From IMG/VR virus record IMGVR_UViG_3300036944_000524, positions 1-47,976 of that record: 47,976 bases of DNA; one strand, given 5' to 3'. A program made the translations under genes and the position numbers. The stretch is from a virus. This document shows, in pieces, positions 1 through 47,976 of the stretch (its first letter is position 1; each line of letters starts with the position of its first letter). The notes beneath the pieces are model-generated. The model saw nothing but the letters and a program-made list of their open reading frames with translations, searched no databases and was not told the DNA's origin.

Positions 1-623
1 CTTCCATTGGCATTGATCGCCACGGACAGGCGGCGGCGATACTCAAAGTCGGCGCGGCTTTCCACGTCACGGCCCGTCACGCCATCAGTCACATTGGTTG
101 CCGAGTCCCATCCGAAAATAGCCTGGAAGATGCCTGTGATTGCGCCAGCGGGACTGGAGATAGGGCCAGTTTGCACAGCGGCGAACGGCACGGTTACGCT
201 GCCGCCTGATGGAATCGTGCCGGTGCCGGTGGCTGCGTAAATGTTGCCGTTGCCGTCTTGAGCCAATGCGCCTACAGGGATAACAGTACCAGTGCGGCCA
301 GAGCAAACCACGCTAACGGTGGTGCTGACGGCTGGCAAACGGTCAATAAAGTAGATGCGCCCGATTGCGTCCTGCATGAAGCCTGAAGCCGTGGCCGGGT
401 CGATCTGATTAACGAACGTCACAAAATCAGCATTGCGCGCCGCGATGATTGCCGATTGACTGGTGGCAAGCTGGCCCTGCGGCGTGGATAGGCTGGGATT
501 CAAGTTGCCGCCAAAAGCCGCATTCATATCGGCCTGCACGCCCGCAAGAATAGCCGCCTCATCTGGCACAACTAGGCCAGCAGGGGTAAATTGAAGCGGC
601 GGTACGCTAGTGATTCCTGCCAT
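1..623 (-). CDS. Baseplate J-like protein, N-terminal part (continues at right edge)
   Basis: First 207 codons plus two bases of a gene that runs off the left edge. The split codon is completed by base 47976 and the frame stays open to a stop at 47481-47483, giving a 372-residue protein. The N-terminal region resembles gpJ-family baseplate wedge proteins of contractile tails, which link the central hub to the tail fibers. Start ATG at 623 (protein begins MAGITSVPPLQF). The next gene upstream, the small wedge protein, ends at 632. The family call is from overall character and position between wedge/spike genes and the tailspike. Confidence 0.85.
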   Translation of the reverse strand, partial: MAGITSVPPLQFTPAGLVVPDEAAILAGVQADMNAAFGGNLNPSLSTPQGQLATSQSAIIAARNADFVTFVNQIDPATASGFMQDAIGRIYFIDRLPAVSTTVSVVCSGRTGTVIPVGALAQDGNGNIYAATGTGTIPSGGSVTVPFAAVQTGPISSPAGAITGIFQAIFGWDSATNVTDGVTGRDVESRADFEYRRRLSVAINANG

Positions 624-631
624 GTTTTACC

Positions 632-985
632 TCAGAATTGCACGTTGTTTTGCGCGCCGGTCGTGTCGATTATCTCAACCTGCCCGCGTAATTCGCGCCC
701 TTGGAATGTCACAATTGTACACCGGGCGGAAACAACATCGGGAACCGTTAATGCTGCCGCTTCGATTTTCGATTTAATAAATGACGTGTTAAGCGGCTGG
801 CCTAATATGTCGCTGAAATACGGGACGCCTTGCGTGGTGTCATACCAGGCCTCACCAGCGAAAGTGCGGCAAGCGCTGGCCACGTCTTGGGCCACTGCAT
901 ACGGGGCGGTTGCCATGGCAATATTGCCCGAGATATCGAGAACCAAGTCCCAGATGTCCTGCGAAAGTAAAAGTGTATCAGCCAT
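632..985 (-). CDS. Small baseplate wedge protein (gp25/GpW-like candidate)
   Basis: A 117-residue protein between the spike gene and the J-like wedge gene. Proteins of this size here are usually gp25/W-type wedge components that nucleate the sheath on the baseplate. Visible features are an acidic N-terminus (MADTLLLSQDIWDL) and a glycine-containing centre (GVPYFSDILGQP) resembling the conserved patch of that family. Its ATG overlaps the spike gene's stop (TAATG), so translation is probably coupled. The gp25 assignment rests on position, size and this patch. Confidence 0.65.
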   Translation of the reverse strand: MADTLLLSQDIWDLVLDISGNIAMATAPYAVAQDVASACRTFAGEAWYDTTQGVPYFSDILGQPLNTSFIKSKIEAAALTVPDVVSARCTIVTFQGRELRGQVEIIDTTGAQNNVQF

Positions 986-1875
986 TAATTCACCCCTCCG
1001 GTATTGTCGCCCCCCGGCTGTACGCCGCTATGCGTGTGTGCCGATCCGACGTTTTTGCCGTTGTTAGTCAATGCGCCAGTGGTCGTGGCGTCGCCAGTCA
1101 CACCAAGGTCGCCGGTCAAATTGACGTTGCCAGTGATAGTGGATGCGCCACCGCCAGAGCGAGGCAGTGCCGCGAACCCGCCATTGAGCGACGTTAGGCC
1201 GCTGACATTTGCCGCGCCTACCACGTTGAATTGTGGCGTGGTGAATGTCGCGCTTGTACTGGCGTTGACCGCCATCGTTTCGCAGTCAATAGAAACCTCG
1301 GGCGCGGTCATGACGATTGATTCCGTCGCGTCCATTACGATGCGTTCGGCTTCAATCCGTACATCGGGCGCGGCAAGCCTGACCTGAGTCGGGGACACAA
1401 TCTCAATGCCTTCATCACTGAACCTTACAAACTGCTCAGGCGTGGAACTCAGCACGCCGCCCAAGTAGATGCCATCGGACATTGAGAACTGGCGTGCGCT
1501 GCCGGGATTCGCCTGTGCGCTGGTCGCGGTCACGGCTGAAATGTCCCGGTCAGCAAACACGGCAATCCCGATGTCACCAACTGCCGGGTCCATGATGACG
1601 GCGTTAGCGCCGCCTTGCAACCGCAGATACACCAAGTCATTCAGCAAGCCATGCGGCACGGCGTTACCTTGCCCATCCAATTGATTGACCAGTGGCAGAA
1701 CGTCAACGCGGCCAGCCGGGGCCAGCTCACCCGCGCTCGTGACGGCCTGAACCTGTACCAGCGCGACGTGATTGCAGTTAGCCAGAGCCTGCCGGACCAC
1801 AAACAGCATGGCGTTGTATTCGCTGCTGCTGTCCTCTGGCTGCCGTGTGCCGTAATAGCCGTTTTGATTATCCAT
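985..1875 (-). CDS. Baseplate spike protein (gpV/Gp138-like)
   Basis: A 296-residue protein fitting the membrane-piercing spike at the tip of contractile tails. The first half looks like an OB-fold Gp138 N-terminal domain (about residues 40-110). It is followed by short repetitive beta-strands rich in V, A and T (about 150-250), as in a trimeric beta-helix. It ends in a glycine-rich tail with an HTH histidine pair (AHTHSGVQPGGDN), which in known spikes can bind a metal at the tip. Downstream of the hub gene and upstream of the wedge genes. Confidence 0.8.
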   Translation of the reverse strand: MDNQNGYYGTRQPEDSSSEYNAMLFVVRQALANCNHVALVQVQAVTSAGELAPAGRVDVLPLVNQLDGQGNAVPHGLLNDLVYLRLQGGANAVIMDPAVGDIGIAVFADRDISAVTATSAQANPGSARQFSMSDGIYLGGVLSSTPEQFVRFSDEGIEIVSPTQVRLAAPDVRIEAERIVMDATESIVMTAPEVSIDCETMAVNASTSATFTTPQFNVVGAANVSGLTSLNGGFAALPRSGGGASTITGNVNLTGDLGVTGDATTTGALTNNGKNVGSAHTHSGVQPGGDNTGGVN

Positions 1876-2728
1876 TCAATTTAGCGCATGAAATATAGGT
1901 GAACCACGGCCCATCTGGGACTTTGCACGACAGCGAATGAGATACGCTAAAAACGACCCATTTCCCATTCGCCATTTCGATAAAGCTCTGTATCTCAACC
2001 ATCCCGCCAAGTCGCATATTCCAATTGAACACCATTTCAACGTCCATGCCTTTGGATGACAGGGTAGGGTAGCCAACCATCCCGCTATTCTTGGATATTG
2101 TCGGAATTTCGCCTTGAACCGCTGTTTTACTGGTCCAGATAGATAAAACGTTACGGTCAATAGTGTACTTGATGCCAGCCGCAGCAGCGCATAGGCGAAT
2201 CTGATTAAGCACGGTTCCGGGAAAATATGGATTGGTCAGCGTGACATTGACACCGGCATCTTCAAACTTCAGGCCAGCCGCATCGGCAAAGCCTTTCATC
2301 AGCACCGAAGCGCTAACCGGGCCTTTCACACTGGTTGCATTCACCGGCTTTACAGCAACGTCATACCCGGCATACGCCATGATGTTAAACGCTACGTCAG
2401 GCGCGGCGTTGTAGTCACCAAATGCGGCATCAATGACGCCGAAGAAAACCAGTTGCAGCCCGGTTTCGTCGTCGCCAGCCGCGATGCTCACGGTGTTTTT
2501 GGATCGGATCGCGTTATTGATTACGCCAATCGTGGCCAACTTGTTCATCAATTCCAGCGGCATACCGAACACGCGAATGTTGGCCATGCCCATGGATTGG
2601 CCGCCAGGATGGATCACATCGACCATGGAGCGAAAGCCGCGCAGCGTTACCGTATCGCCAACGTCAGAGCCAAAGTTGCCAGTCCCCAGCGTTACGGTTA
2701 TCTCAATTATCTTCTCAGTGAAGCTCAT
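1868..2728 (-). CDS. Baseplate hub protein (gp27/gpD-like)
   Basis: A 286-residue protein between the baseplate plug gene and the spike gene, the usual place for the hub that joins the tail tube to the spike. The sequence is beta-rich, with typical hub segments such as VFFGVIDAAFGDYN near residue 95 and IRLCAAAAGIKYTIDRNVL near residue 180. Its stop overlaps the spike gene start by 8 bases, and its own start overlaps the upstream gene by 4. Sequence similarity to named hubs is inferred, not computed. Confidence 0.7.
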   Translation of the reverse strand: MSFTEKIIEITVTLGTGNFGSDVGDTVTLRGFRSMVDVIHPGGQSMGMANIRVFGMPLELMNKLATIGVINNAIRSKNTVSIAAGDDETGLQLVFFGVIDAAFGDYNAAPDVAFNIMAYAGYDVAVKPVNATSVKGPVSASVLMKGFADAAGLKFEDAGVNVTLTNPYFPGTVLNQIRLCAAAAGIKYTIDRNVLSIWTSKTAVQGEIPTISKNSGMVGYPTLSSKGMDVEMVFNWNMRLGGMVEIQSFIEMANGKWVVFSVSHSLSCKVPDGPWFTYISCAKLNG

Positions 2729-3015
2729 GGGATGTAGGCCAGCTTAAAGCGCGTTCCCAGCCCCGTAAAGACTGGATCGGAAACGCCCATGGTATCGACA
2801 AAAGCCAGCGTGCCGACGAAGCCCAAGTAAGCGTGGCGAATGATCGATGTGCGATCACGGCAGCACAGCGACGACGCGATACGCACGCTATTGACGGTCA
2901 AATCCATGCACAGCATTTCGCGGTTCTGGAAAATATTAATACGGCACTGCTGGCCGCCTAGCTGCACGGTCAGAGACTGATAGGGTAGCGCCTGGATCGG
3001 AACGATAAGCGTCAT
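2725..3015 (-). CDS. Baseplate hub plug protein (Pam3 gp18-like)
   Basis: A 96-residue protein opening MTLIVPIQALPYQSLTVQLG, the pattern of the small phage plug family that seals the tube end inside the hub (named from cyanophage Pam3). Several residues of the LGGQQCRINI segment fit that family. It overlaps both neighbours by 4 bases (ATGA), a sign of translational coupling across the hub genes. Confidence 0.65.
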   Translation of the reverse strand: MTLIVPIQALPYQSLTVQLGGQQCRINIFQNREMLCMDLTVNSVRIASSLCCRDRTSIIRHAYLGFVGTLAFVDTMGVSDPVFTGLGTRFKLAYIP

Positions 3016-3653
3016 GCAAGCCCCGTCACATCAAAAGATGGGGCGTCAACAGTCTGAACCTGCCCCAGCGATTTAGGGCTATCAGCTTCCGGGTTTTGAT
3101 TGTTGGAAAAATCGGTGATTGCGGTTTGGCGTACCTCTTGGCAATTCAGGGTGGCAATAATCATGTGCGATCCGCTGTCTTTGGTGCGCTGGAAGTCGTA
3201 TTCAACGACATTGACCGATGAGAACGTAAATTCAGGCATGACAACAGTGTAAAGGCTGATCGTCTTTTGCATGGCTTCAAGGTCAACCAGAAACTGTGAT
3301 ATGCGCGCATCCGATCCCGCGCACGTAAGCACCACCTGAATATCAAACGGTGACGCCACTTTGTTGTAAGTGACGAAACCGCCTTCTTCCACTGGGTACG
3401 TTGAAATGGTCGCGGCATTGCGGAACCGCACAGCATTGAAGCTATCCCACTCAGCCGCAGGGTTCCCGGCTTCATCAAAGATGCCCCACGACTGCTGGCC
3501 GGTGCCGATGATCGAATTCAGCGCATCACCCACGCCAAGAAAACCTAACGTGATCGTGTCGAACAACTGCGCGCCGGATCGCAGCAGCGGCGGCACGCCT
3601 GGGAGTTGCGGCACAAGCGGATACAGCGCTTTGGTGATAGGCTCGATGGGCAT
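3012..3653 (-). CDS. Dit-like baseplate/tail protein
   Basis: A 213-residue protein immediately downstream of the tape measure gene. The central region (about residues 65-115, with WDSFNAVRFRNAATIS and YPVEEGGFVTYNKV) looks like the N-terminal domain of Dit-like distal tail proteins in myophages. It likely forms the first ring at the end of the tail tube. ATG overlaps the tape measure stop at 3653. The name is by motif and gene order. Confidence 0.6.
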   Translation of the reverse strand: MPIEPITKALYPLVPQLPGVPPLLRSGAQLFDTITLGFLGVGDALNSIIGTGQQSWGIFDEAGNPAAEWDSFNAVRFRNAATISTYPVEEGGFVTYNKVASPFDIQVVLTCAGSDARISQFLVDLEAMQKTISLYTVVMPEFTFSSVNVVEYDFQRTKDSGSHMIIATLNCQEVRQTAITDFSNNQNPEADSPKSLGQVQTVDAPSFDVTGLA

Positions 3654-5746
3654 CAGTTCATTCCGGTATTGGCTTGATTGGCAAACGAGAACCGCAGCGC
3701 TGGCTTAATATCCTGCGCAATGCCATGCGCGTCAGTCGCCGCCGTCTGGATGTTCACAGAACCGATTTTAACCTCAGTTGTGCTAGTGCTGGTCTGCGCG
3801 TTGTTATTGCTGGTGTTATTCGTGACCGGCGCGGCAGCAGATGCACCAGTCGGCAATGACATAGCCGCCGTTGCGCCGATTGCGCGTTGCTGGCTGCTCA
3901 ATATCTCGGCCAAAAGCTCCCGGCGCGGCACATTTGCCGCCCACTTCCCGGTATCACTTGGCCGTTCGTATTTGTCGCTATGTATGCGTGCCGCCTCTTT
4001 GTCGCTCTTTGCCATGCGGAGTAATGCACCAGCCTTTTGCTCTTTTCCCTTGGTTAGCTCATAGTTCATGAATTCCAATTGTTCATCAAGCGAGCTATCG
4101 TAAATTGACTTCCCGGCCCATGCCTTGAAGTCTGCGCGCCGACTGGTATCCCACTGAGCAACGCCGTACATGCCGGAGTCTTTATTCTTTCTTTTGGGGT
4201 CAAGGTCAGACTCTTGAATCAAGCTGGCCACCATGCCGGTTGCAATATGCTCTGGCCAGCCCATGCCCTTCAGCCTTTCAATCGCATAGCGAGACTCTTT
4301 AGGCGGCACTGGTGGCGCTTTCGGCGCTCCGGGCTTCTTAGGTGGCGGCGGATTCCCATTGCCGACTGCAAGGCTCTGCTTAGGCAATACTGGCGTGACC
4401 GGGACCGGCTTTTTCGGACCAGCGTTATACAGGTCAACGCCCAGCTTATCGCGCACGAATTCGGCTGCGGCCTTATTGCCCAGCGACGCCATTGTGCGTG
4501 CCACGGCCATTTCTACGCCTTCGGAGAAATCCTTTTGCCAGCCAGTCAACGGCGCACGCTGCGGCGTCTTTTTTCCCGTCGCCGCGTCATCCTTGGCCAT
4601 GTCCTCGGACTTGCCAAAACGAACCGCGCCGGGAAGTTTTGTCACGCCGGGAGTTTGAATCTTAGGTTTGCCGGTGAATTCGTCCCACCGGTCAAGAACG
4701 CCCTTAATATTTTCGGACAAGTCGCGCACGCCATCAGCAATGACGCCAACAGCAGCGGCAAACTTTTCAGCGCCGGTAACGATTGCGCCCCAGTCAGTCT
4801 GGGTCAGAAACTTTTCAACGTTGTCGCCAAGTTGCCGGATGCCGTCTTTATTCTGACCTACTTTGTCCGCCCACTTTGCAAACTGATGCATGATAGTGGT
4901 GATTGCAGGGGCTAGCGTCAGCGCAATAGTGCGCGCCGTCGCGCCAATGGACTGCGTGAAGTCTAGCCAGGAATTGCGCAGCTTTAGCGCATCGTCGGCA
5001 GCTTGTCGAGTAACGGCGCTGTTCTTTTCCTGTTCGGCGGTCATCTTGCGAATAGCGTCCGGGCCTTGCTTCAGAAAGTCGAATTGCGCGCCCACACCCA
5101 TCTGCTGGGCGACGTACATTGCCTTGCTAGGGTCCAGCCTGTTCAGTTCGGAAATGATGCGCGCCTGCTCAAGCACGAACGTTTCCGCATCCGTGTTTAG
5201 CTTGCTCCAATCCGCGCCATAACGCGACATCCAGATATGGGCCTCGGATGGCCCCATGCCGGTGTTGATCTGTGCGATTGCGTCCGACGCGGCTTTAAAC
5301 GACGCTACAGCACCTTCTGCGGTGCCGCCTGCGCGTTCGCTGGCCTTCTGCCATGCACTCAGGCGCTCGGTGCTGATCTTCAGATTGTCGGACAGGAAGC
5401 CCAGCGATGCCGCGTCATTGATCGCGCCAGCAAAGAAGTTTTTGATGCCTACGCCAGCGGTAAATACGCTGACCAGCGCCAGCACGTTGCGGCGCATTTC
5501 CTTGTATCCGTCATTGCTCTTTTTTTGAGCTTCGACAGCTTTTTTGTTCTGAGTTACTTCTTCGCCTGCGCGCTTCTTCTGCGCGTCCGCGATCTGGCGA
5601 TTAACCTTTTCACGGTCGCCGGTATTCTTCTTTGTGTTCTTGGTTAAGCCATCCTGATCCTGCTCGGCTTCCTTGATGCCCGCCTTGTAGTTAGCGCCAT
5701 CCAGTCCAAGCGTGACGATCAGGGCATCAATGACGGTTGTGGACAT
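3653..5746 (-). CDS. Tape measure protein with tail-lysozyme domain
   Basis: A 697-residue tail protein that sets tail length and passes through the tube at injection. The N-terminal 120 residues are charged coiled coil rich in K, E and Q. Hydrophobic helices follow (about 85-110 and 265-285). A proline-rich linker (VGNGNPPPPKKPGAPK, near 465-485) leads to a lysozyme-like domain (about 490-625) with the motif GMVASLIQESDLDP, where E is the likely catalytic acid, and GMYGVAQWD. This fits the phage tail lysozyme family (Phage_lysozyme2). The length is modest, predicting a tail of about 100 nm by the usual 0.15 nm per residue rule. Confidence 0.85.
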   Translation of the reverse strand: MSTTVIDALIVTLGLDGANYKAGIKEAEQDQDGLTKNTKKNTGDREKVNRQIADAQKKRAGEEVTQNKKAVEAQKKSNDGYKEMRRNVLALVSVFTAGVGIKNFFAGAINDAASLGFLSDNLKISTERLSAWQKASERAGGTAEGAVASFKAASDAIAQINTGMGPSEAHIWMSRYGADWSKLNTDAETFVLEQARIISELNRLDPSKAMYVAQQMGVGAQFDFLKQGPDAIRKMTAEQEKNSAVTRQAADDALKLRNSWLDFTQSIGATARTIALTLAPAITTIMHQFAKWADKVGQNKDGIRQLGDNVEKFLTQTDWGAIVTGAEKFAAAVGVIADGVRDLSENIKGVLDRWDEFTGKPKIQTPGVTKLPGAVRFGKSEDMAKDDAATGKKTPQRAPLTGWQKDFSEGVEMAVARTMASLGNKAAAEFVRDKLGVDLYNAGPKKPVPVTPVLPKQSLAVGNGNPPPPKKPGAPKAPPVPPKESRYAIERLKGMGWPEHIATGMVASLIQESDLDPKRKNKDSGMYGVAQWDTSRRADFKAWAGKSIYDSSLDEQLEFMNYELTKGKEQKAGALLRMAKSDKEAARIHSDKYERPSDTGKWAANVPRRELLAEILSSQQRAIGATAAMSLPTGASAAAPVTNNTSNNNAQTSTSTTEVKIGSVNIQTAATDAHGIAQDIKPALRFSFANQANTGMN

Positions 5747-5748
5747 GA

Positions 5749-5994
5749 CTATTTCGCTTTATTCAGGATTCGGATGTTGTGGGCGTCAACTGCGATCAGT
5801 TCCAGCAGGTCATAAAGGTCTTGCGACCCATACACGGTTTGCAATTCGTGAAGGGTCGCCATTCCTTTTGATATCACCGTGCCGATTGGTCGCGGCACGT
5901 TTTGATACTCGATCAGGCCGTAGACTTCTGATCCGCCGCCGACTCCGAAATCGACCGCACGCCGATCATAAAAGGGCTGATATGCACGTCCCAT
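5749..5994 (-). CDS. Tail assembly chaperone, frameshifted C-terminal part
   Basis: An 81-codon frame directly upstream of the tape measure gene, overlapping the end of the preceding chaperone frame in the -1 frame. It is probably not made on its own. It is more likely translated as a C-terminal extension after -1 slippage at CCCTTTT (5970-5976), joining it to the upstream protein as a 199-residue fusion. The ATG at 5994 has no convincing Shine-Dalgarno site. This two-frame arrangement between tube and tape measure genes is conserved in many tailed phages (lambda G/GT type). Confidence 0.7.
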   Translation of the reverse strand: MGRAYQPFYDRRAVDFGVGGGSEVYGLIEYQNVPRPIGTVISKGMATLHELQTVYGSQDLYDLLELIAVDAHNIRILNKAK

Positions 5995-6347
5995 GCTGCT
6001 TTTTGCAGACGGAACAGGGTCAGCACTTCCTCAATATCGCCAGGGAAAATGGCGCGTACAGTGCCATTCTCTGCAACGACCTGAACGCACGCCAGCAAGT
6101 CATCCATCAGCGGTTCAGCTACGTGGTGCGGCATCTTGCCAACGGCCTTGAAGCCCATCATCGCCAGCCCAGCCATCCCCGATGCAAGCACTTCGTCGCC
6201 CACATCAATGCCGGTGTTGGCCATGGCGAACAGCAGGCGCGATGCCCACTTGTAGCCGCCAACTGCTGACATTTCCGTGATAAGGAATTTCTTGCCCTTG
6301 TCGCGGCCCTCGGCGGTTTCGGTGTACGTGGATTCGATGCGCGCCAT
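5913..6347 (-). CDS. Tail assembly chaperone, zero-frame product
   Basis: A 144-residue protein between the tail tube and tape measure genes, the position of the G-type tail assembly chaperone that coats the tape measure before tube polymerisation. The body is helical (YKWASRLLFAMANTG, EPLMDDLLACVQVV). The slippery site lies at codons 125-126, so most ribosomes would finish this short form and a minority would make the longer fusion. Confidence 0.75.
   Translation of the reverse strand: MARIESTYTETAEGRDKGKKFLITEMSAVGGYKWASRLLFAMANTGIDVGDEVLASGMAGLAMMGFKAVGKMPHHVAEPLMDDLLACVQVVAENGTVRAIFPGDIEEVLTLFRLQKAAWDVHISPFMIGVRSISESAADQKSTA
5970..5976 (-). promoter_or_regulatory. Programmed -1 frameshift site CCCTTTT
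   Basis: Read on the minus strand the heptamer is C CCT TTT in the zero frame, a canonical X XXY YYZ slippery site. After slippage both tRNAs re-pair on CCC TTT, and reading continues with TAT into the downstream frame, which stays open to 5749. It sits inside the 82-base overlap between the two chaperone frames. Confidence 0.75.
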
Positions 6348-6350
6348 GGA

Positions 6351-6782
6351 TTACACCGGAACCGTGTTAGCAGATTCGAAAGTGATTTCGAACGTGCGTG
6401 GTTGCAGCGTTTTCTTGCTGGTCGGGGCCGGGGTGTAGTCGGTCAGCGTGCCTTTGATGACAGTGGTTTTCGAACTGATGCCCGGTAGGTTCAGCAGGCC
6501 ATCGAAGATCAGGACTTCGCGGGCGGCGTCTTGCGCGTTGATGATGGTGTCGAAAAACACCATCGACGGGCTATCGGCTTGAAGCGTGATCGTCATCGGC
6601 TTTGGTTGCGGCACATAGCCGGACGACATTTTGCCGTCAACGCCCATCATCACCTCTGACGGCTTGATGTTGGCCATTGCCACGGAATCATCGGTTGCGT
6701 AGCCTTCGATCTTTTGCGGCACTGGGATGAAGTTGCGCACCGACAGGTAAAGGCTGCTGTTTGCAGTGGTCAGGGTTGCCAT
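6351..6782 (-). CDS. Tail tube protein (DUF3277-like)
   Basis: A 143-residue protein directly after the sheath gene, where the tube subunit lies in DUF3383-sheath phages. It is a compact beta-rich sequence (SLYLSVRNFIPVPQKIEGYA at the start, TFEITFESANTVPV at the end). High expression is expected; it follows the sheath by 12 bases. DUF3277 is my best family guess from size and position. Confidence 0.7.
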   Translation of the reverse strand: MATLTTANSSLYLSVRNFIPVPQKIEGYATDDSVAMANIKPSEVMMGVDGKMSSGYVPQPKPMTITLQADSPSMVFFDTIINAQDAAREVLIFDGLLNLPGISSKTTVIKGTLTDYTPAPTSKKTLQPRTFEITFESANTVPV

Positions 6783-6794
6783 GTGTGTTGCTCC

Positions 6795-8309
6795 TTATTG
6801 AACCATGATAGATGCTGCGGTGAATTGTTGCACGCTGCCGCCGTCCGAATACCACATGGTAATCTCAGGCGAAAGGCGCTCAGCGCGGGCGACTGGGCCA
6901 GGGTCTTTAACCTGGATGTACCAGCCGCGAGAAGCAACGACAGATGCGGCATTGTTTCCAGTAGCAGCGTTGATGATGGAAATTTGGTTTCCGGCAAGGA
7001 CTGTGTTTGGCGTGATAGTGCCATAATTCAGTGCATTTTCGACTGGCCCCGCCGACATAGACAACTCCGTTGCAGTGTAACCGTCTGGGTTGTATGGCGT
7101 TCTGGTAGAGCGCGCCAATTCAATAAGAGCGGACTGCACTTCGGAGTTAAATCGGACTTGGTTGTAGAAACTGTCCGCCCATTTGAAGCGGTTACTAATC
7201 TGGCCGTTTTGGAAGCTGTTAAACGCCCCGGCGCTGGTCGCATACTCGCCGTAGAAGTTGTAGCCGTTTGCTTTCAGGATATCGGCAACGGTCGCATCGG
7301 TGACGGTGGACACGATACCCGACAGCGTGCGGAATGCCAACGTGGTGCGGCCATTGGTGCGGGAGAAGTCCAGCGATGCGGCGTAGCCCATGACCATCGC
7401 AGCCAGCGGGCGGGCCAGCGAGGCAGCAGTAACGCCCAGTGCGGCAGCGCGTGCAGGATCAACGGTCACGGCAACGGCTGGCAGGCCCAGCAACTTAGCT
7501 TGCGGGCCGAATGCGGTGGCGTCGTTGGCGACGACTGCATTGACATCGGTATCCCATGCGGCGTAAGCAAACTTGTCGTTTTGCTGGCCAGCCCAAGCGC
7601 CGAACGCCAGTTTATCAGCCAGAACCGGCTCAAACATGGTCATGAAGGTTGCCCAGTTCAGCGCAACATTCGTGATGGCGGTCATCGCAGCGGCAGGAGT
7701 GTAAGCAACAGAGCCTTGCGAAATAACCGCGCCGGTTGCTTGCGTCAGGCGCAATGCGGTGGCCACAGCGCCAGCGGCGAAGGTGATCGTACTGGATGCG
7801 CCGGTGGTGCCGGACGTGGCAACGAAGGCTTGCTTGGTCGCGTCATACGTGACCACCGGGCCGGTCGAGAAAGCCGCCGTGATGATGGTCGCAGCGTTGC
7901 TCAAGCTGGTAGCGCTAGACAGGGTGATCGTGGACGACGTTTTCAGCACGCCATCAACGGTCACGGTCATCGTGCCGGGGGTGATCGCTTTCACTGCGTC
8001 CAGGTCGGTTACAGCGCCGCCGCGCAGGTATGCTGCAACGGATGCGGTCGGGTACTGAGAGAACAGAAGGTTGCCCGGTTTGGCGGTGCTGTTGTCGTAG
8101 CCTGCGAAGTAGATATCCGCGATACCTTTTTCCGGCGACGAGCTACCGAAGAACTTGCCAACATTGTCGGCGGTCGAGAACTGGGAAACGGTTCCGATTG
8201 GAACGGAAGTATCGGCGGTCAGCACGAGGCCAGACAGCGTGACGGCAGCGCCACCCGCCGCCAGGACTCCCGGCAAGATGCTTACAAGTTTGGATGCTGG
8301 AATGCTCAT
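6795..8309 (-). CDS. Contractile tail sheath protein (DUF3383)
   Basis: A 504-residue sheath subunit. The start (MSIPASKLVSILPGVLAAGG) and the nearby GLVLTADTSVPIGTVSQFST segment match the DUF3383 family, which is the sheath of many Gram-negative myophages. The C-terminal part has the conserved WYIQVKDPGPVARAERLSP stretch and IWYSDGGSVQ-like ending typical of sheaths. A long open frame on the opposite strand (6714-8417) is a compositional shadow. Confidence 0.85.
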   Translation of the reverse strand: MSIPASKLVSILPGVLAAGGAAVTLSGLVLTADTSVPIGTVSQFSTADNVGKFFGSSSPEKGIADIYFAGYDNSTAKPGNLLFSQYPTASVAAYLRGGAVTDLDAVKAITPGTMTVTVDGVLKTSSTITLSSATSLSNAATIITAAFSTGPVVTYDATKQAFVATSGTTGASSTITFAAGAVATALRLTQATGAVISQGSVAYTPAAAMTAITNVALNWATFMTMFEPVLADKLAFGAWAGQQNDKFAYAAWDTDVNAVVANDATAFGPQAKLLGLPAVAVTVDPARAAALGVTAASLARPLAAMVMGYAASLDFSRTNGRTTLAFRTLSGIVSTVTDATVADILKANGYNFYGEYATSAGAFNSFQNGQISNRFKWADSFYNQVRFNSEVQSALIELARSTRTPYNPDGYTATELSMSAGPVENALNYGTITPNTVLAGNQISIINAATGNNAASVVASRGWYIQVKDPGPVARAERLSPEITMWYSDGGSVQQFTAASIMVQ

Positions 8310-8321
8310 GGGTTTTTCCTT

Positions 8322-8831
8322 TTATTGCGGAGGGTATTCGGCATCCACGGAAATCAACTCAGCAGCAAGAGCAAGCGCCGATTGTTGAGCCAGTGTCACC
8401 AATGGGTTGAATTGTAGCAGCATGGTAAGCGTATAGCGTTGCTCATATGCTTCTTCGCCGTTGACCAGCGGCATTTGCATAGGGTCGGTACTGTAAAGCG
8501 GCTGGCTATTCGGTGCCATGGCATCGCAGCCGTATTGATCGCGCCATAAAGCGGTGATGGCGGTTGCCCAATCGCCCGCCTCGGGGCCGTAGCAATCCAC
8601 CTGTACGCTGTACTCAGTGGGCATGGTTACGGCCTTCTGTGCGTCTATGGCATAGCTTGTGTGATTCGTTGACAGTCGGCGCACAGCGGACGGCGTGAAG
8701 GCGATGAACGGCGCGGACGGCATCGGGACCAGATTACCCAATCCCTGCACTACATCAACGCCAGGAGCGACCGCCATCAGGAAAGCGCGCAGGGCGATGT
8801 TCAACGTATCATTGGTCGGCGTAACGCTCAT
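8322..8831 (-). CDS. Tail terminator / neck protein (LIC_12616-like)
   Basis: A 169-residue protein just upstream of the sheath gene in the operon. The sequence FIAFTPSAVRRLSTN and VQVDCYGPEAGDWATAITALWRD fits the phage neck terminator family found ahead of DUF3383 sheaths. It would cap the tail and join it to the head. I chose the ATG at 8831 over an upstream one at 8885 because it overlaps the previous stop as ATGA; the extra residues at the longer start do not look like protein. Confidence 0.65.
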   Translation of the reverse strand: MSVTPTNDTLNIALRAFLMAVAPGVDVVQGLGNLVPMPSAPFIAFTPSAVRRLSTNHTSYAIDAQKAVTMPTEYSVQVDCYGPEAGDWATAITALWRDQYGCDAMAPNSQPLYSTDPMQMPLVNGEEAYEQRYTLTMLLQFNPLVTLAQQSALALAAELISVDAEYPPQ

Positions 8832-9229
8832 GATGCCACCGTGCCGACTTGCAGAACAACGCCAACACTGCACCAGTCCGCCCACGTCTCAAACACCGTG
8901 ACCACTTTCCATTGCTGGTCATCCATGCCCGGCGCTTGCGGGAACACAAGCACATCGCCGCCCTTGGAATCAGAGCGCACCACGCCCATCCAGTTGCCGT
9001 ACAAGTACACCTTGCGCAACACGCCTTGAATGTTCAGGTTGTTCATGTGCTGCAAATCCTTCGCCGCAAGCCCTTGCACTTGCGCCGCGCCGGATAGCGT
9101 CAGGAATGCCGGGACTTGCTTGCCGTTCGGGGAAATCGTGTAGCCATTGGATCGCAGCAGATCAATCGTCAGGTTTGAATTGACGTTCTGCGTTGCTGCA
9201 TTGGCCATCCCGCGTACATTGATGCTCAT
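8828..9229 (-). CDS. Head-tail connector region protein
   Basis: A 133-residue protein between the gp10-like neck protein and the tail terminator. It has a beta-rich C-terminal half (YGNWMGVVRSDSKGGDVLVF, then WKVVTVFETW). Gene order suggests a stopper or neck component. I do not recognise a specific family. ATGA overlaps on both sides indicate coupled translation. Confidence 0.55.
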   Translation of the reverse strand: MSINVRGMANAATQNVNSNLTIDLLRSNGYTISPNGKQVPAFLTLSGAAQVQGLAAKDLQHMNNLNIQGVLRKVYLYGNWMGVVRSDSKGGDVLVFPQAPGMDDQQWKVVTVFETWADWCSVGVVLQVGTVAS

Positions 9230-9678
9230 TCCGGTGCGCCTACGATGTTGGTCAGCGTGGTAATCATGTAGCCAGTGCGGTTAAGCGGCTGGTCGGTGTA
9301 GCCGTCGCGCTTGCGCTGCTCAAGCGTGCGCTTTGCCAATGGCGGCTCGCGCACTTCGCTAATGGCCTGCCGGATATGGCCTGATGCCTGCGCGCCAACG
9401 ATAGTCAGCACGTCGTCAGCAGTGGCAGAGCCTTTAATCACGGCTTGGACGCCTTTGCGAATGTTCGCTTTCCATTCTTCGCCCTTATCTTTGATGGCTG
9501 GACGAATAAACGGACGCGCCGGAATCTTTGCCGCAGGCGCTCCCATTTCCTGAATCAACGCGACGGATGCAACCTTTTCGCCCTCGGGGTATTGGGCGGA
9601 TTCAAACCAGCCCACCTTCGCCTGTTTGTTTTCAAACTCAGCAAGGCGGGCGGTTAATGCGGCTGCAAGCTTGCTCAT
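9226..9678 (-). CDS. HK97 gp10-like neck/tail completion protein
   Basis: A 150-residue protein with the motif KIPARPFIRPAI (about residues 55-66), characteristic of HK97 gp10 and gpG-like virion morphogenesis proteins that act at the tail-head interface. The N-terminal helix is charged (ALTARLAEFENKQAKVG). The start is set at 9678, where ATG overlaps the previous stop; the open frame upstream to 9813 is non-coding in character. Confidence 0.7.
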   Translation of the reverse strand: MSKLAAALTARLAEFENKQAKVGWFESAQYPEGEKVASVALIQEMGAPAAKIPARPFIRPAIKDKGEEWKANIRKGVQAVIKGSATADDVLTIVGAQASGHIRQAISEVREPPLAKRTLEQRKRDGYTDQPLNRTGYMITTLTNIVGAPE

Positions 9679-10112
9679 CAGAACACCCCGTAGACGCGAC
9701 GGAATCCAGACGCTTCGGGACGGCCACCAATCGTAAAGCCGCCAACCACCAGCGATTGCAGCAGCGCCATCAGTTGCAGGCCATACGGCGTGGTGGCAAG
9801 CCAGTACTGCCACAGGTTCTTGGTCGGTGGCGGCTCAAGCGACACGCTTACGCTACCCTCGGTCGCGCCCGTAACGACTGCCGTTGTTTGGCCATTGCCG
9901 ATCATGGTGAACGATTGCGCGAGGTGCGCCGTCATCAGGTTTAGCGCAAGCTGCAACGTATTGCCAGTGATGAGGCAATTGTCGTAGTCGTAAATGTACT
10001 GGGTCGCCATCGTCCACCACATTTCAATGGCAGCATCAGGGTATTTCAGCACATCGGCAAACGCCGGAAACATGGCCCGGAACGCCGCTAGGTCTAGGGT
10101 ATGCTGGGCCAT
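9678..10112 (-). CDS. Head-tail adaptor (DUF4054)
   Basis: A 144-residue protein beginning DLAAFRAMFPAFADVLKYPD, the hallmark of DUF4054 head-tail adaptors (F..MFPEF pattern). It contains the helical ALNLMTAHLAQS segment also typical of the family. It sits first in the connector group after the capsid genes. Probably forms the ring bound to the portal. Confidence 0.8.
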   Translation of the reverse strand: MAQHTLDLAAFRAMFPAFADVLKYPDAAIEMWWTMATQYIYDYDNCLITGNTLQLALNLMTAHLAQSFTMIGNGQTTAVVTGATEGSVSVSLEPPPTKNLWQYWLATTPYGLQLMALLQSLVVGGFTIGGRPEASGFRRVYGVF

Positions 10113-10122
10113 TGCGTTCGCC

Positions 10123-10500
10123 TTAGTTCACGCCGGTAACGGTCGGCTCTTTTACGCCGTCCATCATGCCGCCTGGGGCATAGTCGGCAGGGGTGATCGG
10201 GGCGGACTGGTCGCGGCGCTTCATGTTCGCGGCGGCTTTTTCGGCGTCGATCTTTTTCTTTTCAACGGTGATGAAACCGTTTTTCTTGTGCTGCTGGAAT
10301 GCGTCGATGCCTTCCAAGAATTCCAGGTCCTCATCGCTCACGTCGGTAACAACGCCCAGCGGGGTGATGAAGTGTTTATTCATGACGCCGTGACCACCTT
10401 TAATCAGCACCTTGCGTTCGATGCTTTGCTGGTCGCCGTTTTTGATCCACGATGCGTACTCGTTATCGCAGGTAAGAGTGCTATATACATATGCTGGCAT
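10123..10500 (-). CDS. Minor head-region protein, unknown function
   Basis: A 125-residue protein between the major capsid and the DUF4054 adaptor genes. The first 80 residues look folded (YVYSTLTCDNEYASW, GVMNKHFITPLGVVTDVSDEDLEFL). The last 40 are charged and probably flexible. No family recognised. The stop is 10 bases before the adaptor start, so it belongs to the same operon, after the hairpin that follows the capsid gene. Confidence 0.7.
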   Translation of the reverse strand: MPAYVYSTLTCDNEYASWIKNGDQQSIERKVLIKGGHGVMNKHFITPLGVVTDVSDEDLEFLEGIDAFQQHKKNGFITVEKKKIDAEKAAANMKRRDQSAPITPADYAPGGMMDGVKEPTVTGVN

Positions 10501-10520
10501 TTAATTCTCCGCAGGTTTGG

Positions 10521-10546
10521 AATAGGGGCATTTCTCAGCCCCTATT
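10521..10546 (-). terminator. Hairpin after the capsid gene
   Basis: A perfect 9-bp inverted repeat (AATAGGGGC / GCCCCTATT, arms 10521-10529 and 10538-10546, 8-base loop) lies in the 57-base gap between the capsid gene and the next gene. It may partly end transcription or protect the 3' end of the capsid mRNA. On the minus strand it is not followed by a good T-run, so its strength as an intrinsic terminator is doubtful; TTTT follows on the plus strand instead. Confidence 0.5.
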
Positions 10547-10557
10547 TTATCAGTCGA

Positions 10558-11694
10558 TTAGCAGCCGCTGCGACGAATTACGGACCACGGCCTCTTGCAC
10601 ATGATGCCAGCCGTAGCGTTGCCGAAGTCTTCTTCGTAGCCCTTGGTCAACTGCTGCGCGCCCAGCGTGATGAACTTCGCCGGGACCATCTGGATGAACA
10701 CGCGACCATCGTCGGACGAGTATTCGCCAAACTCGTCGGCGTGCAAATAGAACACGTTTGCGCCGCCGTTAGCCGCGTTCAACTCAGGGGCCGACTCGAT
10801 GCGCACGTTCGGGTAGTTCGTGTTCAGCCAGTTTTGCACCGAGAAGCCCAGCGTGGTAACGGTGGACAGGTAATCAACCGCCGACATTGCAACGCCCATG
10901 GTGATCGGCGTCTTTTTCGGGTCGATCAAGTTCCCCGACTGAGTGCGCAACGCTTGCAGCGAGGTCAGGATATCCGCGATGATTTCCAGCGTGGTCTTGG
11001 TCGCCCAAGTCGAGAAGCCCGACGCGCCGTTCGGCAGGTTGACGTAGGCTGGCAACGATGGGTCGTTCAGATAACCGTAGGTGCGGCCCGCGCCAGAGTT
11101 GTAGCCGTAGAAGCCGATATAGTTACGCTGCACGTCCAGCGAAAGCGTGGCCTGCATACGCTTGTTTTCCGCGCTGTTGTAGTTCATCGCGGCGGCGCGT
11201 GCTTCTTCCAGTCGACCAACCATGAAGCCCTGCTCGAAGCGAACGATCGAACGGCGCTCAAAGTTGGTGTTCCAGCCGGTCAGCGGGACGTTGGTGTTGT
11301 CCTGGTACGGCAGGGCATTGCCAGCGCGTTCGCTGAAGCCCTGCACGATTTCTTCATCTTCCCAGCGGCCAACAGTGGACACGCCAACCAGCGTATCAAT
11401 CTGGCGGGCCTGCGTGACGGTCTGGACGAAGCCAGGCAGCCACGATTGCAGGAACTGGATTGGCGTACCGATGGATGGCGTGGATTGCGGAGCGACCAGA
11501 TTGGAGTCCATCGCGCCGGACAGCATCGACATGCCGCCTTGGTGTGCTTTGTACATCGCGTCCATCACGCCGGGGCGCATGGTAATGCCCAGCTTCGCCA
11601 GCGCGGCAACGTCGCCCATGCTGTTGACTGGGTATCCCGCCAGCGGCTTAACCTTGCGGGCCGCTACGTGGAAATGGGTAGGAGTTTGAGCCAT
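10558..11694 (-). CDS. Major capsid protein (DUF2184-type)
   Basis: A 378-residue protein in the capsid position. It has segments typical of the DUF2184 HK97-fold capsids, such as QSWLPGFVQTVTQARQIDTLVGVSTVGRWEDEE (shown here only as a reference to residues 85-117) and NTNYPNVRIESAPELNAANG-like text near residue 295, and ends in TLGAQQ.KGYEEDFGNATAGIMCKRPWSVIRRSGC-type C-terminus. Preceded by the cement protein gene and followed by a hairpin. The start ATG at 11694 has an AAGGGAAG-like site upstream. A 578-codon frame on the opposite strand is a shadow. Confidence 0.85.
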   Translation of the reverse strand: MAQTPTHFHVAARKVKPLAGYPVNSMGDVAALAKLGITMRPGVMDAMYKAHQGGMSMLSGAMDSNLVAPQSTPSIGTPIQFLQSWLPGFVQTVTQARQIDTLVGVSTVGRWEDEEIVQGFSERAGNALPYQDNTNVPLTGWNTNFERRSIVRFEQGFMVGRLEEARAAAMNYNSAENKRMQATLSLDVQRNYIGFYGYNSGAGRTYGYLNDPSLPAYVNLPNGASGFSTWATKTTLEIIADILTSLQALRTQSGNLIDPKKTPITMGVAMSAVDYLSTVTTLGFSVQNWLNTNYPNVRIESAPELNAANGGANVFYLHADEFGEYSSDDGRVFIQMVPAKFITLGAQQLTKGYEEDFGNATAGIMCKRPWSVIRRSGC

Positions 11695-11707
11695 GTTGCT
11701 TCCCTTC

Positions 11708-12211
11708 TTAGCTGTTCAGCAGTTGGATGATCGCGGTGGTGCCAGCGGTCGTGATGTTGCGGCGGACGAACGAAGCGCCGGGGATCAGGGTGTGCGATGC
11801 AGGCGGGGTGCCGCCCGGTGCCGCAGCCAGGATGCCGGTTGCATTGGCGTATGCCACGCCGTCACCGATGTTGGCGGTGGTGCTGGTCGTCACGTAGATA
11901 CCCGATGCCAGAGTGGTTGCCTGTACTGGCAAGTCGTTTGGCAGAGTCAGGGTAGGCGACAGCGGGCCGGTCGAGCCACCCAGCGACGCATACTGCTTGG
12001 AGTTGGTCAGGATGCCAGCAAAAGCGCCGGTGCCGCCCGCGACTGCGTTGCCGTCTTGCGATGCAACCATGGTGACAGCGCGACCGATCACGTTTTGCGT
12101 TGCGTCCGAAGTCTTCAGGATGACATTCTGCGAACGGATAGGGCCGCTCAGAGCGATATCGCCCACAAAGCCATCAGTCGGGAATTGCCGGATAGTGGAT
12201 TGGAAAGCCAT
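11708..12211 (-). CDS. Capsid cement/decoration protein
   Basis: A 167-residue protein between the DUF2213 gene and the major capsid gene, the usual site of the structural cement protein that binds capsomers. Residues GPIRSQNVILKTSDATQNVIGRAVTM and FAGILTNSKQYAS resemble that family; the rest is beta-rich with many G, T and A. Short gaps on both sides suggest high co-expression with the capsid. Confidence 0.75.
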   Translation of the reverse strand: MAFQSTIRQFPTDGFVGDIALSGPIRSQNVILKTSDATQNVIGRAVTMVASQDGNAVAGGTGAFAGILTNSKQYASLGGSTGPLSPTLTLPNDLPVQATTLASGIYVTTSTTANIGDGVAYANATGILAAAPGGTPPASHTLIPGASFVRRNITTAGTTAIIQLLNS

Positions 12212-12223
12212 TTTTGATGCTCC

Positions 12224-12787
12224 TTATTTGCTGTACTGCTCGGACAGGAATGCCGCGCCAGTGGATTTGTCGGATGCTGCGTCCATGCCGTATGCCACGG
12301 CGGCGGGGCGAGCTTTCAGGAAAGATTCGACCGCCACGACGGCGTGCGACTTGTCCAAGCCCAGTTTCTCGGCGGCGTATTCGGCCACTTGCACATGGGT
12401 CATCGAGTCGCAGGCGAACGAGCCAACGTGAGCGCTCACACGGTTGTACAGGTCGGATTTCTTGGCCATTTCAGCCATGATTGCTCCCGAGTCCATTGCG
12501 GCAGGCTGCGCGGCCAGTTGCTTTGCCACTTCCGCCGCCACTGCGCGCTTGAATGCTGCCGCGTCCATGCCTTCGCCTTTCTTGCCGTCTTTCTTGTCTT
12601 CGTCTTCATCCATGGCCTTGTCCTTATCCTTTTCGGGATCGTCCTCGTCCATGGCCTTGTCTTTGTCGCCTTCCTTGTCCTTGTCGGACTCGTCCATTGC
12701 CGTGCGCATGGAGTCCATAGCGCCCTGCATGGTCGATACCTGAGTCGTCAGGGCGGCAACGGCCTTTACCAGTTCCGTCAGTTCCAT
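12224..12787 (-). CDS. Nested scaffold protein candidate (internal start)
   Basis: Same frame as the DUF2213 gene but starting at its codon 193 (MELTELVKAV), giving 187 residues. An AAGAAGGA Shine-Dalgarno sequence ends 6 bases before this ATG, unusual for the middle of a gene. The product would be nearly all coiled coil and acidic/lysine repeats, as in capsid scaffolds. The layout parallels lambda C/Nu3. This is inference from the ribosome binding site and composition. Confidence 0.5.
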   Translation of the reverse strand: MELTELVKAVAALTTQVSTMQGAMDSMRTAMDESDKDKEGDKDKAMDEDDPEKDKDKAMDEDEDKKDGKKGEGMDAAAFKRAVAAEVAKQLAAQPAAMDSGAIMAEMAKKSDLYNRVSAHVGSFACDSMTHVQVAEYAAEKLGLDKSHAVVAVESFLKARPAAVAYGMDAASDKSTGAAFLSEQYSK

Positions 12788-13363
12788 TGTGGTTCCTTCT
12801 TTTTCAAGATTAAATGTCATGCTGTCCATGACCGACACATCCGGGCCGCTGCGACCCTCTGTTACTAATGCTCCGTGATTACCGCGAATGTCGCGCTGTG
12901 CGTATTCGTAGGCCTGGCCATCAAATACGCCACTCTCACGCGACCACCGGCAGGCATAGCCCGCCGATAGTTCTTCCTTGCCCAAATCAATCGAATCAAG
13001 CGCCTGTGCGGAATATACACGCAAATTCGCTTTCAAATAAGGATGTTCAAAATACACCTTCTCACCGAATACGCCTTCTACGCGCTTCTTATCAGTGGCC
13101 ACCAGACCATCAACATTGCCCAGCAGGGCATTCGGATGCTCATTGATGAATGGCGTAAGCTTGAACGATTCGATTGTCTCGGGGTTGTTCAATTCCTCGG
13201 CTGGCCGATAGACCATGTAAATCTTGTCCGGCTCAGGTGCGCCGATCTGCGACCCCAAATAGGGGAATACGCCGACTTTGGAAATTGGGTTGCCCTCAAT
13301 GGTCATCCAGCCAAATTCGTTAATCTGGCGGGCGCTTTCGTCCATGGACTGGCTCAACGACAT
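12224..13363 (-). CDS. DUF2213 protein: putative prohead protease with scaffold-like C-terminus
   Basis: A 379-residue protein. The N-terminal half (residues 1-175) matches the DUF2213 family, with KVGVFPYLGSQIG and LTPFINEHPNAL; related proteins are thought to be maturation proteases. The second half is acidic and lysine-rich, with two copies of a DKDKAMDED motif (about 235-265), flanked by coiled-coil helices, as expected for a scaffold. A strong internal start at residue 193 could make the C-terminal part alone. The start ATG at 13363 abuts the previous stop. Confidence 0.75.
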   Translation of the reverse strand: MSLSQSMDESARQINEFGWMTIEGNPISKVGVFPYLGSQIGAPEPDKIYMVYRPAEELNNPETIESFKLTPFINEHPNALLGNVDGLVATDKKRVEGVFGEKVYFEHPYLKANLRVYSAQALDSIDLGKEELSAGYACRWSRESGVFDGQAYEYAQRDIRGNHGALVTEGRSGPDVSVMDSMTFNLEKEGTTMELTELVKAVAALTTQVSTMQGAMDSMRTAMDESDKDKEGDKDKAMDEDDPEKDKDKAMDEDEDKKDGKKGEGMDAAAFKRAVAAEVAKQLAAQPAAMDSGAIMAEMAKKSDLYNRVSAHVGSFACDSMTHVQVAEYAAEKLGLDKSHAVVAVESFLKARPAAVAYGMDAASDKSTGAAFLSEQYSK

Positions 13364-14197
13364 TTACAAATCTCCAAAATCAACCACTGGTACATAAGTG
13401 CATCGACAATTCACGCACTCACCGGGCATTACATTTTCGCCCTTATCCCCAATCGGCGCACCAATTGACAAATCGAATTCTTTGCCATTATATGCCTTAT
13501 GTTTCGGCCGTGGCTCTTTTGTGCCGCCAGTGTGTATCCAAATTCCCTTTTTAACGCCCGCCGCCTTTGTTCGTTCAAGATTTACGGTCTGGTACGCCTT
13601 CCGAGTTTGATCTAAGGCGATATTCTTTGCGCGGCGCTCAGTCATGCCGCCGTACTTCTGGATATCGTCAATCAGCGGGCCGATGCCACCAGTTCCAGTG
13701 ATCGAACGATTAACCGCGCCTTTGACGCGATCCAGGTATTGCGCGGGGATCGACTTAATCAAATCGACGTTCTCGCTGATGCTGGCGTCAAATAGCGTGC
13801 GCATGGCAGGCGGCATATCGACCACTTTAAGCGCGACCTGATCCGACAGCTTCTTAAACGATTTCATCAGAACGGCTTTGCTCTGGTCGTTCACTTCGCC
13901 TAGCATACGACGGGCCAGCATATCGGCGTGGCTGTTGAATAGGCGCTCAAACTTGGCCGTCAGCAGATTAAGCAGTTGCCGCGCCTGCACTGCAATGTTG
14001 GCATCCATGGCGAAGAACTCTTTAGCATCCGGCGCACGGAATAGGGCGGTGACATCCTTCTTTGTCTCGGCAGTCATCGCCCGCACCAGCTTGCGCAACT
14101 CCCGGCTGTATCGATCCTCGATACTCACCGGGTTATGCAATGGCGTGCCGCGTAGCTGCGTAGGCTTAGGCGGCTGCTGGCGGCGCTTCGTCGTCAT
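13364..14197 (-). CDS. MuF-like minor head protein
   Basis: A 277-residue protein following the portal gene. The C-terminal domain (about 165-277) has the helix KYGGMTERRAKNIALDQTRKAY, then KGIWIHTGGTKEPRPKHK and ends GECVNCRCTYVPVVDF, the signature of the MuF/SPP1 gp7 head morphogenesis family. It is carried in the head in a few copies and may be ejected with DNA. Overlaps the portal gene by 32 bases. Confidence 0.85.
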   Translation of the reverse strand: MTTKRRQQPPKPTQLRGTPLHNPVSIEDRYSRELRKLVRAMTAETKKDVTALFRAPDAKEFFAMDANIAVQARQLLNLLTAKFERLFNSHADMLARRMLGEVNDQSKAVLMKSFKKLSDQVALKVVDMPPAMRTLFDASISENVDLIKSIPAQYLDRVKGAVNRSITGTGGIGPLIDDIQKYGGMTERRAKNIALDQTRKAYQTVNLERTKAAGVKKGIWIHTGGTKEPRPKHKAYNGKEFDLSIGAPIGDKGENVMPGECVNCRCTYVPVVDFGDL

Positions 14198-15665
14198 CTT
14201 CTTCTATGTCATCAGGCACGCCATCAGCCATGCCAGTAAAGCCAGATTGCGGGTCTTTCACCAGCACGTCGCGGATGTCCTGCGCGTCAACTGCTCCGGT
14301 GTTTTGCAACGCCGTGTACGTGTCGGCCTTGGTCTTGTTGATGTTGGCCACCATTTCTTCGGTCGGCTCATCAAGCGGATTCCAATGCGGGGTGATCGTG
14401 TAGCGCCCGCCAAACTCGGAGCGCGACAGAATCAGGTAATGACGGTCAAGGATCGGCGTCATATCGTTGGCTTGCAGGCCCGCCAACAGTTCGTGATAGC
14501 TGGCCACCTCGTAATCGCCCGACGCGCCAAAGCCCTTTGGTGACGTGCCTAACAGCTTCGTGGCCGGGACTTCCGCAATCGCCGCTACAAGCTGGTACTG
14601 CGTCATGATCGTGGCGTCTAGGTCAGCTAGGCTGGTTTCGTGCTGCGTGTAGTCCTCATCAGTGTTGATAAACTTCACGCCAAAGCTATCGCGCAAGGCT
14701 GCGGCCTGCTCGTTGCGCATCATGAATCGCCCAGGGTTTTGGAATGCTGCTTGCAAATCCACCTTTTGAATATTCATGCGCTTAGTCATGGCCAACAGCG
14801 GCGCTTCGTTAGCCGTGCGCTCTGCGGCATAGATGCGCTCAAAAATCTGCTGCGTGAGTGGCACGCCGCCATACAGATACGCGGGCTTGATGATGTCCGG
14901 CACTTCCGCATGGCGAGAGATAATCAGGTGCGAACGGTGATAGCGCCTGCCGCCGATCTGCCACCACGTAGGGTCATAGAAGTGGATTGCAGCCGGATTC
15001 TGAATCGAACCCTCGCCCATAAATGGCGTCATCCAGTACGGGTCAACCTGACTGATCCCGCGATAGCTTCCCGGCTTGATACCGTCCGGGTTGAACGGTT
15101 TCAGGTAATAGTCCTCGTCGTCCGACTCCACCACAAACAACGCGATGCGCACGCCGAAAATGCGCTTATTGCGGACGAACTCAATAAGGTTCTGCTTAAC
15201 GCACATTTTGGCGTCCCACTCGCAGATTTCCGCCAGCAGTTCCGGCGACTCGTCCGCGCCATCGTTAAGGGTCGGCTTCCAGCCATTGCGCGCCGCATCT
15301 TTCGCAGGCATGGAGCAAGCCTTATCAATCAGCCAGTTCTGCGCGAAGATGGTGCACGCCTGATAGCCAATGAAGCCCTGATTGGCATACCATGCCATGA
15401 GCGAATCTGGCAGGCGCTGCGTGGCCGTGATGAATGCGTTCTTGGTCGCGTATGGGTTAGGACTGCCGCCGCTGTCATCCATGGCATACGTCCCGCCGTT
15501 CGGGTTCTTGAACGATGGCGCGGCGAATAGCTCAGAAAACAGCGCCTCCCGATCAAGCGGGCGCGTCAGTGGGTCGGTACTGAACTGGCCGGGGCGCTCT
15601 CGCTCTGGCTCATCCTTTGAAATTGCCGCGCCGTTTTTGCCGCGTATCCAGTCGAACAAACTCAT
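14166..15665 (-). CDS. Portal protein (DUF1073)
   Basis: A 499-residue portal subunit, forming the ring through which DNA enters and leaves the head. Typical DUF1073 segments are WYANQGFIGYQACTIFAQNWL (residues about 90-110), GISQVDPYWMTPF and TKLLGTSPKGFGASGDYE near 375-392. Acidic C-terminal end (DDIEEDDDEAPP). The start ATG at 15665 has GGGGAT 9 bases upstream; a longer frame to 15701 lacks such a site. Confidence 0.88.
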   Translation of the reverse strand: MSLFDWIRGKNGAAISKDEPERERPGQFSTDPLTRPLDREALFSELFAAPSFKNPNGGTYAMDDSGGSPNPYATKNAFITATQRLPDSLMAWYANQGFIGYQACTIFAQNWLIDKACSMPAKDAARNGWKPTLNDGADESPELLAEICEWDAKMCVKQNLIEFVRNKRIFGVRIALFVVESDDEDYYLKPFNPDGIKPGSYRGISQVDPYWMTPFMGEGSIQNPAAIHFYDPTWWQIGGRRYHRSHLIISRHAEVPDIIKPAYLYGGVPLTQQIFERIYAAERTANEAPLLAMTKRMNIQKVDLQAAFQNPGRFMMRNEQAAALRDSFGVKFINTDEDYTQHETSLADLDATIMTQYQLVAAIAEVPATKLLGTSPKGFGASGDYEVASYHELLAGLQANDMTPILDRHYLILSRSEFGGRYTITPHWNPLDEPTEEMVANINKTKADTYTALQNTGAVDAQDIRDVLVKDPQSGFTGMADGVPDDIEEDDDEAPPAAA

Positions 15666-15667
15666 TA

Positions 15668-15928
15668 TTACAATCCCCAGTGAACGCCAAGCGACGGGCA
15701 TTCTACCCGCGCTGGTGGGCGCGATCCGTTGGCAAATACATGATTGCGTGAATGCTTGAATTCGGAAAGCAAAGACACAGGCGGAATCCCCGCCGACTTC
15801 CTTGCACGCCGCAAAGCAAGCGCGTAGTCAAGCGCCATCATAGCCGATAGCACGCCAGCAGGAATTGAGCGAAGCACCCGCATCGGGATCGCCCCAACAA
15901 AAACAGTTTTAGGCTTGTCGGCTTTCAT
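15668..15928 (-). CDS. Small basic protein between terminase and portal
   Basis: An 86-residue protein of unknown function filling the gap between the large terminase and portal genes. It is basic (LALRRARKSAG) with an alanine/leucine-rich centre. The start ATG at 15928 has a clear GAGGAA site 5 bases upstream and lies 7 bases after the terminase stop. It ends 2 bases before the portal start, so it is well embedded in the operon. No family recognised. Confidence 0.7.
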   Translation of the reverse strand: MKADKPKTVFVGAIPMRVLRSIPAGVLSAMMALDYALALRRARKSAGIPPVSLLSEFKHSRNHVFANGSRPPARVECPSLGVHWGL

Positions 15929-15935
15929 ATTTTCC

Positions 15936-17312
15936 TCAGTAATCGTACCAACTTTTGCCGGATGAACATAACCCAGCGCTATTTGCAATGATAAAGCTAT
16001 CCGCGATATTTGGGGATTTTACATCACGCTTGTCTAAATCCTTCTTGGATTCCACTTTAACCTTGCCCGCATTGTCAAAATCACGCTTTGGCGTGGCCAG
16101 TTCATCAATAAGCTTGTCTAATAGCTTTGAATCGCACTCACTGGATATGCTTATCATATCCTCGGCTGCAAAGCTTTTGCCCTTGTGGACGGCAAGATAA
16201 GTGTTCCGCAGCCTGTCCGCCGTCAGCCACCACGCCTGTGCCTTCAGGTTCGAGAAGAAATCCTTGTTCTTAATGCGAGTCTCGCCGTAGATGCTATCCG
16301 GCTTATGCACTGCGCCACCTGCGTTGAACTTGAAATGCCGCGTCCAGCCCTGAGTGTTAAGCGTTGAGCCAGTACCCGCACCGACGCCGATTGAGTCGTA
16401 GCCAATGCTGTTGGCGGCCAGCCTTTCAGCGGTCAGACGCACCCGCGAGGCCGATTCATTTAACTCGTTCTCGCCACCATTCCACTCGTCCAGGTGAATG
16501 GCAATAGAGCCATCCATGCTGGTTGTCGCGTTCTTGTCGTCGCCATCGTCTGCAACGTCGTAGCCAACCGTTACACCACCCTTCCACGATCCACCAGCAG
16601 GCGTGACCTTCTTGTGCGCATCAATCGCAGCCATGAGCCATGTGCGCTTGATTACGGCCTTGTCGTCGTCCTCTTTTGGCACTCCAAGATAAATGTGCTG
16701 GAACTCGTCAAAATCCTCTTGCTTTGCCGCGTCGATGATATCAATCATCGTTTTCGACAGAAACGGGTTTTCGTCGTAGTTGATTAGCCGGGTGATGGTC
16801 TTTGGTGGCGGGTTCCTGACAAAGCGCTTATAGGCGAAGTCAGTTGATAGTCGCGGATTAAAAACCAGCCACACCTGGGAATGCTCCTTGCGAATGGTTG
16901 GCTCTAAGACCTCCCATTGTTCTTCGGTCAGATTGTGGCCTTCCTCAATCCAGAGGATATCAATCGACTCTAGCGACTTGATTTCATCAATCGAGCGCCA
17001 CAGGCCATAGAACATGAATTCCGATCCGGTGGCGCTGTATATGTTGTTTTTCTGTATGTCAAAACGCGACCTTAACCCAAATCGTTCAATCTGGATTTTC
17101 AGCAGCGCATACACGCTTTCGCTGATCTTGTTCTGGAACTGGCGAACGCACAGCACGCGCAGCCGGTACTTGTTCGCCAGGAAGATAACGAAGCCCGCCG
17201 CGTCCCACGACTTAGAGCTTGCGCGCCCTCCGTACAGAACCCGATTGCGCGCCGGGGTTAGCCAGAAATCACGGAGCGATGGATTTAAAGACGGCTTACC
17301 CTTACTCGCCAT
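15936..17312 (-). CDS. terL: Terminase large subunit
   Basis: A 458-residue DNA-packaging motor. The ATPase domain has a Walker A-like loop GGRASSKS (residues 28-35) and Walker B ILWIEE (119-124, with the catalytic acid pair). The C-terminal nuclease domain begins near residue 250 with GYDVADDGDDKN, where the first D is a likely metal ligand. This layout fits the PBSX/Terminase_3-6 group. I chose ATG 17312, which overlaps the small subunit stop by 11 bases; a TTG at 17324 is possible. Confidence 0.88.
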   Translation of the reverse strand: MASKGKPSLNPSLRDFWLTPARNRVLYGGRASSKSWDAAGFVIFLANKYRLRVLCVRQFQNKISESVYALLKIQIERFGLRSRFDIQKNNIYSATGSEFMFYGLWRSIDEIKSLESIDILWIEEGHNLTEEQWEVLEPTIRKEHSQVWLVFNPRLSTDFAYKRFVRNPPPKTITRLINYDENPFLSKTMIDIIDAAKQEDFDEFQHIYLGVPKEDDDKAVIKRTWLMAAIDAHKKVTPAGGSWKGGVTVGYDVADDGDDKNATTSMDGSIAIHLDEWNGGENELNESASRVRLTAERLAANSIGYDSIGVGAGTGSTLNTQGWTRHFKFNAGGAVHKPDSIYGETRIKNKDFFSNLKAQAWWLTADRLRNTYLAVHKGKSFAAEDMISISSECDSKLLDKLIDELATPKRDFDNAGKVKVESKKDLDKRDVKSPNIADSFIIANSAGLCSSGKSWYDY

Positions 17313-17835
17313 AGAAGTGGCCAAGCCCGTCCGGGACTTCCTGATCTTTCGGCTTGTTGATCGCGTCCACCGCCTCCTTGTTGGCCTTCAGTAGATTGAT
17401 TGGAATCTCGCTGGCCATGTTGGACATTTGCACCAGAACACCTACATCTTTCAATGCGGCGCGGCTTGTGTCATCAAGCGGGGCTGCATCATCAATTTCC
17501 GCAGCCTTGGCATTTGCGATCCCTGCCATGCGATGCGCGGTAGCAGCGTTGTACTTCGCTGTGCTGGCTAAGTGCATAGAGATTGCCATTAACTCATCGG
17601 CAAGATTCTGTGCGCACATTTGCGCACTTATCGGCAAGGATTTAAGTGCGCACTGCGCATCAACTAATTGATTGGCAACGGATTTTATGGCCTTTACTTG
17701 CGTACCTAATCGCTTTCGTATAGCGCCTTCGCTAATGCCAAATTCAACAGCAAGCTTTCGCCCAGATTCGCCGCTTGCTGATCTGCGCTCTATTTCAAGC
17801 CATTGCTTTTCTGTGAGTGATGATTTTCGTCCCAT
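17302..17835 (-). CDS. terS: Terminase small subunit
   Basis: A 177-residue protein directly before the large terminase. The N-terminal 60 residues hold a helix-turn-helix of the kind that reads packaging sites (TEKQWLEIERRSASGESGRKLA, then EFGISEGAIRKRL). The remaining helices would form the oligomeric ring. DNA near this gene is the first place to look for a packaging start site. Confidence 0.85.
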   Translation of the reverse strand: MGRKSSLTEKQWLEIERRSASGESGRKLAVEFGISEGAIRKRLGTQVKAIKSVANQLVDAQCALKSLPISAQMCAQNLADELMAISMHLASTAKYNAATAHRMAGIANAKAAEIDDAAPLDDTSRAALKDVGVLVQMSNMASEIPINLLKANKEAVDAINKPKDQEVPDGLGHFYGE

Positions 17836-17878
17836 GCGTAGATATTACCATTTTTTGGTACGCACGGCATACAACGCA

Positions 17879-18178
17879 TTACCGCACCGGGGCCACGTTA
17901 ATCACAAGCGTGCGCGAGTCTTTACGCGTAGCGGTTTCAATAGCGCACGTTACCTCATACGATCCGACAGCATCGGCACGGATAAACGGGATTACTACTG
18001 ATGCCGTATTGCTCTGGCTCACCAGCACCAAACCGGAATCTACAGTAACCAGCGGCGTGCCAACAATTGAATCTCCCACAGGCGCAAGCCAACGTGACCA
18101 GTCGAACGGAAAATCAAGTTCTGCGTTAAGCGTCATTGGGATTGATGGCAGGCCATTAGGCCCGGTAACGTAACTCAT
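17879..18178 (-). CDS. Small Ig-like virion protein (fiber adaptor candidate)
   Basis: A 99-residue protein with an all-beta look and conserved pieces DFPFDWSRWLAP and TPLVTVDSGLVLVSQS. Proteins like this are found next to fiber genes and are sometimes called fiber-tail adaptors. It overlaps the lectin-like gene upstream by 4 bases and is followed by a 43-base gap to the small terminase. Function inferred from context. Confidence 0.6.
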   Translation of the reverse strand: MSYVTGPNGLPSIPMTLNAELDFPFDWSRWLAPVGDSIVGTPLVTVDSGLVLVSQSNTASVVIPFIRADAVGSYEVTCAIETATRKDSRTLVINVAPVR

Positions 18179-19359
18179 GGAACCACCTTTAATGTTCTAT
18201 TTTCTGATCGAATCAGGTATGCGCGGTTATCGGCCCGGATGGTAAGCGTTCTGGCTGGACTTGGGGTAATAGTTCCACTTCCACCCCTTGATGATAGGGA
18301 TACATTCCCGATCAATGCGACAAGCCCGCCATGCACACTAGGACCACCGCGCGATGAAAGGCTGGCTTGCTCCAGTTGTATTACCGCGCCACCTATAGCC
18401 GATGATACGGATTGGCCAACCAACCCAATGGGAGCAAGCGACGCGATAGATTGCGCAAAATTTGGGATCGCCGCCGATTGCGTTACCCCTATCGGCTGTA
18501 ATTGCACAGATTCAGCGCCATACTGCGCAACATTGCCCGCACTAGCAGACGTAAATGCGCCAATGCCCGCTATGAGCGATCCATTTATTCCAGGCAAATC
18601 CGTGGCTATGTCGTCCCACGGGTCTTCGCTATCAAAAACTTGCCAAGGATTGCGCGAGAGTTGGATAATTTCTTCATCAGAAAGCGAAGTGTTGAATACC
18701 GCGACCATAAGCACTGGGTCTTGCGAGCCATAGCCAGAACCTGAAAAGCCACCAAGATCGCCAATCTTTACTTGTAAGTCGTTACGGGTTAGGTCTTTTG
18801 CGTTTGGAGATTGTGTAGCTACTGTCTTTATCTGGCCATCAACAGCGCCAGAAAGAACCGGGCCATTCCGTGAAATCACATAGCAAGATGTTCGCCCTGT
18901 GATTGCGTTTGGGATGTAGCCGCCTAGCCCATTGCCGCCGCTTGTCGGCTCAAGCGCCCACCCAAACGAGAATGCACCGGAAACTATGGCCAGATTCGCG
19001 TCCGCATTAAAATTGACGCCAATAAATGGGCCAACCGGCGAACGGGCCGACAGAAGTACATTTCTTTGGGAACTGCGAGCCTGTGCACGCGCCACGACTA
19101 ACACTGTTTGCTGCGTACCAGCAAATGGAGATTGGCCCCCAAAAACCACGCCCTGACCCGCGCTATTTGCAAAGTCTAGCGACTTCCCTTTTTCCGTGAT
19201 GCCGCCTGATACACCAGAAGCTGCCCCGCGAACCCCTGAAATTAAATCGCTTGTACTATCGCCAGCGGACGCCAAATAAAGGAACGACAAGCCCTTATTT
19301 GTCCACTGGCTTGCCAACTTTGTTAGCCCTTGCGGTTGATAGCGCATCGGCAAGCCCAC
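18175..19359 (-). CDS. Virion-associated lectin-like protein (LamG/ConA fold)
   Basis: A 394-residue protein. Residues about 30-245 have the pattern of a concanavalin/LamG beta-sandwich and end with LSDEEIIQLSRNPWQVF, a motif common right after such domains in phage proteins. The C-terminal third is low in charge and holds two copies of SLSSRGG. It may bind host or environmental glycans. Part of a group of virion-like genes placed before the terminase. Confidence 0.65.
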   Translation of the reverse strand: MGLPMRYQPQGLTKLASQWTNKGLSFLYLASAGDSTSDLISGVRGAASGVSGGITEKGKSLDFANSAGQGVVFGGQSPFAGTQQTVLVVARAQARSSQRNVLLSARSPVGPFIGVNFNADANLAIVSGAFSFGWALEPTSGGNGLGGYIPNAITGRTSCYVISRNGPVLSGAVDGQIKTVATQSPNAKDLTRNDLQVKIGDLGGFSGSGYGSQDPVLMVAVFNTSLSDEEIIQLSRNPWQVFDSEDPWDDIATDLPGINGSLIAGIGAFTSASAGNVAQYGAESVQLQPIGVTQSAAIPNFAQSIASLAPIGLVGQSVSSAIGGAVIQLEQASLSSRGGPSVHGGLVALIGNVSLSSRGGSGTITPSPARTLTIRADNRAYLIRSENRTLKVVP

Positions 19360-19360
19360 G

Positions 19361-19729
19361 TTACACCGCCGTTATTGCTTGCAATCCAGCCTCGGCGGTA
19401 ATTGCGTTGGTGGTATTGCCGTAGACGATTACGCGAATGTACATAACCCCACGATCAAGCGTAAGGGTTCCACTGTTAATGCTGCTTGCCACGGTATCCC
19501 CGCCCACAGTGTAATAGTCAAACCAGTTTGTATTGTCAGGCGACGACTGAAACGTGATGATAGGGGCGACGCCTGGGGCGCTTGCGTTGTTTGTCAACTT
19601 ATACGTCAGAGCGCCCCCGTAGTAGGATCGGGCGTCTAGTGCGCCGGATGCGCCTGGGGACGCTTTGCTGCTACCAGCCGGGACGCTGATCGAGACAAGG
19701 ATTGTTTGTGACGATTTAGCGATAGCCAT
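19361..19729 (-). CDS. Beta-rich virion protein, unknown
   Basis: A 122-residue protein with a beta-sandwich character (ALTYKLTNNASAP, ITFQSSPDNTNWFDYYTV, YIRVIVYGNTTNAIT). Similar small proteins are often head decoration or fiber components. It lies 1 base before the lectin-like gene and begins at the stop of the gene upstream, so it is tightly co-transcribed. No named family recognised. Confidence 0.6.
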   Translation of the reverse strand: MAIAKSSQTILVSISVPAGSSKASPGASGALDARSYYGGALTYKLTNNASAPGVAPIITFQSSPDNTNWFDYYTVGGDTVASSINSGTLTLDRGVMYIRVIVYGNTTNAITAEAGLQAITAV

Positions 19730-20157
19730 TATTTAAAGTCCCCGTTGTCCTCATAAAGCGCCTGCGCCACTTCCAATTGAGTGACGACTAATGGACGCTC
19801 TGCCATCTTGCGAAGCTCAGATGCTTGCGCACCGGCCAATACACCATCATTGCGCAGCGTTTCAAGCATAGCTAATGTTGTAGGGTTGCCCATGTCCAGC
19901 CCGCTATCCCGAGAAAGAAACCCCATTGCCCATTTTACAGCGGGATACAATGACGCCGAACTTTCGAGCGCCACTAATATAGCAGCACCATCCTGGCACT
20001 CCGCAAGCACAGTTCGCGCCGTGACATAACGCGGACCAATAAACGACCGCCCCTCGGCGTTCAGCGATGCGGCGATGCGCGTAATATCCCGCGTTTGGTA
20101 CGCCTCGACCAAATCCTCTCTGCCAAGCACTCGGCTTTTGATATCATCAGGCATCAT
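19729..20157 (-). CDS. Helical protein of unknown function in the pre-terminase group
   Basis: A 142-residue mainly helical protein (YQTRDITRIAASLNAEG, ALESSASLYPAVKWAMGFL). No family recognised. It shares ATGA-type overlaps with both neighbours, which places it in the same translational unit as the carbohydrate-binding protein gene upstream. It might be an assembly factor or internal virion protein. Confidence 0.6.
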   Translation of the reverse strand: MMPDDIKSRVLGREDLVEAYQTRDITRIAASLNAEGRSFIGPRYVTARTVLAECQDGAAILVALESSASLYPAVKWAMGFLSRDSGLDMGNPTTLAMLETLRNDGVLAGAQASELRKMAERPLVVTQLEVAQALYEDNGDFK

Positions 20158-20735
20158 GCCCCCGGCGCGGTGAGTGTGTACGTGGTGATGGCAACATTCT
20201 GGCCAGTTGCAATACTGGTGTTATCCAGAGTCATATCGCCCAGTACCGACACATATGCCCATACCACCGAACCATCGGTGATACTGCCGCCCGTGCCAGT
20301 TGGCCCGCCACTACCGGCAGAAGTTCCCGCCGTGGTGCAGTTATAGACATTCCCGCCATTGCTAACGCGTTGGCCTACCGTGTACGCAGTCGTTGCCGCC
20401 CATGCGCTACCGACGCTGACTGACAGCAATCCTTGCTCATGGCATGTGCTGCCAGCATTATCAAAGATTGAATAATAGCCCACGACCGTACCAGCGCCAG
20501 CACCAGCAGCGCCTACGCCTGCCCAGCTACCCGCCAGCGTTTTGGTGCCGCCGCTTGCTGCATTCATCCAGTCAACAGGAAGGCTCATATCGAGCGCAAG
20601 CGTGCCGGTTCGCGCAGCGGCGCAATTTGCGGGGACGGAACCGCTATAAAATCTCAACTTCGGTGACGTGCCAATAGTGGTTTCGCGGGAGTCAAGCATG
20701 TTGTTGCGAAGTACAACAGAGTTTTGAATTGCCAT
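20154..20735 (-). CDS. Virion protein with carbohydrate-binding (CBM5/12-like) domain
   Basis: A 193-residue protein. The first 80 residues are beta-rich. Residues about 110-160 (WAATTAYTVGQRVSNGGNVYN, then C, G-rich loop, DGSVVWAYV) show the aromatic pattern of small chitin-binding-like CBM5/12 modules that are common on phage particles. It could aid attachment. The start ATG at 20735 follows a GGAG site; the frame upstream to 20855 is not convincing. Confidence 0.7.
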   Translation of the reverse strand: MAIQNSVVLRNNMLDSRETTIGTSPKLRFYSGSVPANCAAARTGTLALDMSLPVDWMNAASGGTKTLAGSWAGVGAAGAGAGTVVGYYSIFDNAGSTCHEQGLLSVSVGSAWAATTAYTVGQRVSNGGNVYNCTTAGTSAGSGGPTGTGGSITDGSVVWAYVSVLGDMTLDNTSIATGQNVAITTYTLTAPGA

Positions 20736-20858
20736 ATATTCTCCATTTTTGCCGGGAGTGCCAGCTATATATAGCAATTGTACCCCGGCTATTATCGAGA
20801 CAGGGAAAAACAGACGTGTTTTCAGTAGCTCGTCAGGCAGGGCGTCATAAAGCAACTT

Positions 20859-21074
20859 TTATGTGGCAACTATCTTTGCGCCACACGTTTCGCACTTACA
20901 GCACTGCTCCGATCCAATGTCTTTAAACAGCACCTCATAGGCGATTTCCACCGCCCTCCGCATCCCCTCCGAAAAATCACCGTCCCCGATCTTTCTAGCG
21001 TGCCTCGCATGCCTTGCGGTTAGCCGATTGTTATACACGTCCATCGGCGCTTCCTGCTCGTATTCTTTATGCAT
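20859..21074 (-). CDS. Small cysteine-rich protein
   Basis: A 71-residue protein, the first gene of the leftward late block. It ends with CCKCETCG, a likely zinc-binding knuckle, after a charged helix (FSEGMRRAVEIAYEVLF). The ATG at 21074 follows a GGGGGA Shine-Dalgarno sequence. There are 123 bases to the next gene, with an AT-rich stretch (20766-20779) that could hold a promoter. Function unknown. Confidence 0.6.
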   Translation of the reverse strand: MHKEYEQEAPMDVYNNRLTARHARHARKIGDGDFSEGMRRAVEIAYEVLFKDIGSEQCCKCETCGAKIVAT

Positions 21075-21246
21075 ACATCCCCCGTAGAACAGTCAACTAA
21101 CCATGTATTACAAGCGGAATTCTATGCTTCATGGGCGCTGGAATCGTCCGGCGTAATACGAAAGTGGGGACTAAATGGAGTCATTTAACGAGTTCGTTGA
21201 TTCCGGTCAACACGATCCTCGATGTGTCATGGACAAGGGAAATAAA

Positions 21247-22173
21247 ATGAGCACGATTTCAGAACAATTGGACAAAATCAACATCAATGTCGGCGGCGAA
21301 CGTGGCGGTGATGGTGGCAGTGCTGCGATGATTGCGGCGCTGCTGAATGGCCGGAACCAGGACGGCGGGATTGCTGCGCTGGCCCCACTGCTGGCGGGCA
21401 TGAACAACAACAACGGCGGCATCAATAGCCTGTGGCCCCTGCTGCTGTTGCTGGGGCGTGGTCGCGGCGGCATGCTGGGCGGTGATGGCGGCGATTGTGG
21501 CGCAGTTGGCTCTGTGGCTGGCCTGAGTCCGGCGCAAGCGGCAATGCTGCAAACGCTGCTGGAAGGCCAAAGCTCGCTGCGCGCAGAGGTTCCCACTACC
21601 GCGTTGCAGACCCAGGCCGAAATTCAGGGCGCCCTGTCCTCGCTGGCGCTGGGCACGCAACAGGGCTTTGCTGGCGTGAAAGACGCGGTGCAATCGTCGG
21701 CTGGCCTGCTGGGGACTGCTATCGCGGCATCCAAAGACACCACGCAAAACGCCTTTGCGCTGCTTTCGCGTGATCTGGCAGCGGTCAATCAAAACGTGTC
21801 GGCTCAGGGTTGCGAGACTCGTGAAACGGTCATGGCTGCGGAGAATCGCATTATCTCCAGGCTTGACCAGAACACGATTGATGAGTTGCGTTCGCGTGCG
21901 GATCGTGCAGAACGTGCTATCGAGATTAACTCGCTCCGCTCCCAGGTCGAGGTAAACCAGACCGTTACCACCACGCAGGCGCAAGGCCAGCAACAAGGCC
22001 AAGTGCAATTCCAAATCCAAGACGTGGGCAACCAACTGCGCCGCGTCTGCGATTTGCTGGTCGGCGTGCAGCAAGAACAGCGCAGCACCAATTCGGTGAT
22101 TAACGCTGGCAACGTGGGAGCGTCCACCATTGGCGCGCAGACCAGTACGCCCACCCAAGTCAACGCCCGCTAG
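21247..22173 (+). CDS. Glycine-rich coiled-coil protein, unknown
   Basis: A 308-residue protein on the plus strand between late and early blocks. The first third is glycine and asparagine rich (NVGGERGGDGGSAAMI, GRGRGGMLGGDGGD). The rest is coiled coil with many Q and A (QTTTQAQGQQQGQVQFQIQ). No enzymatic motif. I chose ATG 21247 because AAGGGA lies 6 bases before it; an ATG at 21175 preceded by GGGGA is possible and would add 24 residues. Perhaps an internal virion protein. Confidence 0.65.
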   Translation: MSTISEQLDKININVGGERGGDGGSAAMIAALLNGRNQDGGIAALAPLLAGMNNNNGGINSLWPLLLLLGRGRGGMLGGDGGDCGAVGSVAGLSPAQAAMLQTLLEGQSSLRAEVPTTALQTQAEIQGALSSLALGTQQGFAGVKDAVQSSAGLLGTAIAASKDTTQNAFALLSRDLAAVNQNVSAQGCETRETVMAAENRIISRLDQNTIDELRSRADRAERAIEINSLRSQVEVNQTVTTTQAQGQQQGQVQFQIQDVGNQLRRVCDLLVGVQQEQRSTNSVINAGNVGASTIGAQTSTPTQVNAR

Positions 22174-22252
22174 TGTTGACGCGGACGAATTGCAGTTCTT
22201 TGCGCGATTCGTCCAGTGGTGGATTAACGAGTCTTTAAAGGACTGACCATGG

Positions 22253-22280
22253 CGGCCCATCATAAGTGGGCCGTCTTTTT
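22253..22280 (+). terminator. Intrinsic terminator
   Basis: CGGCCCA (22253-22259), a 7-base loop and TGGGCCG (22267-22273) form a perfect 7-bp stem, followed by TCTTTTT. This is a standard intrinsic terminator for the plus-strand gene ending at 22173. The next plus-strand gene begins 12 bases later, so read-through or a further signal would be needed for it. Confidence 0.8.
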
Positions 22281-22291
22281 AAGGGAATACC

Positions 22292-22600
22292 ATGCAAACC
22301 ACAGCAATCATTGAATCACTGGCGAAATTGCGCTCGCAGTTTGAAAAGCCGCCTACTGATATGGAAATTATCCGCCGCGCTCTGTCCAGTCAAGCGGCAA
22401 GGCTGGGCGCAGTTGAAATGCCGCCTATTCTCAACGAAGGCCAGCGCAAGGTATTTCTCGGCAACCTTGATGAATTGACCGCGTTCCTCAATAGCGAGGA
22501 TGGCGCGGACGCTATCGAATTGCTGATCAACACTTTCTCCGGCTTTGTAAAAGCACGCCAGGAAGCGAATCAGCCAAAGCCACCGGACGAGCCTGAATAA
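22292..22600 (+). CDS. Small helical protein, unknown
   Basis: A 102-residue helical acidic protein (DMEIIRRALSSQAARLG, LDELTAFLNSEDGADAIELLINTF). The ATG has AAGGGA 6 bases upstream. It starts directly after an intrinsic terminator and ends at a second terminator on the opposite strand. No family recognised; similar small genes appear next to the glycine-rich protein in other phages only by guess. Confidence 0.65.
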   Translation: MQTTAIIESLAKLRSQFEKPPTDMEIIRRALSSQAARLGAVEMPPILNEGQRKVFLGNLDELTAFLNSEDGADAIELLINTFSGFVKARQEANQPKPPDEPE

Positions 22601-22623
22601 AAAAATCCCCGCACTAGGCGGGG
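22598..22623 (-). terminator. Intrinsic terminator of the tRNA/HNH transcript
   Basis: On the minus strand CCCCGC - CTAGT - GCGGGG (22618-22623 and 22607-22612) is followed by A and seven T (22605-22599). This ends the minus-strand transcript carrying the leftward operon tail, HNH gene and tRNA, and separates it from the convergent plus-strand gene. Confidence 0.85.
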
Positions 22624-22659
22624 TAAGTCCCCTGGAGAAAGGAAGGAGGAAAAGCAACT

Positions 22660-22736
22660 TGGAGCCGCGTGAGTAATTTGAACACTCGACCAGAAGCTTA
22701 CAGGGTTACTGCTCTACCAGACTGAGCTAACACAGC
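22660..22736 (-). tRNA. tRNA-Thr (anticodon TGT)
   Basis: A full 77-base cloverleaf with encoded CCA. Acceptor stem: 22730-22736 with 22664-22670 (7 pairs, two of them G-T). D-arm: GCTC/GAGC. Anticodon loop CCTGTAA with TGT at 22702-22700. T-arm: GAGTG/TACTC with loop TTCAAAT. The anticodon stem (GTAAC/GCTTC) has two mismatches, T-T and A-C, which is odd and could lower function. It may help translate ACA codons. Confidence 0.8.
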
Positions 22737-22759
22737 TTTGAAACTTTATGGCTTGAAAA

Positions 22760-23200
22760 TTATTTCTCAACCCAAATCAATGATTTTTTAATTTCATAAA
22801 CTGTAGAACTTGCTATTCCATACATTTTTGAAAGCATCAAATCTGAATCTTTACTTGCCCTAATTTTTCTTGCAATATCTAAATTTATCTTGCTTCTACC
22901 ATGTTTTTCCATTGTAGGGTTCCTTCCTTTTTTCTTCATGTCATCCATATTGTCTTGATGACTACCAAGAAAAAGGTGACTAGGATTTACGCAAGATGGA
23001 ATATCACACGTATGGCATACGCATTTCCCTGAAATTTCAACTCCATTTGCCAATGAAAATGCAAGCCTGTGCGCCCTTACGCCTCTCCCTTTTACTGATA
23101 ATTTTACATATCCATCTTTATCTGGAGCATAATCAAATAAAACCATGCACCCTGAAAATGGTATAGGCATGGCCTTGCTGAGCAAATCAACTAATTCCAT
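22760..23200 (-). CDS. HNH homing endonuclease
   Basis: A 146-residue free-standing HNH nuclease. Motifs: RAHRLAFSLANG (about residues 42-53), then CHTCDIPSCVNPSHLFLGSHQDN, with the paired cysteines and the N..H pair of the HNH_3 fold. The C-terminal 40 residues contain a helix-turn-helix-like segment (MLSKMYGIASSTVYEIKK) for DNA binding. GC is about 35% by hand count of one line, well below the neighbours, which suggests recent arrival. It lies right next to the tRNA gene, a typical site for such elements. Confidence 0.85.
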   Translation of the reverse strand: MELVDLLSKAMPIPFSGCMVLFDYAPDKDGYVKLSVKGRGVRAHRLAFSLANGVEISGKCVCHTCDIPSCVNPSHLFLGSHQDNMDDMKKKGRNPTMEKHGRSKINLDIARKIRASKDSDLMLSKMYGIASSTVYEIKKSLIWVEK

Positions 23201-23260
23201 AGCGTTTTATTATGCAGATATTTTAGAGTTGCCCGACATCGGCATGGCTTGGTGCGTTAT

Positions 23261-23286
23261 GCTCCCGTGCTATCTGCACGGTGAGC
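23261..23286 (-). other. Stable hairpin in the gap upstream of the HNH gene
   Basis: GCTC plus CCGTGC (23261-23270), a TATCT loop, then GCACGG (23276-23281), one bulged T and GAGC (23283-23286) make a 10-bp stem. It sits in the 124-base gap between the 416-codon gene and the HNH gene and lacks a T-run, so it is not a simple terminator. It might be an mRNA processing or stability element. Confidence 0.4.
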
Positions 23287-23324
23287 AAGTATGCGGTGAT
23301 TCTACCACATGATTTTGCTTGCGG

Positions 23325-24575
23325 CTATTTCTGGTGCCCTTCGTCTATCCAGTCCTCTAGCTCATCTCGCCCACTTGCAGACATCCATTTCTCACCAATT
23401 GCCCTTAATGCCGCAATTTTGCTGGCGCCTGGCGCTGGCTGCTGGGCTGCGATGGCGGCGTGGGCATAGCCTCTAATTGCGTCTTCCTCTGCTATGCTCC
23501 ACCAGTTAGTAAGGCGCCCCGGTGTTGGGTAAGGCGGAAGCGCCGGCAGATCATCATCCCGCACTTGAACGGCTGGCTGTCGGGTTTGCGCCTCAAACTT
23601 CAGCAAATTTTCAGCCGCGCAATTCAAATCCCATTCAGGTTTTCCTATCATATCCATCAGCAAAGCGTTGGCGGCCCTCTTTACTGGTGTATCAAGGATT
23701 TGTACCCAATCATCCCCAGCCGGTTTCGCGGCCTGCGCCTGCGACAGCCGGTTAATACGAGTATCAGCCAGCGTCAGCACGTCATGCAGGTCGTCGTTGT
23801 CCTTCAGGCCCAGCGTGTCCATGAGGCGCTTTAAAGCGTCACTATAATCCTGCGCCGGCACTGCATTGGCCACAGGGGCGGCGTCATCCTCGTCGTCAAT
23901 TTCCGCACCGCAGTGCGGGCAGTCGCCATCAGCTTCGGCGAGGTCGTTTGCCGTGTATTCGAGGCTGCAACTCCAGCATTTCGCCACAGGCTCCCCAGCA
24001 GGCGCTTGTGCGGGCGGCTCTGCAACTTCGATTGCGTCAAACGCTTCCGCCCATGGGCAATTCTGGTTGCTGTGTTCGCCAATATCCACACTAAAATGGC
24101 GCGAAATCGCATCAGACAACTTATCGGCCCAGTCGTGGTAAGTATCGCGGTCGCGGATTGTTTGATCCCACAGCTTATCGTCTGTCGGGCGCATTTCAAA
24201 TACGGGAACCGCCTTCCATTTCCCGGCCCCATCAACGCCCTGAACGCATGCGTCGTTGATGTGCTCCTGCGCTTCGTGCCACAGGTTTACGGCCGCTTGT
24301 GCATGCCGGTATTTGTCAACGACGACAAAAAACGACGGCTCCGGCGCATCCACCGCCACTGCGGGCGTTAGTGCCTCGATTTTAATTCCGTCGAATTCGG
24401 GGGAATTAGAATCCTGCGGCGCGGCCTGGCTGGCGAGTGCAGCCGCTGCATACTTGCGCGCCAGATATTGCTTATCGCTGTTGCCGCCGTCTTGCCATGG
24501 GTATTGACTGGATTCTGCCCACAAGGTATAGATTGCTTTTGCGGCGACTTCAATTTGTTCTTTGTTGGCTTCCAT
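23325..24575 (-). CDS. Ea22-like mosaic early protein
   Basis: A 416-residue protein with a mosaic look. A CWSC...CPHC zinc-ribbon-like pair lies near residues 200-225, preceded by the linker PPAQAPAGEPVA. The C-terminus has LPALPPYPTPG and YAHAAIAA, phrases that recur in other early proteins of this phage. Such Ea22/Ead-type proteins are common in lambdoid early regions, with unknown roles. Last gene of the leftward early operon before the HNH gene. Confidence 0.65.
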   Translation of the reverse strand: MEANKEQIEVAAKAIYTLWAESSQYPWQDGGNSDKQYLARKYAAAALASQAAPQDSNSPEFDGIKIEALTPAVAVDAPEPSFFVVVDKYRHAQAAVNLWHEAQEHINDACVQGVDGAGKWKAVPVFEMRPTDDKLWDQTIRDRDTYHDWADKLSDAISRHFSVDIGEHSNQNCPWAEAFDAIEVAEPPAQAPAGEPVAKCWSCSLEYTANDLAEADGDCPHCGAEIDDEDDAAPVANAVPAQDYSDALKRLMDTLGLKDNDDLHDVLTLADTRINRLSQAQAAKPAGDDWVQILDTPVKRAANALLMDMIGKPEWDLNCAAENLLKFEAQTRQPAVQVRDDDLPALPPYPTPGRLTNWWSIAEEDAIRGYAHAAIAAQQPAPGASKIAALRAIGEKWMSASGRDELEDWIDEGHQK

Positions 24576-24578
24576 GAT

Positions 24579-25421
24579 TTAACCCTTCTTGTTTAGTGCC
24601 CGAATACGATCCCGGCAAACCATGTAATGCGGGATTGCCCCAAGTGAGCCGTGGCTTAACTGCTCACACAGCATTGCCGCTTCTTCCAGCGCATCGGCGC
24701 GGGCTTGTTCGGCGTATGTGCGCATCTGGTCGGCGGTGTAGGCCACTTCGTCATCTATCGTGTTAGTTACCTCTGGCACCGGCAACGTGTCGATTTCCCC
24801 GCCGCTTTTCGACACGTCCGGCTGATGTGTCGATGCCTTCGACATTGCATCGACCATGCCGCGAGTGATCGGCGTGCCGCGCAGGTCGTAGTCAACAACA
24901 TCATTGCGGGAGTCATGCGGAATAATGCCATCTACCAGCAGGTCCATAGCGCTTGGCACTGGCTGCGCACAGTTCGGCTGAATAGTGCGGCCCTCGGTGC
25001 AAACGTGGTGGCACGCTTTGTCGCAGTCTGGATGCGGGTATTCCACCCTGCCGGACAGCATGACTTGAACGTCAGCCGCCAGCGCCTCGCGTGACTTGAA
25101 CCCGTCTTGCTCATAGATGTGATCAACGATTGCAGTAGAATCGACCGCCGGGCGCGATGCCAGCATTTCACGCAACCGCAAAACCTCGCGGTTCTTTTCC
25201 TCGTAGCGTTGCCATCCTTGATCTGCCCGCAGAGTTTCACTGGCCAGCTTGCGATGCGCGGCAAGGTCGGATGCTTTGGCTTCGGCCATCGATGCTGCCG
25301 TTGAATCCAGCAGCGCGTGCGCTTGCTTCAGCTTGTACTCGGCACTTTCGGCGCGCTCCCGTATTTCCGCATTGGTAACACGCAGGCAGTCAATGCGCTC
25401 TTTCATTTGTTCGTTGGTCAT
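24579..25421 (-). CDS. Ea22-like coiled-coil early protein
   Basis: A 280-residue protein. The N-terminal 100 residues are coiled coil (MTNEQMKERIDCLRVTNAEI onward). A cysteine/histidine cluster (HPDCDKACHHVC) sits near residue 131. The C-terminal part has ADQMRTYAEQARADALEEAA, matching the repeating early-protein motif. Good GGAGGA ribosome site. Ends 3 bases before the next gene. Function unknown. Confidence 0.65.
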   Translation of the reverse strand: MTNEQMKERIDCLRVTNAEIRERAESAEYKLKQAHALLDSTAASMAEAKASDLAAHRKLASETLRADQGWQRYEEKNREVLRLREMLASRPAVDSTAIVDHIYEQDGFKSREALAADVQVMLSGRVEYPHPDCDKACHHVCTEGRTIQPNCAQPVPSAMDLLVDGIIPHDSRNDVVDYDLRGTPITRGMVDAMSKASTHQPDVSKSGGEIDTLPVPEVTNTIDDEVAYTADQMRTYAEQARADALEEAAMLCEQLSHGSLGAIPHYMVCRDRIRALNKKG

Positions 25422-25456
25422 ACTTCCTCCTTGTTCTGCCCCTTGGGGCGGGGTGG

Positions 25457-25714
25457 TTATTGAGATTTGCGGTAAGCATTGATGTACACGCGGGCCAAGC
25501 GGCGGCGAACTTTAATCGCAAAGTCACTGCCATCATGATATTGGCAGCACGCTGAATAATATCCGCATGCACGATCCATTTCGCTTATCAGGCCGTCATC
25601 GCAATCACATCGCGCCTTGATCTTGGCTCCTGCTTCCGCATTAGCTGCCGCTTTTAGCGAGAACCAGCGCCGCCCACCGCCGTGGTACACGGTTGCTGTG
25701 CTGACGCGGATCAT
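25457..25714 (-). CDS. Small cysteine-containing protein
   Basis: An 85-residue protein with CDCDDGLISEMDRAC and CCQYHDG, which could bind a metal, and a basic C-terminus (KVRRRLARVYINAYRK). It overlaps the upstream gene by ATGA. The opening RVSTATVYHGGGRRWFSL is reminiscent of phage early proteins but I cannot name a family. Confidence 0.6.
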   Translation of the reverse strand: MIRVSTATVYHGGGRRWFSLKAAANAEAGAKIKARCDCDDGLISEMDRACGYYSACCQYHDGSDFAIKVRRRLARVYINAYRKSQ

Positions 25715-26103
25715 AGCTTCGGCTCCTTCCGTGCGGCCAGTGCGGCGTCAAATGCGGCCTGAAGTTGCTCACAAAACCGCTGAGTTCCTTTGTCGTCGTA
25801 AATTTCAAGCATCATCCATTCATCCATCACGCCAGTTGCGATATCGACCAGCAGCTTAGTATCGACCGGCTCCGCATCCTGCCTGTCCTGCTGCACCGAT
25901 GCCGGGATTCCGGCTTCGCTTTGCTGCGGTGCTGGCTGGGGTGGCGTGGCCGCAAGGGCCGCATCCCAAATGTAGCGGGCAGTAGCATGCCGAACGCCAT
26001 CAACGGGACCGGCCATCACATCGTCTTTCATGTGGCCGTACCAGAATTTGTAAAACGCCAAATCCTCTGGCGAGTAATGGCTGCTTTGCGCGCCCTGAAT
26101 CAT
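25711..26103 (-). CDS. Small early protein, Ea22-like context
   Basis: A 130-residue protein. The N-terminus has HYSPEDLAFYKFWYGHM. The centre holds ATARYIWDAALAATPPQPAP, a version of the alanine-rich phrase seen in neighbours. The C-terminus is helical. The start at 26103 is supported by GGGGAA 5 bases upstream and an ATGA overlap with the previous stop. No function known. Confidence 0.6.
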   Translation of the reverse strand: MIQGAQSSHYSPEDLAFYKFWYGHMKDDVMAGPVDGVRHATARYIWDAALAATPPQPAPQQSEAGIPASVQQDRQDAEPVDTKLLVDIATGVMDEWMMLEIYDDKGTQRFCEQLQAAFDAALAARKEPKL

Positions 26104-26555
26104 TTCTTTTCCCCTTCCGGTGCTGGTGGCAGTGGCATCCAATGCGTAGGACTTTGCTGCATGCCACCCTCGCAATCAAGCCAGTCGTCAAAGCCATCAT
26201 CTTCCTGCTGATCGATATAATTGCCCATGGTATCGCGATTTTCGCGGATGCATGGCTCTTGGTGCTCCCACCAGCCCTGTGCGACATTCACGCCGTTCGT
26301 AAGCATGATGTACGTGCCATCTTTCGGCGCGGTTTCGATAGGCTGCCACCCTTCCGGGATGGCCGGTGCTGCTTGCTGCGCCAACACACCCTCGTTATAC
26401 GCGCCCCACAGCGAATCTGGGTACAGCTTTGCAGCCAGCGGAAATTGATCGTTCAGCCGTGCGCGGATCGTAGCTACCTCGCATTTGTGGCAATCCAGGT
26501 ATGGGCTTAATCCTCGGTTGCCGTGGCCAGTGTCATAGCAGTTATCGCACGTCAT
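26100..26555 (-). CDS. DUF551-domain protein with N-terminal zinc knuckle
   Basis: A 151-residue protein. It opens with CDNCYDTG and CHKC, a zinc-binding pair. Residues about 75-150 fit DUF551 (EGWQPIETAPKDGTYIML to THWMPLPPAPE), a domain common in lambdoid early genes with no known activity. The start at 26555 is chosen from the ATGA overlap with the gene upstream. Confidence 0.7.
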   Translation of the reverse strand: MTCDNCYDTGHGNRGLSPYLDCHKCEVATIRARLNDQFPLAAKLYPDSLWGAYNEGVLAQQAAPAIPEGWQPIETAPKDGTYIMLTNGVNVAQGWWEHQEPCIRENRDTMGNYIDQQEDDGFDDWLDCEGGMQQSPTHWMPLPPAPEGEKK

Positions 26556-26725
26556 TTCGCCACTCCGCGCTTTTGCGTAGGCTTGAACCATTCCGCCCGG
26601 TGAATCGTCGTCCGGTCAAGCCCGTTGTCGCGTGCCAGTTGCAGCGCGGACGGCTTTGCGTCTGCTGGTGCCGACTCGTATTGCCGCTTTGCTGCATCGT
26701 GCGCGGCGCTGGTTTTTTTGTACAT
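26552..26725 (-). CDS. Small helix-turn-helix-like protein
   Basis: A 57-residue basic protein. The segment SALQLARDNGLDRTTIHRAEW could be a helix-turn-helix, so it may bind DNA. The start at 26725 is the first plausible ATG; the ribosome site is weak. It lies between a UUCG hairpin and the DUF551 gene. Confidence 0.5.
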   Translation of the reverse strand: MYKKTSAAHDAAKRQYESAPADAKPSALQLARDNGLDRTTIHRAEWFKPTQKRGVAK

Positions 26726-26742
26726 TTCATTCTTCAAGGTAA

Positions 26743-26758
26743 GCGCCCCGAAGGGCGC
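26743..26758 (-). terminator. UUCG-capped hairpin (weak terminator or processing site)
   Basis: On the minus strand GCGCCC-TTCG-GGGCGC makes a perfect 6-bp stem with a very stable UUCG tetraloop just after the 60-residue gene. It is followed by TTACCTT rather than a clean T-run. It probably slows or partly ends transcription from the promoter at 26987-27015. Confidence 0.5.
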
Positions 26759-26765
26759 GGGTTGA

Positions 26766-26948
26766 TTAGTTGCGAGCGTTGACGGCGTCGTGGATATCGG
26801 ATGCCAAAGCCATGTAAGCGCCTGCGCCAAACACCAGATCATAAGCAACGTCCAGCGGCATACCTTTTTTTACGTTGTCCAGAACTTTTGCCAAAACAAT
26901 TGCTGCTTTTGCGCCGTTTTGTGCTGCTGCTTTGTCAATAGTTGCCAT
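26766..26948 (-). CDS. Small helical protein, unknown
   Basis: A 60-residue helical protein, alanine-rich (AAAQNGAKAAIVLAKVLDNV), with FGAGAYMALASDI near the end. It has its own promoter and a hairpin after it, so it may be made in larger amounts than its neighbours. No family recognised. Confidence 0.6.
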   Translation of the reverse strand: MATIDKAAAQNGAKAAIVLAKVLDNVKKGMPLDVAYDLVFGAGAYMALASDIHDAVNARN

Positions 26949-26986
26949 GATATTTTCTCTGTTGGGTTTGCGCTGCTGATGTAGGT

Positions 26987-27015
26987 ACTATAGCAAACAA
27001 TGTGGACAAGCGCAA
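26987..27015 (-). promoter_or_regulatory. Early promoter upstream of the 60-residue gene
   Basis: On the minus strand: -35 TTGCGC (27010-27015), 17-base spacer, -10 TATAGT (26987-26992). The -10 matches five of six consensus bases. It shares its pattern with the promoter at 33510-33538. Confidence 0.55.
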
Positions 27016-27029
27016 CACCGAAATCACAA

Positions 27030-27419
27030 TTAAACAGAAACACCACGCTCCGCAGCGACAGCGTAAAGGAACTCGATGAACTCGGAGAATTCCTTTTTGC
27101 TCATCTTCGACGTTCGCGCCCCAAGCATGACAACGCCACCGTTCAGCCCTTGCGCCAGCCGTGCGGTTTCCTGGCGGAATGCGGCGGTCAGAATGTCTTT
27201 CCATTCCTCGGCTTCCAGGCTGCACATAGCACCGTTGACCGGCCACTTTAGCTGGGCGCTGAATGCCTCCAAAATGGGCCACAGCAGACTATTCTGCGTA
27301 GTACTTCTAGTCGGCGGCGCTACCACCACGCAATGACCCTCTGGCGCTTCCTTGACGCACTGGATAGCGCGCTGGCGGGCCGCTGCGTGGACTAAGCGGA
27401 ATATGCGCTTATCGGTCAT
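27030..27419 (-). CDS. ninB: NinB-like recombination protein
   Basis: A 129-residue protein of the NinB (lambda Orf) family, which binds single-stranded DNA and helps load annealing proteins on SSB-coated DNA. Motifs: RSTTQNSLLWPILEAF (about 37-52), EEWKDILTAAFRQE (70-83) and the C-terminal MSKKEFSEFIEFLYAVAAERGV. It lies in the same operon as ERF, SSB and Gp157, forming a recombination module. Confidence 0.85.
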   Translation of the reverse strand: MTDKRIFRLVHAAARQRAIQCVKEAPEGHCVVVAPPTRSTTQNSLLWPILEAFSAQLKWPVNGAMCSLEAEEWKDILTAAFRQETARLAQGLNGGVVMLGARTSKMSKKEFSEFIEFLYAVAAERGVSV

Positions 27420-27741
27420 TTGGCAGCACTACATCGCCGTCAGCCAGTGCGCGGGCAATGGCGGCGTTGGCAATCCCCCGTAGCCGTTTTGCGTATTCGC
27501 TATTAGGCTCTATTGCCTCTCTCTCGTACCTCATCATTCCGCGAGCAGCAATCAATTCCTGATCCGTCATCCGTGTTTCTGGCGCGGCTGGCTTGATTCG
27601 GTATTCCCAGTTTGGGTGCCAGTTTGGAGTGCATATAATTGCAGCCCATCGATCATCATTGATCTGCTTGCATTCAATTTCAGCGCCATCGGCCCATGCT
27701 TTGATGACTTCTGCGTGTACGTGCGGCGTTTTCTTTGTCAT
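27409..27741 (-). CDS. Small early protein, unknown
   Basis: A 110-residue protein. The first half has AEVIKAWADGAEIECKQ and PNWHPNWEYRIKP, a pattern seen in many phage early proteins of unknown role. The second half is helical. I chose the ATG at 27741, which has GGAG 7 bases upstream, over one 12 bases earlier. Overlaps NinB by 11 bases. Confidence 0.6.
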   Translation of the reverse strand: MTKKTPHVHAEVIKAWADGAEIECKQINDDRWAAIICTPNWHPNWEYRIKPAAPETRMTDQELIAARGMMRYEREAIEPNSEYAKRLRGIANAAIARALADGDVVLPNDR

Positions 27742-27762
27742 TTCATTCTCCATTGGGTTACA

Positions 27763-28128
27763 TTAAAAGAACAGCGCGGCCAAGAATCCATGGCCATTTT
27801 TCCTTGTGATGCATCGGCGGTAAGATAGCCGCTGCAATTCCTTGAATCGCTCCGGGTGGCGCTTGCGGAATCGTTTGGTGCTTTGCTCTGGCGTCAGCGT
27901 TTTCGGTGGCGGCTTGTCCTCGCCAGCGCCCCATGAAAAGATAGGTTGCTTTGAGCCTTGATGCGACCGCCGCCAGCCTGAGATATGCACAGCGCCATCT
28001 TGCCGCAGGATACGCAGCCACTTACTAACCGTTGTGCTGCCCACCTGGGCGCGGCGCTGTATTTGCTGCCGCGTTCCAGGTAGAGCCGCGATAACTCGAT
28101 CCTTCAAGATTCGCGGGTCTGATTTCAT
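27763..28128 (-). CDS. Winged-helix DNA-binding protein
   Basis: A 121-residue basic protein. The N-terminal 60 residues read as a winged helix (DRVIAALPGTRQQIQRRAQVG, then STTVSKWLRILRQDGAVHISGWRR). It may regulate early genes or help replication. ATGA overlap with the Gp157 gene. The C-terminus RKNGHGFLAALFF is hydrophobic and unusual. Confidence 0.65.
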   Translation of the reverse strand: MKSDPRILKDRVIAALPGTRQQIQRRAQVGSTTVSKWLRILRQDGAVHISGWRRSHQGSKQPIFSWGAGEDKPPPKTLTPEQSTKRFRKRHPERFKELQRLSYRRCITRKNGHGFLAALFF

Positions 28129-28628
28129 TTGATATCGAGCCTTGTTCCTTGCACCATATGCGCACCAGGAACATCAGCGCCGGATTGCAATGCCGCTTTG
28201 ATTGCGGCCTTATCTGGCGATGGCGGTGGCGGCTCTGGCGTGCGCATGAACGATTGCGGGATCAGCGAAGGCTCGAATACTTCCACCGCTGCCGGGTTCT
28301 TTTTGATCGTCAGCGCAAAATGTGGGCATTCAATCTTGCTCACGCCCGCAATTTCAAGGCCAGTCTTTAACCGCTCAAGGAGGATTTCAGCACGTTTTTC
28401 AATGGCTTTTCTTCTATCAGACATTTGTTTTTCTGCATCTCTGATACTAGCAGCAGTTGCTTGAAGGTTTCGTATAACAAAGCCATAGTTTTGCGCTTTG
28501 CATTGCAAGTCCCACTGTTCACCTTCCAATGTATCGATTAGTGCTTGCTCATCGCACCCCGAATCCATAAGGATTTCAGTAATTTTTCTATACTCAGAAG
28601 CGATTTCATATAGCGACAAACTGCTCAT
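28125..28628 (-). CDS. Gp157-like protein
   Basis: A 167-residue protein of the siphovirus Gp157 family (first seen in phage Sfi11): LSLYEIASEYRKI at the start, CDEQALIDTLEGE near residue 25, then a long coiled coil and SKIECPHFALTIKKNP. In phages it lies with SSB and annealing proteins. The gene is chimeric in composition: the first two-thirds are AT-rich (about 32-42% GC in hand-counted lines), while the last part is about 65% GC, with the change near 28390. Confidence 0.85.
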   Translation of the reverse strand: MSSLSLYEIASEYRKITEILMDSGCDEQALIDTLEGEQWDLQCKAQNYGFVIRNLQATAASIRDAEKQMSDRRKAIEKRAEILLERLKTGLEIAGVSKIECPHFALTIKKNPAAVEVFEPSLIPQSFMRTPEPPPPSPDKAAIKAALQSGADVPGAHMVQGTRLDIK

Positions 28629-29104
28629 TTAATTTCTCCTAATTTCTTTGCCATCAAGTGAACCTCAAGATGATGCGGCCTGCAAAGCCATATAACGCTC
28701 AACGGCTGATCATAGTCTGGGTGATGTCCTTCTGTTTTTGCTGCACCACAAATAATGCATGGCATCGGAAAAACTTTTCCTAGTCGCAAGGCATTACTAA
28801 ATGTTGTATGTGCTTTTGCCTGTTTTGGATGTCTTTCAGCAAATTTTTTAGCACCTTTCGACATTGAAAGTCGCCCATTTTCTGACTCGTTAAAAGCTTT
28901 ACGCCTTATCTTATATGACTCTGTTTGTTGATATTTTTTTACGCTTTCTTTTCCTGCATCTGTTTTTCGATACGCATTGCTTTTTTGCGTATGGCATGAT
29001 TTGCATTGCCCTACATGCCCATCAACACAGCCTTTATGCTTGTAATATTCAGAAAGTGGTTTATGTTTTTGGCATAAATTACACTTCTTCCCTGAGTGCA
29101 TCAT
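28625..29104 (-). CDS. HNH endonuclease (inserted at the Gp157 locus)
   Basis: A 159-residue protein. The N-terminus is a CNLC...CKSC zinc ribbon (residues 8-37), the middle is basic, and the C-terminal HNH-type site is MPCIICGAAKTEGHHPDYDQP then CRPHHLEVH. It overlaps by ATGA both the short Gp157-like remnant upstream and the full Gp157 gene downstream. Its GC is about 37% by hand count of one line. This is the layout of a free-standing homing nuclease that entered the Gp157 gene. Confidence 0.85.
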   Translation of the reverse strand: MMHSGKKCNLCQKHKPLSEYYKHKGCVDGHVGQCKSCHTQKSNAYRKTDAGKESVKKYQQTESYKIRRKAFNESENGRLSMSKGAKKFAERHPKQAKAHTTFSNALRLGKVFPMPCIICGAAKTEGHHPDYDQPLSVIWLCRPHHLEVHLMAKKLGEIK

Positions 29105-29193
29105 TCAACCCTAAAAAATACGTGATGACCGCCATTAGCGTGCTTTTTGGCGCGGTACTCCTGCGCCAGCGTGTAAAGGGAAAGGTTGCTCAT
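29101..29193 (-). pseudogene. Truncated Gp157 N-terminus (30-codon remnant)
   Basis: A short frame starting at the SSB stop (TAATG) encodes [19 protein letters not shown] and then about 11 unrelated residues before a stop. The first 14 residues match the start of the full Gp157 protein (MSSLSLYEIASEYR) closely, yet the codons differ, so it is an older, GC-richer copy. It looks like the original 5' end of Gp157, cut off by the HNH insertion. It could still serve translational coupling. Confidence 0.7.
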
Positions 29194-29522
29194 TATTTGC
29201 CCTCCGACTTGTCGCCCAGCATCTGCATGTTCTCTGCAACGATATCAGTGGCGTAATGGTCAACGCCATCTTTCTGATATTTGCGCGTTTGCAAGCGTCC
29301 CTCAATGTAGACGGTCGAACCTTTTTTCAGGTATTGACCGGCAATCTCAGCTAATCGGCCAAACAGGCTTACCCTATGCCATTCTGTCACGGCCTCCTTG
29401 TCCTTTGGCTTGTAGCTGGTGGCCACAGCAATATTAGCGATAGCATCACCGCTAGGCATGTAGCGCATTTCTGGATCACGGCCCAAATTGCCGACGATAA
29501 TTACCTTGTTGACGGATGCCAT
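29193..29522 (-). CDS. ssb: Single-stranded DNA-binding protein
   Basis: A 109-residue SSB with the OB-fold pattern: [19 protein letters not shown] at the start, [21 protein letters not shown] in the middle, [15 protein letters not shown] then [12 protein letters not shown]. It stops after KSEGK, so the flexible tail and the acidic tip used to recruit partners in bacterial SSBs are missing. It likely covers DNA during replication and supports ERF annealing. Confidence 0.92.
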
Positions 29523-29524
29523 GA

Positions 29525-30112
29525 TTAGTTTGCCTTTTTCAGTTCGCCCATACGAGCATTAAAGTGTCCGGTGTAAAGCCGCTTTTGATCCGCAGCAAGT
29601 GAGTTCATCACCTTAGTGAGAGCCGGAATGTCGCCAGCAGCATTGAACTGTGCCAAGATCACCGCGTCGGGTTCACTGGGCACCGCTTCCTGTCGTGGCG
29701 CTGGCGCTGATGCCTGCGGCTTTGCCGATGCCGACTTATGGCTTGATGCAGCGTTGCCGTCGTCGTCCTCTGGCGCAATGCCACATGCGGCTTGCAGTGA
29801 GTAACGGCGGGCATAGGTGAGCGCCGAACCGTAGCCTTGCGGGTCTTGCTTGCTGGCTGGCACATGCAGCTTGCCGCCGCGCATAGTCTCGCCGGACTCA
29901 TGAATAAACACAGTCTCGACCGTAACGCCACGGTCATCCATGAACGTTTCCTGCATCAGCGCAATGCCGTTGTTCAGCAATGCTTCGTCTACAGCATCCA
30001 GGCAAGCGCCAAGATCGGCATACTTTGATTTGAACGCGGGGTTTGTGCGGTCTTTCAGCGCTGGGCCGAACTCCTTTTTTGCCTTAATAAAGGCGGGGGC
30101 GATCTTTTCCAT
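29525..30112 (-). CDS. erf: ERF-family single-strand annealing recombinase
   Basis: A 195-residue protein with the ERF family core: [18 protein letters not shown] and [19 protein letters not shown] (residues 8-45), [26 protein letters not shown] (about 98-123). A proline/alanine linker ([15 protein letters not shown]) leads to a small C-terminal helical domain. ERF proteins anneal complementary strands. The ATG has AAGGAA upstream and the gene is followed by SSB. Confidence 0.9.
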
Positions 30113-30140
30113 AGTGATTCCTTAAAGTTTAAGTGATTCC

Positions 30141-30296
30141 TTAGAACGGCAGTTCCTTCAGATTCCGTTCGATGTATTCCAAATGCTCCTTCTTCTGCTG
30201 CTCAGTCTCAAAGTGCTGGAAACGCTCGGTCAGCACTGGCCTGATCTTGTCCAGATAAGCATTGCGCTTTGCTGGCTTTTTATGTTGCTCTGTCAT
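30141..30296 (-). CDS. Small basic helical protein upstream of ERF
   Basis: A 51-residue protein (starts MTEQHKKPAKRNAYLDKIRP, ends LKELPF) with a strong AAGGAGGA ribosome site 5 bases before its ATG. Two-thirds is one long helix (RFQHFETEQQKKEHLEYIERN). It is the first gene after the structured leader region, so any control in that leader acts on it first. Function unknown. Confidence 0.75.
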   Translation of the reverse strand: MTEQHKKPAKRNAYLDKIRPVLTERFQHFETEQQKKEHLEYIERNLKELPF

Positions 30297-30610
30297 TACT
30301 TCCTCCTTAGTTGTATTTGATTTCCAATAACTTCCCCAAGGGTGATAGCCCGTAGTTTCCTACGCAGTCTTATCTCCTTTGATCCAATCCATCATCTAGT
30401 GATAGACCCAATCCACCGAAGCGGTATGCATTCCGTCCTATTGGTGTTGTCTCACCACTTGCCACCAATAGTTGTTTCAAGTCCCTGCATCAAGGCTTGC
30501 TAGGCGCATCCCAGGGTGCCGGGTGCCTGTCTTTGCGTGGTGTAGCTCGATGTCAAAGCTATTCAAGGTAACGCTTCCTTCCACTCGCGAATGGTGTCGA
30601 GCCAGAACGC
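30297..30610 (-). other. Gene-free leader with several hairpins
   Basis: About 314 bases without a convincing gene. On the minus strand it has an exact 9-bp inverted repeat (CTATTGGTG at 30438-30446, CACCAATAG at 30463-30471), a CGTAG-GAAA-CTACG tetraloop hairpin (30351-30364), a short ACCG/CGGT hairpin (30415-30425) and two CCAATCCA copies (30384-30391 and 30408-30415). Short frames occur, such as a 35-codon one from a GTG, but lack ribosome sites. It may be a structured 5' leader of the ERF operon or hold a replication element. Confidence 0.55.
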
Positions 30611-30743
30611 AAAAAAGCCGTTAAGTCTGGATTCTGGTCGCAGAGAGCAAGCATCGAACAAACGCAACAATGCTTACCCAACAGAACCCAAGCTTAACGG
30701 CTCGGTAAGCGTTTGTTTAACTACTCCTGGCTGCGACACCATT
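30611..30743 (-). ncRNA. Candidate structured RNA or attenuator ending in an intrinsic terminator
   Basis: A promoter (30750-30778) would start a minus-strand RNA near 30743. A 21-base imperfect inverted repeat (30682-30702 with 30616-30636, 18 of 21 match) ends in TTTTT at 30615-30611, an intrinsic terminator with a large loop. A competing fold pairs 30731-30737 with 30637-30643 (7 bp) and 30704-30717 with 30657-30678 (9 plus 5 bp, 8-base bulge), which traps the first arm of the terminator. The two folds exclude each other or form a pseudoknot. Either a 130-base small RNA or a switchable leader fits. Confidence 0.55.
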
Positions 30744-30749
30744 AAGCAA

Positions 30750-30778
30750 ATCATACCGCAACACGCAAGCGAACTCAA
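30750..30778 (-). promoter_or_regulatory. Promoter for the structured RNA / ERF operon
   Basis: On the minus strand: -35 TTGAGT (30773-30778), 17-base spacer, -10 TATGAT (30750-30755). Four and five matches to the sigma70 consensus. It overlaps no gene and lies just after the 93-codon gene start region ends at 30791. Confidence 0.6.
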
Positions 30779-30790
30779 GCGCAATTTTTC

Positions 30791-31072
30791 CTACACGTAA
30801 TCCTCGATGTATGCAGCGCCCAGCCTAGCCCGCATCAAAGCAATCCGCCTATGCCGTGCTGCTGCGGCAGCCAGGAAGTGGATGCGCTCTGCGTCCTCTT
30901 TTGTACGGTCGAATACATCCATGTGATGCGCCATGCGCTGCTCTAACGTCATCCCCAGTGCACGCATGGCTACTTCGTGTATGTGCTGCGTGCGTCGCGT
31001 GTATGTCTCGGACTCGCGACAGATGCTGGCGACTTTCTCCAGCGCCTCGCGGTGGTTCAATGGGTAGCTCAT
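30791..31072 (-). CDS. Small helical early protein, unknown
   Basis: A 93-residue mostly helical, histidine- and arginine-rich protein (EALEKVASICRESETYTRR, then AAAARHRRIALMRARLG). ATGA overlap with the gene upstream. Last gene before the gene-free block. No family recognised. Confidence 0.65.
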   Translation of the reverse strand: MSYPLNHREALEKVASICRESETYTRRTQHIHEVAMRALGMTLEQRMAHHMDVFDRTKEDAERIHFLAAAAARHRRIALMRARLGAAYIEDYV

Positions 31073-31461
31073 GGCAGCACCGCCTTTAGGTTGTATCTTG
31101 GATGTTTAGCGGCGAAGGATTCCGCTTCCTCTTTGCTGTCAAACCCGATTGCCCTAACAAGCGGGCCAAACGAAAACCCACGCTTAGTTTTCTTGGTAAC
31201 GCTCAATGCGGGCCTACTCCATGCCTCAATCAGTACCCACCGCCGAACGCCGCGCCACTTGAAATTCTGCGGAGTGTTGTTTAAGCCGGGGCGATCAATT
31301 GGCCAACTGCCATCCTTGAATCTTGCGCGGAATGAATCGCAGCGAAATTTCGTGCCGTCCATATTCCACAAATTAGCAGAATATTTGCATTCATATTCAC
31401 CATCCCGCAAAGGCCGCATAGTGCATGGCATCCAGTCCGTTAATTCCATGTGATCGTTCAT
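31069..31461 (-). CDS. Early protein of unknown function
   Basis: A 130-residue protein, rich in W and R, with WMPCTMRPLRDGEYECKYS at the start and RGVRRWVLIEAWSRP in the centre; the end (GFDSKEEAESFAAKHP) is helical. The opening resembles the edge of DUF551-like folds but the match is weak. The ATG at 31461 follows GGGGGAG and overlaps the lipoprotein stop. Confidence 0.6.
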   Translation of the reverse strand: MNDHMELTDWMPCTMRPLRDGEYECKYSANLWNMDGTKFRCDSFRARFKDGSWPIDRPGLNNTPQNFKWRGVRRWVLIEAWSRPALSVTKKTKRGFSFGPLVRAIGFDSKEEAESFAAKHPRYNLKAVLP

Positions 31462-31670
31462 TTCTCCCCCTTCCCGCAAATTTGCTTGCCGTCTGCGCCC
31501 ATGCGGGGCGTGAGCGCCCTGTCGCCACCTGCTTGCAGGTATTGGCAGCCGGTCAAATTGTCTGTGTAAATTGCGAGGCCGCTACGGCCATTAGCCGGGT
31601 CTGAATCATCACGATGGCCACCGCTACACCCAGCCAGCGCCGCGACTAGCGCGAGAATTGCGTATCTCAT
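31458..31670 (-). CDS. Phage lipoprotein (DUF6440-like)
   Basis: A 70-residue lipoprotein. A short signal peptide (MRYAILALVAALAGC) ends in the lipobox LAGC, with C15 as the lipid site. The mature part has GLAIYTDNLTGCQYLQ and ALTPRMGADGKQIC, the pattern of DUF6440. It would sit in the cell envelope of an infected cell. A role in superinfection exclusion or lysis is possible but not shown. Confidence 0.75.
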   Translation of the reverse strand: MRYAILALVAALAGCSGGHRDDSDPANGRSGLAIYTDNLTGCQYLQAGGDRALTPRMGADGKQICGKGEK

Positions 31671-32551
31671 GGCGCTTCTCCTACGCCAGCAGCAGCCAAG
31701 GCAGCGCGGGCATTTTCAAGCCTGCCGTCGTGCTTGTAATCGTTGATATCCATTTCGCCCATGGTGCGCGCATCCTCCGTCCATGGGTCGCCGTTATGGT
31801 CATAGGCCAGATAGTCGTCAATCACCGCCAGCGCGCCTTGCAACGCCTCCACCAGCGCAGCATTAGGGCCGGATGCGGCCTCGATGGCGCGGGCAAATAG
31901 CAGATAGCGAGAATCGAATTTCTGCATGCTTTCTTTGGCCCATAAATCCTTGATTTGGTCATCCGTCAGCGATGGCTTTGGCGCAGCGGCAGACTCAGGG
32001 AAATGCACGCGCCGCAGGTGGCGCAACTGGCCTTCTAGCGCGTCCAGACCGGTTACATTCGCAAAGCACAGGCGCACAGCAATATATTCTGGCATCACTT
32101 GCGCGCCAGGTTCGTTGTCTCGCTCATCACCGACGGCACGGCCGGCTTTTTGCGCTTCGGTGGCAATGCTGATAGCTAATTCTGGCGCTTCGCCAGCCGC
32201 ACTGTGATTTATCACGTACAGGCCCAGCCCCATATGTGCATAACCGCGATAATCCGGTGCTACCACCATGCCATTGGGAATTGGCGCAGCGGCAGGAACT
32301 GGGGCGGCGTAGAGTGGCTCCCAAACCCACTGGCTATGCGCCTTGCAGTATTCAGGGTTAAGCGAGGTTGCGCCGAATTCCAGTTTTTGCTTGCCGTCTT
32401 TTGTCCCGTGAGTGACCCACGCCACCGGCTCACCGGCTGGCGCAGCGGCAGCGATGGCTGCGCGGGCGTAGGCGTGCATCTGGTCGGCGCTGTAGCCAAG
32501 ATAAAGCGGCCCTGGCAGTGGCGGCAAATCGCTGTGTTTGGTATCAGTCAT
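31667..32551 (-). CDS. Ea22-like mosaic early protein
   Basis: A 294-residue protein. It starts with LPPLPGPLYLGYSADQMHAY and continues ARAAIAAAAPAGEPVAW, the clearest copy of a phrase that returns in several genes here. The middle contains YIAVRLCFANVTGLDALEGQL; the end has DDYLAYDHNGDPWTEDARTM. Such proteins are widespread in phage early operons, with no known activity. ATGA-type overlap with the lipoprotein gene. Confidence 0.65.
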   Translation of the reverse strand: MTDTKHSDLPPLPGPLYLGYSADQMHAYARAAIAAAAPAGEPVAWVTHGTKDGKQKLEFGATSLNPEYCKAHSQWVWEPLYAAPVPAAAPIPNGMVVAPDYRGYAHMGLGLYVINHSAAGEAPELAISIATEAQKAGRAVGDERDNEPGAQVMPEYIAVRLCFANVTGLDALEGQLRHLRRVHFPESAAAPKPSLTDDQIKDLWAKESMQKFDSRYLLFARAIEAASGPNAALVEALQGALAVIDDYLAYDHNGDPWTEDARTMGEMDINDYKHDGRLENARAALAAAGVGEAP

Positions 32552-32792
32552 GGCTTGCTCCTTCTTTCTTGATTGGGCACCAGTCAGGCGTATCAGACTC
32601 GGTGCGGGCGCGGTATGGGCGGCACGATACTGTTACTGGCTTGAAGGATTGGCGATCCGCCACGTATTCTGAATTTGGGTCTGGCTGCATATAGACACGC
32701 TTGCAGACCACAGCCAAATCGTCGCGGCAAAACCAATCATCGGGATCGGGATCAGGAATTACTTGATGGCTTGGGCAATCAAGGCAGTTCAT
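32544..32792 (-). CDS. Small cysteine-rich early protein
   Basis: An 82-residue protein with CLDCPSH, WFCRDD, VVCKRV, SCRPYR and WCPIKK. The six spaced cysteines and a histidine suggest zinc binding. It overlaps its neighbours by a few bases on each side. Similar short proteins are found in phage early regions. Function unknown. Confidence 0.65.
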   Translation of the reverse strand: MNCLDCPSHQVIPDPDPDDWFCRDDLAVVCKRVYMQPDPNSEYVADRQSFKPVTVSCRPYRARTESDTPDWCPIKKEGASHD

Positions 32793-33136
32793 GGCTCGCC
32801 ACCTTTGGTGGCAATCGCGGCGTCAATGGCTTCGCGTTCGGTATGACGCCATGCCTCATTTATCCAACCCATTATTGGCAAATGCTCGCCGTCTTCATTA
32901 CGCACAAAGACTCGACATTTTTCATGGTCTTTGCTCCATGCAATCCATGCGCTATGCTGGGCCATGAAATCCAGCCGCTTTGCATCCGCTTCCGCATCGC
33001 GCAGGCGGCGCACAAGCTCAAGCACTACCTGCGGGTTTGCGGCTTTTTGAAATACGACTCCGTGGAAAGGCCAATCGTTAAGGCTTGCCGCCCGTGCTAC
33101 CTGCTCCAGCTTATCCAGGTCAATTTCGGTGGTCAT
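32789..33136 (-). CDS. Ea22-like early protein
   Basis: A 115-residue protein, opening with TEIDLDKLEQVARAA, then VLELVRRLRDAEADAKRLDFM, a helical phrase typical of Ea22-type phage proteins, and ending WRHTEREAIDAAIATKGG. The start at 33136 is set by ATGA overlap with the gene upstream; the longer start adds four residues. Confidence 0.65.
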   Translation of the reverse strand: MTTEIDLDKLEQVARAASLNDWPFHGVVFQKAANPQVVLELVRRLRDAEADAKRLDFMAQHSAWIAWSKDHEKCRVFVRNEDGEHLPIMGWINEAWRHTEREAIDAAIATKGGEP

Positions 33137-33480
33137 GCCGCACTCCAATCAGCGCTACGCGCCTCAGCACGGTCAATCTGCGTCTGATCGTAGTGACGCT
33201 TGATTTCTTCCTCTGCGGCCAGCTCTGCCGCTTCCATGATTTCATCAACCACGGCATCGGGTGCGCCTAGCAGGTAGATGCAGTCATACGTGCGGTTAAT
33301 CGGATGGCCGAACGCATCCTTGCGGCCCTTCTCAGTGTGAGACAGGAACAGGATTTCGATATCCGCAGCTTCTGGCGGGTCGCCTGGTTCGCCGTTGCGC
33401 ATCGGAACCGCTGGCGTGCCAGGCGTGTACTTAACGATGGCGCTGAATTTAATGTTCAGCGCGGTAAAAGTGATTTTCAT
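33133..33480 (-). CDS. First gene of the leftward early operon, unknown
   Basis: A 115-residue protein. The N-terminal 65 residues are beta-like (MKITFTALNIKFSAIVKYTP), the rest helical and acidic (VVDEIMEAAELAAEEEIKRH). The ATG has GGAGGAT upstream (33485-33491). It is the first product from the leftward promoter, so it should be made very early. It may act on the host, but no family is recognised. Confidence 0.65.
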   Translation of the reverse strand: MKITFTALNIKFSAIVKYTPGTPAVPMRNGEPGDPPEAADIEILFLSHTEKGRKDAFGHPINRTYDCIYLLGAPDAVVDEIMEAAELAAEEEIKRHYDQTQIDRAEARSADWSAA

Positions 33481-33509
33481 TTGATCCTCCGTTTTGTTTG
33501 CGTAAGAGA

Positions 33510-33538
33510 ACTATGCCACAGATAAACGGGTTGCACAA
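33510..33538 (-). promoter_or_regulatory. Leftward early promoter
   Basis: On the minus strand: -35 TTGTGC (33533-33538), 17-base spacer, -10 CATAGT (33510-33515). It lies 30 bases upstream of the first leftward gene and 35 bases from the rightward promoter, so the two could be controlled together. Confidence 0.55.
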
Positions 33539-33572
33539 GAATATTTTTAACCTGATCGGATGATTTTTATAC

Positions 33573-33601
33573 TTGCCACGGTTGATATGTTGGTGTACAG
33601 T
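33573..33601 (+). promoter_or_regulatory. Rightward early promoter
   Basis: -35 TTGCCA (33573-33578, five of six consensus bases), 17-base spacer, -10 TACAGT (33596-33601). An inverted repeat GTTG...CAAC (33589-33606) spans the -10, with another GTTG at 33581, so a regulator such as the Cro-like protein encoded next could bind here. Confidence 0.6.
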
Positions 33602-33632
33602 TCAACTCGAATCACAACCACATAGGATGACT

Positions 33633-33833
33633 ATGAAACAGCCAATTAGCATTATTCCTGAGCTTCGAGCACACATTGCCCGACGCTACAGGACGCAAAA
33701 AAACGCGGCAATAGCTTGGGGAGTTTCCTCCTCTTTTGTATCCGCCGTACTGTGTAGCAAAAAAAAGCCCACTGATGCAATGCTGAAAGATGCTGGATTA
33801 ATTGCAGTAACTCACTACGTAAAGGAAAAGTAA
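33633..33833 (+). CDS. Cro-like helix-turn-helix regulator
   Basis: A 66-residue protein. The helix-turn-helix is around residues 20-42 (KNAAIAWGVSSSFVSAVLCS), with SSFVSAVL as the likely recognition helix, followed by KPTDAMLKDAGL as in small Cro/CI-type proteins. It is the first rightward gene. Start ATG 33633 has AGGA 5 bases upstream. It probably shuts down early promoters later in infection. Confidence 0.75.
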   Translation: MKQPISIIPELRAHIARRYRTQKNAAIAWGVSSSFVSAVLCSKKKPTDAMLKDAGLIAVTHYVKEK

Positions 33834-33835
33834 CA

Positions 33836-34159
33836 ATGAACGCCATCCAGACCCAAATCATGGACTATTTGACCCGCACCGGCACATCAGCATCGCCTAA
33901 CTTGCTGCGCGTAAAGTTAAAGGTCAGCGAAGCCGTTGTACGCCAAGAATCCGCCGCGCTGGTCGAATCTGGCGCTATCCGTCAGACGCGCCACGGGAGG
34001 GGCGTCAGCGGCTATTACGTGCCTTCTGAGAGCGAGATTGCAGCAGAGAGCAAGCTCCGCACCGTTGCGCAGGCAAACCCGCTGAAACCGCGCACGGCGC
34101 ACCTAGAAGCCGTGATGAAGGCCAGGGCGGCGCGTGAGCAAATCCGCATCATTGGCTGA
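33836..34159 (+). CDS. Winged-helix DNA-binding protein
   Basis: A 107-residue protein. Residues 1-60 form a winged helix (TQIMDYLTRTGTSASPNLLRV, then VVRQESAALVESGAIRQTRHG). The C-terminal part is helical and basic. Two bases separate it from the Cro-like gene, so both are made together. It could be a second regulator. Confidence 0.65.
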   Translation: MNAIQTQIMDYLTRTGTSASPNLLRVKLKVSEAVVRQESAALVESGAIRQTRHGRGVSGYYVPSESEIAAESKLRTVAQANPLKPRTAHLEAVMKARAAREQIRIIG

Positions 34160-34163
34160 CACG

Positions 34164-34778
34164 ATGAAGCGAAGCGAAATAACCAGGGCCACACCACTTA
34201 AACGCACCGCTTTTAAGCCAGCGGTTGCTAAACCGACAGCGGGGCCACGCAAGCGCAAATGCAGCAACTGCGGCCAGGAATTCCAGCAGGAGCGAATGGG
34301 TCAGCAAGTATGCGGCGTGGAATGCTCCAAATCGTTTGCTCGGAAAATCAGGGAACAGCAGGAACGCAAAGCAGACCGGCAGCGCAAGCAAGCAATGAAG
34401 ACCCGCCAGGACTGGATGAAAGAAGCGCAGACGGAACTTAACAAGTGGGTGCGCCTTGTGCGTGATGCTGGCAAGCCGTGCATAAGCTGCGGAAGGCATC
34501 ACCAGGGGCAAATGCACGCGGGCCACTACTTAAGCCGTGGTGCGCATCCCAATCTGGCACTGGTAGAAATGAACGTCCATTTGCAATGTGCCCCATGTAA
34601 TACGCATTTGAGTGGCAATCAGATTAATTTCCGGCGCGGTCTGATTGAGCGCTATGACGTTGAATTGGTCGAGTCGCTGGAATCAGATTACACGCCGCGC
34701 AAGTATTCTATTGATGAACTGCGCGCCATTAAAGAACACTATCAGCGCCTTGTGCGCGAAATGAAAAAAGGAGAATGA
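34164..34778 (+). CDS. ninG: NinG-like recombination protein
   Basis: A 204-residue protein of the NinG (lambda Rap) family, a structure-specific nuclease that resolves recombination intermediates. It has a zinc-finger-like part (CSNCGQEF...CGVEC, about 33-56), a charged coiled coil, and the C-terminal HNH-like core KPCISCGRHHQGQMHAGHYLS then LQCAPCNTHLSGN. An upstream GTG at 34134 would add 10 residues. Together with NinB and ERF it completes a lambdoid recombination set, though it sits on the opposite operon. Confidence 0.88.
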   Translation: MKRSEITRATPLKRTAFKPAVAKPTAGPRKRKCSNCGQEFQQERMGQQVCGVECSKSFARKIREQQERKADRQRKQAMKTRQDWMKEAQTELNKWVRLVRDAGKPCISCGRHHQGQMHAGHYLSRGAHPNLALVEMNVHLQCAPCNTHLSGNQINFRRGLIERYDVELVESLESDYTPRKYSIDELRAIKEHYQRLVREMKKGE

Positions 34779-34779
34779 C

Positions 34780-35142
34780 ATGGAAAATCGGGAATTGCTG
34801 GAACTGGCGGCAAAGGCGGCGGGAATCAAATGCCGCTGGTGGAAAGTAAAGCAATGGGAGCCAAGGCGGAATGCAAACGGTACAAAAACCAAATTTTACA
34901 CAGGTACTAATGACGTTTTTGGAACGCATCATGCAAAACCGTGGACCCCACTAACCGACGATGGCGATGCGCTGCGGCTGGCTGTTGCGTTGCGGTTAGA
35001 TATTGACCAATACGAAACTGATGTTATTGCATGGAAGGATTACATCGGAACTGGATTTATTCCGCACAGCGACGACCCATGCGCAGCAACACGACGCGCT
35101 ATCGTTATGGCTGCTGCTGAAATAGGGCGGGCCATGCCATGA
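34780..35142 (+). CDS. Phage protein of unknown function
   Basis: A 120-residue protein with a pattern that I have seen in many phage early operons: KCRWWKVKQWEPRRN near the start and PWTPLTDDGDALRLAVALRLDI in the middle. The end is an alanine-rich helix. It starts right after NinG and overlaps the next gene by 4 bases. Probable small accessory protein; no activity known. Confidence 0.65.
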   Translation: MENRELLELAAKAAGIKCRWWKVKQWEPRRNANGTKTKFYTGTNDVFGTHHAKPWTPLTDDGDALRLAVALRLDIDQYETDVIAWKDYIGTGFIPHSDDPCAATRRAIVMAAAEIGRAMP

Positions 35143-35321
35143 CCGACGAAATCCGCAACGACCGCGCACCGCGCTATTGCACCAGCCACCAAGGCCGATC
35201 ACCAGCAATGGGCGGCGTATGGCTGGCCAAGGGAGGCAATCGGCGCTGGATATGCGCTAACTGCCGCGCAGCACGTAACGCCCGTAACAACGCTAAAACT
35301 CAACAGGAGGCACAAGCATGA
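35139..35321 (+). CDS. Small zinc-finger-like protein
   Basis: A 60-residue basic protein. YCTSHQG and WICANCRAARN give two pairs of cysteines and a histidine, a likely zinc finger. ATGA overlaps on both sides. Function unknown. Confidence 0.65.
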   Translation: MTDEIRNDRAPRYCTSHQGRSPAMGGVWLAKGGNRRWICANCRAARNARNNAKTQQEAQA

Positions 35322-35482
35322 ACCGCTTACGACTGATTACCGACATCCTGCGGCCTCGTCGTGACTACCGCATACGCACTGAACGGCGCTGGCGCTGGAG
35401 CCGTGCGCTGGGCTGGCTGGTGGCTTCGCTGCCGTGGATCGCGCTGTGGTCGCTTTGGTGGCTTGTCCATGAGTCCCGCTGA
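35318..35482 (+). CDS. Small membrane protein
   Basis: A 54-residue protein. The N-terminal 30 residues are highly basic (10 or more arginines). They are followed by a membrane segment (ALGWLVASLPWIALWSLWWLV, given here as residues 30-50) rich in tryptophan. Its ATG overlaps the previous stop as ATGA and it overlaps the next gene by 14 bases. A single basic-in membrane helix could serve as an inner-membrane toxin, anchor or small holin-like protein; this is not known. Confidence 0.65.
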   Translation: MNRLRLITDILRPRRDYRIRTERRWRWSRALGWLVASLPWIALWSLWWLVHESR

Positions 35483-35783
35483 CCTGAAGAAATGGAAGGA
35501 GCGCGGCGGGCAGTCAGCCAAAGTTCTTGGCATACATGGCCCGCTATCCGCCGACGCCGCGCCAATGAACCCGCGCAGCCTAGAATTTCGTGCTAAGGCC
35601 AAGAGCAAGCAATGTTGCGGCGGCTGCATGTTTGAGTTTGAGCGCACGAACGTCTGTGGCGCGGCAATAGAACAGGCGGGATTGCGTGGCCTGCCTTCGT
35701 GCGAAGACGGGTTCATATACCAGGCCGTAACTAGGGACGACCGGCAAATTGACTTACTACAACAACAGGAGGATGCAAAATGA
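35469..35783 (+). CDS. Cysteine-cluster early protein
   Basis: A 104-residue protein with QCCGGCMFEFERTNVCG near residue 49 and a further C near residue 75, so it may bind a metal or iron-sulfur cluster. The start at 35469 is chosen from the overlap with the membrane gene; the longer frame to 35361 reads through that gene in another frame and is not real. Confidence 0.6.
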   Translation: MSPADLKKWKERGGQSAKVLGIHGPLSADAAPMNPRSLEFRAKAKSKQCCGGCMFEFERTNVCGAAIEQAGLRGLPSCEDGFIYQAVTRDDRQIDLLQQQEDAK

Positions 35784-36277
35784 CCAAAAAGAAACGCAAG
35801 GCATATCAAGGGCCAAAGTACATCAGCAAGAACCCGATGAAAACATTCTTCGGCGGCATGAGCGACACGCACGCGGAGCATTTGCAGGTAACGCGGACGA
35901 TTAACCACGCGGCGCTGCAAGCGATGGCGCAGGGGCGCGGCGATAAAGAACAATGGGATCGTATCAACGGCGCTATCAACATTGCGCTTGTAATGGTCGA
36001 GCAAGGCATAGGGCGCGAGTTCCGCGACGAGTTCTTAGCCGCCAGGGATGCAATGCTGGCGGTGGCGCTGCGATCCGCAAAGCTAAACGGACGCTTTGTA
36101 CTTACCGGCGATGAATTGCACGCGCTCAACACGGCAATGGATAGCCACGATGCGCAGCTAATCAACGTCAGGGCGCTTGATATTGACCGGGCGGCGGCGG
36201 AAGTCATCCGGCGCATGAAACACCACATTGGCACACAGTCGGTAAATGCAGAGATTGCGCGCCAGGAAGCGGCGTAG
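35780..36277 (+). CDS. Helical early protein, unknown
   Basis: A 165-residue helical protein with a basic N-terminus (MTKKKRKAYQGPKYISKNP). Segments such as INGAINIALVMVEQGIGREF and LTGDELHALNTAMDSHDAQL resemble proteins found near replication genes in other phages. It overlaps the previous gene as ATGA. It ends a run of overlapping genes; a new promoter follows. Confidence 0.65.
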   Translation: MTKKKRKAYQGPKYISKNPMKTFFGGMSDTHAEHLQVTRTINHAALQAMAQGRGDKEQWDRINGAINIALVMVEQGIGREFRDEFLAARDAMLAVALRSAKLNGRFVLTGDELHALNTAMDSHDAQLINVRALDIDRAAAEVIRRMKHHIGTQSVNAEIARQEAA

Positions 36278-36317
36278 CACCAGCCCGCCTGCATGTTGTG
36301 TGTGGGCGGAAATATTC

Positions 36318-36346
36318 TTGCAATCGGTATTTTTTTAACTTATAAT
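36318..36346 (+). promoter_or_regulatory. Promoter of the replication genes
   Basis: -35 TTGCAA (36318-36323), 17-base spacer with a T7 run, -10 TATAAT (36341-36346, perfect). The best-looking promoter in the window. An AGACATAG sequence is repeated right after it (36350-36357 and 36362-36369), near the transcript start, and might be an operator. Confidence 0.75.
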
Positions 36347-36375
36347 CTTAGACATAGACCAGACATAGGACGTAT

Positions 36376-36579
36376 ATGGAAATCATTAAACGAATGGCGG
36401 CAGCGCGGGCGGGCAAAATGATGTACTACACCGGCAAGCCATGCAAGTACGGCCACACCACCGGGCGCTACACAAGCACTGGCGCTTGCATCCAATGCTT
36501 GTCCGAATCATCGCAAGCTCAACGCGAAGAAATCCGCGAAGCATTAAAAGCAGCAAAACACAATAAAGGCGAGGTGTAA
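36376..36579 (+). CDS. Small zinc-finger-like protein (HNH-fragment type)
   Basis: A 67-residue protein. YYTGKPCKYGHTTGRYTSTGACIQC is a C..H...C..C pattern (residues 17-41) often found at the N-terminus of phage HNH nucleases. Here it stands alone, followed by a charged helix. The ATG has AGGAC upstream and follows the strong promoter. It may be a free DNA-binding module or a shortened nuclease. Confidence 0.65.
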   Translation: MEIIKRMAAARAGKMMYYTGKPCKYGHTTGRYTSTGACIQCLSESSQAQREEIREALKAAKHNKGEV

Positions 36580-36581
36580 CC

Positions 36582-37037
36582 ATGGCCGCTGAATACGGGT
36601 TTGTGTACGTGCTGGCCAATGAGTCGATGCCAGGGATTTACAAGATTGGCTTTACACTGAACCATCCAAGAGCACGCATGGATCAACTTTCCAGCGCAAC
36701 AGCTTGCCCTACCCCATTTACGTTGTTGGCGGCATATGGCTGCGAAAACCCGCGTAATGTTGAGTTGGAAATCCATGCTGAACTTGGCCATCGCCGAGTC
36801 AATCAATTGCGTGAATTTTTTAAGTTAGATATATTGGAACTTGCCGATTATCTGATGGATACTTTTTCTGACATTGACGATCTTACATTTACCCATGCTA
36901 TTGACCAAATTTCCGCTGCCGAACGTTATGAGGCATGGGAAAAATTTCAGCAAGTTAAAAACCAAGAATTGGTTGATTTATTTCTCTCTCAGGAGGCCGA
37001 CCCATTTGACCCGCCAAAGAAACGTGGATTTGAATAG
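36582..37037 (+). CDS. GIY-YIG superfamily nuclease (T5orf172/MUG113-like)
   Basis: A 151-residue protein. GFVYVLANESMPGIYKIGFTLN (residues 6-27) is the GIY-YIG type core in the T5orf172/MUG113 form, followed by R.DQLSSATACPTPF and the family's ELEIHAELGHRRV. The catalytic R and E equivalents are visible. The C-terminal tail ends KKRGFE, very like the end of the DnaB-type helicase (RKRGFD). GC is low (about 37% in one counted line). Could be a mobile or repair nuclease. Confidence 0.8.
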   Translation: MAAEYGFVYVLANESMPGIYKIGFTLNHPRARMDQLSSATACPTPFTLLAAYGCENPRNVELEIHAELGHRRVNQLREFFKLDILELADYLMDTFSDIDDLTFTHAIDQISAAERYEAWEKFQQVKNQELVDLFLSQEADPFDPPKKRGFE

Positions 37038-37039
37038 CC

Positions 37040-37855
37040 ATGGCAGGCCCGCAACTTGAGGATGGTTACACGCGAATAGCCAACGAATTAATGGAAGAAA
37101 TTTTGAGGTTCGGCTTTTCTGCAAGGGAGTTGCTGGTGATTTTTGCAATCATTCGGAAAACGTATGGGTACGGCAAAAAATCCGATGATATATCCGCATC
37201 GCAAATTGGTGATGCTTGCAATATTGCAAGGCAGCACGTTACATCAACTCTAAATTCTTTGGCAATCAGGAACGTTATTACCAAGTCATCCGGAAGGTTT
37301 GGGTCAGTGATTGGGATACAGAAAAATCACACTAAATGGGTCAGCCTAGAGCGAACGAAGCCTATTCCTACTAGTCCCGATTCAGGACAGGGGTGTCCCG
37401 AAATAGGACAGTGGTGTCCCGATTCGGGACATGTCCCGATTCAGTTACATGCTAGTCCCGATTTAGGACAGGTCGATAGTCCCGATTCGGGACACACAAA
37501 AGAAAACCTTCCAAAAGAAATTAAACAAAAGAAAGCGCCTCGCCAGCAGGTTACTTTCAAAAAATGGCTAGAGAACTGTGAGCTAGCGGATGTGCAGCCG
37601 ATCCCAGAAGATGATGCAGTGTTCTCGTATGCAAAGGATCAAGGGCTTTCAAGGGATTACATTCGATTCGCATGGGTTGAATTCAAGCGCAAGTATCGAG
37701 AGTCAAACAAGCGGTACAAAAACTGGAATCAACATTTTCAAAATGCAGTACGGGAAAATTGGTACGGCATTTGGTTTGACAAAGACGGTGCGTGGCAACT
37801 GACCACGCGAGGCAAACAAATTGAGAAAGAAGTAAGGGCAAAACATGGAACATGA
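37040..37855 (+). CDS. Replication initiator, lambda O-like
   Basis: A 271-residue protein. The N-terminal 110 residues are the phage replication O winged-helix domain (DGYTRIANELMEEILRFGF, RQHVTSTLNSLAIRNVI), which binds iterons. Between residues 110 and 155 the protein has a repetitive linker (PDSG, CPEIGQWCPDSGH) because the origin iterons lie in this DNA. The C-terminal domain (about 170-260) has FKRKYRESNKRYKNWNQHF, a helicase-loading type region. It overlaps the helicase gene by 11 bases. Confidence 0.85.
   Translation: MAGPQLEDGYTRIANELMEEILRFGFSARELLVIFAIIRKTYGYGKKSDDISASQIGDACNIARQHVTSTLNSLAIRNVITKSSGRFGSVIGIQKNHTKWVSLERTKPIPTSPDSGQGCPEIGQWCPDSGHVPIQLHASPDLGQVDSPDSGHTKENLPKEIKQKKAPRQQVTFKKWLENCELADVQPIPEDDAVFSYAKDQGLSRDYIRFAWVEFKRKYRESNKRYKNWNQHFQNAVRENWYGIWFDKDGAWQLTTRGKQIEKEVRAKHGT
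37374..37493 (+). repeat. Six iterons: probable replication origin
   Basis: Six copies of a 15-bp near-palindrome (consensus GTCCCGATTCGGGAC) start at 37374, 37395, 37416, 37433, 37455 and 37479. Copies 3 and 6 are perfect palindromes, copy 4 is degenerate. Spacing is mostly 21-24 bp (17 once), about two helical turns. An A-rich stretch follows (37494-37545), a likely unwinding element. The arrangement inside an O-like gene mirrors ori of lambda. Confidence 0.85.
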
Positions 37856-39197
37856 AGACCACACAGTTTCGATCCGCGCAGAGCAAGCCGTCTTAGGCTC
37901 CCTGCTGATCGACAACGACGCAATCGACCGTTGCACCGATCTGGAACCGCAACACTTCTACCGCGAAGACCACCGGATGATCTACGGCGAGATTCAGCGC
38001 CAGGCAGCGGCAGGTAAGCGCGCTGACGTGATGACGATTACCGAAGCGTTGCACGACCGTGTTGCTGACTGCATGAAGTATTGCGCCAAACTGCGCATTT
38101 CGGCCGTTACGTCAGCCAACATTGCACGCCATGCGGAAATTGTCCGCGACAAGGCCGATAAACGGGCGCTGGTGGCGATTTCGATGGAAGCGCAGGAACT
38201 CGCAGCCTCTCACCAAGATTCGGCCTCCTGCGTCGATCTGGTGGCTTCTAAGCTCGAAGCACTGACGCAACGTAAAGCGCAGTTTGAGCCAAAGCTGATC
38301 GGGGACACGATGGTTGACTACCTGACGATGATTCAAAACCGCATGTCTGGCCTGCATAAACCGATTGCCACCGGTTACGCGCACGTTGATGAAATGATGG
38401 GCGGCGGCGTTGAGCGTGGCACGTTGACCATTGTTGCCGGTCGGCCAGGAACAGGGAAGACTGCGTTTGGCCTGGGAGCAGCGCGCAATGTGGCGGCGGC
38501 TGGCGGGTTGTCGGCTATGTTCTCAATGGAAATGGCAGCGGCGCAAATCAACGACCGGAACATGGCGGCTATCGGCCGCATCCCGCTGGCATGGTTGCGC
38601 TCACCTAGCGACGATGACCGCGACAGCCCGTACTGGACGCAACTCAGCTATGCCACACAAAAAGCGCAGGCAATGAAGATGTGGATTGACGAACAGGCGG
38701 GCATGAACATGTTGGAATTACGCGCCAAGGCCCGCAAGATCAAGCGCAAGACCGGCCTCGATCTGCTGGTGATTGACCAACTGAGCTTCATTACTGGCGG
38801 CGACAGTGACCAGGAATGGCAGAACGTGGGCAAGTACACGCGGGGGATTATCGAGATTGCCAAAAGCCTTGATATCGCTGTGATACTGTTGGCGCAGCTT
38901 AACCGCAAGTGCGAAGAACGCAACGACAAACGCCCGATTATGTCTGACCTTGCCCAGTCCGGAAGCATTGAGCAAGACGCGGCAAACATCATCTTCCTGT
39001 ACCGCGATGTGATTTGGAATAAAGACACGCCGGAACCGGAGATTGCCGAAATTATTTCAACGAAGCAGCGCCAGGGAACGCCGGGAACTGTGGGTATGAA
39101 ATACAACGGTTCTTTTACGCTGTTTGAAGACCTGCCGTACCGCTGGGAACGAAAGCAGGAAGCCCCGGAAAAATCCCGCAAACGCGGGTTTGACTAA
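37845..39197 (+). CDS. dnaB: DnaB-type replicative helicase
   Basis: A 450-residue helicase. The N-terminal domain starts RAEQAVLGSLLID (residues 11-23), as in bacterial DnaB. The RecA-like core has Walker A GRPGTGKT (about 199-206), Walker B LLVIDQLS (about 307-314), the Q/R motif VILLAQLNRKCEER and SDLAQSGSIEQDAANIIFLYRD. The phage therefore has its own helicase instead of a loader of the host one. Overlaps the O-like gene by 11 bases. Confidence 0.92.
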   Translation: MEHEDHTVSIRAEQAVLGSLLIDNDAIDRCTDLEPQHFYREDHRMIYGEIQRQAAAGKRADVMTITEALHDRVADCMKYCAKLRISAVTSANIARHAEIVRDKADKRALVAISMEAQELAASHQDSASCVDLVASKLEALTQRKAQFEPKLIGDTMVDYLTMIQNRMSGLHKPIATGYAHVDEMMGGGVERGTLTIVAGRPGTGKTAFGLGAARNVAAAGGLSAMFSMEMAAAQINDRNMAAIGRIPLAWLRSPSDDDRDSPYWTQLSYATQKAQAMKMWIDEQAGMNMLELRAKARKIKRKTGLDLLVIDQLSFITGGDSDQEWQNVGKYTRGIIEIAKSLDIAVILLAQLNRKCEERNDKRPIMSDLAQSGSIEQDAANIIFLYRDVIWNKDTPEPEIAEIISTKQRQGTPGTVGMKYNGSFTLFEDLPYRWERKQEAPEKSRKRGFD

Positions 39198-39240
39198 CCG
39201 AGCACATAGCGCAATTGCGGCACAACTAGGAGAATGAAAG

Positions 39241-39441
39241 ATGACACTGAAACTTGATGATGCGATTAAGCAGTTGCAGGAACTGAGGGAACAAATCGGC
39301 GGGGATGCGCAGGTTCGGTATTCAATGTACGGAGTTCAGGCCATGAAAATTTCTGATGCAACAATCGGAAAGGTTGCAAAAAAGAATGGCGCTCAAATCG
39401 TATCGCGTGGCGGCGTCCCTGTGGTGCTTTTCACACGTTAA
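39241..39441 (+). CDS. Small protein, unknown
   Basis: A 66-residue protein (LDDAIKQLQELREQIGGDAQ at the start, IVSRGGVPVVLFTR at the end). A GGAGAATGAAAG ribosome site lies before the ATG. It follows the helicase gene by 43 bases. The stop is directly at the next gene. No function known. Confidence 0.65.
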   Translation: MTLKLDDAIKQLQELREQIGGDAQVRYSMYGVQAMKISDATIGKVAKKNGAQIVSRGGVPVVLFTR

Positions 39442-39452
39442 TGGAGGATGAA

Positions 39453-39809
39453 ATGAGCGAACAACATACGCAAGGGCAGCTGCACGTTTGCAGCCATTCC
39501 AACAAAGTAATCCGGAATGACATTGGAACATGGGTTGCTGACTGCAATAAACTTGCCGGGCCTACGGATGGCAGTGCTGCTAATGCGGCGCGACTGGTCG
39601 CCTGCTGGAATATCGCGGAAGGCATGCAGACAAAAGAAATAGAGCAAGGCACGCCGCTTGTAAAGGTGCGCGACAAAATCAACGCACAAGCGCAAGAACT
39701 GGCGGCGGCGAGGGCGCTGCTGGAAAGCGTATTGCCTGCAATTACCGACAAGGTTGGATATCGCACTGTTGCGGAATCTGTTCGCGCATTCCTGAAAGGA
39801 GGCAAGTGA
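39453..39809 (+). CDS. Small phage protein, unknown
   Basis: A 118-residue protein. The start (SEQHTQGQLHVCSHSNKVI) and AANAARLVACWNIAEGM fit a common family of small phage proteins with no known activity. The C-terminal part is a long helix. The ATG at 39453 has GGAGGA upstream and is favoured over the ATG at 39441. Confidence 0.65.
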   Translation: MSEQHTQGQLHVCSHSNKVIRNDIGTWVADCNKLAGPTDGSAANAARLVACWNIAEGMQTKEIEQGTPLVKVRDKINAQAQELAAARALLESVLPAITDKVGYRTVAESVRAFLKGGK

Positions 39810-39994
39810 TGCAAACCGACAAAATGCTACAGCGCCTTACGCGCATGACCGAAGCCCAACTGGGCTACCGCGACTATGCCGAAATCGAAGGCTACTACAC
39901 GCTTGCAGGGCCGGAATACGACACCAGCAAGCTACAGGACGTAAGCCGGGAACGGATCGTGACGATTTTTAACAAACACTTTGAGGTGCAGTGA
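39809..39994 (+). CDS. Small protein, unknown
   Basis: A 61-residue protein (QLGYRDYAEIEGYYTLAGPE). The ATG follows AAAGGAGG, a strong ribosome site that lies in the end of the previous gene; a GTG precedes the ATG directly. The two stop/start overlaps show tight coupling in this run of small genes. Confidence 0.6.
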   Translation: MQTDKMLQRLTRMTEAQLGYRDYAEIEGYYTLAGPEYDTSKLQDVSRERIVTIFNKHFEVQ

Positions 39995-40425
39995 TGGACG
40001 TTACTTACAAAAATGGGATTGCAATTGTGGTTACGCCAGCCCGAACAACGCAAGTCAATGTAGCAGCTACCGCAGACCTGTACATCAAAGGATGCTCAAT
40101 TCGCGCCAGCAAAACTGACGCGCTGGCGCTGGCCGTAGGATACATTGCAATGGCCGAAGAAAACCGCCATCTGGCCTCAGAGCTTGCTGCGGCCCGTGCA
40201 GGCCAGATCGGGAAGGATTCGGCATCAGCAATGCAGGATGCGCGCAAAGCCGTCGCTAATCTGCGCTATGCCGCCGATGTATTCATGGATATATACGACA
40301 CTGGCAACGCCCCAGATAGCGCAGCAGAAGGCGCTTTGCGCAATGCAATTGGCGAAGCGGAGCATTGGCTTGTTTTGGATGCCAGCGCCGCTGGTGATCG
40401 TTACAAAATCCTTGGGGGCAAGTAA
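39994..40425 (+). CDS. Small protein, unknown
   Basis: A 143-residue protein. The first third is beta-like (NGIAIVVTPARTTQVNVAAT); the remainder is alanine-rich helix (YIAMAEENRHLASELAAARA, LRNAIGEAEHWLVLDA). No family recognised. Start at ATG 39994 with GAGGTG upstream. Confidence 0.6.
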   Translation: MDVTYKNGIAIVVTPARTTQVNVAATADLYIKGCSIRASKTDALALAVGYIAMAEENRHLASELAAARAGQIGKDSASAMQDARKAVANLRYAADVFMDIYDTGNAPDSAAEGALRNAIGEAEHWLVLDASAAGDRYKILGGK

Positions 40426-40619
40426 TGCACGGCGAAGACGACGACATGAAGCGCGGCGAAGAATTCTCCGTAGCCGGATGGCTAATCATCATTTACGTGA
40501 CGGCGACGATCCTCGCGGCGCTGGTAACGTGGCCGATGATTGATCCCGATGTGCCTATCGAGGCGTTTTTGCTCTGCGGCGCTATCGGCGGGTTTTTCCT
40601 GGGGCGCTACATGCCGTAG
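40425..40619 (+). CDS. Small two-helix membrane protein
   Basis: A 64-residue protein with two membrane segments (about residues 17-38, GWLIIIYVTATILAALVTW, and 46-61, AFLLCGAIGGFFLGRYM). Both ends likely face the cytoplasm. It overlaps the stop of the preceding gene (TAATG). Size and topology would also fit a holin or antiholin, though the lysis genes lie on the other strand. Confidence 0.6.
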   Translation: MHGEDDDMKRGEEFSVAGWLIIIYVTATILAALVTWPMIDPDVPIEAFLLCGAIGGFFLGRYMP

Positions 40620-40674
40620 CCCTTGCATTGCTGGACGGCAGTGCTAACCTGTTTTGACCACTTCGGAGGGCATC

Positions 40675-40806
40675 ATGGAACACCCAAGCAAACAGCAAGT
40701 TCGGCAGTACATGCAAGAGCGCAACAAGGCCAAAACCCCGCCGCCTACGCCAGAGCAAATCCGGCGTGAGTTGGGCTGGAGCATGTTGCAGGGTCAGAAG
40801 CGCTAA
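40675..40806 (+). CDS. Very small basic protein
   Basis: A 43-residue protein (EHPSKQQVRQYMQERNKAKT, then PPPTPEQIRRELGWSML). It is preceded by GGAGGG 5 bases before the ATG. Short, basic and proline-containing; no family recognised. It lies in the gap between two membrane protein genes. Confidence 0.65.
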   Translation: MEHPSKQQVRQYMQERNKAKTPPPTPEQIRRELGWSMLQGQKR

Positions 40807-40856
40807 AATTACGCGAAGCCCCGCCGCGAGTTGTGGGGTATTTATGGAGAAATGGA

Positions 40857-41348
40857 ATGGAATTTTTTATTGCCTGCACGTTGTTTTGCATCGGTGCAAT
40901 CCTTGTATCGCATTACTTTATGGCCACTGTGCCAGCGCGAAAGCGCGAAGCAAAGCGAGTAAAGGAGCGCATGGACCGGGACATTGAGAAGCATCGCCAG
41001 CAAGCTGCTGAAACACGCAAGCGGATTGATGCGGGAACCAGGATTGCATCCAGCAAAGCGCCAATTAGCACCGGCAGCAATCGCAATGCAAGCATGCATA
41101 CGCACACCGGCATCAGTAGCCGCCGCGATACGGCCATCGATGATCTGCTTAATCCAATGAATCTGTCCAGCCCGCTTAATCCAATCTATAGCCAACCGGC
41201 TTATGAATCGCCGTCGCGCAGCCATTCCCACGACTGCGGGAGCCGCCACAGCAGCAGCGATAGCCATTCGCATCACAGCAGCAGTCCTAGCTATAGCTGC
41301 GACAGCGGCAGTTCAAGCGACAGCGGCAGCTCAAACAGCAGCGACTAG
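40857..41348 (+). CDS. Membrane-anchored Ser/His-rich protein
   Basis: A 163-residue protein. A single membrane helix at residues 2-23 (MEFFIACTLFCIGAILVSHY) is followed by a charged coiled coil (about 28-60) and a low-complexity tail rich in S, H and D (from about 115, for example SHSHDCGSRHSSSDSHSHH). The tail may bind metal. The ATG at 40857 follows GGAG. Last gene of the rightward operon, ending 3 bases from the holin stop on the other strand. Confidence 0.65.
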   Translation: MEFFIACTLFCIGAILVSHYFMATVPARKREAKRVKERMDRDIEKHRQQAAETRKRIDAGTRIASSKAPISTGSNRNASMHTHTGISSRRDTAIDDLLNPMNLSSPLNPIYSQPAYESPSRSHSHDCGSRHSSSDSHSHHSSSPSYSCDSGSSSDSGSSNSSD

Positions 41349-41351
41349 CAA

Positions 41352-41888
41352 TCATTTTGGCGGCGTGGACTGGGCAAGTAGCTTGTTCTTGTCCGCGCTG
41401 CTTCGCGTGCTGCCATACAGCCACATGAAGATACTGGCTACCGCAGTTCCCAGCAAGAACCCCAGCACGGTAGCGGAATTTGCTTTGCCCGCATCAGACG
41501 GCGGCGCCCAAAACGTCACGCCGACGATGTACGCCATCGAGAACAGTGACCACGCTGCGGCGAAGTAGTAAGCAAACCGTTTGCTGAACAAGTCATCCTG
41601 CGCTAGTGCTTTGCCTTGCATTGCGCGTGCGTCCTGCGCATCGGCCAAAAATGACTTCTCAAGGTCGGCTTGTTGCGCTGCCATGGATAATTGGAACTCC
41701 AGCGCCTTATCCGGGTCAGCCTGTATCACGGAAAGCGCCGCAGAAGGGCTAGAAGCACCCGCCACGGCCATGGCGACGTTGGCGACATGCGAAGCCACCT
41801 GTTCTGCCTTATCGCTGCCCGTGAGCAGTTTTATGATGTTTGGCGCGTATTGGGCCAAACTCATAGCGATTGGGATTAGCGGGGCCAT
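41352..41888 (-). CDS. Holin-like membrane protein (3TM type)
   Basis: A 178-residue protein in the lysis cassette after the lysozyme gene. Hydrophobic segments at about 1-13, 104-125 (YYFAAAWSLFSMAYIVGVTF) and 140-160 (ATVLGFLLGTAVASIFMWLY) fit holins of the GTA 3TM type. It would open the inner membrane and release the lysozyme. Last gene of the late operon. Confidence 0.75.
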   Translation of the reverse strand: MAPLIPIAMSLAQYAPNIIKLLTGSDKAEQVASHVANVAMAVAGASSPSAALSVIQADPDKALEFQLSMAAQQADLEKSFLADAQDARAMQGKALAQDDLFSKRFAYYFAAAWSLFSMAYIVGVTFWAPPSDAGKANSATVLGFLLGTAVASIFMWLYGSTRSSADKNKLLAQSTPPK

Positions 41889-42304
41889 CAGTATTCCCCT
41901 GTGCGGAATTGTCGCGCCAGCGTCTGCGCACGGCCCTTAACCTGCTTTGCCCACAGCGAATCGAGCATTTCAGTAGCGGCCAGTTCCCACTTGCCAGTCT
42001 GCGCAAACGCCAGGAACTTGCGGAACTGGACCAATCGCGGCGCTCCCATGTTGAACATCATGTCAACCAAGACATTTTGACGCACATCGTCAAGCTGTCG
42101 CCACCATGGCGTTACGCGGTCCAATTCTGCGACAGCCTCCGCAACGTCGTTTTTCAACATCAGCGCGATTTCGCTCGGGCGGAATGGCTTGTCACTCAGA
42201 TTGCGACCGACGCCGCCAGTGAGTTTGCCTACCGTGTCAACGTACACGCGGGCGCGTTCGCCTTCGTGCAGGCGTAGCTGGGAGAATAGCTTTTCTTCGT
42301 TCAT
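41888..42304 (-). CDS. Endolysin, T4-type lysozyme (GH24)
   Basis: A 138-residue muramidase. The catalytic triad of T4 lysozyme is present with the right spacing: E14 (HEGER), D23 (YVDTVG) and T29 (LTGGVG). The helix NVLVDMMFNMGAPRLVQFRKF and the C-terminal RAQTLARQFRTGEY also fit. There is no signal peptide, so it depends on the holin. Stop and start overlap with both neighbours. Confidence 0.92.
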   Translation of the reverse strand: MNEEKLFSQLRLHEGERARVYVDTVGKLTGGVGRNLSDKPFRPSEIALMLKNDVAEAVAELDRVTPWWRQLDDVRQNVLVDMMFNMGAPRLVQFRKFLAFAQTGKWELAATEMLDSLWAKQVKGRAQTLARQFRTGEY

Positions 42305-42633
42305 GGGTTCCGCCTCATCATTTCCAGCATCAGGGCAAGTTTTTCATTCAGGCCGCGTTCCATCATTTCAATGCGCCCTGTGATTGACTCTTGCACAGCG
42401 TTGATCTTGTCGGCGCTTAATCGTTCCATGCGCTCCATTTCTCGTTCATGGGCAATTCGTGCCTGAGTAAGCTCGGATTTCAAATCGTCAATTTGCTTTT
42501 CAGTCTGCTCTTTGTCGGCTTTTGAGCTAATGCCCTTGCTAATCTTCCCATGCTCCAGCTTAACAAAACCAGCAATCACGGCAACCAGTGCAAATGGAAT
42601 TGCCTTAACGGCATCGGTAATATCAAGCTGCAT
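42301..42633 (-). CDS. Membrane coiled-coil protein (spanin or antiholin candidate)
   Basis: A 110-residue protein. An N-terminal membrane helix (about residues 9-24, AIPFALVAVIAGFVKL) is followed by a long charged coiled coil (KADKEQTEKQIDDLKSELTQ onward). This layout fits an inner-membrane spanin or a lysis regulator. It overlaps the lysozyme gene start by 4 bases. No outer spanin lipoprotein is seen next to it. Confidence 0.65.
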   Translation of the reverse strand: MQLDITDAVKAIPFALVAVIAGFVKLEHGKISKGISSKADKEQTEKQIDDLKSELTQARIAHEREMERMERLSADKINAVQESITGRIEMMERGLNEKLALMLEMMRRNP

Positions 42634-42991
42634 TTTTTAGCTCCGTAAATGGCTTGGAAAGTATTGCGCAAACCGCTAATTCGGAATGCTCACAAATTAT
42701 TACTGCTGCGTGATATTGGCTTTCCGGTTGATATCCGTCAAGAATCCAGCCCAGCCCATGAAATGCAGAAAGCATTGCGGATACAACAACAATAACAGGT
42801 GATGCCTCGCAAGATATCCGCAAAGCAATAAGCGCAATCAAGAATTCGCCCAGCGCGCAATAAAGGTAAAAGTACACATCAGGGACAGGTATAAACACCC
42901 CAATCCCCACTACAGCAGAAAGCGAAAACATGCGCCAGTCACCCCAATTGATGACCAGCGCAGCTAACAGCAATATGCCGTAGGTGTTCAT
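42623..42991 (-). CDS. Multi-helix membrane protein, unknown
   Basis: A 122-residue hydrophobic protein with three or four membrane helices (GILLLAALVINW, FSLSAVVGIGVFIPV, YLYCALGEFLIALIALRI, VIVVVSAMLSAFHG). It sits in the lysis cassette and could be a second holin or an immunity protein. The stop overlaps the coiled-coil gene by 11 bases. No family recognised. Confidence 0.6.
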   Translation of the reverse strand: MNTYGILLLAALVINWGDWRMFSLSAVVGIGVFIPVPDVYFYLYCALGEFLIALIALRISCEASPVIVVVSAMLSAFHGLGWILDGYQPESQYHAAVIICEHSELAVCAILSKPFTELKNAA

Positions 42992-43185
42992 TATTTCGGC
43001 TTAGGTGGCGGCGGGTTTCCGTTGCCAACATTAACGGTCGGAGTTGGCTCGTATGGGTCGCCAACCTTGCCGGAGAAGTCGTCGGCAACCTGGATTGCTT
43101 GTCCTTCTTCGCTGGTGACGGTTACGCCGTCTCTAACGGTCGCGGTTCCGATAATAACGCTATCTTTTACAGTGATAAATTTCAT
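42991..43185 (-). CDS. Small fiber-region protein with PPPP tail
   Basis: A 64-residue protein. The N-terminal 40 residues are a regular beta-strand pattern (ITVKDSVIIGTATVRDGV). It ends VGNGNPPPPKPK, the same phrase as the linker before the lysozyme domain of the tape measure. It is tightly packed between the fiber-associated gene and the membrane gene. It may be a virion component. Confidence 0.6.
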   Translation of the reverse strand: MKFITVKDSVIIGTATVRDGVTVTSEEGQAIQVADDFSGKVGDPYEPTPTVNVGNGNPPPPKPK

Positions 43186-43476
43186 TTAATCAACTTTCCG
43201 TGCTGAGATTTGAAGGAATGAGCCTAATGTCCCGGTAATAACTTGGGCTTGCCCAGCACTAGCGTAATAACAAATGCTAGTTTGGGACGATGCCGGTATA
43301 TTAAAAACTATAGAATTGACGCTAAAATTAACGGCGCCACCTGTATTCGTTGAACCGTTAATTTTAATCTCAACGGTGGTTGTTGGCGTATAGTTGGTAG
43401 TCGCAACGCCGCTAGTGCTGGCAACCAATGTCGTCGGGGATGCAGCCCCTTGCTTAAGAAGATCACTTGTAAACAT
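43186..43476 (-). CDS. Fiber-associated beta protein
   Basis: A 96-residue beta-rich protein (TSGVATTNYTPTTTVEIKI, then FNIPASSQTSICYYASAGQA). Its start overlaps the stop of the tail fiber gene and has GGAGGG upstream. Position right after a fiber gene suggests a chaperone or cap of the fiber, but the composition is that of a structural protein. Confidence 0.6.
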   Translation of the reverse strand: MFTSDLLKQGAASPTTLVASTSGVATTNYTPTTTVEIKINGSTNTGGAVNFSVNSIVFNIPASSQTSICYYASAGQAQVITGTLGSFLQISARKVD

Positions 43477-44708
43477 TATGAAGCCCTCCAATTAGTGCCG
43501 TCATACCAAATCTGAAACTCTAAGCCAAGAGTGTTGCAGACCAGTTGATTGCCTGTAAACCCGTTGCTGGTGAAATTAATCCCGCCTGCAAAATTGATGG
43601 TGAAGTTGTTTGCCCCCCATGTCCCGGCAGCGTCAGCAAACAGCAGCGAATCGCCAATGGTAGGGGCCACCATTGTAGCGCACGCGAAAGCGCCCGCAGT
43701 GGTGTTGATGTTGTACTGGCCAGGGCCAAGAGTGCCAGGTGCAGAATCGACGTAAGTGCGGCCCGGTGCGATACCAAACGGCAGCCCTCCATCTTGCAAC
43801 CGGCCAGTTGTCCCAGCGAATACCGCAAGGTGGCCATTCGTGACCGCGCCGAATACCTGCTGTACGTCTTGAATCTGCCAGCGCGTGCCATCATCAATCA
43901 CAACGACCAAATCGCCCGCGTTAATTTCGCCGCCGACGCACGCAACCGGGCCGGTATTGCTTTTTTTGAATGCGTTACGCACGCCAACGCCGGAAACATT
44001 TAGCGTCAGCGCTCCTGTGTTCGTAAAGCCAGCGATGAACGAAATAGCCTTGCCTGCAACGTATGCCGTCAGCGGCACAGCAGGCGTCAGCGTTTGTGCA
44101 TTTGCAGCGCCGCCAGAAGTCCCGGCGTACTGGATGCCATCACCGCCAGCCGTGCGCCATACCGCAGTGCCAGCCGTGCCAGTGGTCGTACAAACCCACA
44201 ATTGGCTATTGGTGATATCCCACAGCAAGGTAGGCTGCGTTGCGTTGCTGGTGGCTGCATAGCCCGCAACGTTTCCGTTGGGGTTGCCAGCGTATGCCTT
44301 GATGCCGCCGCCGTAGATCGCCCATTGCGTACCGATGCTGGCAGGGGTGGTGTTCGGGTTCGTGGTGTTGCTATTCGCCAGCGAGATAAACACGGTACGA
44401 CCATCAGCGCCAAGTATCGTTGCGGACGCGTTATAGCCACCTGTGGCGGCGACAAGCGCGGCGTCGTACTGGTAAAGGCCACCTGCCTCAACCCACAGCG
44501 TGTGCTGTGTTACGGCATTTAGTGCGCCATTGAAATCTCGGCGCGATGGCGGTTTGCCGCCGTCTTGAATCTTTACACTCAAAATCGGGGGAAAGCCATC
44601 CTCATACGACGCTAGGCCCGGAGTCGGACTGGGGCTGTTTGGGATGACATTCTTGTCCCCTGAGTCAGCGAATGGCTGTAGGATTGTGATCGGGTAGGAT
44701 ACTGCCAT
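43476..44708 (-). CDS. Tail fiber protein
   Basis: A 410-residue protein rich in G, T, N and A with repeating short beta segments. The N-terminus (PITILQPFADSGDKNVIPN, SVKIQDGGKPPSRRDFNGAL) is a typical fiber attachment domain; the latter phrase is found in many phage fibers. The C-terminal region should hold the receptor-binding tip. Located between the DUF2612 baseplate protein and small fiber-region genes. Confidence 0.75.
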   Translation of the reverse strand: MAVSYPITILQPFADSGDKNVIPNSPSPTPGLASYEDGFPPILSVKIQDGGKPPSRRDFNGALNAVTQHTLWVEAGGLYQYDAALVAATGGYNASATILGADGRTVFISLANSNTTNPNTTPASIGTQWAIYGGGIKAYAGNPNGNVAGYAATSNATQPTLLWDITNSQLWVCTTTGTAGTAVWRTAGGDGIQYAGTSGGAANAQTLTPAVPLTAYVAGKAISFIAGFTNTGALTLNVSGVGVRNAFKKSNTGPVACVGGEINAGDLVVVIDDGTRWQIQDVQQVFGAVTNGHLAVFAGTTGRLQDGGLPFGIAPGRTYVDSAPGTLGPGQYNINTTAGAFACATMVAPTIGDSLLFADAAGTWGANNFTINFAGGINFTSNGFTGNQLVCNTLGLEFQIWYDGTNWRAS

Positions 44709-44717
44709 GATGGTCCT

Positions 44718-45368
44718 TTAGTAGTCCGCGAGTATGCCGTCTTGATCAAATGGCGACCATGATTCGGCCTCGGAAAAACCGAAATACGGGTTGATAGTGA
44801 ACATGTTAACAAATCCCACGCCTGATGGGCGCATTGCCACAGCGCCGGAATTAATCAGCGCGTATTCGTAAGGCTCTGGCGCGTAGTAAAAGGCGTATTG
44901 GATCGTCATGGACGCCACTTTGCGCACAAACGCATTGCCCCGGCCATCTTCCATCTGCCGCAATCCGCGATTTATTCCTGATGCGCTGCTGTCGCTCACG
45001 TTGGCCGACGCCTTTAACAGCAAAGCGCGTCGATATTGCGAGTCATTCATGCTGTACGGGCCAGCGGGTAGCGTGAACGGATAGATTGCCGGGATAGTCA
45101 ACTGGCGCGGCAAGTCAATAATTCGCCCCAGTATGTCCAGCCCGAAGCCCTGCGCGGTGCCAATATTCCAAATCAGGTCATAAAACGACTGAAACAAATC
45201 CTGCGGGTTGATCTGCTGGTTAAGGTTGTTCACCATTTGCAGCAGAGTAGGACTGTTTGCGTATTGGCTGATTACCGTTGCGTAGGGGCGAAACGGGCCA
45301 ACGCCGGAATTTCCACCGGTCAGCCCCGGCTGCCAGTAGCCGTCACCTACGTATTTAGCGTCAGTCAT
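44718..45368 (-). CDS. Baseplate protein (DUF2612)
   Basis: A 216-residue protein. ISQYANSPTLLQMVNNLNQQINP and FYDLIWNIGTAQGFGLDILG are the signature of DUF2612, which fits gpI-like baseplate wedge proteins that connect fibers. The start is set at ATG 45368; an upstream TTG would add five residues. It precedes the tail fiber gene. Confidence 0.8.
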   Translation of the reverse strand: MTDAKYVGDGYWQPGLTGGNSGVGPFRPYATVISQYANSPTLLQMVNNLNQQINPQDLFQSFYDLIWNIGTAQGFGLDILGRIIDLPRQLTIPAIYPFTLPAGPYSMNDSQYRRALLLKASANVSDSSASGINRGLRQMEDGRGNAFVRKVASMTIQYAFYYAPEPYEYALINSGAVAMRPSGVGFVNMFTINPYFGFSEAESWSPFDQDGILADY

Positions 45369-45391
45369 AGTCCATGCCCACAAAAAGCATT

Positions 45392-47473
45392 TTACGGAAT
45401 TGCGGTTATTGATATGTTGATATGCTGCACGTTTGCATACCCAGTGTTCCCACCAAACCTTATAACAGTGTTGGCTAAATTAATGTTATCAGTCGCGGCA
45501 AATGATACCCGATATTCAGCCCAAGACGTGTTTGAAATCGTTACTTCTGGTGATCCTATTAACGAGCCGTCAATATCAAGAAACGCGGTGCAATATGAGC
45601 TTCCTGAGTTATTTTTTGCCCAAAAAGTAATTTCAACAATGCAGTTTTTTAGCGCCGCATAAGATGAAAGGTGAATATCGCCATATTCCCCCGCCACAGT
45701 TCGCAACGATGCAGTGCCGCCAAGTATATTTACGGTATCCCGAACCCAAAAAGTTCCACCAAACCCGGTGTATGTAAAGTATGCCGTATTGGCTGGCAAA
45801 TTTACCCATGCAGAGTCTAAATTTACTTTTTCTGGATAATATGTTTTTGCGCCATCAGTAATTACAATGTTGTTGCGCCTTTGCGTGGCATCCTCATTTG
45901 GGATGTATATTTTTTTCACAAATGGCTGTGATGTTGAATAGTAATTATTAAGCCCTATTTTCATCTGGCCATCAATCCCGCCATTTGTTACACCGTAAGC
46001 ATTGACGCTTATACCATAGCGTTGGGGGTTTGGCGTTGTTGTGTTTATGATCGTGTTACCTGAAATCACATTTTCATTTCCGCCAATCAAAATTCCTGAC
46101 GAATACGTTGCGGCATTTGTCACTTTTGAGCAATCGCGAGTCACATTGCCGATAACAGAATTCCCAATGCTGCCGCCTTCAAGTGAAATTCCTGAATACG
46201 AAATTCCTTCAACAGTATTACCTATGACTGTGCAATAAGAAGACCCGCCCGCCAATATGATGCCGGAATCGCCCGACCCTGTGCAGCTATTTGCACTAAC
46301 AGTAATGTCGGTTGACGTATCGTTCACTTGGATGTTTTCAGCGCTTCGGAACCCGATAAGTTTAACAACTTTGCCAACGCCAGGGGCTGCCGAAAAAGTA
46401 ACTTGCCAATTGGTTGTTGGCGTTGCTGCTGGAACAGTGGGGCTAAATGTCAGGCCAGAATCCACTGGCATACCATCAACTTGTATCCCGGCCAGGTGTA
46501 TCGGTTTGCTCATGACAAAATTAAACACGGTCTGCCCGGAAATTGCCGTAACGGATGATGTGTACTCAGTGCCAAAGCAGATGTTGTTTGCAATGCTGCC
46601 GTGGCGCGCATTCCGAGTTTGAATGCACCAATTTTCAATGTTGGTGAATTGGTTCAGCGATGCCAGTAAATGAATCGAGTTCTCAAAAACAACAGAAGTC
46701 ACAATTCGGTCAATTTCCCTGCCGTCAAAGCGGTTATTGCTTACCGTTGTGTACTGGTCGCCAGTGCTAAAAATGTAATGCCCAACATCACCATAAAATA
46801 AATTTTGGCTGAAGGCATTTCGTTTACCTCCGTTCAGGAACACATACAGCGAGGAATTTGAGTTTACATCCCATCCAGATACAGAGCAGTTATCGCCAGG
46901 GAAAGTAAAAAGAACAACTCCAGAGCTACCCTTGATAGTAGCCCCATTGCCTTGCATTTCTTTGTTTGATGGCACCGAAACATTACTGCTGATCAGGTAT
47001 GTTGCACCAGAGGAGCCGCTTATTTTAGGCGATATTGACAGAGCCAAAGCAAAACTTGCGCTGCAATCGGTCAAGCCTGATGTGTCAGCACTAGCCCAAT
47101 CAACGCAAACAGGGCCTGAGAATCGACGCTTCCACCGCATCCCGTTGGATGCCACAATCACTGTGCAAGAATTATCTAGGCTTGTGCTATCGGATGGGTC
47201 AGCCGTGAAATTCCCTGCAATGCCAGACGGCGATGCAATGCCGGAATACCCCGTAATATAAACAGATTCAAAATCTCCCTCATATGCGCGCAGTGCCGAA
47301 TAGTCAGAAAGATTGATGGCGGCAATTTGCCCGGAAGTTGACGCCTGTGCCGCGTCAGCCGTTGCCTGTGCAGTAACAACGCCGTTTTTCAAATTTACGA
47401 AATTCGCATCAACCTGTGAGTCCGTCAGCGGGAAAGTTTGCGACAGTCGCGTGTGAATGATTGGATCAGGCAT
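45392..47473 (-). CDS. Tailspike with pectin-lyase-like beta-helix
   Basis: A 693-residue protein. The N-terminus (HTRLSQTFPLTDSQVDANFVN) is a fiber-type virion anchor. Residues about 120-520 are repeated short strands with G-N turns (NSVIGNVTRDCSK, NENVISGNTIINTT), as in parallel beta-helix polysaccharide depolymerases. The end (about 570-693) resembles a carbohydrate-binding jelly roll (CIVEITFWAKNNSGSSY). It could degrade capsule or O-antigen. The ATG at 47473 has GAGA upstream and lies 7 bases after the J-like gene stop. GC is lower than in neighbours. Confidence 0.8.
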   Translation of the reverse strand: MPDPIIHTRLSQTFPLTDSQVDANFVNLKNGVVTAQATADAAQASTSGQIAAINLSDYSALRAYEGDFESVYITGYSGIASPSGIAGNFTADPSDSTSLDNSCTVIVASNGMRWKRRFSGPVCVDWASADTSGLTDCSASFALALSISPKISGSSGATYLISSNVSVPSNKEMQGNGATIKGSSGVVLFTFPGDNCSVSGWDVNSNSSLYVFLNGGKRNAFSQNLFYGDVGHYIFSTGDQYTTVSNNRFDGREIDRIVTSVVFENSIHLLASLNQFTNIENWCIQTRNARHGSIANNICFGTEYTSSVTAISGQTVFNFVMSKPIHLAGIQVDGMPVDSGLTFSPTVPAATPTTNWQVTFSAAPGVGKVVKLIGFRSAENIQVNDTSTDITVSANSCTGSGDSGIILAGGSSYCTVIGNTVEGISYSGISLEGGSIGNSVIGNVTRDCSKVTNAATYSSGILIGGNENVISGNTIINTTTPNPQRYGISVNAYGVTNGGIDGQMKIGLNNYYSTSQPFVKKIYIPNEDATQRRNNIVITDGAKTYYPEKVNLDSAWVNLPANTAYFTYTGFGGTFWVRDTVNILGGTASLRTVAGEYGDIHLSSYAALKNCIVEITFWAKNNSGSSYCTAFLDIDGSLIGSPEVTISNTSWAEYRVSFAATDNINLANTVIRFGGNTGYANVQHINISITAIP

Positions 47474-47480
47474 AGTTTTC

Positions 47481-47976
47481 TCAGACAAAAGTAACGGCGA
47501 TGCTTGCCGCGATAAGTTTTGGCGCTTGGTCAATCTGCACGTATTGCGATACGGTCACTGGTGACGGCTCGGTGCCGACGAAGATAGACAGGATGGCCAG
47601 GGTGGCAGCTTGGGATACCGGGAGAATGTAGCGCGTGGCGAAGATCGTGGAGCCGATACGGGCGCGCACACCACCATCAGAACCGTTAAACGCGCCGATG
47701 ATTGCGTTCTTGATTGAGGCTTCTACCGTGGAATTGGGCAAGCCGGACAGGTTTTGCACCGTCACAGCAAAATAGATTTGCAGTTCGGGCGGGCGTTCAA
47801 ACGTCACCTGATAAGTTGGCGCAGGCAGATTGTAGCCGCTTGGGTCAGTCACGGTTACGGTGGTGTTGCCGTTGTAGTTGCTGCCCGCGCTGGTCTTGTT
47901 AAAGATCGCGGTTGCTACGTCAAGATCGGTTCCTCCGACTGCCGCGATGTAAGTCGAATGCGCGGCCAGCGTGAAG
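47481..47976 (-). CDS. Baseplate J-like protein, C-terminal part (continues at left edge)
   Basis: The last 164 codons of the gene that begins at 623, plus one base of the codon split across the edge. The frame is open from the right edge to the stop TGA at 47481-47483. It includes AHSTYIAAVGGTDLDVATAIF near the edge and PELQIYFAVTVQNLSGL-type text, typical of C-terminal J domains, and ends ASIAVTFV. Confirms that the two edges join. Confidence 0.85.
   Translation of the reverse strand, partial: FTLAAHSTYIAAVGGTDLDVATAIFNKTSAGSNYNGNTTVTVTDPSGYNLPAPTYQVTFERPPELQIYFAVTVQNLSGLPNSTVEASIKNAIIGAFNGSDGGVRARIGSTIFATRYILPVSQAATLAILSIFVGTEPSPVTVSQYVQIDQAPKLIAASIAVTFV

Follow-up and report, generated by a model that had tools for sequence, protein, structure and literature searches.

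The window analysed here, the whole 47,976 nucleotides of the IMG/VR virus record IMGVR_UViG_3300036944_000524, belongs to a phage with a contractile tail. The region of interest is on its minus strand (Table 1). On the right of this region is an O/DnaB replication module, and on the left are genes for Erf, SSB and a Gam-like protein; a phage tRNA-Thr (TGT) gene lies elsewhere in the window, at 22660–22736 (minus strand). The original prediction placed here a promoter, an inverted repeat closing on a T-run at 30611, and a further group of pairings that encloses the 5′ arm of the repeat. Each of these is present, but the feature does not end at 30611 as had been supposed, since the conserved RNA runs on to ~30326. 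The whole RNA is probably ~410 nt long, from 30743 to ~30326 on the minus strand, and would lead into the ERF/SSB genes.

Table 1. Features of the element and the adjacent genes in the window
Feature	Position	Strand	Details
Promoter	30750–30778	−	−35 TTGAGT 30778–30773, 17-nt spacer, −10 TATGAT 30755–30750
Segment a, GTCGCAG	30731–30737	−	Near RNA 5′ end; 5′ strand of antiterminator and part of P1
Segment b, AACAAACGCTTACC	30704–30717	−	Extends antiterminator; partner b′ 30678–30657
T5′	30682–30702	−	5′ arm of terminator stem (approximate); enclosed by antiterminator loop
Segment b′, GGTAAGC..GCGTTTGTT	30657–30678	−	Upper part, 3′ strand of antiterminator
Segment a′, CTGCGAC	30637–30643	−	Abuts 3′ terminator arm; partner a 30737–30731
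T3′ and T-run	30611–30636	−	3′ arm of terminator stem 30636–30616 (approximate); six-T run 30616–30611
P1 3′ strand, CTGGCTCGACACCATT	30590–30605	−	Partner 30743–30727, once terminator passed
Core 5′ domain including P2	30502–30590	−	Alignments; covariation of P2 and two further helices
P2		−	AGGC 30528–30525 / GCCT 30505–30502; inner CCC 30523–30521 / GGG 30512–30510
Pseudoknotted 3′ core	30326–30501	−	57-sequence alignment A2, pair counts, covariance model R1
P3	30499–30496 / 30481–30478	−	
PK1	30490–30486 / 30430–30426	−	ATGCA / TGCAT
P4	30471–30463 / 30446–30438	−	
Hairpin	30364–30351	−	CGTAG[GAAA]CTACG
PK2	30456–30453 / 30344–30341	−	GGUG / CACC
Core 3′ motif, CACCCUUGGGG		−	Part of 30326–30501
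51-aa ORF	30141–30296	−	First gene behind the element
Erf-like ssDNA annealing protein	29525–30112	−	
SSB	29193–29522		Follows the Erf-like gene

Transcription probably starts at ~30743 on the minus strand, the position at which homology to a second phage, L082, also begins in alignment. The promoter match by itself says little, as the window holds two consensus promoter matches against 4.5 expected by shuffling; support comes from its recurrence at the same distance in relatives. When 46 contigs carrying the element (members) were aligned on segment a, TTGnnn and TAnnnT-like boxes appeared at a near-constant distance, with the −10 box mostly 17–20 nt 5′ of segment a.

For the 140-nt RNA the calculated folding energy is −55.6 kcal/mol (z = −4.6 against shuffled sequence), and adding the following 20 nt lowers it to −76.4 kcal/mol (z = −8.0, 0 of 200 shuffles as good). 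This is because the RNA 5′ end pairs with the segment just behind the T-run in a 16-bp outer stem, P1, formed by AATGGTGTCG(C)AGCCAG and CTGGCTCGACACCATT. Segment a, which P1 partly occupies, is also the 7-bp complement of a′. In folds of the growing chain, calculated as minimum-energy structures without kinetics or pseudoknots, the a:a′ plus b:b′ fold is the minimum (−38 kcal/mol) as long as the chain has its 3′ end between 30636 and 30624; the terminator then displaces the antiterminator (−39.4 kcal/mol at 30620, −51.7 kcal/mol at 30612), and P1 plus terminator (−76 kcal/mol) is the minimum after 30588 has been made. The alternative folds that had been proposed from inspection are thus recovered by calculation, antiterminator first and terminator later. 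Judged by loop lengths and energies, the two should largely exclude each other, and in members with a short linker the geometry suggests that antiterminator and full terminator cannot easily coexist.

Relatives were found from one exact 21-mer match in IMG/VR, which gave L082. This phage matches the window at 79% DNA identity over 30743–30335, a stretch reaching ~280 bases beyond the T-run. Further contigs were fetched with two short motifs taken from the common stretch past the terminator, and at least 120 stretches with a third pattern; after filtering there were at least 135 matches, at least 108 with distinct cores, a few false ones having been dropped. More than 100 related copies lie in uncultured IMG/VR phage contigs. 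The element is also carried by 5 of 80 ERF-neighbourhood loci fetched without the RNA motif, one of which (L043) sits on a contig also fetched by motif (as L142). When 32 viral records were searched over their full length, each proved to contain one copy, in one case split by an insert.

Beyond IMG/VR, BLAST searches with five members and two consensus pieces gave no credible match in the INPHARED phages (~50,700 GenBank records), and BLAST against the 72,556 plasmids of PLSDB likewise gave none. Among 84,980 species genomes, one exact pattern had no match and the other a single match, in Hydrogenophaga sp. NFH-34, and a covariance-model search of 401 genomes from its family and 398 from its phylum returned only the Hydrogenophaga genome itself. 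This copy (L234, ~1140–1594) is the sole one seen in a bacterial genome and has a perfect 15-bp a:a′ helix; its host is cultured, and so usable for experiments. The window’s neighbouring 93-aa protein, used as a query, found no relatives. The comparison with known RNA families that had been called for was made with Rfam 15, in which the window and 17 relatives matched no model at curated thresholds; permissive E-values, applied to the window region and L202, returned nothing meaningful. ARAGORN called no tRNA or tmRNA at the element.

It is in the core, rather than the terminator, that sequence is conserved. In alignment A2 (57 sequences), P3, P4 and the long-range pseudoknots have 88.9% of cells paired, with 317 two-sided pair changes compared with 88 in shuffles, and a covariation score of 0.58 compared with 0.16 for shuffled sequences and 0.06–0.12 with the partners slid. 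PK1, which is 97% paired, shows two-sided changes in each of its six pairs; its commonest form is CAGCGA/TCGCTG, and the window has ATGCA/TGCAT. PK2 is unproven, being nearly invariant. P2, P5 and the 5′-domain helices also covary, and isolated position pairs, which look like tertiary contacts, co-vary with 96–100% pairing, in each case by our own score on a MAFFT alignment uncorrected for phylogeny. The near-invariance of GGUGA and CACCCUUGG arises partly by construction, from fetching by exact motif and a filter requiring GGTGA; the covarying helices fall outside the fetching motifs. This pattern of compensatory change argues that the core is a real RNA structure.

A conserved peptide encoded here would have counted against a regulatory RNA, but the overlapping ORFs are not kept across members, and the coding explanation was rejected for this reason and because the 5′ module lacks sequence conservation between some close relatives. 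At the 3′ end of the element, the consensus CACCCUUGGGGAACCUAUG includes an AUG, followed in many members by a codon-like NCU-AAA, so that some link to the ribosome is conceivable. The AUG opens a longer ORF in L130, L116, L218 and L199, and one of few codons in most members; CUAUG was considered as a start codon and rejected as a general rule, as the frames behind it are mostly very short.

Upstream of the core, ~60 non-redundant modules of largely unrelated sequence share one order of parts: promoter, a, T5′, a′, T3′, U-run. The energy of the terminator stem lies between −28 and −45 kcal/mol in nearly every one of 66 non-redundant modules, and the T-run (U4–8) is found in 88 of the 98 members with enough upstream sequence; L225, L151, L173 and L108 still have a strong stem, followed by a shorter T-run that lacks four consecutive T, and in L086, L090 and L149 stem and T-run are placed farther upstream. 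No module was recognised in three of the 98 (L140, L187 and L112). The distance from U-run to core motif is mostly 220–280 nt, so that module and core co-occur at near-constant spacing.

Covariation in relatives, the evidence that the original prediction had looked for, extends in the module to a and a′, which form at least 7 bp in 75% of 61 well-parsed non-redundant modules, compared with 9% when partners are swapped. The median length is exactly 7 bp, and segment a, usually GUNNNNN, is hypervariable among relatives with its complementarity to a′ maintained; the gap from a′ to T3′ is 0–3 nt in most members. The 20 nt after T5′, taken as a control segment, match over at least 7 bp as well, in 39% compared with 8%, probably because b′ partly falls there, and a:a′ is the strongest pairing, though not the sole one. 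Pairings comparable to b:b′ occur in L082, L210, L224, L226 and L105. P1 reaches at least 8 bp in 28% of modules and in 6% of the control, and is thus a feature of a subset only. For a:a′ and P1, energies of free duplexes computed across long stretches differed little from the control, and a contiguous-helix test was used instead. Of 46 members selected for a good a:a′ match, 41 have a:a′ in their nascent minimum-energy fold, and once the U-run is reached every one of the 46 has the terminator as its minimum. The anatomy of a switch is well supported by these results, and the 5′ module appears to be selected for its fold.

The module also changes beneath a constant core. L082 and L111 share 278 of 291 core bases, whereas their modules, of the same architecture, are 58% alike, compared with 60% for shuffled sequence. 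Among 138 pairs with cores 90–100% identical, 20% have modules less than 75% identical, indicating that the module is replaced or fast-changing. Near-identical cores with unrelated 5′ modules, sometimes of a different module type, are likewise seen in L199/L212, L161/L164 and L131/L217, and such pairs look like the products of cassette exchange.

The genes behind the element differ between members, from Sak4-like in L082 to Erf and SSB in the window, and are mainly those of replication and recombination: replication initiation, RecE/YqaJ-like exonuclease, ParB-like, helicase, primase, Sak4, Erf and RecT, with small terminase and structural genes in addition. The proposal that the block gates the phage recombination genes therefore fits the window, where ERF/SSB lie behind it, but is too narrow for the relatives, which head replication, exonuclease, helicase/ParB, terminase and structural operons; comparison of neighbourhoods found no gene family common to members. 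The next gene is co-oriented in 48 of 57 cases, and the one before the element in 37 of 58. Behind the core, 1 of 60 members has a terminator-like site (1.1 expected), and without a terminator after the core the element reads as an operon leader. In some members a Cro-like gene stands directly before it. In L105, a tRNA-Arg gene (843–918, minus strand) ends just upstream of the promoter.

The explanation we prefer, and to which we would give roughly an even chance, is that the element is the leader RNA of phage early operons, a new structured class of ~400 nt, whose 5′ module attenuates transcription of the early genes. Transcription would start near 30743, and the emerging 5′ end (a and b) would pair with b′ and a′, looping out the 5′ terminator arm and so forming an antiterminator before the terminator is complete. 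If the antiterminator holds, polymerase would cross the U-run, make the core and enter the ERF/SSB genes; otherwise the terminator stem would form and an RNA of ~130 nt be released. In the window, the 5′ end may then re-pair behind the terminator (30605–30590) as P1, freeing a′ of segment a and fixing the read-through RNA in its final fold. The core, presumed to act in cis as part of the leader, might work on polymerase, on RNA stability, or as a sensor, to name examples.

Regulation by the module is suggested by its folds, and would require that the terminator works in the host and that the balance of folds is controlled, both of which seem plausible. As the terminator is usually the more stable fold, the antiterminator may merely delay it, and the members whose stems lack a four-T run suggest that termination is perhaps not the point everywhere.

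In its 5′ module this leader probably works like a known kind of device. Attenuators and riboswitches share with it a promoter-proximal leader, a competing antiterminator and intrinsic terminator, and a terminator that is completed last, and the computed folds and their conservation give the two mutually exclusive leader folds, one an intrinsic terminator, by which an attenuator is recognised. The attenuator reading first put forward captures this pair of covarying folds between promoter and recombination genes, but is not the whole story. The antiterminator, in contrast to those of known systems, uses the hypervariable 5′ end of the RNA, with no known ligand or leader peptide, and the sequence-conserved domain is 3′ of the terminator instead of 5′. 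A riboswitch of the usual order, with its aptamer 5′ of or overlapping the expression platform, is contradicted by this arrangement, there being no ligand-binding domain upstream of the terminator; nor do the riboswitch classes in Rfam match the window, 17 relatives or L202. Lying downstream of the terminator, the core cannot steer the polymerase that is making it, unlike in known riboswitches.

The absence of one shared downstream gene family would also fit an independent RNA, and the element could be a stand-alone ornate non-coding RNA of the GOLLD/ROOL kind, trans-acting or structural, cut from a longer transcript and using its early-gene position merely for convenience. We regard this, the main rival reading, as possible, though rather unlikely. 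The single copy in each of the 32 records would suit it, as would a core conserved far beyond the needs of a simple attenuator, with its long-range pseudoknot and tertiary-like covarying positions. GOLLD and ROOL are likewise large, multi-pseudoknot, phage-borne RNAs of unknown function with occasional large loop inserts, and GOLLD has a conserved 3′ and a less conserved 5′ region (PMC12286853). Hairpin or tRNA-like inserts are tolerated in L140, L187 and L149, as inserts are in the linkers of GOLLD, which are reported to contain tRNAs sometimes (PMC12286853). L140 and L187 carry long hairpin inserts with similar ends (GTGTTTTGTGgt...accACAAAGCAT) in loops of the 5′ domain and P5, twice in L140, possibly a small mobile element. 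The insert in L149, between T-run and core and ~180–330 bases 5′ of the core start at 6030, is tRNA-like (AGCAGGGC...CGGGTTCGATTCCCGTCCTGCT), and ARAGORN calls no tRNA in it. Against an independent RNA, the core has no terminator behind it, co-orientation is commoner for the next gene than for the preceding one, and a terminator module would have no obvious use within such an RNA. The element is also shorter than GOLLD and ROOL, has a promoter and terminator module at its 5′ side, and lies near a tRNA gene in only a few members; the GOLLD and ROOL covariance models in Rfam 15 match neither the window, 17 relatives nor L202. Assembly into a homo-oligomeric RNA cage is a further mark of these two families.

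Processive antitermination in cis, in which nascent RNA binds polymerase so that downstream terminators of the early operon are ignored, is improbable. A folded nascent transcript near the promoter of a phage early operon, needing polymerase alone, is known from the put RNA of HK022 (PMC9378689), and the position of the element by a promoter at the operon head, in some members right after the Cro-like gene, is what such a role would predict. Yet put is an RNA of ~70 nt with two stem-loops, present in copies behind both PL and PR (PMC9378689), and by this description the element is set apart: it has ~400 nt, one copy per record, a pseudoknotted core, and a strong terminator 5′ of the core, ahead of any core-based effect. 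Size, copy number and internal terminator together make a put-like role less likely. An RNA of the put kind would also be expected to bind the zinc-binding domain of polymerase β′.

It is also improbable that the element is a phage-specific RNA recognition device. In such a device the 7-nt tags a/a′ of the fast-changing 5′ module would serve each phage as its own key, and either the short RNA released at the terminator or the unpaired P1 3′ strand of finished RNAs would act in trans on nascent leaders of like type. A phage already resident could in this way shut off early genes for recombination and replication in an incoming phage with a matching key, by analogy with the antisense RNAs that determine plasmid incompatibility; the large core would then provide a stable RNA body for the key.

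That the module makes a regulatory RNA of ~130 nt with its own promoter and terminator, the core being a separate element, is very unlikely: promoter, stem and U-run would mark its bounds, and the terminator and fold anatomy first described were to that extent right, but the conserved element extends ~280 nt past the terminator, module and core keep a near-constant spacing and are connected by P1 in a subset, and a module sequence so often unconserved between close relatives would be odd for a base-pairing sRNA with fixed targets.

For the early-operon leader, we are aware of no RNA in which an attenuator precedes an ornate core at the start of an early operon. No description of the element was found in the open-access papers searched, and papers beyond these could contain one. 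Since no Rfam model matches and no RNA of the same layout is known, a structured RNA of ~400 nt that occurs in more than 100 uncultured phage contigs, and was found neither in Rfam nor in ~50,700 phage records of GenBank, would constitute a new class of RNA. The turnover of the module beneath a near-identical core suggests diversifying selection on an RNA switch, which itself needs explaining, and the element offers a directly testable model of RNA-based control of early genes in phages.
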